The notes below the pieces were generated by a model, which was not told the origin of the DNA, did not search any database, and saw only the letters and a list, made by a program, of their open reading frames with translations. Below, one piece after another: positions 1-35,551 of a DNA stretch of 35,551 bases. The DNA is from Myxococcales bacterium (GTDB lineage: Bacteria > Myxococcota > Kuafuiibacteriia > Kuafuiibacteriales > Kuafuiibacteriaceae), in contig JAHQVK010000101.1 in NCBI GenBank assembly GCA_019634385.1, forward strand, positions 1 through 35,551. Reading direction: 5' to 3'. Every line of letters begins with the position of its first letter. Position 1 is the first letter of the stretch. Made by a program: the position numbers and the translations under genes.

Positions 1-141
1 AAGTATCTTTTCCGTGCAACGCTCCGGATGAAGTGGGCGCATACCGGGCGTATGCAACCGATGAAAGGCGAAGCCGGTCCGGACGTTCCACGGAAAAAGG
101 ACCCGCGAAGCGCCTAACTCACTTTTCCGATGGCCTGCTAG
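1..141. repeat. MITE-like element, family B, copy 1 (cut by window start)
   Basis: This stretch is almost the reverse complement of 28599-28728. The main difference is an extra block of about 11 bases near 44-54. It ends at 138-141 in CTAG, preceded by a terminal repeat reading CACTTTTCCGATGGCCTGCT, which is the same inverted terminal repeat that bounds the complete copy at 28599-28766. The other end lies beyond the window. No transposase or convincing ORF lies inside, so it is probably a non-autonomous miniature element. Confidence 0.7.
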
Positions 142-173
142 AGATCTTGGCCGAGCTTAGCCACATCATATGC

Positions 174-1064
174 CTAGCCTTGTGTTTTGTCGTTTGGGTG
201 AGCAATGAGCTTGGCTGTAGCCAAGAAGTCTTCCGGACCAAGACCGTTGCGCGCGGCGAGGTCGTAGAGGGTGCTAACCGCCCGGGCTAGCGGAAGGGGC
301 AGTCGGGCGTCACTGGCTTGAGAGAGGGCAAGGTGGAGGTCTTTTTGCATAAGATCGAGGCGAAAATGGGGCGTATAGTCCTGCTCCTTGAGATAGGGTG
401 TTTTGAAGGTACCCACGCCTGTCTTTCCGGCACTGTGTTCAAAAATGTCTTCCATCACCTCGATAGAAAGCCCTTGGGCTTTAGCGAGGGCATAGCCTTC
501 CAGGACTCCTTGGAGGACGATCGCTTGGGTCATATTCAAGCAATACTTGGCGCGTTGACCGTCCCCAACGTTTGGTCCGGCGTGGACAACATAGCGTCCC
601 ATCGCGTCAAAGAGCGGTTGTGCTGCCTGTAGGTCCTCAGTCTCACCGCCTACCATAAAAGTGAGTTGGCCGGTTTCAGCCCCTAGTTTGGAGCCCGTGA
701 CGGGAGCATCTAGAAAACGCGATCCCCGGGCGAGGCAAGCCTGGTGGAGTTTTTTGGTCGTTGCGAGGCTTGTGGTTGAGCAGTCCAGTACCAACGTATT
801 GGCCGAAATCTGGTGGATGACGCCGTGCGTGAACAGTAACTCGTCGATTGCGTGATCGTCAGAGAGGCACAAGATGATCGACTCTGCCTGTTGGATCGCG
901 GGGATCAAATTTCTTGCGCCAATGATGCCCTCCGACAACAAGGCCTCTGTTCGCGCGTAGGTTCGATTGTAACCAGTTACACGAAAGCCGGCTTGATGGA
1001 GCTGGATGGCCATACCCGATCCCATGGTCCCTAGGCCGAGAAATGTGACGTTGCGGGTCTCCAT
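174..1064 (-). CDS. NAD(P)-dependent beta-hydroxyacid dehydrogenase (3-hydroxyisobutyrate dehydrogenase / tartronate semialdehyde reductase family)
   Basis: The 296-residue protein belongs to the 6-phosphogluconate-dehydrogenase-like family that oxidises beta-hydroxyacids or reduces their semialdehydes in the cytoplasm. An N-terminal Rossmann motif GLGTMG lies at residues 10-15. The substrate motif DAPVTGS is near residue 118, and the catalytic-lysine segment GQRAKYCLNM follows near residue 169. Length fits the family (about 290-300). I start at the ATG at 1064; a TTG three codons upstream is also open. No strong ribosome binding site is visible for either. The gene diverges from the ribosomal superoperon, and its stop lies about 30 bases from a MITE end. 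Substrate cannot be told from sequence; hydroxyisobutyrate, tartronate semialdehyde, and succinate-semialdehyde/glyoxylate reductase roles are all possible. Confidence 0.85.
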   Translation of the reverse strand: METRNVTFLGLGTMGSGMAIQLHQAGFRVTGYNRTYARTEALLSEGIIGARNLIPAIQQAESIILCLSDDHAIDELLFTHGVIHQISANTLVLDCSTTSLATTKKLHQACLARGSRFLDAPVTGSKLGAETGQLTFMVGGETEDLQAAQPLFDAMGRYVVHAGPNVGDGQRAKYCLNMTQAIVLQGVLEGYALAKAQGLSIEVMEDIFEHSAGKTGVGTFKTPYLKEQDYTPHFRLDLMQKDLHLALSQASDARLPLPLARAVSTLYDLAARNGLGPEDFLATAKLIAHPNDKTQG

Positions 1065-1140
1065 ATTGGGCAAGGAACCACTGATTTCACGCTAAGACAC
1101 GTATGGAAATCGCCATTGCACTGATGGTGAGTTTTCGGTC

Positions 1141-1169
1141 TTGACACCCACAATCGAGGTCTGATTAAT
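1141..1169 (+). promoter_or_regulatory. candidate promoter of the str operon
   Basis: A perfect -35 hexamer TTGACA (1141-1146) is followed after 17 bases by ATTAAT (1164-1169), a 4/6 match to the -10 consensus. It lies about 400 bases before rpsL, which would leave a long leader RNA. The call rests on sequence match and position only. Confidence 0.5.
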
Positions 1170-1290
1170 GCGCGTCCTCAACAAGAGATCCGGTCGCACG
1201 CATTATGACATACATGTGAATCGGGATTGGAGGTGGGAGACACTCAGAAGACGACGTAGAAGAGAGAAATCGCGGATCATACTACTCCTT

Positions 1291-1309
1291 CCTACCTATA
1301 GGAGGTAGG
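1291..1309 (+). promoter_or_regulatory. leader hairpin overlapping an AGGAGG ribosome binding site
   Basis: CCTACCT (1291-1297) pairs perfectly with AGGTAGG (1303-1309). The AGGAGG at 1300-1305, which precedes a small ORF at 1315, lies partly in the loop and partly in the stem. Folding would compete with ribosome binding. Confidence 0.5.
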
Positions 1310-1314
1310 TCCGA

Positions 1315-1425
1315 ATGACCTCTCGCAGACGGATATCTGAGTCAGAAGAGAACAAGTCCACCGTCGGTGCAAAGCGTGCGCGCAGATATACCGATCCGGT
1401 GAGGAGACGTCAAACCACCCATTGA
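1315..1425 (+). CDS. candidate 36-residue basic leader peptide of the str operon
   Basis: An ATG at 1315 lies nine bases after a perfect AGGAGG (1300-1305), the best ribosome binding site in this leader. It opens a 36-codon frame ending in TGA at 1423-1425. The product is very basic, beginning MTSRRRISESEE and ending with RRRQTTH, with no family I recognise. A stem-loop (AGCAC/GTGCT, 1425-1438) begins right at the stop codon. It could be a regulatory upstream ORF for rpsL or a genuine small protein. The binding site supports translation; nothing else shows function. Confidence 0.4.
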   Translation: MTSRRRISESEENKSTVGAKRARRYTDPVRRRQTTH

Positions 1426-1438
1426 GCACTTTGGTGCT
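1425..1438 (+). promoter_or_regulatory. stem-loop directly after the leader ORF
   Basis: AGCAC (1425-1429), loop TTTG, GTGCT (1434-1438): a perfect five-pair stem with a tetraloop that begins in the stop codon of the leader ORF. No T-run follows, so it is not a normal intrinsic terminator. Confidence 0.3.
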
Positions 1439-1542
1439 ACCTCAGGGTGAAACGTCTGGAACACCAACCGCTTTAGCGGGAGGTAGTTCTCTGTCTGTTG
1501 TCTCACACAAGAATAGTCGGCCTCAATGCGGGCCGTATGTAG

Positions 1543-1558
1543 CCACGAGAGATCGTGG
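1543..1558 (+). promoter_or_regulatory. hairpin just before the rpsL ribosome binding site
   Basis: CCACGA (1543-1548), loop GAGA, TCGTGG (1553-1558): a six-pair perfect stem with a GNRA tetraloop. The GGAG ribosome binding site of rpsL begins three bases later at 1561. Position suggests translational control of rpsL, for example by a ribosomal protein; no direct evidence identifies the ligand. Confidence 0.4.
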
Positions 1559-1572
1559 TTGGAGTCGAGTGG

Positions 1573-1968
1573 ATGCCAACGATCAACCAGCTCATCCGGG
1601 GCGCGCGTAAAGCCCCAATCGAAGCATCGAAGTCGCCCGCGCTTAAGGCTTGTCCTCAGCGCCGAGGCGTGTGCGTTCGTGTGTACACCTCAACCCCGAA
1701 GAAGCCCAACTCCGCGCTTCGTAAGGTGGCTCGTGTTCGCCTCACCAACAGTATTGAGGTGACCGCGTACATTGGAGGAGAAGGCCACAACCTACAGGAA
1801 CACTCTGTGGTTTTGGTACGAGGCGGTCGTGTGAAAGACTTGCCCGGCTGTCGTTATCACATCGTTCGCGGGACGCTGGATGCTTCTGCAGCTGAGGGTC
1901 CATCAAATACCAACAAACTCAAACGTAACAAGGGCCGGTCTAAATACGGCGTTAAGAAGGCCCGCTAA
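1573..1968 (+). CDS. rpsL: 30S ribosomal protein S12
   Basis: S12 sits at the decoding centre of the 30S subunit. The 131-residue product has the signature [17 protein letters not shown], then [24 protein letters not shown], with wild-type lysines at both classical streptomycin positions. The ATG at 1573 is chosen over an alternative start six codons upstream because it gives the canonical MPTINQLIR start and has GGAG eight bases before it. The tail is a few residues longer than in E. coli. It is first of the superoperon, with rpsG, fusA and tuf following in the classical str order. Confidence 0.98.
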
Positions 1969-2010
1969 CAGTGGGAAGCGCTCGAGAGTAGAGACCGGAG
2001 AACACACATT

Positions 2011-2487
2011 ATGGCACGTCGTCGAGAAGCCCCTAAGCGAAAGCTCCTTCCAGACCCGAAGTACCACGATCGTATGGTGACGAAGTTCATCAACGCTCTG
2101 ATGCTTAGCGGGAAAAAATCCACAGCTGAACGTATTATATATGGTGCGTTTGACTTGGTGAACACCCGTACCGGTGAAGAAGACGAGCCGCTATCGATTT
2201 TCAAAAAGGCGCTCGAAAATATTAAGCCACGGATTGAAGTGAAGTCCCGGCGCGTCGGGGGTGCAACCTTCCAAGTTCCAGTGGAGGTTCGTCCTGAACG
2301 GCGTACATCTTTGGGCATGCGATGGCTGATTAACTATGCGGCCAGACGCGGTGAGAAGACGATGCGTGAGCGTCTTGCTGGCGAAATTATGGACGCTTCC
2401 CAGGGTCGCGGTGCGGCGGTGAAGAAGCGGGAAGATACCCATAAGATGGCGGAAGCCAATCGCGCGTTTGCGCATTTCCGCTGGTAG
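2011..2487 (+). CDS. rpsG: 30S ribosomal protein S7
   Basis: S7 nucleates assembly of the 30S head and contacts tRNA in the E site. The 158-residue length matches the family (about 156), as do the start [18 protein letters not shown] and the end RAFAHFRW. The gene lies 42 bases after rpsL and 33 before fusA, in the conserved str order. In many bacteria S7 represses its own operon by binding the rpsL-rpsG spacer; that spacer is short here, and the extensive leader upstream of rpsL may carry regulation instead (inference). Confidence 0.98.
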
Positions 2488-2520
2488 TTTTTCGAGGCTG
2501 AGAGAGTAACCGAGCAATCA

Positions 2521-4614
2521 ATGTCTGCTAACGCCCACATACCCCTCGATCGGGTTCGAAATATCGGCATCATGGCGCACATTGATGCCGGTAAGACGAC
2601 GACGACCGAGCGGATTCTTTTCTATACCGGTGTTGAGCTCCGGATGGGAGAGGTGGAGGATGGCTCGGCGACCATGGATTGGATGGTGCAGGAGAAGGAG
2701 CGCGGTATTACTATCACCGCCGCTGCAACTACCTGCTTTTGGAAAGACCACCGTATCAACATCATTGATACCCCCGGGCACGTGGATTTTACCGTTGAGG
2801 TGGAACGTTCAGTCCGGGTGTTAGATGGGGCGGTGGCGGTCTTTGATGCGGTGAGAGGGGTCCAATCCCAAACGGAAACGGTGTGGCGGCAAGCAGACCG
2901 CTACGCTGTCCCTAGAATTTGCTTCATCAACAAGATGGACCGCGTAGGGGCTGATTATCGTCATTCCGTAGCGGCTATCAAAGACCGACTACAAGCCCAG
3001 CCGGTGCCTATCCAACTACCGGTAGGGGGTGAAGCCAGTTTCAGCGGGGTTCTTGATCTCGTAGAGATGAAGCAGGTTATCTGGGGATTTGACGCTCTCG
3101 GTAGTCAGTACCGGGTGGAAGACATCCCCGGAGATCGCCTTGAAGAGGCGAGAGCTGCCCGGGAAAATATTTTTGATCACGTTGCGGAGTGGGATGAAGA
3201 GGTAGAGCGCAAGTATCTCGAAGGAGAAAGCATCAGTGCTGATGAACTCCGGCGTGCAATTCGAGCAGCGACCCTGAGTCTTAAGGCCTTCCCCGTGGTT
3301 TGTGGAGCAGCTCGCCAGAACGTGGGCGTTCAACCATTGTTAGATGCGATCAATGCCTATCTTCCTTCCCCTTTGGATGTGGATTACGGACAAGCAAAGG
3401 TTGTGGGTACTCCAGGAGCAACGGTTCCTGTGCGTGCAGATGCTGAAGGACCCACCTTGGCGTTGGCGTTCAAAGTTGTGTCGGACGCGGAGTTCGGTCA
3501 CCTGACCTACCTTAGAGTGTACTCCGGACGGCTACGAACCCACGATGTGCTCGATAATGCCAATCGCGGTAAGTCTGAACCGATCGAACGTATATTGCGG
3601 ATGCACGCGAATATGCGGGAAGAGCTTGATGAGTGCGAGGCGGGGCATATCGCAGCGGTTGTTGGTCTAAAGTATACCAAAACCGGGGATACCTTATGCG
3701 CCGTTGATGGCCCGATTGTGGTGCTCGACGCCATTGATATTCCGGAGCCAGTGGTTCACGCCTCCATTGGTCCTCGTGCGGATGAGGATCAGGAGCGCTT
3801 GTCTTCTGCCTTGGATGAGCTGGCGTTAGAAGATCCTTCCTTTGAGGTCCGACGAGATACGGATTCTGGGCAGACGCTCATCTCTGGGATGGGTGAGCTG
3901 CATTTAGAAATAAAAGTTGACCGCCTTCGCAAGGAGTTCAACGTTGATCCCTATGTGGGCCAACCAGTGGTGGCCTACAGGGAAACCATTCGTTCTGTTG
4001 CCCAACAGGAAAGCCGCTTTGTCCGGACGTTGGGACAGGGACAGTACGGACACGTAGTCATTGAGGTTGAACCTGGCCCTCGCGGCTCAGGTATTCAGTT
4101 CGAAAGTAAGATTGCGAACAACCTCATTCCCGACGTGTATATCCCGTCGGTCCGACGGGGAATTGAAGAAGCTGCTTTGAGCGGCTTTATTTCCGGATAC
4201 GAAGTAACGGATGTGTGTGTTCGTCTTGTAGACGGCAGCTATCACGATGGAGATTCATCGGAACTTGCCTTTAAAGTGGCTGGTTCGATGGCCTTCAAAG
4301 ATGCTATTCGACAAGCGGACCCTGTCATGCTTGAGCCGGTGATGCTGATAGAAGTCAGTACACCAGATGAGCATACAGGTTTTGTGATCGGCGACTTGAG
4401 CTCTCGCCGGGGCAAAGTCTCCGGTATGGTCGCACTTGGGGCAACCCAAGTCGTGAGTGCAGAAGTGCCGCTCGCTTCATTATTTGGGTACGCGACTGAA
4501 CTTCGGTCACGGACTCAGGGGCGAGCTACCTTTTCTATGAAGTTCGGATTCTACAGTCCCGTACCTTCGCATGTTGCGGAGGAGGTGCTGGCGAAAGCCC
4601 AGGGGAGACGCTGA
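2521..4614 (+). CDS. fusA: elongation factor G
   Basis: EF-G is the GTPase that drives translocation and, with ribosome recycling factor, splits ribosomes. At 697 residues it is full length. Visible GTPase motifs are [12 protein letters not shown] (P-loop, about residue 19), [11 protein letters not shown] (switch I), DTPGHVDF (switch II) and [10 protein letters not shown]. Domains III-V follow, with the conserved GMGELHLE and YRETI segments. Some usually conserved stretches differ, for example [19 protein letters not shown], suggesting a divergent lineage. A second fusA copy elsewhere cannot be excluded. It lies between rpsG and tuf in the str order. Confidence 0.97.
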
Positions 4615-4717
4615 GGAAGTCGTCTTGTCTGGGGGGGTCGCGTGGTCGCCAAAGGCATCGCGTGGACCAACGGTCGGTCGTGAAGGCGGCCGCCAACCTA
4701 AATGGAGTGGGAAACAG

Positions 4718-5917
4718 ATGGCCAAGGAGAAATTCGATCGGTCTAAACCGCACGTGAATGTGGGTACCATTGGTCACGTCGACCATGGCAAGACCACCAC
4801 CACCGCAGCGATCTTATCGGTTTGTGCTGCTAAGGGATGGGCTAAGCCTCTCAGCTACGATGAGATCGCTAAGGCTTCCGAGTCGCAGGGTCGCCGTGAT
4901 GCAACCAAGATCATGACGATCGCCACGTCTCATGTGGAATACGAAAGCGAAAATCGTCACTATGCACACGTCGACTGCCCCGGTCATGCCGACTACGTGA
5001 AGAACATGATCACCGGCGCTGCGCAGATGGATGGTGCCATCTTGGTGGTCTCGGCGGTTGACGGTCCAATGCCTCAGACCAAGGAGCACATCCTTCTTGC
5101 TCGTCAGGTTGGCGTACCCGCGATCGTGGTCTGGCTGAATAAGTGTGACCTTGTTGACGACGAAGAGCTTCTCGAGCTGGTTGAGCTCGAAGTACGCGAG
5201 CTCCTCGAGAAGTATAAGTTCCCCGATGACGGCCCCGTGGTTCGTGGTTCGGCACTTAAGCCCTACGAGTCCAATGGGAAAGAAGGACAGGAATCTATCC
5301 TCGAACTCCTCAAGGCTTTGGATGATTATATTCCAACGCCGGAGCGCGACGAAGATAAGCCCTTCTTGATGCCGATTGAGGACGTGTTTTCAATCTCTGG
5401 TCGAGGCACGGTGGTGACCGGTCGCATCGAGCGCGGTGTGGTTACCGTGGGCGAGAAGGTAGAGATTGTTGGTTTTAAACCAACCTCGGAAACGACGGTG
5501 ACCGGGGTGGAGATGTTCAGGAAGCTCCTCGACAAAGGGATTGCGGGGGATAATGTTGGATGTCTTCTTCGCGGTGTAGATAAAGCTTCGGTGGAGCGAG
5601 GACAGGTTCTCGCGAAGCCCGGTTCTATCACTCCTCACACCGAGTTTAAATGTGAGGTCTACATCCTGGGTAAGGATGAAGGTGGACGGCATACGCCCTT
5701 CTTCAAGGGATATCGTCCGCAGTTCTACTTCCGCACCACGGATGTGACCGGAGCTATTATTCTTCCTGAGGGCACAGAAATGGTGATGCCTGGGGACAAC
5801 GTGGCTCTAACCGTTGAGCTCATCACTCCGGTGGCGATGGACAAGGGGATGAACTTTGCTATCCGCGAAGGCGGTCGAACCGTTGGCGCAGGAGTGGTGA
5901 CTGAAATCGTTAAGTGA
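4718..5917 (+). CDS. tuf: elongation factor Tu with variant switch I
   Basis: EF-Tu delivers aminoacyl-tRNA to the ribosome. The ATG at 4718 (GGAG ten bases upstream) gives 399 residues and the canonical MAKEKF start; the frame opens further upstream but that extension is not EF-Tu. The P-loop [23 protein letters not shown] and GSALK motifs are intact. The usual switch I sequence (APEE..RGITI) is replaced by [18 protein letters not shown], about five residues longer, though the Mg-binding threonine is kept. I recall a comparable RDATK..TIA form in Planctomycetes. Domains II and III look ordinary and end in [10 protein letters not shown]. Confidence 0.98.
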
Positions 5918-5930
5918 TGACGTTTGAGGC

Positions 5931-5956
5931 GGGGTGGTTGGATTTCTAACCATCCC
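5931..5956 (+). promoter_or_regulatory. hairpin between tuf and rpsJ
   Basis: GGGGTGGTT (5931-5939) pairs with AACCATCCC (5948-5956): nine pairs including one G-U, with an eight-base loop. No T-run follows. It may be a processing site, an attenuator or a boundary between the str and S10 segments. Confidence 0.4.
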
Positions 5957-5981
5957 GTCCCAGTCTCACAAAGGTGAAACA

Positions 5982-6299
5982 ATGGCAGCTACATCCACGA
6001 AAATTCGTATTCGGCTTAAGGCTTATGACCACCGGCTACTCGATCAAGCCGTCACGGAGATCGTGGAGTCGGCCAGACGGACCGGCTCTCGGGTAGCGGG
6101 ACCCATACCCCTCCCGACGCGTATCAATCGATATACCGTCCTTCGAGGTCCACATGTGGACAAGAAGAGTCGGGAGCAGTTTGAGATTCGAACTCATAAG
6201 CGAGTGGTTGAAATCCATGATCCTACACCACAAACCTTAGATGCGCTTATGAAGCTGGATCTATCGGCTGGTGTGGACGTAGAAATTAAGAGTTCTTGA
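5982..6299 (+). CDS. rpsJ: 30S ribosomal protein S10
   Basis: S10 is a 30S head protein and also the NusE subunit of antitermination complexes. The ATG at 5982 follows AAGGTG and gives a 105-residue product with [17 protein letters not shown] near the start. [32 protein letters not shown] spans the middle. A longer frame upstream is rejected because it crosses the hairpin spacer. It heads the S10 segment, but the next gene is rplD, not rplC. Confidence 0.98.
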
Positions 6300-6333
6300 G
6301 TAGTTCAACGCGGTTCTATGGAATCGCTAGACC

Positions 6334-6394
6334 GCCGGATAGATAGGCTGAGCTTATCACCGGCTGACTGGTCGTCGCGCAGCTGGGTCGCGAC
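6334..6394 (+). promoter_or_regulatory. structured spacer in the usual place of rplC
   Basis: The 124-base rpsJ-rplD spacer contains two hairpins. The first is GCCGG (6334-6338) with CCGGC (6360-6364), with further GATA/TATC pairing inside. The second is GTCGCG (6374-6379) with CGCGAC (6389-6394). The rplD ribosome binding site AGGAAG follows at about 6413. L4 is the autoregulator of this operon in E. coli, so a translational operator is conceivable, but this is inference from position. Confidence 0.35.
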
Positions 6395-6423
6395 ACCGGA
6401 GTAGCAAAGGGCAGGAAGCGACA

Positions 6424-7086
6424 ATGAAAGTCGACGTCGTAGACACTAAGAACCAGAAAGTCGGCGATATTGAGCTCGACGACTCCGTGTTCGGCGCCGC
6501 TGTTCGGGAGCACCTCCATTGGGAAGTGGTCCGTATGCAGCAGGCGAATCGACGTCGGGGAACGCACTCAACGAAGACGGTCTCCGAAGTGCGGGGCTCG
6601 GGAACAAAACCCTATAAGCAAAAAGGTACCGGACGTGCTCGTCATGGAAGTACCCGAGCTATGAATATGCGGGGTGGTGGCATTGTGCACGGTCCCCGGC
6701 CTCGTGATTACAGCTACCAGATGCCAAGAAAAATGGTGAAGGTGGCACTGCGCTCTGCGCTGTCCTTACGTTTTGGCCAATCGTGCCTTCACGTAGTCCG
6801 TGGCTGGACTCTTGAAGCGCCCAAGACGAAAGAGGCAAGCGCCGTTTTGGCTGCTTTTGGCAGCAAAGCGCTTGTGGTGGGTTCGAAAGATGACCTCCAG
6901 GTGAATCGGTCCGTTCGTAATCTGCCCAATGCCAAGTATCTAAATGTCGAAGATATCAATGTTTATGACATTCTTCGATACGACAAAGTTATTCTTTTAG
7001 AGAACGTGTTGGAGAACCTGAGCGGAGAGTTGCATACGGAACTTTCCCGGAAAGAGCGCGCGTTGCGCGAGGAGGCTCGAGCATAA
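6424..7086 (+). CDS. rplD: 50S ribosomal protein L4
   Basis: L4 binds 23S rRNA domain I and its loop lines the exit tunnel; in enterobacteria it represses its own operon. The 220-residue product shows the tunnel-loop sequence TKTVSEVRGSGTKPYKQKGTGRARHGSTRA and GGGIVHGPRPRDYSY, with AGGAAG upstream of the ATG. It directly follows rpsJ because rplC is absent. Its stop TAA overlaps the rplW start by one base, indicating translational coupling. Confidence 0.97.
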   Translation: MKVDVVDTKNQKVGDIELDDSVFGAAVREHLHWEVVRMQQANRRRGTHSTKTVSEVRGSGTKPYKQKGTGRARHGSTRAMNMRGGGIVHGPRPRDYSYQMPRKMVKVALRSALSLRFGQSCLHVVRGWTLEAPKTKEASAVLAAFGSKALVVGSKDDLQVNRSVRNLPNAKYLNVEDINVYDILRYDKVILLENVLENLSGELHTELSRKERALREEARA

Positions 7087-7382
7087 TGCGTCCCGCACAC
7101 GAAATACTTTTGCGCCCTCGATTGACGGAGAAAGCATCGGCTATGTCCGAGAATGCCTCACTGGTGGTTTTCGAAGTGCCGCTTGATGCCAACAAGAGTG
7201 AGATCAAGAACGCGGTACAGGCCATGTTCAACGTGGAGGTGGACTCCGTTCGAACCATGGTGGTTCGCGGCAAGATCAAGCGTCGAGGCCGTCATCAGGG
7301 ACAACAAAGCAACTGGAAGAAGGCTCTTGTAAAGCTCGTTGAGGGACAAGAGCTAGATGTCTTCAGCGCGACCGCGGGCTGA
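7086..7382 (+). CDS. rplW: 50S ribosomal protein L23
   Basis: L23 lies at the tunnel exit and docks trigger factor and SRP. The 98-residue protein has the family start ([13 protein letters not shown]), the segment [24 protein letters not shown], and a basic loop [20 protein letters not shown]. The start overlaps the rplD stop by one base. Length is typical. Confidence 0.97.
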
Positions 7383-7401
7383 GGAGAGGAGGCTACTCAC
7401 G

Positions 7402-8247
7402 ATGGGTATCAAGAGTTATAAACCGACTTCGCCCTCTCGCCGCCATCTAACGGGTTCAGACTTCCGTGAAGTGACGAAGGGCTCTCCGGAAAAGAGCCTT
7501 TTGGCTCCGCTTAAACGGACCGGAGGACGCGGGAAGCGCGGTAATATTACCACTCGACATAAAGGAGGGGGGCATCGCCGTCGCTACCGTTTGGTGGATT
7601 TTAAACGGCGTAAGTTTGACGTCCCCGCCAAGGTTGCAGCGGTGGAATATGATCCTAACCGCTCGGCTCGCATCGCACTGCTTCACTATGCTGATGGAGA
7701 AAAGATGTACATTCTTGCTCCGGGTAAGTTGGAAGTGGGTCAGACCGTTATGTCATCATCTGGTTCTATCGACCCGATGGTGGGTAATGCGATGCCTTTG
7801 AAGGATATTCCGTTGGGTACTATCCTTCATAATATTGAACTCAAGCCTGGTAAAGGAGGACAGCTGGTACGTTCTGCAGGTAACGGGGCTCAGCTGATGG
7901 CGAAGGAGGGCAAGTACGTAACAATTCGTCTGCCTTCAACGGAAATGCGCCGAGTCCTGGGGGCCTGCATGGCAACGGTTGGGCAGCTCGGCAACGAGCA
8001 GCACGAAAATCGGGTGCTGGGTAAAGCTGGTCGTAGTCGTTGGCTCGGTATTCGTCCTTCGGTGCGAGGGGCAGCTATGAACCCTGTTGACCACAACAAT
8101 GGTGGTGGTGAAGGGCGAGCTAAGGGCGGTAAGCCGCCGCGTACGCCGTGGGGTAAGATGGCCAGAGGTCTTCGTACTCGAACGAACAAGACCACGGACA
8201 AGTTTGTGGTCACGCCGCGCAAGCGTGGAAAGCAAAGTGGGAGCTAA
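7402..8247 (+). CDS. rplB: 50S ribosomal protein L2
   Basis: L2 is needed for subunit association and the peptidyl transferase centre. The ATG at 7402 follows a perfect AGGAGG (7387-7392) and gives 281 residues starting [15 protein letters not shown] longer frame beginning inside rplW is not used. Conserved segments include [19 protein letters not shown] and the C-terminal [20 protein letters not shown], which contains the essential histidine region. Confidence 0.98.
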
Positions 8248-8250
8248 GTC

Positions 8251-8532
8251 ATGCCACGTTCGCTGAAAAAAGGTCCATTTGTGGATCCTTCTCTAGAAGA
8301 GAAGATAGAGAAGATGGAAGGTGGGAAAAAGTCCGTTATTAAGACGTGGTCCCGCCGTTCTATGATCATCCCTGAATTTATTGGTCATACCTTTGCTGTT
8401 CACAATGGTCGGAAGTTTATTCCGGTGTTCGTGACAGAACATATGGTGGGGCACAAGTTGGGGGAGTTTGCTCCCACGCGAACTTTCCACGGCCATGCTG
8501 TCGATAAGAAGGCGAAGAAGGGCAAAAGGTAG
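8251..8532 (+). CDS. rpsS: 30S ribosomal protein S19
   Basis: S19 forms a head complex with S13 and binds 16S rRNA. The 93-residue product shows the canonical [12 protein letters not shown] start, the core [25 protein letters not shown], and [16 protein letters not shown]. It begins three bases after the rplB stop. Confidence 0.98.
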
Positions 8533-8540
8533 AGATAGTG

Positions 8541-8885
8541 ATGAATGCTATAGTTGCCAGAGCTACGCTTCGTGGTCTGCGGGTGGCTCCGCGCAAGGCA
8601 CGGCTGGTTGCGGACTTACTTCGTGGAAAACAGGTGGAAGAGGCGCTCAATATCCTTCTCTTCACCGAGAAGAAGTCTGCAAAACCGCTTGAGAAACTAC
8701 TTCGCTCTGCAGTGGCCAATGCTGATCAACAGGGAGATGTTGATATCGATAACCTTTACGTGGGTGTGGTCCACGTAGATAGTGGTCCAACGATGAAGCG
8801 GTTTCGTCCCCGGGCAATGGGACGAGCAGCGCCCATTCTTAAGCGGACCTCGCACATTACTATCGGTCTCGAAGAGCGGAACTGA
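8541..8885 (+). CDS. rplV: 50S ribosomal protein L22
   Basis: L22 spans the large subunit and its beta-hairpin lines the exit tunnel. The 114-residue frame carries [24 protein letters not shown] and the hairpin-region sequence [29 protein letters not shown] one codon upstream is an equally open start; I prefer the ATG. It sits eight bases after rpsS, in the usual S10 order. Confidence 0.97.
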
Positions 8886-8896
8886 GGAATATACGA

Positions 8897-9586
8897 ATGG
8901 GACAAAAGACAAATCCAATCGGTTTTCGCCTTGGTATTACGCGTACTTGGGACTCGAAATGGTTCGAAGAGCGAAACTACTCAAATTGGCTTCATGAAGA
9001 CCTAAAGCTGCGTCAGCATGTAAAGAAGAAGCACTATAGTGCGGGGATATCTCGAGTCGAGATTGAGCGTGCGGCGAACAAAGTAAAAGTAAATATATAT
9101 ACTGCTCGGCCGGGAATTGTCATTGGCAAGAAGGGAGCGGGTATTGATCAACTGAAGCGGGAACTCCAAAAACTTACGGAAAATGAGGTGTTTATCAACA
9201 TCCAAGAAATCCGTAAGGCGGAGATCGACGCTCAGTTGGTGGCTGAGAATATTGGTATGCAGTTGGAGCGCCGTATCGCGTTCCGTCGCGCCATGAAAAA
9301 GGCGGTGCAGATCGCCATGAAGTTTGGTGCGAAAGGGATACGAGTGGCTTGCTCCGGCCGGCTTGGAGGCGCTGAAATGTCTCGCTACGAGTGGTATCGC
9401 GATGGGCGAGTGCCTCTCCATACGCTCCGTGCAGACGTGGAGTACGGCACGGCGGTTGCGAAGACTAAGCAGGGCATCATCGGCATTAAATGTTGGATCT
9501 TTAAAGGGGAAGTCATTGGTGCTGGCCGGGAACCGCCTCCCCAGCAGTCCCGGCGCAACCCGCGGTCCCCCAGAAGGGAGAATTAA
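8897..9586 (+). CDS. rpsC: 30S ribosomal protein S3
   Basis: S3 forms the mRNA entry channel. The 229-residue product starts [14 protein letters not shown], has a KH domain with the GKKGAG loop near residue 77, and the C-terminal segment [31 protein letters not shown]. The tail is proline- and arginine-rich. A GAGGAA precedes the ATG. Position after rplV is canonical. Confidence 0.98.
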
Positions 9587-9589
9587 ACC

Positions 9590-10006
9590 GTGCTTCAACC
9601 GAAACGACAAAAATTTCGTAAGCAGCAAAAGGGTCGCATGCGTGGATTGGCCTATACAGGCTCTGACCTGCACTTTGGCACGGTTGCTCTCCAAGCCACA
9701 GAGTGTGGTTGGATTACTTCCCGTCAAATTGAGGCCGCTCGTATTGCTCTCACCCGTCATATTAAACGTGGAGGGCGGGTGTTTATTCGCTTCTTCCCCG
9801 ATAAACCGGTGTCCAAGAAGCCCCTCGAAACTCGTATGGGTAAAGGTAAAGGCTCTCCGGATCACTATGTAGCGGTGGTGAAGCCTGGTCGGATTCTCTA
9901 CGAAATCGATGGAGTGGATCCCGTTCTTGCTAAGGAGGCCTGCCGCCTTGCTGGGCATAAGCTTCCGATCAAGACGAAGATCATTGCCGAGGAAGGTCGA
10001 CTCTGA
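9590..10006 (+). CDS. rplP: 50S ribosomal protein L16 (GTG start)
   Basis: L16 helps shape the tRNA A-site in the 50S subunit. The start codon is GTG at 9590, giving the family's usual [24 protein letters not shown] upstream supports it. At 138 residues it is of normal length. The stop TGA overlaps the rpmC ATG by one base. Confidence 0.97.
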
Positions 10007-10224
10007 TGGGCGATAACCAAAAGGCTAAAGATCTGCGGGAGCAGACTGTCGAAGAGCTGGAAACGTTTGTCTCAGACAAGGTGAAGGAGTTGTTTCGTCT
10101 CCGTTTTCAGCATTTCACCGGCCAGCTTGAGAATACGGCGCAAATCAAACTTGTCCGTCGAGAAGTAGCGCGAGCGCGAACGATTGTAACCGAGCGCGCT
10201 CAGGCCCAGGGAGTTGAGTCATGA
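10006..10224 (+). CDS. rpmC: 50S ribosomal protein L29
   Basis: L29 is a small helical-hairpin protein at the tunnel exit. The 72-residue product has the family pattern [14 protein letters not shown] then [31 protein letters not shown]. It overlaps both rplP (one base) and rpsQ (four bases), so the three genes are probably translationally coupled. Confidence 0.96.
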
Positions 10225-10529
10225 ATGAAGTGACTGAGGCGGCGAGTGCAGCTGGAGAAGCAGTGGCCGCTCCGACGGAAAAAAAGAAGCATGTTAAGCA
10301 GCGACTCGGTATCGTAACCTCTACGAAGGTGGCGAAGACGGTAACTGTAACCGTCGACCGTCGAGTTAAGCATCCTAGGTACGGAAAGTTTATCACCCGG
10401 CTGAAGAAGTATGCCGTTCACGATGAGCTGGGATGTGCTGAGGGTGATCGCGTTTTGATCGAAGAGACTCGTCCACTTTCCAAGACCAAGCGCTGGAAGA
10501 TTGTGGAGAAGCTCGGAAAGGAGCGATGA
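10221..10529 (+). CDS. rpsQ: 30S ribosomal protein S17 with N-terminal extension
   Basis: S17 is a primary 16S rRNA binder in the 30S body. The S17 core begins near residue 28 with [29 protein letters not shown] and ends with [13 protein letters not shown]. It is preceded by about 25 residues rich in Ala, Glu and Lys that E. coli S17 lacks. The ATG overlaps the rpmC stop by four bases, which supports this start. 102 residues against about 84 in E. coli. Confidence 0.96.
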
Positions 10530-10532
10530 GCC

Positions 10533-10901
10533 ATGATTCAAATGACGTCAGTGCTGGATGTCGCGGACAACAGCGGCGCCCGAAAGTTATTTTGCATTAA
10601 GGTCCTTGGCGGATCTCGACGTCGGTATGCCCATATTGGGGATGTTGTGGTGTGTTCCGTACGAGAAGCGGCGCCCAATGGTCGAGTGAAGAAAGGTGAC
10701 GTAGTTAAGGCGGTAGTGGTCCGTTCTCGTTATCCTACGGGCCGTCAGGACGGGAGTTATATCCGCTTTGACGAAAACGCCGGTGTCCTTGTGAACAAGG
10801 ACAATGACCCGGTAGGTACCCGTATCTTCGGACCAGTGGCTCGTGAGTTGCGTGCCAAAGAATTCATGAAGATCGTATCGCTCGCTCCGGAGGTGCTGTG
10901 A
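10533..10901 (+). CDS. rplN: 50S ribosomal protein L14
   Basis: L14 contributes to intersubunit bridges and is the docking site for the silencing factor RsfS. The 122-residue protein has [18 protein letters not shown] and [30 protein letters not shown], length and ends exactly as expected. It begins three bases after rpsQ, and its stop overlaps the rplX start. Confidence 0.98.
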
Positions 10902-11230
10902 TGGCGAAGATCAAAAAAGGGGACACGGTTGTGGTGACGGCCGGTGCGGATAAGCGCAAGCGGGGAGTGGTGCTGAGTGTGCACCCTTCGGAAGATTGTG
11001 TTGTGGTGGATGGTGTGCGGATTCAAAAGCGCCATGTGAAGCCCAACACCCGCAACTCGATGCCTCAAGGGGGTATTCTCGAGAGGCCTTCGAAGATCCA
11101 TATATCTAACGTTCGGTTGTATTCCGAGAAATTAGACCAGGCCGTCCGGGTTGGTTTTGTGGTCAAGGAGGACGGCACGAAGGTTCGGGTAGCCCGAGGC
11201 CGGGCCGGAGCTGGGACTGAGCTCGACTGA
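10901..11230 (+). CDS. rplX: 50S ribosomal protein L24
   Basis: L24 is an assembly initiator of the 50S subunit. The 109-residue product contains the KOW-type start [23 protein letters not shown] and [24 protein letters not shown] chose the ATG at 10901, which overlaps the rplN stop and has CCGGAGG about seven bases upstream, over the GTG one codon earlier. Confidence 0.97.
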
Positions 11231-11238
11231 GGCGAGAT

Positions 11239-11898
11239 ATGGCTGAAGATAAGAAGAACAAGGGCAAAAAAGCCGACAAAGCTGGGGCTGGTGGCAAAGG
11301 CCAGAAGAAGAAAGCAGAAGAGCTTGTTGAGCGCCCACTTCCGCCGGCTCGCCTAGGTATTCACTATCGTGACGAATTGGCGCCTAAGCTGGTTAAGGAT
11401 CTCGGATTGAAGTCTGCCCAGCAGGTGCCTCGTTTGGAAAAGGTAGTGATCAACATGGGGCTTGGTGAGGCGATCACGAACAACAAAGTTTTGGATTCCG
11501 CGGTTGAAGAACTGGGACTGATCACTGGCCAGAAGGCGATTGTAACCAAAGCCAAGAAATCAGTCTCTAACTTCAAGCTCCGGGAAGGTATGCCTATTGG
11601 AGCGATGGTAACGCTCCGCCGAAGTCGTATGTGGGAGTTTGTTGATCGCCTGATCAATGTCGCTCTGCCGCGAGTTCGTGACTTCAAAGGGGTTTCGGAT
11701 AAGGCCTTTGATGGGCGAGGCAACTATACGTTGGGGCTCAAAGAGCAGATCATTTTCCCGGAGATCGACTACGACAAAGTTGATCGTGTTCGAGGCATGA
11801 ATATCTGCTTCGTAACAACAGCTACCAACGATGAGCACGGGAAGGCGCTCTTAGACGTCATCGGAATCCCGTTCCGTCGACGCGGGCAAGAGCAATAG
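11239..11898 (+). CDS. rplE: 50S ribosomal protein L5 with lysine-rich N-terminal extension
   Basis: L5 binds 5S rRNA in the central protuberance. The core, from about residue 40, shows [22 protein letters not shown] and [26 protein letters not shown]. It is preceded by about 38 residues made mainly of Lys, Gly and Ala (start [14 protein letters not shown]), absent from the usual 179-residue form. The next gene is rpsH; rpsN, which normally lies between, is missing. Confidence 0.97.
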
Positions 11899-11983
11899 GT
11901 AAGCTGGGCATGGGCAGGCAAGCACTGAATATAGTCGGACCTCTTGCGAGGTGCCAGTCCAACGGTGAGGAACGAGGTTTCAC

Positions 11984-12388
11984 ATGGCGGGCGTAATCAA
12001 CGACCCTATCGCGGACATGCTCACGCGTATTCGCAACGGCATTAACGCACGGCACGTGAAGGTGCCGATGCCCCACTCCAAGCTCAAGGAGCGGGTGGCA
12101 GAGGTTCTCAAGCGTGAAGGATTTATAGAGAGCTTTGAAATCGGAACGGTGACTGAACGCCCGTTACTGACCATTCAACTGCGGTACGATCGTAATCGCG
12201 ACCCGGTGATCACCGGACTGAAGCGCGTGAGTCGACCCGGTCTTCGTCAGTACGTGAACGTTGAAAGTATTCCGACCATTCGAAATGGCCTCGGGGTGGC
12301 GATTCTTTCCACCTCCCGTGGCGTGATGACCGACCGAGAGGCACGGCGTGAGCGCGTAGGTGGCGAGCTCATGTGCACGGTTTGGTAG
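11984..12388 (+). CDS. rpsH: 30S ribosomal protein S8
   Basis: S8 is a primary 16S rRNA binder and, in E. coli, the repressor of the spc operon. The 134-residue product has NDPIADMLTRIRNGINA and the C-terminal LSTSRGVMTDREARRERVGGELMCTVW. It is preceded by an 85-base spacer that contains a short hairpin (ACCTC/GAGGT near 11940-11952) where rpsN would be expected. Confidence 0.98.
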   Translation: MAGVINDPIADMLTRIRNGINARHVKVPMPHSKLKERVAEVLKREGFIESFEIGTVTERPLLTIQLRYDRNRDPVITGLKRVSRPGLRQYVNVESIPTIRNGLGVAILSTSRGVMTDREARRERVGGELMCTVW

Positions 12389-12398
12389 GGGATAGACG

Positions 12399-12938
12399 AT
12401 GTCGCGAATTGGAAAATTGCCAGTGCCCATCCCCTCTGGAGTGGAGCTTAAGTTTAGTGGGACTACCGTCTCTGTCAGGGGACCAAAGGGTATCCTGGAA
12501 CGACAGTTACCACCCAAGGTTGAGGTTAAGGTTGAGGACGGTAAGGTAGTTGTAGCGCCACTGGATACGAGTGATCGAGTGTCTCGTAGTATGTATGGGC
12601 TCACTCGCACTTTGATCGCCAATATGGTTCAGGGGGTCCAAAAACCCTTCTCCAAATCTTTGGAGGTAGTGGGCGTGGGTTATCGTGCAGAACTAAAAGG
12701 CGATAAACTCAACCTACAGGTGGGCCTGTCTCATGACGTGAATGTCGTCATTCCGAAGACGATGACATGCAAGGTAGATAAGTTAACGACCATTCACCTT
12801 GAGTCACCCGACAAGGAACTGGTGGGTCGTATTGCAGCAGAGATCCGTTCGTATCGTCCGTGTGAGCCCTATAAAGGCAAAGGTATTAAGTATACGGATG
12901 AACGCGTACGTCGTAAGGAAGGTAAAACCGGCACCTGA
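12399..12938 (+). CDS. rplF: 50S ribosomal protein L6
   Basis: L6 lies near the factor-binding site of the 50S subunit. The 179-residue protein begins MSRIGKLPVPIPSGVE and ends in EPYKGKGIKYTDERVRRKEGKTGT, both diagnostic. Length is standard. It starts ten bases after rpsH. Confidence 0.98.
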   Translation: MSRIGKLPVPIPSGVELKFSGTTVSVRGPKGILERQLPPKVEVKVEDGKVVVAPLDTSDRVSRSMYGLTRTLIANMVQGVQKPFSKSLEVVGVGYRAELKGDKLNLQVGLSHDVNVVIPKTMTCKVDKLTTIHLESPDKELVGRIAAEIRSYRPCEPYKGKGIKYTDERVRRKEGKTGT

Positions 12939-12955
12939 GCCGAGGGGATGAGGTT

Positions 12956-13330
12956 ATGGAGCGCAAAGTTAAAGATGCAAACCTCCGCCGCCGTCTGCGT
13001 CGCGCGAAAGGTATCAAGAAGCGCATTCGGGGCACAGCGGAGTGTCCTCGGTTAACGGTATTTCGGAGCTCGAAGCACATCTATGCTCAGCTGGTAGACG
13101 ACGTAGGGGGGATAACCCTTGCTGCTGCTTCTACCCAGGTGAAAGATGTAAAAGCAGTGAGCTCGGAGCTAAACAAAACTGAGGCGGCAGAAAAAGTTGG
13201 CCAGGCCCTTGCGGCGGCGGCCCTAGCGAAGGGGGTTCAGTCCGCGGTGTTTGATCGAAATGGATGGCCCTTTCACGGTCGGGTGGCGGCTCTCGCCAAA
13301 GGCGCCCGGGAGGGAGGCCTGAAGTTCTGA
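12956..13330 (+). CDS. rplR: 50S ribosomal protein L18
   Basis: L18 binds 5S rRNA together with L5. The 124-residue sequence has an arginine-rich start, [18 protein letters not shown], then [38 protein letters not shown]. All are family hallmarks, and the length is usual. Confidence 0.98.
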
Positions 13331-13364
13331 GCTTTGCTCGAAGCTTCAGGTCATTGGAGAAATC

Positions 13365-13913
13365 ATGTCACGACGCGAGATTATCAACCCTAAAGAACTG
13401 GAGCTTGTTGACCGGGTTATCCACATTAACCGGGTGGCCAAAGTAGTTAAGGGTGGTCGCCGGTTCTCGTTTTCTGCGTTGGTTGTAGTGGGTGATGGTG
13501 AAGGGCACGTCGGTGTTGGTTTAGGTAAAGCCAACGAGGTTCCGGAAGCCATCCGGAAGGGGCGCGATCAGGCTGAAAAGAGTCTCTTTAGGGTGCCTCT
13601 CACCGGTAGGACGATTCCACACGAAGTCATAGGTCGGTTCGGGGCAGGCAAAGTTGTGATGCGTCCGGCCCGCCCCGGTACGGGTGTGATTGCCGGAGGT
13701 CCGGTGCGTGCAGTTTTGGAGTCTGCGGGTGTTAGAGACGTTTTGACCAAGTCGCTCGGAACCTCGAATAAGCACAACGTAGTGAACGCAGCGGTCGCTG
13801 GGCTCAAGGCTCTGAGTACTATCAAGGGTCAAGCCGATCGGCGTTCGGTGCCTGGTGACCATCTACAGCCCACTCAGCTGAAGATTCAGGTCCCCACGGG
13901 GCTGAGTAACTAG
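13365..13913 (+). CDS. rpsE: 30S ribosomal protein S5
   Basis: S5 acts in decoding accuracy and mRNA unwinding at the entry channel. The 182-residue product has [40 protein letters not shown] and [18 protein letters not shown]. These cover the double-stranded-RNA-binding-like fold and the C-terminal domain. Length is slightly above the E. coli 167 residues. Confidence 0.98.
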
Positions 13914-13943
13914 GTAAAAGGGCACTCGAGGGGTTTTGAAGCA

Positions 13944-14192
13944 ATGAAGAGTCTCATACGGGTAAAACTCAGGCGTAGCTTGAGTAAATGTACCGAAAAG
14001 CAGAAAGCGACCCTCCAAGGACTAGGGTTGCGTAATCGGGAGCAGGAAAAAGTGCTTCTTGATACTGTGCCGATTCGGGGCATGATTTTAAAGGTGCAAC
14101 ACATGCTGGACGTTGAGCGATTTGATGGCGACGACAGCATGCGCGAGTCGGCTCGATTACGAAAACAACGAGCGTTGGCCGCGAAGAGCTGA
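13944..14192 (+). CDS. rpmD: 50S ribosomal protein L30 with C-terminal extension
   Basis: The L30 core (residues 1-60) shows IRVKLRRSLSKCTEKQKATLQGLGLR, DTVPIRGMI and VQHMLDVE. It is followed by about 22 charged residues (including DDSMRESARLRKQRALAAKS) that the usual 59-60-residue protein lacks. No frameshift is needed to explain the tail. It lies between rpsE and rplO as expected. Confidence 0.95.
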   Translation: MKSLIRVKLRRSLSKCTEKQKATLQGLGLRNREQEKVLLDTVPIRGMILKVQHMLDVERFDGDDSMRESARLRKQRALAAKS

Positions 14193-14206
14193 ATGCGGAG
14201 TAGGTT

Positions 14207-14716
14207 ATGGCGGATGAACTGAGCAAATTGAAGCCACCGGAAGGTGCCACCCATCGTGCCAAACATAAAGGGCGCGGGATGGGCTCCGGAGATGGTAAAA
14301 CGTCTGGCCGGGGTCAGAAAGGGCAGAAGGCTCGTAAGTCTGGTGGCACCCGTCCTGGCTTTGAGGGGGGGGCTATGCCTCTCCAACGACGTCTTCCAAA
14401 GCGGGGATTCAAAAACTTATTCAAAAAGGTTTTTGTAGAGGTCCGGATTAGCCATTTAGATCGCTTCGAAGACGGTTCGGTGGTGGATTGGGATTCGCTC
14501 CGGTCGGTGGGGCTCGCCAAAGGTCAAGCGGATGGGGTGAAAGTGATTGGGAATGGGGCTCTCAACCGAAAGCTGACGGTGAAAGTCCACCGTATCAGCG
14601 CCGGTGCTCGAGCTAGCATTGAGCAAGCGGGTGGAACCGTTGAGCTCATTCCCGACAAAAAGAAATGGGTTCGGTCGGACACACGGGTGGCCCGCCGACA
14701 AGCTAACGCCTCCTAA
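14207..14716 (+). CDS. rplO: 50S ribosomal protein L15
   Basis: L15 is a late-assembly protein of the 50S subunit. The 169-residue product starts with LSKLKPPEGATHRAKHKGRGMGSGDGKTSGRGQKGQKARKSG, the characteristic glycine- and lysine-rich arm, followed by a globular domain. It is somewhat longer than the E. coli protein (144), with a basic tail. It precedes secY, the conserved spc arrangement. Confidence 0.97.
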   Translation: MADELSKLKPPEGATHRAKHKGRGMGSGDGKTSGRGQKGQKARKSGGTRPGFEGGAMPLQRRLPKRGFKNLFKKVFVEVRISHLDRFEDGSVVDWDSLRSVGLAKGQADGVKVIGNGALNRKLTVKVHRISAGARASIEQAGGTVELIPDKKKWVRSDTRVARRQANAS

Positions 14717-14757
14717 AGAGGTGTGATACAGTGTGCCGCCTGAGTAGGTAGATAGAT

Positions 14758-16083
14758 ATGAGTGCTTCATTTACTAATATAGGAAAGGTTCCAGAGCTGC
14801 GCAGTCGGCTGCTCTTTACCATCGCTATGCTCGCGGTCTACCGCTTGGGGATTTTTATTTCGGTACCCGGTGTGGACCGAGGATTGATGCAAAAGTATCT
14901 GGAAGCCCAGTCCGGTACGCTGTTTGGCATGTTCAACATGTTCGTGGGAGGAGCGCTTGAGAAGGCCTCCGTGTTCTCTTTGGGCATAATGCCGTATATT
15001 TCGGCGAGCATTATTCTCCAGCTGATGACGGTGGTGGTTCCCACACTCGAACGTCTTTCCAAAGAGGGTGAACAAGGGCGAAAGAAGATCACCCAGTACA
15101 CCCGCTACGGTACGATTCTCCTCTCGGTGATTCAGGGAACAGTGATCGCCTCTAATATTGAATCCCTCGCTTTTGAAGGCCAGAGCGTGGTTATTAACCC
15201 CGGTCTTGGCTTCACGGTGGTTACCATCCTCTCCCTCACAGCAGGGACCGCATTTATCATGTGGTTGGGAGAGCAAATTACCGAAAGAGGTATTGGCAAC
15301 GGGATGTCGCTCATCATTTTCGCCGGTATCATCGCGGGCTTGCCTCAGGGGCTCTACCAGACTTTCCAGCTCGCGGCGGAAGAGGTGCTCAAGCCGCTCG
15401 CACTACTGTTCCTTGCCGCATTCATTGTGGTCATGGTCGCGGTGGTTGTTTTCGTAGAGAGGGGTCAACGGCGTATCCCGGTACAGTATGCTAAGCGAGT
15501 GGTTGGTCGCCAGGTGTATGGTGGTCAAACCAGTCACTTACCGCTCAAGGTGAACACTGCCAACGTTATCCCCGCGATTTTTGCTTCGTCTTTGCTGTTG
15601 TTTCCAGCAACCATTGTCCAATTTTTCCCTCAATCGCAGTTCATGCAGGCCCTTCAGGGATTCTTGTTGCCCACGGAGTGGGGCTACAACGCGATCTACG
15701 TGGGGCTCATCATGTTTTTCACGTTCTTTTACACGTCGGTTATCTTCAATCCGGTCGATGTGGCGGACAATTTGAAAAAGGCGGGTGGGTACATTCCTGG
15801 CGTACGTCCAGGGCAAAAGACGGCAGAGTATATCGATCGCGTGCTGACTCGTCTTACGGTAGGAGCGGCTCTCTATTTGGCAGTTGTTTGTGTGGTCCCT
15901 AATATCTTGCTCGCTACCATAGAGAATCTGCCTTTCTATTTCGGAGGCACGGCTTTGCTGATTGTGGTTGGGGTAGCGCTGGACACGGTGAACCAGATCG
16001 AAGCCCACTTGATCAATCACAGTTACGATACCTCCACTGATGAAAGCCTCCCCAGCATCCGTGGCCGTCGTCCAGCAACCTAA
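14758..16083 (+). CDS. secY: preprotein translocase subunit SecY
   Basis: SecY forms the protein-conducting channel of the Sec translocon in the inner membrane. The 441 residues contain ten hydrophobic segments. Signatures include GIFISVPGVD, GIMPYISASIILQL, RYGTILLSVIQ, TERGIGNGMSLIIFAGI, and the cytoplasmic loop GQRRIPVQYAKR implicated in ribosome and SecA binding. Here it exports the lipoproteins and protease downstream, among others. adk and map, often next, are absent. Confidence 0.98.
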   Translation: MSASFTNIGKVPELRSRLLFTIAMLAVYRLGIFISVPGVDRGLMQKYLEAQSGTLFGMFNMFVGGALEKASVFSLGIMPYISASIILQLMTVVVPTLERLSKEGEQGRKKITQYTRYGTILLSVIQGTVIASNIESLAFEGQSVVINPGLGFTVVTILSLTAGTAFIMWLGEQITERGIGNGMSLIIFAGIIAGLPQGLYQTFQLAAEEVLKPLALLFLAAFIVVMVAVVVFVERGQRRIPVQYAKRVVGRQVYGGQTSHLPLKVNTANVIPAIFASSLLLFPATIVQFFPQSQFMQALQGFLLPTEWGYNAIYVGLIMFFTFFYTSVIFNPVDVADNLKKAGGYIPGVRPGQKTAEYIDRVLTRLTVGAALYLAVVCVVPNILLATIENLPFYFGGTALLIVVGVALDTVNQIEAHLINHSYDTSTDESLPSIRGRRPAT

Positions 16084-16162
16084 GGATTGTAAAATTAATT
16101 GAAGAGCCTGGGGATATGTGCTAAGCACCGCGACCCTGGCCTAGAGTATTGGAGAAGAAACC

Positions 16163-16279
16163 ATGAAAGTGCGAACTTCGGTTAAGAAGATGTGCGCAAA
16201 GTGTAAGATCGTACGACGGCGTGGTGTGGTTAGGGTGATCTGCCCCGATACTCCCAGCCATAAGCAGCGGCAGGGCTAG
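16163..16279 (+). CDS. rpmJ: 50S ribosomal protein L36
   Basis: This 38-residue protein reads [20 protein letters not shown] and ends PSHKQRQG. The zinc ligands Cys11, Cys14, Cys27 and His33 are all present, so this is the zinc-binding form. GGAG lies upstream of the ATG at 16163. The spacer from secY (79 bases) contains no infA, map or adk. A small hairpin GTGC/GCAC lies at about 16119-16129. Confidence 0.96.
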
Positions 16280-16291
16280 GGAAGAACAGAC

Positions 16292-16657
16292 ATGGCGCGT
16301 ATTGCAGGAGTTGACCTTCCGAAGAACAAAAAAATGGGAATTGCCCTCACCTATATATATGGGGTGGGATCGTCCATTGCTAAGGATATTTGTTCCGAAG
16401 CAGATATTCCCATGGATCTTCGCAGCGACGAGGTCACAGAAGCTCAGGTCGCAAAGATTCGAGAGATTCTCGAGCGAGAATACAAGGTTGAAGGAGACCT
16501 TCGCCGCGAGATCTCCATGAACATCAAACGCTTGATGGACCTAGGTTGTTACCGAGGTATCCGTCATCGACGAGGACTTCCGGTGCGGGGACAGCGTACA
16601 CATACCAACTCCCGAACTCGTAAAGGCCCTCGTCGTGGTAGCGTGAAGAAGAAGTAG
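16292..16657 (+). CDS. rpsM: 30S ribosomal protein S13
   Basis: S13 bridges the subunits and contacts P-site tRNA. The 121-residue protein has [26 protein letters not shown] and a tail with [28 protein letters not shown], both diagnostic. It starts the alpha segment 12 bases after rpmJ. Confidence 0.98.
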
Positions 16658-16667
16658 AGACACCACA

Positions 16668-17057
16668 ATGGCGAATCCGAAATCGGGTCAAAAGAAAAAG
16701 GCAAAGAAGAACGTACCCCATGGGGTTGTTCATATCCAAGCCACGTTCAATAACACCCTAGTGACCATTACCGATATGGCTGGAAATGCACTCTCGTGGT
16801 CATCTGCGGGCGCAAAGGGATTCCGAGGCTCTCGTAAGAGTACTCCATTTGCAGCGCAGATCGCGGCGGATGAAGCGTCTCGCCGAGCTGTGGAGCACGG
16901 TCTGAAATCTGCGGTTGTGCTGGTAAAAGGACCAGGTTCCGGCCGAGAAGCAGCGCTGAGAGCTATTGCCTCATCGGGTATCAAAGTTACCTTAGTGAAG
17001 GACGTTACGCCGCTTCCTCACAACGGCTGCCGTCCACCTAAACGACGTCGCGTGTAG
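16668..17057 (+). CDS. rpsK: 30S ribosomal protein S11
   Basis: S11 forms part of the 30S platform near the E-site mRNA. The 129-residue sequence shows [46 protein letters not shown] and the C-terminal [18 protein letters not shown]. It lies ten bases after rpsM. The next gene is rpoA, so rpsD is missing from its normal place. Confidence 0.98.
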
Positions 17058-17192
17058 ATAAAAAGCGTCGCGGAGCACAAGAAGTTTAGCACGGGCCCAT
17101 TAGGCATTTGTTCTGGCCAACAGATGTGGGTCTTTGAAGATCGAGTCTCCTTGCTCTCCTCTGGGGGCTTCAATCCGGCACCGGGGTTGCGC

Positions 17193-17211
17193 GGTTCATA
17201 GGCCATGAACC
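17193..17211 (+). promoter_or_regulatory. hairpin in the rpsK-rpoA spacer
   Basis: GGTTCAT (17193-17199) pairs perfectly with ATGAACC (17205-17211) around a five-base loop. It lies in a 182-base spacer, large for this operon, where rpsD normally sits. No T-run follows. A processing or regulatory role is possible. Confidence 0.35.
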
Positions 17212-17239
17212 ACGAGTGGTGGTGTACGGGAGTAAATAC

Positions 17240-18247
17240 ATGTTGATGAATAAGGATATGCACCGAAACTGGCGAGATCTTATCAAACCCAAGCGTTTGA
17301 ACGTCGAAAAAGATAGTCTCGCTCCCAATTATGGGAAATTCTTTGCAGAGCCCCTTGAGCGAGGGTTTGGGATTACGCTTGGGAATTCTCTTCGGCGGGT
17401 CTTGCTTTCATCTCTCCAGGGGGCGGCGGTTACGTCGGTGCGTATCGAAGGTGCACTCCATGAGTTCACCTCTTTGCCGGGCATCACGGAAGATGTGGCG
17501 GATATCATCCTTAATATCAAGGACGTCCTCATCAAGATGGAGTCCCACGAGCAGAAGACTCTCCGCATTGATCGGAAAGGTCCATGTATCGTTCATGCCT
17601 CGGATATTGAAGCGCCGGAAGGGGTTTCGATTCTCAACCGGGACCTGGTGATCGCGACCGTTGGTGAAGATGGTCACCTGAAGATGGAAATGACCTGTAG
17701 GAAGGGCCGGGGGTATGTGCAGGCTGAAGACAACAAGACGTCAAATATGCCGATAGACGCCATACCGATAGATGCTATTTTCTCGCCGGTTAAGAAGGTT
17801 AACTATCACGTCACCAACGCTCGTGTGGGACAGAGGACGGATTACGATCGTCTGATTCTCGAAGTATGGACGGATGGCTCTGTTGCACCGGAGGACGCAG
17901 CGGCGTTTGCTGCGAAGATAATCAAAGACCAACTGTCGATCTTCATCAACTTTGAAGAAGATGCGGAGCCAGAGATCATTGTTGAGCCTGAGCCTCAGGA
18001 GAAGTTCAACGAGAACTTGCTCCGTACTGTGGATGAACTTGAACTCTCGGTTCGCTCCGCAAACTGCTTGGCAAATGCCAACATTAAGTTCATCGGAGAT
18101 TTGGTTCAGAAAACCGAAAGTGAAATGCTCAAGACCAAAAACTTTGGTCGCAAGTCACTTAAAGAAATAAAAGAGATTCTGGCGGAAATGGGCTTGTCCC
18201 TTGGTATGAAGCTCGACAACTGGCCGCCGAAGGATCTGAAGAAGTAG
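17240..18247 (+). CDS. rpoA: DNA-directed RNA polymerase subunit alpha
   Basis: Alpha dimerises to nucleate RNA polymerase, and its C-terminal domain contacts UP elements and activators. I chose the ATG at 17240, eight bases after a GGGAG, giving 335 residues; a GTG eight codons upstream is also open. The N-terminal domain shows [27 protein letters not shown] and [14 protein letters not shown]. An acidic linker follows, then the alpha-[27 protein letters not shown] with [14 protein letters not shown]. Confidence 0.98.
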
Positions 18248-18255
18248 GGGCACTC

Positions 18256-18705
18256 ATGCGCCATAAGAAAGCATTCAGAAAGTTTAGCCGGACCTCGGCC
18301 CATCGTCGCGCGATGTTCGCAAACATGGCCATGGCGCTGGTGGAAAACGGACGTATACGCACTACGGAAGCCAAGGCTAAAGACCTTCGCCGGGTTGTTG
18401 AAAAACTGGTCACTCTCGGCCTTGAAGGGACCCTTGATGCTCGCCGTAGAGCGATAGGTGAACTCGGTGGTTCCGGTAAATCAGTAGCTCGGCAGGGCCA
18501 GGTTTCGACCCGCAATGCGGTCCAAAAACTGTTTGGTGAGCTGGCCGAACGCTTCAGAGACCGACCCGGCGGGTATACTCGAGTGATCAAGTTAGGACCC
18601 CGCCGAGGTGACAACGCTCCCATGGCGGTCATTGAGTTTGTTGACTACCTTCAGGTTGAAGGTGTGGAAACAGCCGATGCGGACGACGTGCACGCTGAAA
18701 ACTAG
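18256..18705 (+). CDS. rplQ: 50S ribosomal protein L17
   Basis: L17 lies near the tunnel exit. The 149-residue product begins [25 protein letters not shown] and has [20 protein letters not shown]; the C-terminal region shows [28 protein letters not shown]. It is the last gene of the superoperon, eight bases after rpoA. No clear intrinsic terminator follows. Confidence 0.98.
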
Positions 18706-18778
18706 AGACTATCCCTAACCTTCCAATATTCCCCTGGAAAATCTAAATACCCCCCCCTGCTTGGCGGTGAGCGCAGCC

Positions 18779-18858
18779 ACAGAATCGATGGAGCCTGCAT
18801 TCACGACCGTTGTATGGCATAACACTCCCGCGTGAACTGGAACATCCGTCGATTCTGT
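18779..18858. other. large imperfect stem-loop between rplQ and the lipoprotein cluster
   Basis: ACAGAATCGATGGA (18779-18792) pairs with TCCGTCGATTCTGT (18845-18858): 14 pairs with one G-U in RNA. Inside, TTCACG (18800-18805) pairs with CGTGAA (18831-18836). There is no T-run to make it a simple terminator. It could be a structured 5' leader of the lipoprotein gene that starts 69 bases later, an RNA element, or a decayed repeat. Confidence 0.4.
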
Positions 18859-18926
18859 CGATCTACGTACGAATCAGACCACAAATATCGTTGTGTTTCA
18901 GTCAACGCGGATTGGGAGACATGATG

Positions 18927-19526
18927 ATGAATCGGTATCTAGTTGTTGCTTTTGTGGGGTCATCATTGGTGGCTTGCGGTGGCGGTGGTTCCCAGCAGAG
19001 CGGGGTGGCCACGGGAGCTGTGACGCCAAATGGTCCGGTTGTAGAGTACCCAGAATGGGTCATGAAGGGTTCTGGGGCTTTCGGCGGCGAAAAGCGGATT
19101 TTCTACGGTGTAGGGGCGGCATCGGGCATCCGGAACCATGCGCTTGCTCGAACAACCGCTGGTGGTAGAGCTCGCGCGGAGCTGTCCAAGGTCTTTTCGA
19201 CCTACTCTGCTTACCTCATGAAAGACTATTCAGGAAGTACTACTGCTGGTGATATGAGCGCGTCGGACGAGCAGCAGATGGTGGAGCAAGCTATCAAAAC
19301 CTTCTCAGCGACCACTCTTACTGGCGTAGAAATTGTGGATCACTGGATTCACCCCACCGATGGAACTATCTACGCGCTCGCACGAATGGATGTTGAAGGA
19401 TTTGAAGAAATGATCAACCGACATCGTCAATTGAGTGCGGCCGTCAAGGAGCGGGTCAAAGAATCCTCGGACGCAGCGTTTAACGAGCTCGAAGAGGAAG
19501 AAGCTAAAGCAGCCGAGCGACCGTAA
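18927..19526 (+). CDS. LPP20-family outer-envelope lipoprotein
   Basis: The 199-residue protein begins with a signal peptide ending in the lipobox LVAC, acylated at Cys17, followed by a glycine-rich linker. From about residue 40 it has an LPP20-like domain: EYPEWVMKGSGAF, then FYGVGAASGIRNHALARTTA and STYSAYLMKDY. It ends in a charged helix. Three ATG codons stand in a row; the third (18927) has the best spacing to GGGAG. It is paralogous to the N-terminal part of the lipoprotein at 22887-24461. LPP20 proteins are surface or periplasmic lipoproteins of unclear function. A strong terminator follows. Confidence 0.8.
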   Translation: MNRYLVVAFVGSSLVACGGGGSQQSGVATGAVTPNGPVVEYPEWVMKGSGAFGGEKRIFYGVGAASGIRNHALARTTAGGRARAELSKVFSTYSAYLMKDYSGSTTAGDMSASDEQQMVEQAIKTFSATTLTGVEIVDHWIHPTDGTIYALARMDVEGFEEMINRHRQLSAAVKERVKESSDAAFNELEEEEAKAAERP

Positions 19527-19535
19527 TCTTTCTCA

Positions 19536-19588
19536 CGTCGAAGCAGATGGGCATCTCCCTTGCCCTTCTGTTTCGACGCAAGTTTTTA
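19536..19588 (+). terminator. Rho-independent terminator after the LPP20 gene
   Basis: The arms 19536-19553 and 19561-19578 are complementary at 16 of 18 positions, around the seven-base loop TCTCCCT. CA and then AGTTTTT follow. The shape and T-run are those of an intrinsic terminator. It separates the first LPP20 gene from the protease-lipoprotein genes downstream. Confidence 0.85.
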
Positions 19589-19613
19589 CCTAAGGATATG
19601 TGAGGAATAAGTC

Positions 19614-20762
19614 ATGAAGTGGATGCAGCGCATAGAGAACCTTAGCTTTAAGTGGACCCCAGTGTTTGTTTTCACGGTTGTGTTCGTTACGATCGCAGGC
19701 TCGGTCGAAGCCCGTCCACTAACGCCTCGTGAGATCTATGAGAAGTGTGCCAAAGGTGTGGTGTTGGTTTTTGGGACGGATGGGGGATCTCGAGGGAACG
19801 CCGGTACCGGCTCCATAGTTTCATCAGATGGGCAGATTATAACAAATGCACACGTCGTAAGCAGACGAGGTCGGAGATATCGAAAGATTAGGGTCTTTTT
19901 AAAGCCCGATGAACTCACTGGTTCAACTAAGAATGACCTTAGGCAGAGTTATTCAGCGGTGGTTGTGGATCTGGACGCCAGTCTGGATGTGGCTTTGTTG
20001 AAGATGGTGGAGCCCCCTCCTAATCTAACGGTTATTGACTTTGTTAGTCCCAAGCACGTGGCAATCGGTGAACCAGTAGTCGCAATTGGTCATCCTGAAA
20101 CAGGCGGCTTGTGGACCCTCACTACGGGAACCATTTCTGCGGTGGTGGCAAATTTCCAGCGTAAGCCGGGTAAGCATGTTTTTCAAACTGATGCTTCTGT
20201 GAATCGAGGCAATTCAGGGGGCCCGCTGCTGAATGCTTATGGGCAGATGGTGGGTATTAATACCTCCATTTCGCGGAGAGCGGATGATGGTTTGGCCATT
20301 ACTGATATCAATTTTAGTCTGAAGAGTTCGGTGGCCGTGGAGTGGATGAATCGCCGAAGAGTACTGAGGGTGGCTTACGCAGAGCCTCCCCGCGCTTCCT
20401 CGATGCCTCCAGTGGTGGCAGTTCCGTATCAAAAGTACCAACCACAGAAGGCGGAGGCGATCACCGTTGTTACGCCTCGTAGAGGTCAACAGGTGGCTGA
20501 AGATCCAGAGTTTGCTAAGTTGGCTGCTCGAGCACATCTTGCGAGTGACGACCGAGATCTTCCGGATGGTGGTGAGGGTGATAAGGCCGAGTTTCCCCTA
20601 CATCCTAAGCATCTCACTAAAACTCGCCCGTATCAGATGGATGAATTTGTTCAGGAGCGGATTCGGGTCATGAAAGAGCTTGAGGATATGATGGATGGTA
20701 TGCGGCAGCGCATTGACAAGAAACGGCAAGGAAAAAAGCCAAACGGTCTGGGGCTCTGGTAG
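19614..20762 (+). CDS. secreted trypsin-like (HtrA/DegP-type) serine protease without PDZ domain
   Basis: The 382-residue protein has an N-terminal hydrophobic signal sequence (residues 14-33, likely cleaved after VEA) and an S1 trypsin-like domain. The triad is visible: His80 in TNAHVV, Asp125 in LDVALLK and Ser201 in NRGNSGGPL. There is no PDZ domain, unlike DegP or DegS. Instead a proline- and charge-rich C-terminal region of about 140 residues ends in a predicted helix (MKELEDMMDGMRQRI). It lies ten bases upstream of an LpoB-like lipoprotein gene, so a role in envelope maintenance is likely (inference). A GAGGAA precedes the ATG. Confidence 0.85.
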   Translation: MKWMQRIENLSFKWTPVFVFTVVFVTIAGSVEARPLTPREIYEKCAKGVVLVFGTDGGSRGNAGTGSIVSSDGQIITNAHVVSRRGRRYRKIRVFLKPDELTGSTKNDLRQSYSAVVVDLDASLDVALLKMVEPPPNLTVIDFVSPKHVAIGEPVVAIGHPETGGLWTLTTGTISAVVANFQRKPGKHVFQTDASVNRGNSGGPLLNAYGQMVGINTSISRRADDGLAITDINFSLKSSVAVEWMNRRRVLRVAYAEPPRASSMPPVVAVPYQKYQPQKAEAITVVTPRRGQQVAEDPEFAKLAARAHLASDDRDLPDGGEGDKAEFPLHPKHLTKTRPYQMDEFVQERIRVMKELEDMMDGMRQRIDKKRQGKKPNGLGLW

Positions 20763-20772
20763 GAAACAAGCC

Positions 20773-21402
20773 ATGCGTAGCTCGTTAATCTTGATTGCGG
20801 CTTTTTTTATGATCTTTGAAACTGTCGCTTGCAGTAGTTCTACCCCGCGGCGGGTGACTCGTACGAATCCAACGAGTGTTGAAGGTGGGGATCTATCTGG
20901 TTACTGGAACGATATTGATGCTGGGCAGGTTGCCCAAACGCTCACAGGGCAGCTTGTGGGCGCTGGATGGCTTGCGGAACATTACCGGGCCTCAGCCGGT
21001 GACGAAAGACCAGTGATAAAGCTCATGGGGGTCATTAAACGCACCGATGATCGTAATGTTAACGAGCAGTTTTTTGGTAAACAGATAGAGCGCTTTCTTC
21101 TCAACTCCGGCAGGGTTCGGGTAGTGGCCGCTGCCGGGCAGGAGGGCATTAATACCCGAGAGCGGGAACGGCAATCGGTACATGCTAGTGATGAGTCTAC
21201 CAAAACTCAGCAGAATGAGCTTGGGGCAGATTATACTCTCCAAACCATTGTTAACTCACAAAATGAGACCGACGGTGGTGGTCGATCAGTTCGTGCTTAT
21301 CTCGTAAATATGGAGTTGGTGAACGTGGAAACACAGGAGAAAGTCTGGATTGGCGAAAAAGCAATACGCAAAGTGATCGCACAATCTCGTGCGCGATGGT
21401 AG
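20773..21402 (+). CDS. LpoB-like lipoprotein (penicillin-binding protein activator family)
   Basis: The 209-residue product starts with a signal peptide and lipobox TVAC (Cys20). The following domain, with SGYWNDIDAGQVAQTLTGQL, VIKLMGVIKRTDDRNVN, an ELGADYTLQTIV strand and VNMELVNVETQEKVWIGEKAIRK, is characteristic of the LpoB family, outer-membrane lipoproteins that activate peptidoglycan synthases. I start at the ATG at 20773, after AGGAAA; the upstream extension of the frame overlaps the protease and lacks a signal. It begins ten bases after the protease gene and 34 before a COG3014-like gene. The actual PBP partner is unknown. Confidence 0.8.
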   Translation: MRSSLILIAAFFMIFETVACSSSTPRRVTRTNPTSVEGGDLSGYWNDIDAGQVAQTLTGQLVGAGWLAEHYRASAGDERPVIKLMGVIKRTDDRNVNEQFFGKQIERFLLNSGRVRVVAAAGQEGINTRERERQSVHASDESTKTQQNELGADYTLQTIVNSQNETDGGGRSVRAYLVNMELVNVETQEKVWIGEKAIRKVIAQSRARW

Positions 21403-21436
21403 ACGCATTTTATTTCGTGGCTTAGGTTCTCTAACG

Positions 21437-22798
21437 ATGAAACCGACGTATGCGGCGGTTGTTATCCTTATCGCGTTTCTGTCTATTGGCTGCCGATCAC
21501 AGGCTGGATTTATTCGACAGTATCGACAGGATTTACGTCCGTCGATGGTTCGTGGTGACTGGGATGCAGTGGCTCGAAGCCTCAAAACATCTCACGGTGT
21601 GGTCTACAAGAATGAAGATCGCGTCATGTATTGGCTCAATCGTGGGATTGCGCTGCATTATGCCCGGAAGTACAAGGCCTCTTCTGAGGTGCTGTTTCGT
21701 GCTGAGACAGAAATGCAGGACTTATTCACCAAGTCGATCTCAGAAGAAATCGGTAAATTTGTTCTCACCGAGTCTATACAAACTTACACTGGTGAAGACT
21801 ATGAGCGAACTATCTCTTATCTATACACCACTCTCAATGCTCTGAAGCAAAATAGGCTGCAAGATGCGCTTGTTGAAGCTCGACGAGCGGATGCTTTTCT
21901 CCAGAAGATGCGGGTCCGGTTTGAAGGTAAGGACGGCCTAGGAACTTTATATACCCAAGATGCATTTATATTGTGGCTCATCGGGTACTTGCTAGAAATG
22001 GGTGGAGACTACACAGATGCTTATTTGGCCTATGTAGATGCTCAAGAGGCTTATAAGAAAGTTTACGCACCGGAGTTTGGAGTCCCGATGCCCACCTATT
22101 TGGTGGGGGACTTGTACCGGGCGGCCATTCTTGCGGGACGTCACGATGAAGCTGCTCGCTGGAAAAAAGAAAATAGTGACGCAGAGGACAGCTATAAGGC
22201 ACTTACCGCGGGGTATGCTGAAGTGGTGGTCATTCAAGGGCATGGTGAAGCTCCGTTCAAGCGTGAGCAGAATTTCACCACTCCGTTACCGGACGGATAT
22301 CTACTTCGGGTGGCCATTCCTCAGATTGTTGCTGCGCCGGAGATAAAAAGTGGCTCTCGGCTGCTACTAGGACGATCGGTGGTGGATTTTGAGTTGGCAG
22401 AGTCAGTGACTGCTATTGCTGTCAAAAACTTTCAAAAACGGGAAAAAGGGATAAAGGCGCGGGCGATCGCGCGGGCTGCTATAAAGTTTGGCGTAACTAA
22501 AGCGGTTTCGGAGGGGGTGAAAGGAGATGCTTCAGATACAGGGCGAGAGCTTTTGGGGAATCTTCTTAATATTGGTGGCGGACTCTTTTCAGCTGCGGTG
22601 GAGGGGGCTGATATTCGGTCTTGGACTCTGCTGCCCGCAGAGTTTCGATTAGCACGGATGTGGGTGCCACAGGGCAAGTATAGCCTACAGGTGATATCTG
22701 TGACAAAATCAGGCAGCTACCAGTCAACATTGTTTCGAGATCAAATTGAGCTCGAACGGGGTCAGCGTCACGTAGTGAGTGTGCGAAGCCTCCAATAA
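21437..22798 (+). CDS. COG3014-like TPR lipoprotein
   Basis: The 453-residue protein has a signal peptide with lipobox SIGC (Cys19). Its first half is helical and TPR-like: DRVMYWLNRGIALHYARKY, SISEEIGKFVLTESIQTYTGEDYERTISYLYTTLNAL and DALVEARRADAFLQKM. I recognise this pattern in COG3014, a family often encoded beside LpoB-like genes. The second half contains a hydrophobic glycine-rich stretch (LLGNLLNIGGGLFSAAVEG) and beta-rich sequence ending in RGQRHVVSVRSLQ. The start at 21437 is set by the lipobox; a ribosome binding site is weak. Function of the family is not established to my knowledge. Confidence 0.75.
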   Translation: MKPTYAAVVILIAFLSIGCRSQAGFIRQYRQDLRPSMVRGDWDAVARSLKTSHGVVYKNEDRVMYWLNRGIALHYARKYKASSEVLFRAETEMQDLFTKSISEEIGKFVLTESIQTYTGEDYERTISYLYTTLNALKQNRLQDALVEARRADAFLQKMRVRFEGKDGLGTLYTQDAFILWLIGYLLEMGGDYTDAYLAYVDAQEAYKKVYAPEFGVPMPTYLVGDLYRAAILAGRHDEAARWKKENSDAEDSYKALTAGYAEVVVIQGHGEAPFKREQNFTTPLPDGYLLRVAIPQIVAAPEIKSGSRLLLGRSVVDFELAESVTAIAVKNFQKREKGIKARAIARAAIKFGVTKAVSEGVKGDASDTGRELLGNLLNIGGGLFSAAVEGADIRSWTLLPAEFRLARMWVPQGKYSLQVISVTKSGSYQSTLFRDQIELERGQRHVVSVRSLQ

Positions 22799-22886
22799 CT
22801 AATCTCGCCGGTGGTGAGGCCGGCTGAATGTCACACTGTCCGCTTCTTCCGCATTTGTTCTGTCTATCGAGGTATGATGCGTTTCG

Positions 22887-24461
22887 GTGAAAGCATTAAC
22901 TGGTTATAGTGTGTTGCCCGTGCTCATTTGGGGCCTTTGGAGTTGCGCGAGTTCCCCTGGCGTACAAGGTGCTCATTCGGTTGTTCCTCAGTCGGGACCA
23001 TCATGGGTGCTTCAAGGTTCACGGGTGGAGGGCCGGAGGATTTTCGGTGTCGGCTCCGCGTCCAATATTCGCAATAAGGAGCTCGCGCTCTCCACCGCTC
23101 AAAATCGCGGACGCTCAGAGATTGCTCGTCTGGTATCCACCTACTCGGCTTCGTTGATGCGTGATTACCAGAGCTCTTTGAGTGGTTCGGGAGCGGAGGA
23201 ACAAGGAGCTCAGGCCGTGGAGCAAGTGATCCGTACCTATTCTGCGGAGCTGCTATCAGGTGCCCAGCAATCTGATGCCTGGTACCATCCAGATACCAGT
23301 ACTTGGTATGTGCGAATGGTTCTTAACGTAGATCGGTCAGAGGCGATCGCCGCGGTGGCTTCTGCTTCGGGGGGGAAATCTATGGCCAACTGGGTACGAG
23401 ATAACCAGGCCCGGGTGCTTGCTGAACTAGAACAAGAGATGCGTCCTCTGCCTCGTCCTCCTCGTGAATCAGCTTCATGGTCCGGGATGTCACCGGTGAA
23501 CAACTTTTTATCTGCGGGGTCGCAGAACACTAAGCCGGACTGGGTCGATGGGGCCTGTGAGCGTTCTCGGTATCTCTGTGGTAGTGGGGAGGCAGCTACG
23601 CCAACCGAGGCGGATCAACGGGCTCGTGCGGCACTATCTCTGATCTTCGAGGCTAATATCCAAGCGGTGTCTAAGAGTTTTCAGAAGGCGGTTCGAGAGG
23701 TGAGTCAGCGTACAGGGGAGACATGGAAAGAAGTAGAGACCGTTTCTGATCATTCGATGGTGTCTACAAATAAGACCATCGTATTGTCGGACATAGTTGA
23801 ACGGTGGGTGTCGCCTCAGAAACGGGTTTGGAGTCTGGCGGTGGTGGATAGAGCCAAAGCGTCATCTGTTCTCCGCCAGCAGATGACGGTCTTAGATAAG
23901 AAGATTGAGGATGAATTGCTGGATGCTCGCCGGTCGAAAGACCCGATCTCTAAGTTACCAAAATTAAGAGCTGTGCTCCGCAGCTTGAGTGAGCGAGCGG
24001 CGCTAGAGGCGGATTTCCGAGTTGTTTCGACCAATGGTCGGGCGCCGGTCGGTATGGTGAAATGGCAGGATGTGGTGGCGTTGATTGAAGAAACGTCGAC
24101 CAATCTTTCCATCGGTTTGCATGTGACGGGGGACGCTGCGGAACATATTCGGGGATGTATGGAAGATGCGTTTACTAGCAAGGGGTACCAACTAAGTTAT
24201 GAGCAGAAGGGTGAAGACGTTCAGATAGAAGTTGAAATGCGCTCAGCCGATCTGGGTAAACTGTCTGGTGGGCAGGTTGTTCAGGCCAACCTGGTTGTAC
24301 GATTGATCAATGGCCGAAGTCGTCGAACGATACGCACCTTGCGCGATTCAACGAAGGCAACACGTCGGTCAGTCTCTGCGGCTGAACGAACGGCCGCTGT
24401 GAAACTATGCAAAAAGAAAATCCCGGTGATTCTTCGAGATATTGATCGGCTCTTTAACTAG
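22887..24461 (+). CDS. large lipoprotein with two LPP20-like domains
   Basis: The 524-residue protein starts at a GTG; no in-frame ATG nearby keeps the signal peptide, which ends in the lipobox LWSC (Cys20). A first LPP20-like domain (about residues 38-160, with IFGVGSASNIRNKELALSTAQNRG) is paralogous to the protein at 18927-19526. A second, more divergent copy follows (about 215-330, with YLCGSGEAATPTEADQRAR), then a C-terminal alpha/beta domain (about 400-524) that I cannot name. The stop codon TAG lies in a CTAGGGCGTG sequence like the MITE ends at 29106 and 29594, so the true C-terminus may have been altered by insertion. Confidence 0.75.
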   Translation: MKALTGYSVLPVLIWGLWSCASSPGVQGAHSVVPQSGPSWVLQGSRVEGRRIFGVGSASNIRNKELALSTAQNRGRSEIARLVSTYSASLMRDYQSSLSGSGAEEQGAQAVEQVIRTYSAELLSGAQQSDAWYHPDTSTWYVRMVLNVDRSEAIAAVASASGGKSMANWVRDNQARVLAELEQEMRPLPRPPRESASWSGMSPVNNFLSAGSQNTKPDWVDGACERSRYLCGSGEAATPTEADQRARAALSLIFEANIQAVSKSFQKAVREVSQRTGETWKEVETVSDHSMVSTNKTIVLSDIVERWVSPQKRVWSLAVVDRAKASSVLRQQMTVLDKKIEDELLDARRSKDPISKLPKLRAVLRSLSERAALEADFRVVSTNGRAPVGMVKWQDVVALIEETSTNLSIGLHVTGDAAEHIRGCMEDAFTSKGYQLSYEQKGEDVQIEVEMRSADLGKLSGGQVVQANLVVRLINGRSRRTIRTLRDSTKATRRSVSAAERTAAVKLCKKKIPVILRDIDRLFN

Positions 24462-24623
24462 GGCGTGTTTTCAACCTATAGGTATGCTCGCCACGTCGTC
24501 AGAGCGTTTCACGAAAAGCCTGGCTCGATAGCTACACACATGGCTAAATCAACCGGCTGCTAGCCTCTTCGTACGAGTCCGAATTTTCAGTTAGTTCCTC
24601 ACGGATCTTAAAGGCACGCCCAG
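24458..24623. repeat. candidate degenerate MITE, family A
   Basis: The left end CTAGGGCGTGTTTTC (24458-24472) resembles the family A terminal repeat seen at 29106 and 29594. The right end CTTAAAGGCACGCCCAG (24607-24623) is its imperfect inverse. The 166-base length fits the family (173-188). The interior is not obviously similar to the other copies. The left end supplies the stop codon of the lipoprotein gene. The remaining gap to 24742 shows no gene or clear terminator. Confidence 0.4.
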
Positions 24624-24742
24624 CATGTGTTTTCGGATTCAGACGAAGATCATTGCTTACATCCGGTTCACGGAAGGTTCGATGACCTCGGGAAAATCCA
24701 TCCGATGAGTATCGTGTTTGGCACGGGTTCTTCGAAGAGTCT

Positions 24743-25654
24743 TTACAAGGGGGTATGGGTTAGGCAGGCTATGACGTACACACCAAACTCTAGATAGTAT
24801 AGGTGCCAGATTCTTTGGTAGAGTTTTGCTATATCGTCCGGTTTGACTAGAGGCTGCCATGGAGCAGTTTTTAGGAGAGCATATGAAGGTATGGCGTGCC
24901 CAAGAACCATAACCGTACCGTTCATTCCTCGAATCCCTGCTATAGCCGAAAGCATGATCACTACATAGAGGGCAATCAAGATACAGACCGCCATTTGTGT
25001 GATACGGTGGGGGCCGTAGCGCACGCTAAACGTACGTACACTGTGGGCTTGGTCGCCAGCCACGTCTGGTGCATCTTTAAGGAGCGCGATAACCAGCATA
25101 AATGTTACGATGAAGGCCGTAAAAATAATGAGATGAAACGGTATATATGGGTCTTGATGTAGTCCTACACAAAAAGTCAGCCATAGACCTAGGTTTCCGA
25201 CCACTCCTCTGGATAGAACTATACTTAGCATAGCCAACACTGGAAACCGTTTAAGGCGCAGTGGGGGCAATGAATATACCGAGCCTACGATAAAAACGGT
25301 CCCGATGGTGAATAGTAACCACCATCCACCGATCCACGCGAGTCCTAGGGCAAGGAGTCCGGAGCAAAGAATAATTGTCAACGCTTCCGTGATTCTAAGT
25401 CGCTGTGAGGGAATAGGTAGATGAGGTTTGTTGATATGATCAATGTCAATGTCAGTCAGTTGGTTGAGGCCAACAATGTACATATTCACTGCGAGAGCGG
25501 CGCCTAAGCTAGTGAACAACAGAGATAGATTCGAGCCTTGGGCTTCGTGGCTGGCTACAAGATATAAGGTTACTACCGCAAGGGTGGAGCCAATAATGGT
25601 GTGTGGCCTAGAAAAATCCCACAAGGCATGAAGGTAGTGAAGATGTTGTTTCAT
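24743..25654 (-). CDS. homogentisate prenyltransferase (UbiA superfamily, HPT/VTE2-like)
   Basis: This membrane enzyme should condense homogentisate with phytyl or geranylgeranyl diphosphate, the committed step of tocopherol or tocotrienol synthesis. The 303 residues have the start LHALWDFSRPHTIIGSTLAV and both Mg-diphosphate motifs: NQLTDIDID (64-72) followed by HINKPHLPI, and KDAPDVAGD (193-201). SLPPLRLKRFPVLAML and LYQRIWHLYYLEFGVYVIA complete the resemblance to cyanobacterial HPT (Slr1736). About eight or nine membrane helices are apparent. It is last of four overlapping genes; its start overlaps the preceding stop by four bases. A plastoquinone-type homogentisate prenyltransferase is less likely given the neighbours. 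Confidence 0.88.
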   Translation of the reverse strand: MKQHLHYLHALWDFSRPHTIIGSTLAVVTLYLVASHEAQGSNLSLLFTSLGAALAVNMYIVGLNQLTDIDIDHINKPHLPIPSQRLRITEALTIILCSGLLALGLAWIGGWWLLFTIGTVFIVGSVYSLPPLRLKRFPVLAMLSIVLSRGVVGNLGLWLTFCVGLHQDPYIPFHLIIFTAFIVTFMLVIALLKDAPDVAGDQAHSVRTFSVRYGPHRITQMAVCILIALYVVIMLSAIAGIRGMNGTVMVLGHAIPSYALLKTAPWQPLVKPDDIAKLYQRIWHLYYLEFGVYVIACLTHTPL

Positions 25655-26508
25655 GAACTTGTACCTTGTTTACGAGCTGCTATGACCGTGTAGCGTACGA
25701 GCCCTTGTGAAAGTCCTTGCCGCATAGACCACCCGCCACTAGCTCCTTTTATCATCGTCAACCCGCCCTTTGCTAGTGCTTGTACACCCTTGAGCGTGAA
25801 CATGCTGTTGATGACTGCATGCCAGAAGGGAGTGACGTATGAAGACCAATCCTCAGTTTGGATGTTCTCATAAGCTAGCTCATCAAGGAGGGTCTCGTAT
25901 GTTGATAAGGGCACCCATGTTAGCGAATCCTGGTAGGCGTGGCTGATGCGACTAAGCAACCGAAGCTCTGCTGGAGACAGTTCGGGAGGCGCAGGACGAT
26001 GGCACCATGTGGCCATGATGATATGTCCCCCCGGACGAAGCACTCGATCACATTCTTTTAGGAAGGTTTGCTTGCAGGGCATATGTTCGCCACTCTCTAG
26101 CGACCAAACCATATCAAAGCTCTCGTCGGCAAATGGTGTTTGGTTGGCGTCACCCACATGAAAACGTACATCTGGTTGACTGATAGAAAGCTTTTCCGCG
26201 ATGCTTCGTTGAACGGGGCTGAGGGTTATACCATCAACCTCGGCCCCATAGTGTAAAGCTAGCCATCGGGTGCTGCCGCCCACACCGCAGCCCGCGTCGA
26301 GTATGTGACGAATGCTTTCATTCTTTGGCGCGCCGCTCCAGTTAATGAGCGCGGATATCATATCAACCTGCGCCTGCTGATGGTTTTGGGCGGTGCTTTT
26401 TTGGGGGACGTAGTAGCCGTGATGGAGATGTTCACCCCAAACATGTACCCACCCTTGGGTGGTCTGGTCGTAGAGTTTCTGGATTCTCTCGTGTAGGCCC
26501 AGCGTCAT
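25651..26508 (-). CDS. gamma-tocopherol methyltransferase-like SAM methyltransferase (VTE4-like)
   Basis: It should methylate the chromanol ring of gamma- or delta-tocopherol using S-adenosylmethionine. The 285 residues open with LYDQTTQGWVHVWGEHLHHGYY. SAM motif I is LDAGCGVGG (70-78), then GITLSPVQ and FDMVWSLESGEHMPCK. The tail EDWSSYVTPFWHAVINSMFTLKG resembles plant and cyanobacterial gamma-TMT, distinguishing it from the MPBQ-type enzyme upstream. It overlaps the cyclase gene by four bases and the prenyltransferase gene by four. Other small-molecule methyltransferases share this fold, so the substrate is inferred mainly from context plus the tail. Confidence 0.82.
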   Translation of the reverse strand: MTLGLHERIQKLYDQTTQGWVHVWGEHLHHGYYVPQKSTAQNHQQAQVDMISALINWSGAPKNESIRHILDAGCGVGGSTRWLALHYGAEVDGITLSPVQRSIAEKLSISQPDVRFHVGDANQTPFADESFDMVWSLESGEHMPCKQTFLKECDRVLRPGGHIIMATWCHRPAPPELSPAELRLLSRISHAYQDSLTWVPLSTYETLLDELAYENIQTEDWSSYVTPFWHAVINSMFTLKGVQALAKGGLTMIKGASGGWSMRQGLSQGLVRYTVIAARKQGTSS

Positions 26509-27494
26509 AAGCGGGATCTCCTAGATGGCAGGCGCGAGCTTAACTTGTTAATATCACCATGGATTTCGTAGGCTGCCTGCCGTCCGGTTCCGTTGTACAC
26601 TGTGTGTCCAAGGTGATCCACCAAGCGGGTGTAGAGATTTCCTGGCATATGTTCCTGAACCGTATGGTCCATGGAGGTGGTGGAGGGGATATGAACGGAG
26701 GTTGCAGAGCCGCCTTCAGCTGTAACTTCTAGGCGATAGGAACGATCGTAGATGACCAAGCGGACGCTGTTGCTTCCCGCATTGATGCTTTCTAACCTTG
26801 CTCCAGTGTATGAAGTCATGGGGATCAGTGTGCCGTTTAGCCAAACACCAGCGAGCAGTCCTGGGAAGGTATAGCCGAGCCACGGCACACTAGCTAGCGA
26901 AAGGCTGACACACACCTCGTCATCGGCAAAGCTATGACTTTGCATCCATATCCAATTGCTCGGAAAGCTTCGGCCCCAATCTTTTTCAATATAACCTCGT
27001 CCGCCGCTGAAGTTATATCGCTTGTTGCGAACAACTAGATATCCCTCGAGGGGATGATGGAAACTGACGATGCCATGATAGCACTGCATGAAGGGAGCCC
27101 AGGCGTACCACCCCATTGCCCCTGGGGATATAAGGCTCACCGGCCAAGGGTTCAAAGGGCCAAACTGTACTGAGCCTTGGCAAGTATCGGTATGAATATC
27201 TAATCCATCCGTCCCAAAATGATGCTCCCCGATGGCAATCTCAAACCGGTCTTCTTTACCGGAGAAGCTTTCGATCGGAAACCGGTGGTAGATAGCCGAC
27301 TGCCGGTGGTTAATGAGAATTTGGACGAACGCATGGGCTGAGCCAGGGGAGCGGCCGCGAAAGATACCAGGGATTAGAGCTAGTCCCTCTCCATCGGCCG
27401 TTATGAGTTTGATGTACCAGCCTTCGAAGAACGGTGATCCTGTATTCCGTCCATGAAAACCAGCTGGAGAAAGGATGTTTCTTAGCCAGGGCAT
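26505..27494 (-). CDS. tocopherol cyclase (VTE1-like)
   Basis: Tocopherol cyclase closes the chromanol ring of the prenylated methylbenzoquinol. The 329 residues show the family pattern: FFEGWYIKLI (22-31), GWYAWAPFMQCYHGIVSFHH (about 128-147), and the most diagnostic block GGRGYIEKDWGRSFPSNW with IWMQ (about 164-185). Later come VPWLGYTFPGLLAGVWL and a beta-rich C-terminus with MPGNLYTRLVDHLG. I know this family essentially from plants, algae and cyanobacteria (SXD1/VTE1/Slr1737). The start overlaps the upstream methyltransferase by 13 bases and the stop overlaps the downstream one by four. Confidence 0.9.
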   Translation of the reverse strand: MPWLRNILSPAGFHGRNTGSPFFEGWYIKLITADGEGLALIPGIFRGRSPGSAHAFVQILINHRQSAIYHRFPIESFSGKEDRFEIAIGEHHFGTDGLDIHTDTCQGSVQFGPLNPWPVSLISPGAMGWYAWAPFMQCYHGIVSFHHPLEGYLVVRNKRYNFSGGRGYIEKDWGRSFPSNWIWMQSHSFADDEVCVSLSLASVPWLGYTFPGLLAGVWLNGTLIPMTSYTGARLESINAGSNSVRLVIYDRSYRLEVTAEGGSATSVHIPSTTSMDHTVQEHMPGNLYTRLVDHLGHTVYNGTGRQAAYEIHGDINKLSSRLPSRRSRL

Positions 27495-28357
27495 TTTGTA
27501 TCCCGTTTTCGAGCATGGATGACACCGTAGCGGATAGAACCCTGTTGGTAGCCGCGGATCATATGCCAGATAGCGACGACATCTCTAAGAGAACGGCGCA
27601 CTACGGCCCATCCTTGGCGGAGGAGCCAGGGCAGGTCACCAAGTCCCATCCAGATCTGATGAGGCCAGGTACCACGAACGTGGGTGGTCCAATCCGAGGT
27701 TCGAATCTCGATGAGCTCCGGATGAGCGTTGGCCATGGTTTCGTACTGGGGGATTGAGACAAAGAAGGGAAGTGCCCAAGCATGATAGATACGTTGCAGG
27801 CGGTGTTGTTCTGCGGCGCTCAATGCAGGAGGCTCTGAGCGATGGCACCAGGTTGCGATCACCAGGTGGCCACCTGGTCGTAGAACGCGGACCATCTCGC
27901 GCAGGAAGACTTCTTTGTCAGGCATGTGTTCGCCTGACTCGCATGACCAAACTAGGTCAAAAGTACTGTCAGGGAAAGGAAGCTCTAGAGCGTCCGCGAC
28001 TTTGAAGCTCACCTTCATATGAGATGGAGTAAGTTCGGTGGCTCGGTTCATCTGAGCCGGACTGAGGGTTACACCGGTTACCTCCGCGTTTGGCCATCGT
28101 TCAGCGAGATAACGGGCACTACCACCGATGCCGCATCCGACATCTAGGGCGTCATGTATAGTCTTTAGCTTTGTCCACCGAGTCAGCTGGTCAAGTAGTT
28201 CTATTTTTGCCCTTTTGAAATCCTGCTGCCACCAGCGATGGTCAGGATAATACCCGTGGTGAATATGCTCGCCCCAAAAGTGCTCCAGTACGCCGTCTTG
28301 GGTCCATGCATCGTACGCCTGGGTAATGCTATTGCTGCCTAGATAACTTTGGGTCAT
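27482..28357 (-). CDS. MPBQ/MSBQ-type methyltransferase (cyanobacterial Slr0418-like)
   Basis: It should methylate 2-methyl-6-phytylbenzoquinol before ring closure. The 291 residues carry AYDAWTQDGVLEHFWGEHIHHGYY (14-37). SAM motif I is LDVGCGIGG (71-79), then GVTLSPAQMNRATELTP and FDLVWSCESGEHMPDKEVFLREM. The region SDWTTHVRGTWPHQIWMGL resembles the TADW..PTLPAWLDTIW stretch of Slr0418, which is why I separate it from the gamma-TMT-like gene. The N-terminal hydrophobic segment of Slr0418 is missing. It is first in the operon; AGAGAG lies just upstream of the ATG. Confidence 0.82.
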   Translation of the reverse strand: MTQSYLGSNSITQAYDAWTQDGVLEHFWGEHIHHGYYPDHRWWQQDFKRAKIELLDQLTRWTKLKTIHDALDVGCGIGGSARYLAERWPNAEVTGVTLSPAQMNRATELTPSHMKVSFKVADALELPFPDSTFDLVWSCESGEHMPDKEVFLREMVRVLRPGGHLVIATWCHRSEPPALSAAEQHRLQRIYHAWALPFFVSIPQYETMANAHPELIEIRTSDWTTHVRGTWPHQIWMGLGDLPWLLRQGWAVVRRSLRDVVAIWHMIRGYQQGSIRYGVIHARKRDTKCPG

Positions 28358-28378
28358 TCGATCTCTCTTTTAGAGTAC

Positions 28379-28396
28379 CGAGCCGGACAAGGCTCG
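28379..28396 (-). promoter_or_regulatory. hairpin in the leader of the tocopherol operon
   Basis: CGAGCC (28379-28384) and GGCTCG (28391-28396) form a perfect six-pair stem with a six-base loop. It lies 21 bases upstream of the first start codon of the operon. I could not identify a convincing promoter in the 100 bases upstream. Confidence 0.35.
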
Positions 28397-28504
28397 TCGT
28401 TTTGTACACATGCTGCTCAAGCGCTGAACCGTAGGAACCGTCTCGTTATCACGGATTGTTTGGCTTTCGGCTAAGTCTGTGGCGCGATGCTGCTGAAGAT
28501 TTCT

Positions 28505-28602
28505 CGGTCGGGTACATCTCGTACCCTCTCTCCGGGGCTGACCCCCCACAAACGGGGGCTACGACGTCATCTCCGCTGCCGGAGTTGGAAGACACACCCT
28601 AG
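28505..28602. repeat. degenerate MITE, family A, right part only
   Basis: The block around 28521-28602 shares CGTACCCTC.CTCCGGGGC.GACCC, the following GGC.TACG.CGTCAT.TCC and a final GACAC.CCCTAG with the copies at 29106-29293 and 29594-29766. The right end GACACACCCTAG is recognisable but I found no left terminal repeat, so the copy is truncated or eroded. Its terminal CTAG (28599-28602) is also the left boundary of the family B element. Confidence 0.6.
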
Positions 28603-28766
28603 CGGGCCATCGGAAAAGTGAGTTAGGCGCTTCGCTGGTCCTTTTTCCGTGGAACGTCCGGACCGGCTTCGCCTTTCATCGGTTGTATGCGCCCTCTTCA
28701 TCCGGAGCGTTCCACGGAAAAGATACTTCGCGGATCACCCATCCCACTTTTCCGATGGCCTGCTAG
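28599..28766. repeat. MITE-like element, family B, copy 2 (complete)
   Basis: The 168-base element has terminal inverted repeats CTAGCGGGCCATCGGAAAAG at the left and, at the right, the inverse of CTAGCAGGCCATCGGAAAAG. Both ends finish in CTAG. Much of it recurs inverted at 1-139. No coding capacity is convincing. The next 159 bases (28767-28925) show no gene or recognisable element. Confidence 0.7.
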
Positions 28767-28925
28767 CCTCGGGTCTTTGGCTCGGGGAATCACGTAGTTT
28801 TTCCGAGGGGGAGCACTCAATCATTGATCGGTTGAAGCGTACCGCTGGTCTCCTAATGACTAAGGGCGCCGATCCTCCTGATTCTTAGCTTGATGTGTGC
28901 CTTGCCTGCTACGATCCACAGCTAC

Positions 28926-29109
28926 CTGGGTCGTGTCTTTTAAACGTCGGACGCGGCCTACGCGTCGTCTCTGAGTAGCCTGGATGTCCGGTGTGAGCTC
29001 CGGTCCCATCTCTTGTTGCCCCTCAGTCAATCGGAATGGCTAGCTAAGCTTAGTCTAAATAAGGTGCTCAGAAAATGTAGATCCACACCGAATGAAAGAC
29101 ACGCTCTAG
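28926..29109. repeat. MITE-like element, family A-related
   Basis: Left end CTGGGTCGTGTCTTT (28926-28940) and right end AAAGACACGCTCTAG (29095-29109) are inverse at 12 of 15 positions. The interior differs from the other family A copies, so it may be a distinct subfamily sharing only termini. It abuts the next element, sharing CTAG at 29106-29109. Confidence 0.55.
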
Positions 29110-29293
29110 GGCGTGTCTTTACCCTCCGGACCGCGTTCTGACTTGCATCCCACCTTTGTGAGGGAACGGTGGCATTGCCCTCCTTTCGGGCCTCTTGGTC
29201 CGTTACATCCCGTACCCTCCCTCCGGGGCCGACCCTTCGCACATGCGGTTTACGGCGTCATCTCCACAGCTAGAGGGTAAAGACACGCCCTAG
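29106..29293. repeat. MITE-like element, family A, best-preserved copy
   Basis: The 188-base element has perfect 21-base terminal inverted repeats (29106-29126 and 29273-29293), beginning CTAGGGCGTGTCTTTACCCT. It has no ORF of note. Its right CTAG (29290-29293) contains the stop codon of the glutaredoxin gene on the minus strand. CTAG or TA target duplication would fit IS5/IS630-like mobilising transposases, but no transposase is in the window. Confidence 0.8.
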
Positions 29294-29544
29294 TCTTTAA
29301 GTTTTGATTCAAGTTTGCCGGATTGGGCTAGGGCTGCCAGCTCGGTATAACCACCGATCGATTCTTCGCCAATAAATATTTGAGGCACAGTCCGCTGTCC
29401 GGTTACCTGAGCCAGCCAGGCTCTGGTTTGGGTATCGCCATCAACATCAATGGTTTCATACGGTACTTGCTGTTGGCTGAGGAGTGCCTTGGCCCGTTGG
29501 CAGTATGGGCACCACTCAGTAAGATAAATTTTTACTGACTTCAT
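29290..29544 (-). CDS. glutaredoxin (GrxC-type, dithiol)
   Basis: The 84-residue protein is a cytoplasmic thiol-disulfide oxidoreductase working with glutathione. The dithiol active site CPYC lies at residues 12-15. The cis-proline motif TVPQIFI and the glutathione-binding GG segment (ESIGGYTEL) follow, as in E. coli Grx3 (83 residues). Both sides are occupied by MITEs: one supplies the stop codon, another begins 50 bases upstream of the start. It therefore has a very short native upstream region, and its promoter may lie in the MITE. Its nearness to the tocopherol genes hints at redox defence, but this is only context. Confidence 0.92.
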   Translation of the reverse strand: MKSVKIYLTEWCPYCQRAKALLSQQQVPYETIDVDGDTQTRAWLAQVTGQRTVPQIFIGEESIGGYTELAALAQSGKLESKLKD

Positions 29545-29593
29545 TGAGACATCTACCGTCCTACCACGGATGAACTTTTCTCTTCGAATGGTT

Positions 29594-29766
29594 CTAGGGA
29601 GTGCCTTTACCCTCCAGACCGCGTTCTGACTTGTATCCTGCGCTTGTGCGGGGTCGGCGGCTTCGCCCCCCCTTTCGGCCTTCCCGTACCCTCCTTCCGG
29701 GGCCGACCCCTCACAACGGGGGCTACGGCGTCATATCCGCGGCCGGAGGGTAAAGACACGCCCTAG
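29594..29766. repeat. MITE-like element, family A, copy upstream of the glutaredoxin gene
   Basis: The 173-base element starts CTAGGGAGTGCCTTTACCCT (29594) and ends with the inverse of CTAGGGCGTGTCTTTACCCT (29746-29766). Terminal repeats agree at 19 of 21 positions. Its interior shares long blocks with 29106-29293, such as GACCGCGTTCTGACTTG near the left end. It lies between the glutaredoxin and glycosyltransferase genes. Confidence 0.8.
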
Positions 29767-29823
29767 CCTCGTGCTTTTGCGATGGGTGGGAGCTCAACCC
29801 AGCAGTGCATGGGTGGAGTCAAG

Positions 29824-31677
29824 TTAAGAGTCTGGCTGGATCAACTCATCCCCCACTAGAGGATTTTGTAGCTCAGCTGGCTTTTGCTCTAGCTCTGGAG
29901 CTGTTCGCTCCAACGGGGAAGGGGCTATTTGTACTCGGGCCTTTTCACAGTCATAGACACGGTACTCTTCTTCCCAAAACAGTGGACGTCTGGAGGGAGC
30001 AATATGAAGTAGTTCGCAGCGATCTATGATCGCTTTGTGGAACGTAACAACCGTGGGGTGCGCTTTGGTGGTCATCCACCACTCTTTGCGAACTACAAAT
30101 AGGCGAAAGTTATCTTTGAGCCAGTAATCCAGGGTCCATTCTTCTCGTTGACGGGGCCAAATGAACGGTTTGATGACGGCTATATCCTTTTCCTCAACGT
30201 ACTCCAGACCGGATGTAATCCATGGAATAGGAATGATATAGTAGGTGAGTCGTTGGTTGGGGGGCGCGGTATGGTGTTTGCTACCAGCGGTGTCCAAGCT
30301 AATATTGTATTTTTTGGCAAGGCGAGTGTGACGTGCCTGTTCTGCTTTGCGAGCTTCGAAGCTCTGTGTGAGATCTATTTTATCGATATCAGCGGCAAGA
30401 ATCCGGGTGGTTTCAGGCGCTGCGTGGCCTTGAATGACCCGAGCCAGCTCTTTCTTTACTGGATAGGTAATCGCTTGGCGGAGCACCCACGTAGTCCCAA
30501 AAAGAACGCATAGCAGAGAGCCTACGAGACATATTCTTCCCAATCGACGCCGGTGAGGTTCATAACTGTCTGCCAAGCGACCAAAAAAGATAGCTGTAAA
30601 TAGTACAATGTAGGATGTGAAGGGTAAAAAGAATCCCGAAGATGTTTGACCACGGGCGAAGATGATCACCAAAACGAGACCAACTATGGTTGAGCACCAA
30701 AAGAGCAGAGTGTGGTTGTCTCGGAATACAAAAGGTACAACAAAGAACCCCAAAAATAGTAGGGGTGTAGCTCCTCCACAAAAAGAGATAAGTGTAGGAA
30801 GACTGGTCTGAAAGAATGCTGCAATTCCGTTCGGTCCGTAAGACATTTGGGCCTGGATGGTCTGGTATTCGAGGAAATTGGGTAAATCCAAGAGTATTCC
30901 GATGCTCAGAACGGACCAAACCAATAAACCGACGCTTATGGTTACTACGGTGTGGCTGATAGTGAGTTTCCGATGTACTCGTGGGTCACGAATTTCGAGG
31001 GCTAGCAGTCCGACTAGCAAAGGAGCGATTAAAAAGATGGCGCTATGCTTGTATGCTCCAGCGATGGCCGCTGCGACCCCTACAAGGGCAGCATGAGCGG
31101 TGCTACATGGTTGATAGAGCAAATGAACCACCGCGAGTATAAGGAAAATGAGTCCGGTAGTCATACCAATTTGTGGCTTAGATACGTGACTCCATAGAAT
31201 CGAAACGGGAAGTAGAGCCATAATCAGTCCAACCAGAAAGCTGCTTCGCCGAGTGAGGCCATATTTCAGAGCGATCAAGGTGGCTAATGGCGCGGTGAGT
31301 GCCCCGAGAAATGCGGTGAATAGCCGGGCTGCATAATAGAAGGGCATGGGATTGTCGACGTAGAGCTGTCGTAGTTCTGCGGTTGACGAGAAAAATCCTC
31401 CCAGCCGAGCTAGCACGTACATAACAATAAATGTGATCGCGTTGAGATAGTTGCTAAGGGGTGGATAAAAATGCTGGGGCGGTACCAGTTGTCCGGCCAG
31501 GGCTTTGACCGCAGAGTCGATGTACTCCTCGCTATTTTGACCTCCCCATTCGATTCCGATGATGCGGACTAGCCACGCGAACACAAATAGACCACAGATT
31601 CCGCAGAGAAACCGGATGTATGGATCCATAGTGAGGTATTGCTCCCACATGGGACGGGTTTTTTGGGTGCTGACCAT
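29824..31677 (-). CDS. GT-C type membrane glycosyltransferase (PMT/GT39-like)
   Basis: The 617-residue protein has about ten to eleven hydrophobic segments in its first two thirds and a soluble C-terminal part of about 200 residues. The first loop, IIGIEWGGQNSEEYIDSAVKALAG followed by HFYPPLSNYL, fits the first-loop acidic motif of GT-C enzymes that transfer sugars from polyprenyl-phosphate donors to protein, lipid or glycan acceptors on the periplasmic side. The C-terminal segment (ITYPVKKELARVIQG..., LRLTYYIIPIPWI) has no family I recognise. It lies 54 bases after the oxygenase gene on the same strand. Donor and acceptor cannot be predicted. Confidence 0.65.
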   Translation of the reverse strand: MVSTQKTRPMWEQYLTMDPYIRFLCGICGLFVFAWLVRIIGIEWGGQNSEEYIDSAVKALAGQLVPPQHFYPPLSNYLNAITFIVMYVLARLGGFFSSTAELRQLYVDNPMPFYYAARLFTAFLGALTAPLATLIALKYGLTRRSSFLVGLIMALLPVSILWSHVSKPQIGMTTGLIFLILAVVHLLYQPCSTAHAALVGVAAAIAGAYKHSAIFLIAPLLVGLLALEIRDPRVHRKLTISHTVVTISVGLLVWSVLSIGILLDLPNFLEYQTIQAQMSYGPNGIAAFFQTSLPTLISFCGGATPLLFLGFFVVPFVFRDNHTLLFWCSTIVGLVLVIIFARGQTSSGFFLPFTSYIVLFTAIFFGRLADSYEPHRRRLGRICLVGSLLCVLFGTTWVLRQAITYPVKKELARVIQGHAAPETTRILAADIDKIDLTQSFEARKAEQARHTRLAKKYNISLDTAGSKHHTAPPNQRLTYYIIPIPWITSGLEYVEEKDIAVIKPFIWPRQREEWTLDYWLKDNFRLFVVRKEWWMTTKAHPTVVTFHKAIIDRCELLHIAPSRRPLFWEEEYRVYDCEKARVQIAPSPLERTAPELEQKPAELQNPLVGDELIQPDS

Positions 31678-31731
31678 CTACCTTCTCATCGCCAACGCTG
31701 CCCGATTGCAAAGCTCTCGACAACAGAGGTG

Positions 31732-32943
31732 CTAACCAAAAGTTGGGTAGATTCCTTGTGAGGCCGAACGGTTGGCCAAACCGGTCAAAACTTTAGGTAA
31801 CGCGAAATCGGCAGGGAGGCCATTGAGACCAAACTCTACTATATGTTGCCAATGTTGCTGCCCTGCTTGCACGGCGAGACGCTCACCCCCAGGTAGATGA
31901 CGTCGGAGTCGTTCTGTATTCCTAGTTATTTTCCGGACTGTATGGAAGCTGTATTTCCACATATCATTTGGAATTCCAAGCTGATCTGCGAGCTTCTCAC
32001 CGAGGAGGCCGCGTACAATGCCTTTATACGCCTGCATCCGCAAAGTGATCATTCGATGCTCTGCGTTAGACTGAGCTAATGCTAGTGGATGTTCCAAGAA
32101 TGCCCGGACCAAAGAGCGAGCATCGTTGTCTGGGTCACCTTCAGTGATCATGATTAATTGCAGAAGACGATCACCCTCTGATCGGGTGGCGGGGAGAAGA
32201 TCATGTTCGACACCCAAAACATGTCCAACATATCGCCATAGATGAACATAGTTTTCAGCCTCTTCGGACGATATGTGGATGCCCAATGCTTCGACGCCAT
32301 CTAGCCATGCGTGGGCAAATAATAGCACGGTGGCCATCATATCGTGTTGGTTGATGGGTGCGCCCCATCTCTGTGTGGGCCATGGATAGTGCTGTTTGAT
32401 GAGAGCCCTTACTTGCGCGTGGATCAACCTAACTTTCAAGGTGATCCGAAATCCGTCTGCCCCCGGTAGCATGCCGCCTGGGCTTGCTACTGCGGAAACA
32501 AACTTGGCTGTTTCTGCTAGTCGGTGACGTACTTTCGAGCGGAAATGGCCGGATAAGACTAAAGGCTTGTTTCCGGCTGGGGATGCATAGCCTGCCATTA
32601 AGGATCGGGCACCGAGCACGAGCCCACCCACCAGACCGGATCGAAAAAGTAATTGGCCCGCTTTTTCAACTCGCTCAAAATCGACCCATGCCGGAAGATC
32701 TTCGGCAGCTTGAATCAATTCGATCACCGGCCCAGCGATATTGGCATTAGCGTTAAATGCCTCTTCAATGGTTTGGTCCAAACCTCCAGGATGTGTCGGG
32801 GAGTGAGATAGGGCGGCAATGGCCGCATCAGCAAGTGGATCTTGGCGCAAAAGGCTTGGAGCCACCCGGTCGATCAGAGTCCCAAACCGAGTGCGAGCTT
32901 CATCGCGGCGGACGACTCTATCGGGCATCTCGATGTTCTTCAT
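31732..32943 (-). CDS. MpaB/Lcp-family (DUF2236) heme oxygenase-like protein
   Basis: The 403-residue protein belongs to the oxygenase MpaB / latex-clearing-protein superfamily of b-type heme enzymes that cleave polyisoprene or prenyl side chains. Family residues are visible: Arg141 and Thr145 in RLAETAKFV, the putative heme-axial His175 in KVRLIHAQVR, and the following NQHDMMATVLLFAHAWLDG helix. No Sec or Tat signal is obvious. Because the family acts on isoprenoid chains in characterised members, its closeness to a prenyl-chromanol operon is suggestive, but a MITE cluster and two genes separate them. The substrate is unknown. Confidence 0.75.
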   Translation of the reverse strand: MKNIEMPDRVVRRDEARTRFGTLIDRVAPSLLRQDPLADAAIAALSHSPTHPGGLDQTIEEAFNANANIAGPVIELIQAAEDLPAWVDFERVEKAGQLLFRSGLVGGLVLGARSLMAGYASPAGNKPLVLSGHFRSKVRHRLAETAKFVSAVASPGGMLPGADGFRITLKVRLIHAQVRALIKQHYPWPTQRWGAPINQHDMMATVLLFAHAWLDGVEALGIHISSEEAENYVHLWRYVGHVLGVEHDLLPATRSEGDRLLQLIMITEGDPDNDARSLVRAFLEHPLALAQSNAEHRMITLRMQAYKGIVRGLLGEKLADQLGIPNDMWKYSFHTVRKITRNTERLRRHLPGGERLAVQAGQQHWQHIVEFGLNGLPADFALPKVLTGLANRSASQGIYPTFG

Positions 32944-33079
32944 GACTGAAGTCTATGCGTCTGGAAACTGCTTCGCTTGAATCGAGCGACATAGCCGCCA
33001 AAAATTCTGATTTTTTGTCCGAGCCTTAGGAGATTTTACGGATTCGGGATACACCGACGGAGGAAGAGATCCAGGTATC

Positions 33080-34993
33080 GTGGTTTGGATGCGGTTGGCG
33101 CTCAAGCCTCCCAAACGAATAGCTCCAACATGGGTTTGGATAGGGTTCGGGTTGGTGTTGGGATGCAGCTTCGGAATTATCGGAAGCGCTTTTGGGATAC
33201 TGTTTGCTGGTTGGCCACCAGTATTTGGCGCATTGCTAGGGGTGATCGCCTATGGCGTCCTAGGGTATTTCGCGAGTCCTTGGCTACACCCTGCGGTGTG
33301 GGAACCTTTGGTGGTACTTGAAGGCGAACGATTGTGGTTGCCGCGGAGTAGGTATCGAAAGGTCATAGATGGCGTCCCACTGCTGTCTGTTGACTACATA
33401 GGATGGGGTGTAGGTAAGGACTTGCTTATCGGAACTGACCGTCGGGTGTACCGCCTTCCCGTAAAAGCGTTTGTCGAACCCGAGCGTATACCGGATCTTA
33501 TAGGTGAATATCGGCGCGCCTTGCGGCAGTTACCAGGTGGTGAAGACCATTTTGCTCAGTTACAACTAGCACTTGCTGCTGGTTCAACATTACGATCTCG
33601 TTCATCAATGGGAACTAACGGACTTTTGCTTTTGTTAGTTATGTACTTTCTTGGTGAGGCTGGGATGGGAGGGTTTTCCAAAAACCTTTTTGAACGGGCT
33701 TTGGTACATCTAACAATGGGAGCTAGTGCGTCTGGGCTTGTATGGCCGGAACCATGGAGAATAATGGTGTCGATATGCATTCATGGTTCGTACGTTCACG
33801 GGTGTCTCACTATAGCTGTGTTATTGGTGGTGGGCCAGGACCTTGAACGGATACTTGGAACTCGTCGTGTTCTAAATATATTTTTATGGAGCAGTTTGTG
33901 GACGCCGATAATGGAGATGTGGGGGTGGTCTGCAACTTTATATACCCTGGGGGCGACCGCTGGCTGTGCTGGATTGGTTGGGGCTTATGCGGTCATTCAA
34001 GTGGGATGGTGGAGGCATCTACCACCTGATTTTCGCAAATCAACCTTCTGGTGGAGTATGCGACTCATTACGCTATTACTGCTGTGTCTATATAGTCCAT
34101 ATGTCTCTTTGGTTGTTATTGTCCAGGCAGGGGTTGGTGGAGCCATTTTGGGGGGATACTATATATTTCAAGATAGTAAAGCGGTTGAGAAATTTGACTC
34201 ATTCTCCAGCTTATGGTCTTTAGGGAGCTTCTCATCCAGACAATCGAAAATTATTGTAAATATAAATATGTTTGTCTTTGGTGCGTCTGTGGTTTTAGGG
34301 GTGTTTCACTGGGCTAGAGCGTCTATTATTCATCAAAATGTCCTTCAACGTGTTCTACTCCCTAATATGACTGAGAAGCAGTTGTCAGTCTTAGACAATG
34401 CAGTGGAGATATGGCACCATCCGGATGCACCCCAATCATTGAAGAAAGCAGCAGACGCCTGGCTTACGAGTGCTTCTATGATGGATGGTGTGGAGCCCCA
34501 AATACTGCTGGCTCGCTCGGAGCGGCTGGAGATGGATGAGGATATGGGGGCGGCGCTTGCGCTCCGATGGCAAGCGATACAGGCCCATGGAGTAGGTGCC
34601 TTACCAGCTTTGGCGGATGGTTTAGCAGTGCTTGATGACAAGCCGATGGTACTCGGACCCGCGTCTCATTCGTCGGTGGAGATTCGTCGGTTGCTAGGGG
34701 ATGATACTATAGAGTTGGGGATGGACCCACCGCTAGACAAACCTAGTAACTTATTTTTACTACATGTGGATGTGTCTGGGAAGATTCTTGGTCTTTTGGA
34801 GTGGCCTTTAGCTTCGAAGCTCTCTGGCGTAACCACAATTGTTCCAGCAAGCGTTCAAAGGAGCTTGGATCAGGGGGGTAGACTAGATGCCGTGCTATGG
34901 GTAAATGCATCAATTTCCGAAGGCGTTTGTTACCACCCAATTCACGAGCAGGCGCACCAAAGTTGGCGTCGGTTTGGTGAGCTTGATGGTTAA
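33080..34993 (+). CDS. rhomboid-fold membrane protein lacking catalytic residues (pseudorhomboid) with C-terminal soluble domain
   Basis: The 637-residue protein has two N-terminal membrane helices, a soluble segment (about 70-175), a rhomboid-like six-helix core (about 180-370) and a helical and beta C-terminal region. The core keeps the rhomboid pattern HGSYVHG...GQDLERILGTRRV and GATAGCAGLVGAY. However, the oxyanion Asn is Thr244, the nucleophile Ser is Thr293, and the catalytic His is Gln349 (VQAGVGGAILGG). It is therefore probably not a protease. I use the GTG at 33080; an ATG three codons later is also possible. The following glycosyltransferase gene overlaps its end. Confidence 0.65.
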   Translation: MVWMRLALKPPKRIAPTWVWIGFGLVLGCSFGIIGSAFGILFAGWPPVFGALLGVIAYGVLGYFASPWLHPAVWEPLVVLEGERLWLPRSRYRKVIDGVPLLSVDYIGWGVGKDLLIGTDRRVYRLPVKAFVEPERIPDLIGEYRRALRQLPGGEDHFAQLQLALAAGSTLRSRSSMGTNGLLLLLVMYFLGEAGMGGFSKNLFERALVHLTMGASASGLVWPEPWRIMVSICIHGSYVHGCLTIAVLLVVGQDLERILGTRRVLNIFLWSSLWTPIMEMWGWSATLYTLGATAGCAGLVGAYAVIQVGWWRHLPPDFRKSTFWWSMRLITLLLLCLYSPYVSLVVIVQAGVGGAILGGYYIFQDSKAVEKFDSFSSLWSLGSFSSRQSKIIVNINMFVFGASVVLGVFHWARASIIHQNVLQRVLLPNMTEKQLSVLDNAVEIWHHPDAPQSLKKAADAWLTSASMMDGVEPQILLARSERLEMDEDMGAALALRWQAIQAHGVGALPALADGLAVLDDKPMVLGPASHSSVEIRRLLGDDTIELGMDPPLDKPSNLFLLHVDVSGKILGLLEWPLASKLSGVTTIVPASVQRSLDQGGRLDAVLWVNASISEGVCYHPIHEQAHQSWRRFGELDG

Positions 34994-35551
34994 AGCTTCG
35001 GTGGGGAATACAAAAATACGCATCTTGTATGTAACTCAGGTTCAGCTCGATCGACCGTATGGTGGTGCTCGTCATGTCCTCGCGATAGTCAAAGAATGGT
35101 CGCAGATGGGACATGAAGTATGTCTTGTTGCTGGTGGGAATATAGACCGGATCCCGGGAGTAATGCAGATAAAGCCACCATCGTGGATTCGCCCTGGCAT
35201 GCGATTGGAGGCGGTTTTAGCCTCCTTGTCGGTGTATGCGTATGTACAGTTTCGGCCTCAGGTTGGCTATATTCGGCTCTCAGCCAGTTCCTCGATGGTA
35301 CCATGGACATTGAGGAGCTTACGTTTGCCGCTGGTCTTTGAGCTTAATGGTTGCTTGCTTGACGAGCTACGTCACCGTGGACGCAAGGAGTGGCAGGTTC
35401 GGGCTGTTCAACGAGTACAACAAGAGATACTCAGGGATGGTTTATTGGTGGCGGTGGATACGAGCACTGAGCAACATGGGCGGGAACAACTGGGAGCTAG
35501 TCAGACTCTGGTTGTTGAAAATGGCGCAGACATAGATGTTGCCATTGCAGG
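34986..35551 (+). CDS. GT4-like glycosyltransferase, N-terminal part (cut by window end)
   Basis: An open frame runs from the ATG at 34986 to the window edge without a stop (188 codons). The ATG overlaps the end of the preceding gene by eight bases and follows GGTGAG. The product starts KIRILYVTQVQLDRPYGGARHVLAIVKEWSQMGHEVCLVAGG, the Rossmann-like donor-binding start and glycine-rich loop of GT-B glycosyltransferases. Later it has RLPLVFELNGCLLDELRHRG and LVVENGADIDVAIA, matching the interdomain VVENGAD-type motif of family 4. The C-terminal UDP-sugar-binding domain is outside the window. A role in surface polysaccharide synthesis is likely but unproven. Confidence 0.75.
   Translation, partial: MVKASVGNTKIRILYVTQVQLDRPYGGARHVLAIVKEWSQMGHEVCLVAGGNIDRIPGVMQIKPPSWIRPGMRLEAVLASLSVYAYVQFRPQVGYIRLSASSSMVPWTLRSLRLPLVFELNGCLLDELRHRGRKEWQVRAVQRVQQEILRDGLLVAVDTSTEQHGREQLGASQTLVVENGADIDVAIA

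What the first reader, a model, noticed from the sequence alone, without database searches (positions are those of the whole stretch)
24743..28357. A complete four-gene tocopherol (vitamin E) operon in a genome section with no photosynthesis genes
Seen: four minus-strand genes in a row with motifs of an MPBQ-type methyltransferase, a tocopherol cyclase (GGRGYIEKDWGRSFPSNW), a gamma-TMT-like methyltransferase and a homogentisate prenyltransferase (NQLTDIDID, KDAPDVAGD). Established: these are the post-homogentisate steps in cyanobacteria and plants, where to my knowledge the genes are dispersed and the product is tied to photosynthetic membranes. Inference: this bacterium makes tocopherols or tocotrienols as a membrane antioxidant, using a compact, transferable gene set. 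I know of no described equivalent in a non-phototrophic bacterium.
Basis: partly seen in the sequence, partly recalled or inferred. Interest (0 to 1): 0.93.

Follow-up and report, generated by a model that had tools for sequence, protein, structure and literature searches.

The report
Vitamin E-type operon in Myxococcota
A bacterium of the myxobacterial phylum with no detected photosynthesis reaction-centre gene carries, side by side, genes that look like the late steps of vitamin E synthesis, but its ring-closing enzyme resembles a poorly understood bacterial family more than the plant and cyanobacterial one.

Summary
The four genes are real: overlapping minus-strand ORFs for methyltransferase A, a cyclase-like protein, methyltransferase B and homogentisate prenyltransferase (HPT). 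HPT passes the curated NCBIfam model (302 bits, cut-off 226). Against recalled Synechocystis sequences, MT-B is gamma-TMT-like (43%) and MT-A leans to MPBQ methyltransferase (40%). The cyclase hits Pfam Tocopherol_cycl (66 bits) but groups outside the cyanobacterial/plant references, with a family found alone in mostly heterotrophic bacteria: 0 of 80 fetched loci have HPT in the flank held, and 0 of 50 of those genomes encode one over the cut-off. The assembly (5.4 Mb, 93% complete, Myxococcota) has no type II reaction-centre match, although a same-family genome does. It lacks a detectable HPPD, the usual homogentisate source, which 116 of 193 sampled phylum genomes have. A repeat with 305 end matches genome-wide flanks the operon, so contamination is unlikely. 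HPT plus cyclase together were found only here among 193-195 sampled phylum genomes. Best reading: a chimeric tocochromanol operon, cyanobacterial-type prenylation and methylation joined to a different branch of cyclase. Product, cyclase activity and homogentisate supply are unproven.

The parts
27482..28357 (-). MT-A: SAM methyltransferase, leaning to the MPBQ-methyltransferase (slr0418) type; first gene of the operon
   Evidence: PF08241 E 1e-26; 40% identity and 210 bits to recalled slr0418 against 191 bits to recalled slr0089
26505..27494 (-). Tocopherol-cyclase-like protein (PF14249) of the non-cyanobacterial branch, AttH/lipocalin-like fold
   Evidence: PF14249 66.4 bits; 40-44% to its five best relatives, about 25% to the recalled Synechocystis cyclase; tree; model pLDDT 92.9; fold search
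25651..26508 (-). MT-B: SAM methyltransferase, gamma-tocopherol methyltransferase (slr0089/VTE4) type
   Evidence: PF08241 E 4e-24; 43% and 219 bits to recalled slr0089 against 138 bits to recalled slr0418; the six best-ranked of 245 matching plasmid records are cyanobacterial (30 records listed)
24743..25654 (-). HPT: homogentisate prenyltransferase (UbiA superfamily), last gene of the operon
   Evidence: NF009525 302 bits, cut-off 226; motifs NQLTDIDID and KDAPDVAGD
24458..24623 (.). Probable degenerate copy of the transposon-like repeat between the operon's 3' end and the convergent neighbouring gene
   Evidence: Perfect CTAGGGCGTGT at 24458; decayed right end read by eye
28517..28603 (.). 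Remnant of the same repeat upstream of the operon
   Evidence: Direct-repeat families D1 and D3
29106..29293 (.). 188-bp MITE-like repeat, 21-bp terminal inverted repeats, ends in CTAG
29594..29766 (.). 173-bp MITE-like repeat of the same family

Best explanation
The operon encodes the post-homogentisate part of a tocochromanol pathway in a Myxococcota bacterium without a detected type II reaction centre. HPT joins homogentisate (or a close analogue) to geranylgeranyl or phytyl diphosphate with loss of CO2; MT-A methylates the benzoquinol ring; the lipocalin-fold cyclase protonates the first prenyl double bond and lets the ring hydroxyl close a chromanol; MT-B methylates the chromanol. The product would be a tocotrienol or tocopherol serving as a membrane antioxidant. 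The cyclase was recruited from a different, mostly heterotroph family and not inherited with the cyanobacterial enzyme. Shown here: gene order, family membership of HPT, methyltransferase affinity to the references used, cyclase branch and fold class, genome context. Inferred: substrates, order of steps, product and role.
For: HPT over the curated equivalog cut-off, next-best model 69 bits. MT-B and MT-A each score best against a different recalled Synechocystis tocopherol methyltransferase. A model of MT-A and MT-B finds, in 20 other genomes searched, only one match at E <= 1e-25 (95 bits in G003). Overlapping ORFs. The cyclase keeps the YxEKxWG and FPxxWxW motifs and shares 36 columns that are invariant across 43 family rows, itself included; its fold neighbours include kievitone hydratase (7a0q, 7a0t), which from recall adds water to a prenyl double bond. 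Genomic anchoring: ribosomal-protein genes on the same contig, ends of a repeat found 305 times in the genome lie on both sides, GC 0.516 against 0.526 for the window and 0.536-0.540 for three other stretches of the genome.
Against: No HPPD in the assembly: best TIGR01263 score 30 bits in a 150-aa frame, while 116 of 193 sampled phylum genomes match at E <= 1e-20. The cyclase groups with proteins whose genomes lack HPT (0 of 50 over the cut-off), so this family's activity is not tocopherol synthesis in general. HPT is only 37% identical to recalled slr1736. The candidate geranylgeranyl reductase is not of the ChlP/BchP type (92.6 bits, cut-off 343.3). MT-A is only modestly closer to slr0418 than to slr0089 (210 against 191 bits). 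No product has been measured.
Confidence: 0.6

Rival explanations
1. The operon makes a methylated prenylquinone or a hydrated meroterpenoid rather than a chromanol: the cyclase-family protein acts as a prenyl hydratase or quinol-binding protein.
For: Fold neighbours are pericyclases, kievitone hydratase, AttH and a phosphosteroid lyase, not a solved tocopherol cyclase; the protein groups outside the cyanobacterial/plant references; it shares 8 of 74 columns typical of the two recalled cyclases, against a mean of 2.7 and a maximum of 7 for 64 other rows, a slight excess only.
Against: It lies between two methyltransferases nearest to tocopherol types; if the usual order of steps holds (recalled), MT-B acts on a chromanol, so a cyclase is expected.
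Confidence: 0.2
2. The operon acts on an aromatic acid other than homogentisate, giving a new chromanol or quinol.
For: HPPD not detected; HPT is only 37% identical to recalled slr1736.
Against: NF009525 score well above the equivalog cut-off; a gene can be missing by chance from a 93% complete assembly; homogentisate could also come from another route or from prey (not tested).
Confidence: 0.15
3. The operon sits on a mis-assembled or contaminating contig from a phototroph.
For: HPT and cyclase together were found only here among 193-195 sampled phylum genomes; the source is a 257-contig assembly.
Against: Ribosomal-protein genes on the same contig; ends of a repeat with 305 matches in the genome and 0 in the reversed control lie on both sides; GC fits; identities to recalled Synechocystis proteins are only about 25-43%.
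Confidence: 0.03

Closest known systems
Cyanobacterial/plant tocopherol pathway (HPT/VTE2, cyclase/VTE1, MPBQ-MT, gamma-TMT/VTE4)
   Same: Same four apparent functions; HPT over the curated cut-off, gamma-TMT-like MT-B, MPBQ-MT-leaning MT-A
   Different: All four genes in one overlapping operon; cyclase from another branch; no type II reaction centre; no HPPD found
Tocopherol-cyclase-like proteins of heterotrophic bacteria (PMC4963081, passages seen)
   Same: The window cyclase is 40-44% identical to its five best matches and shares the EKDWG motif
   Different: Those fetched stand without HPT (0 of 80 loci; 0 of 50 genomes over the cut-off); here it sits between tocopherol-type genes, on a long branch (1.46)
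HPPD-HPT-UbiA-prenyl synthase cluster in Myxococcota genome G023
   Same: HPT of the same family (340 bits, 40% identity)
   Different: HPPD alongside (238 bits, under the cut-off of 277), but no match to the cyclase or to the methyltransferase model at E <= 1e-25
Methyl-plastoquinone of Nitrospirota (PMC12324825: title, start of abstract and a term search seen)
   Same: Plastoquinones in non-phototrophs, by the title
   Different: The paper's text holds none of the words tocopherol, homogentisate, cyclase or prenyltransferase

Membership tests
Homogentisate phytyltransferase (NF009525) | Score over the curated cut-off of 226 bits | tested here: met
   302 bits
Homogentisate phytyltransferase (NF009525) | Uses homogentisate and phytyl or geranylgeranyl diphosphate | not testable with these tools
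   Needs an assay
Tocopherol cyclase (VTE1/slr1737 type) | Pfam PF14249 over the gathering score | tested here: met
   66.4 bits, cut-off 26.6, residues 103-313 only; recalled VTE1 and slr1737 score 480 and 447
Tocopherol cyclase (VTE1/slr1737 type) | Groups with the cyanobacterial/plant enzymes | tested here: not met
   Separated by a branch with 100/99 support; groups with 64 other rows. Caveats: only two references, both recalled; all three have long end branches; the bootstrap had not settled
Tocopherol cyclase (VTE1/slr1737 type) | YxEKNWG motif | tested here: inconclusive
   YIEKDWG, D in place of N, as in the non-cyanobacterial family
gamma-tocopherol methyltransferase | Closer to gamma-TMT than to MPBQ-MT | tested here: met
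   MT-B 219 against 138 bits, recalled references
MPBQ methyltransferase, cyanobacterial type | Closer to MPBQ-MT than to gamma-TMT | tested here: inconclusive
   MT-A 210 against 191 bits, recalled references
Complete tocopherol pathway | HPPD in the genome | tested here: not met
   Best 30 bits against cut-off 277 in a 93% complete assembly
Complete tocopherol pathway | Geranylgeranyl reductase for a saturated side chain | tested here: inconclusive
   GG-reductase superfamily member at 206 bits, not ChlP/BchP; a Myxococcota member of this family is needed for cholesterol production (PMC12004948, title and passages)
Complete tocopherol pathway | Tocochromanol in cells | not testable with these tools
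   Needs mass spectrometry
Non-phototroph | No type II reaction-centre gene | tested here: met
   PF00124: no match in G000; 6 of 193 phylum genomes over the cut-off, one in the same family
Non-phototroph | No type I reaction centre, no bacteriochlorophyll genes | not tested
   No such search was made

The most novel reading that the evidence does not exclude
The solitary 'tocopherol cyclase-like' proteins (317 confirmed matches in the species-level collection, of which I saw the best 80, mostly in heterotrophs) are true chromanol-forming enzymes acting on their own prenylated quinols, for example menaquinol, so bacterial chromanol antioxidants are widespread; this operon is a natural graft of that family onto a tocopherol-type prenyltransferase and methyltransferase set, giving vitamin E by a second evolutionary route.
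Probability: 0.22. Interest if true: 0.88.

Novelty: new variant of a known kind. Interest (0 to 1): 0.68.

Why it matters
Tocochromanols are often stated to be made only by photosynthetic organisms (abstract starts of PMC5745509 and PMC9515888, listed). That rule already has claimed exceptions among protists: a listed title reports tocopherol biosynthesis in Leishmania (PMC6443866, listing only). A compact operon in a bacterium without a detected reaction centre, with a cyclase from a different branch, would break the rule for bacteria. It would also give a first functional hint for a widespread bacterial protein family whose role was called open in 2016 (PMC4963081, passages). Four small adjacent genes are easy to express, so the claim is directly testable.

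Tried and rejected
Contamination was considered and set aside: repeats, ribosomal genes and GC tie the contig to the genome. A conserved neighbour of the solitary cyclases was looked for among up to six ORFs on each side in the 80 loci: apart from ORFs at the cyclase position itself (65 loci, and a second cluster of 11 that is apparently wrong-frame ORFs), no cluster reaches more than 8 loci (clusters were judged by the start of one representative, not annotated). Three scans of viral contigs for HPT and the methyltransferases gave no confirmed relative. HPT had no match on plasmids; the cyclase matched three plasmid records, of Monoglobus, Pusillibacter and Subdoligranulum, 29-32% identical. 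Promoter and terminator scans gave no more sites than shuffled sequence. No Rfam match in the window at gathering scores. No convincing solved relative of the cyclase by sequence (best E 0.35).

Limits: one search kept the best 80 of 317 matches, so 237 were not seen; loci were as short as 3.1 kb. 'Mostly heterotrophic' rests on record titles: two of the 80 loci (L051, L097) have contig lengths equal to contigs of G173 and G179, which have reaction-centre matches. The tree used 64 of the 80 loci; 16 were dropped because the ORF picker did not give the cyclase frame or the EKxWG motif. I chose 50 of the 80 genomes for the HPT search, which gives no completeness for them. Phylum samples were 195 and 193 genomes, the window's own included. 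The methyltransferase model was searched in 21 genomes only. HPT in other phyla, cyanobacteria included, could not be searched.
Full report
What is there. Four ORFs on the minus strand, 28357 down to 24743, overlap by 13, 4 and 4 bases. In transcription order they are MT-A (291 aa), a tocopherol-cyclase-like protein (329 aa), MT-B (285 aa) and HPT (303 aa). HPT scores 302 bits on the NCBIfam equivalog for homogentisate phytyltransferase (cut-off 226); the next model scores 69. The cyclase passes Pfam PF14249 at 66.4 bits over residues 103-313. Both methyltransferases match PF08241.

Where it is. The window is one 35,551-base contig of a 5.39-Mb, 257-contig assembly, 93.1% complete with 3.3% contamination. 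So the phylum is Myxococcota. The same contig bears ribosomal-protein, EF-G, EF-Tu, SecY and RpoA genes (names by my reading of the translations).

The contig belongs to the genome. A repeat with 21-bp terminal inverted repeats lies at 29106-29293 (188 bp) and 29594-29766 (173 bp). Its end sequence occurs 305 times in the assembly (173 forward, 132 reverse) with up to 2 mismatches, and 0 times in the reversed control. A perfect 11-base end at 24458 and a one-mismatch end at 28592-28602 lie on the two sides of the operon, with a decayed copy by eye at 24458-24623. The first copy folds strongly as single-stranded DNA (z -5.1), as its inverted ends would lead one to expect. GC of the operon is 0.516, of the window 0.526, and of three other stretches of the genome 0.536-0.540.

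Phototrophy. Photo_RC (PF00124) is over its cut-off in 6 of 193 phylum genomes and has no match in G000. One of the six, G002, is of the same family, and its contig C71 reads as a photosynthesis gene cluster (my reading). Phototrophic Myxococcota are known (PMC10576062, passages seen; 'tocopherol' occurs 0 times in its text). So the organism appears non-phototrophic but has a relative with phototrophy genes. Type I reaction centres and bacteriochlorophyll genes were not searched.

The methyltransferases. Against sequences recalled from memory, MT-B scores 219 bits (43%) with slr0089 (gamma-TMT) and 138 with slr0418 (MPBQ-MT); MT-A scores 210 bits (40%) with slr0418 and 191 with slr0089. In PLSDB plasmids 245 records match MT-B; the six best-ranked (32-37% identity, 78-96% of the query) are cyanobacterial by name (30 records listed). 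A model of MT-A and MT-B finds the two window genes at 572-600 bits and, in 20 other genomes, one match at E <= 1e-25 (95 bits in G003).

The cyclase is from another branch. Scanning one genome per species, one search confirmed 317 relatives and kept the best 80, at 37-44% identity, in Chloroflexota, Actinomycetota, Myxococcota, Bacteroidota, Calditrichota, KSB1 and others by record title; none of the 80 titles names a cyanobacterium. The window protein is 40-44% identical to its five best relatives and 24.5% to the recalled Synechocystis cyclase. In a maximum-likelihood tree of 69 rows it sits with 64 rows from those loci, on an end branch of 1.46, while the two recalled cyclases and two Myxococcota proteins of a second type lie on the other side of a branch with 100/99 support. 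The tool warns that the window row and both recalled rows are long, so their place is less sure, and that the bootstrap had not settled. The window protein matches 8 of 74 columns typical of the recalled cyclases, against a mean of 2.7 and a maximum of 7 for the 64 rows, a slight excess only.

That family stands alone. None of the 80 loci has an HPT match in the DNA held, up to 10 kb on each side and less for short contigs. Of the 50 of these genomes that I searched, 0 have an HPT over the cut-off; one, of a record titled Thermoplasmatota archaeon, has an 88-bit match. No neighbour cluster is widely shared. The members are mostly in heterotrophs by title, but two of the 80 lie in Myxococcota genomes with reaction-centre matches. 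In Myxococcota, 13 of 195 genomes, G000 included, have the cyclase at E <= 0.001, and 2 of 193, G000 included, have HPT at E <= 1e-20. The other HPT genome, G023, has no cyclase match, so only G000 has both.

Fold. AlphaFold2 on a 43-sequence alignment gives pLDDT 92.9 and pTM 0.92, a mostly beta protein. Foldseek's top 23 matches are fungal pericyclases Fsa2, Phm7 and CghA, kievitone hydratase, AttH 2ich and 25-phosphosteroid lyase, at E 3e-10 to 7e-6, TM-scores by query 0.44-0.58, rmsd 6.5-8.9 and 10-13% identity. This is the AttH/lipocalin-like class (class name recalled). From general knowledge, kievitone hydratase adds water across a prenyl double bond, the same activation a chromanol cyclase needs; the fold is compatible with cyclisation but does not prove it.

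Missing pieces. No HPPD: best TIGR01263 match 30 bits in a 150-aa frame, while 116 of 193 phylum genomes match at E <= 1e-20, including same-family G002; G001 and G003 of the same family do not. A geranylgeranyl-reductase-superfamily gene is present at C136 (206 bits, cut-off 158.8), but it is not ChlP/BchP (92.6 bits, cut-off 343.3), and a Myxococcota member of this family is needed for cholesterol production (PMC12004948, title and passages). Hence side-chain saturation, and so tocopherol against tocotrienol, is open.

Literature. PMC4963081 noted cyclase-like proteins in non-photosynthetic bacteria and called their function open (passages). Other searches: tocopherol cyclase with bacteria and non-photosynthetic, tocopherol biosynthesis, homogentisate phytyltransferase and heterotrophic bacteria (two of three terms), tocopherol with Myxococcota, tocopherol cyclase with metagenome-assembled (no papers), tocopherol, tocotrienol and non-photosynthetic bacteria, tocopherol, homogentisate, Chloroflexi and horizontal gene transfer. 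In the rows listed, titles and abstract starts only, I saw no tocopherol operon from a non-phototrophic bacterium; one title claims tocopherol biosynthesis in Leishmania (PMC6443866). The library holds open-licence papers only.

Conclusion. A tocochromanol-type operon of chimeric make-up is the best reading. The product, the homogentisate source and the activity of the cyclase family remain to be shown.

Noticed in passing
window 29106-29293, 29594-29766, 24458-24623, 28517-28603: MITE-like repeat with 21-bp ends CTAGGGCGTGTCTTTACCCTC; 305 end matches in the genome. The CTAG end overlaps the TAG stop codons of the genes ending at 24461 and 29290, suggesting CTAG as target site.
   Followed up: partly
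window 29290-29544 (-): Glutaredoxin 3 gene (TIGR02181, 93 bits) between two MITE-like copies.
   Followed up: partly
L030 9441-13733 (genome G023): HPT, an HPPD-like gene (238 bits, cut-off 277), a second UbiA-family gene and a polyprenyl diphosphate synthase side by side in another Myxococcota genome, without a match to the cyclase or the methyltransferase model: perhaps a homogentisate-derived prenylquinone.
   Followed up: partly
L028 4796-5860 and L029 6656-7732 (genomes G038, G041): Second type of cyclase-like protein with a lipoprotein-like N-terminus and DHNWG in place of EKxWG; grouped on the side of the recalled cyanobacterial and plant cyclases (PF14249 145 bits for L028).
   Followed up: partly
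L146 (genome G002, C71): Apparent photosynthesis gene cluster in a genome of the same family as the window's.
   Followed up: partly
genomes G173, G178, G179: Myxococcota with both a reaction-centre match and a match to the window cyclase; the G178 cyclase match is weak, E 5e-4.
   Followed up: no
hits H4-H9 (cyanobacterial plasmids): Methyltransferase genes on Nostoc, Halotia, Synechococcus and Picosynechococcus plasmids, 32-37% identical to MT-B.
   Followed up: no
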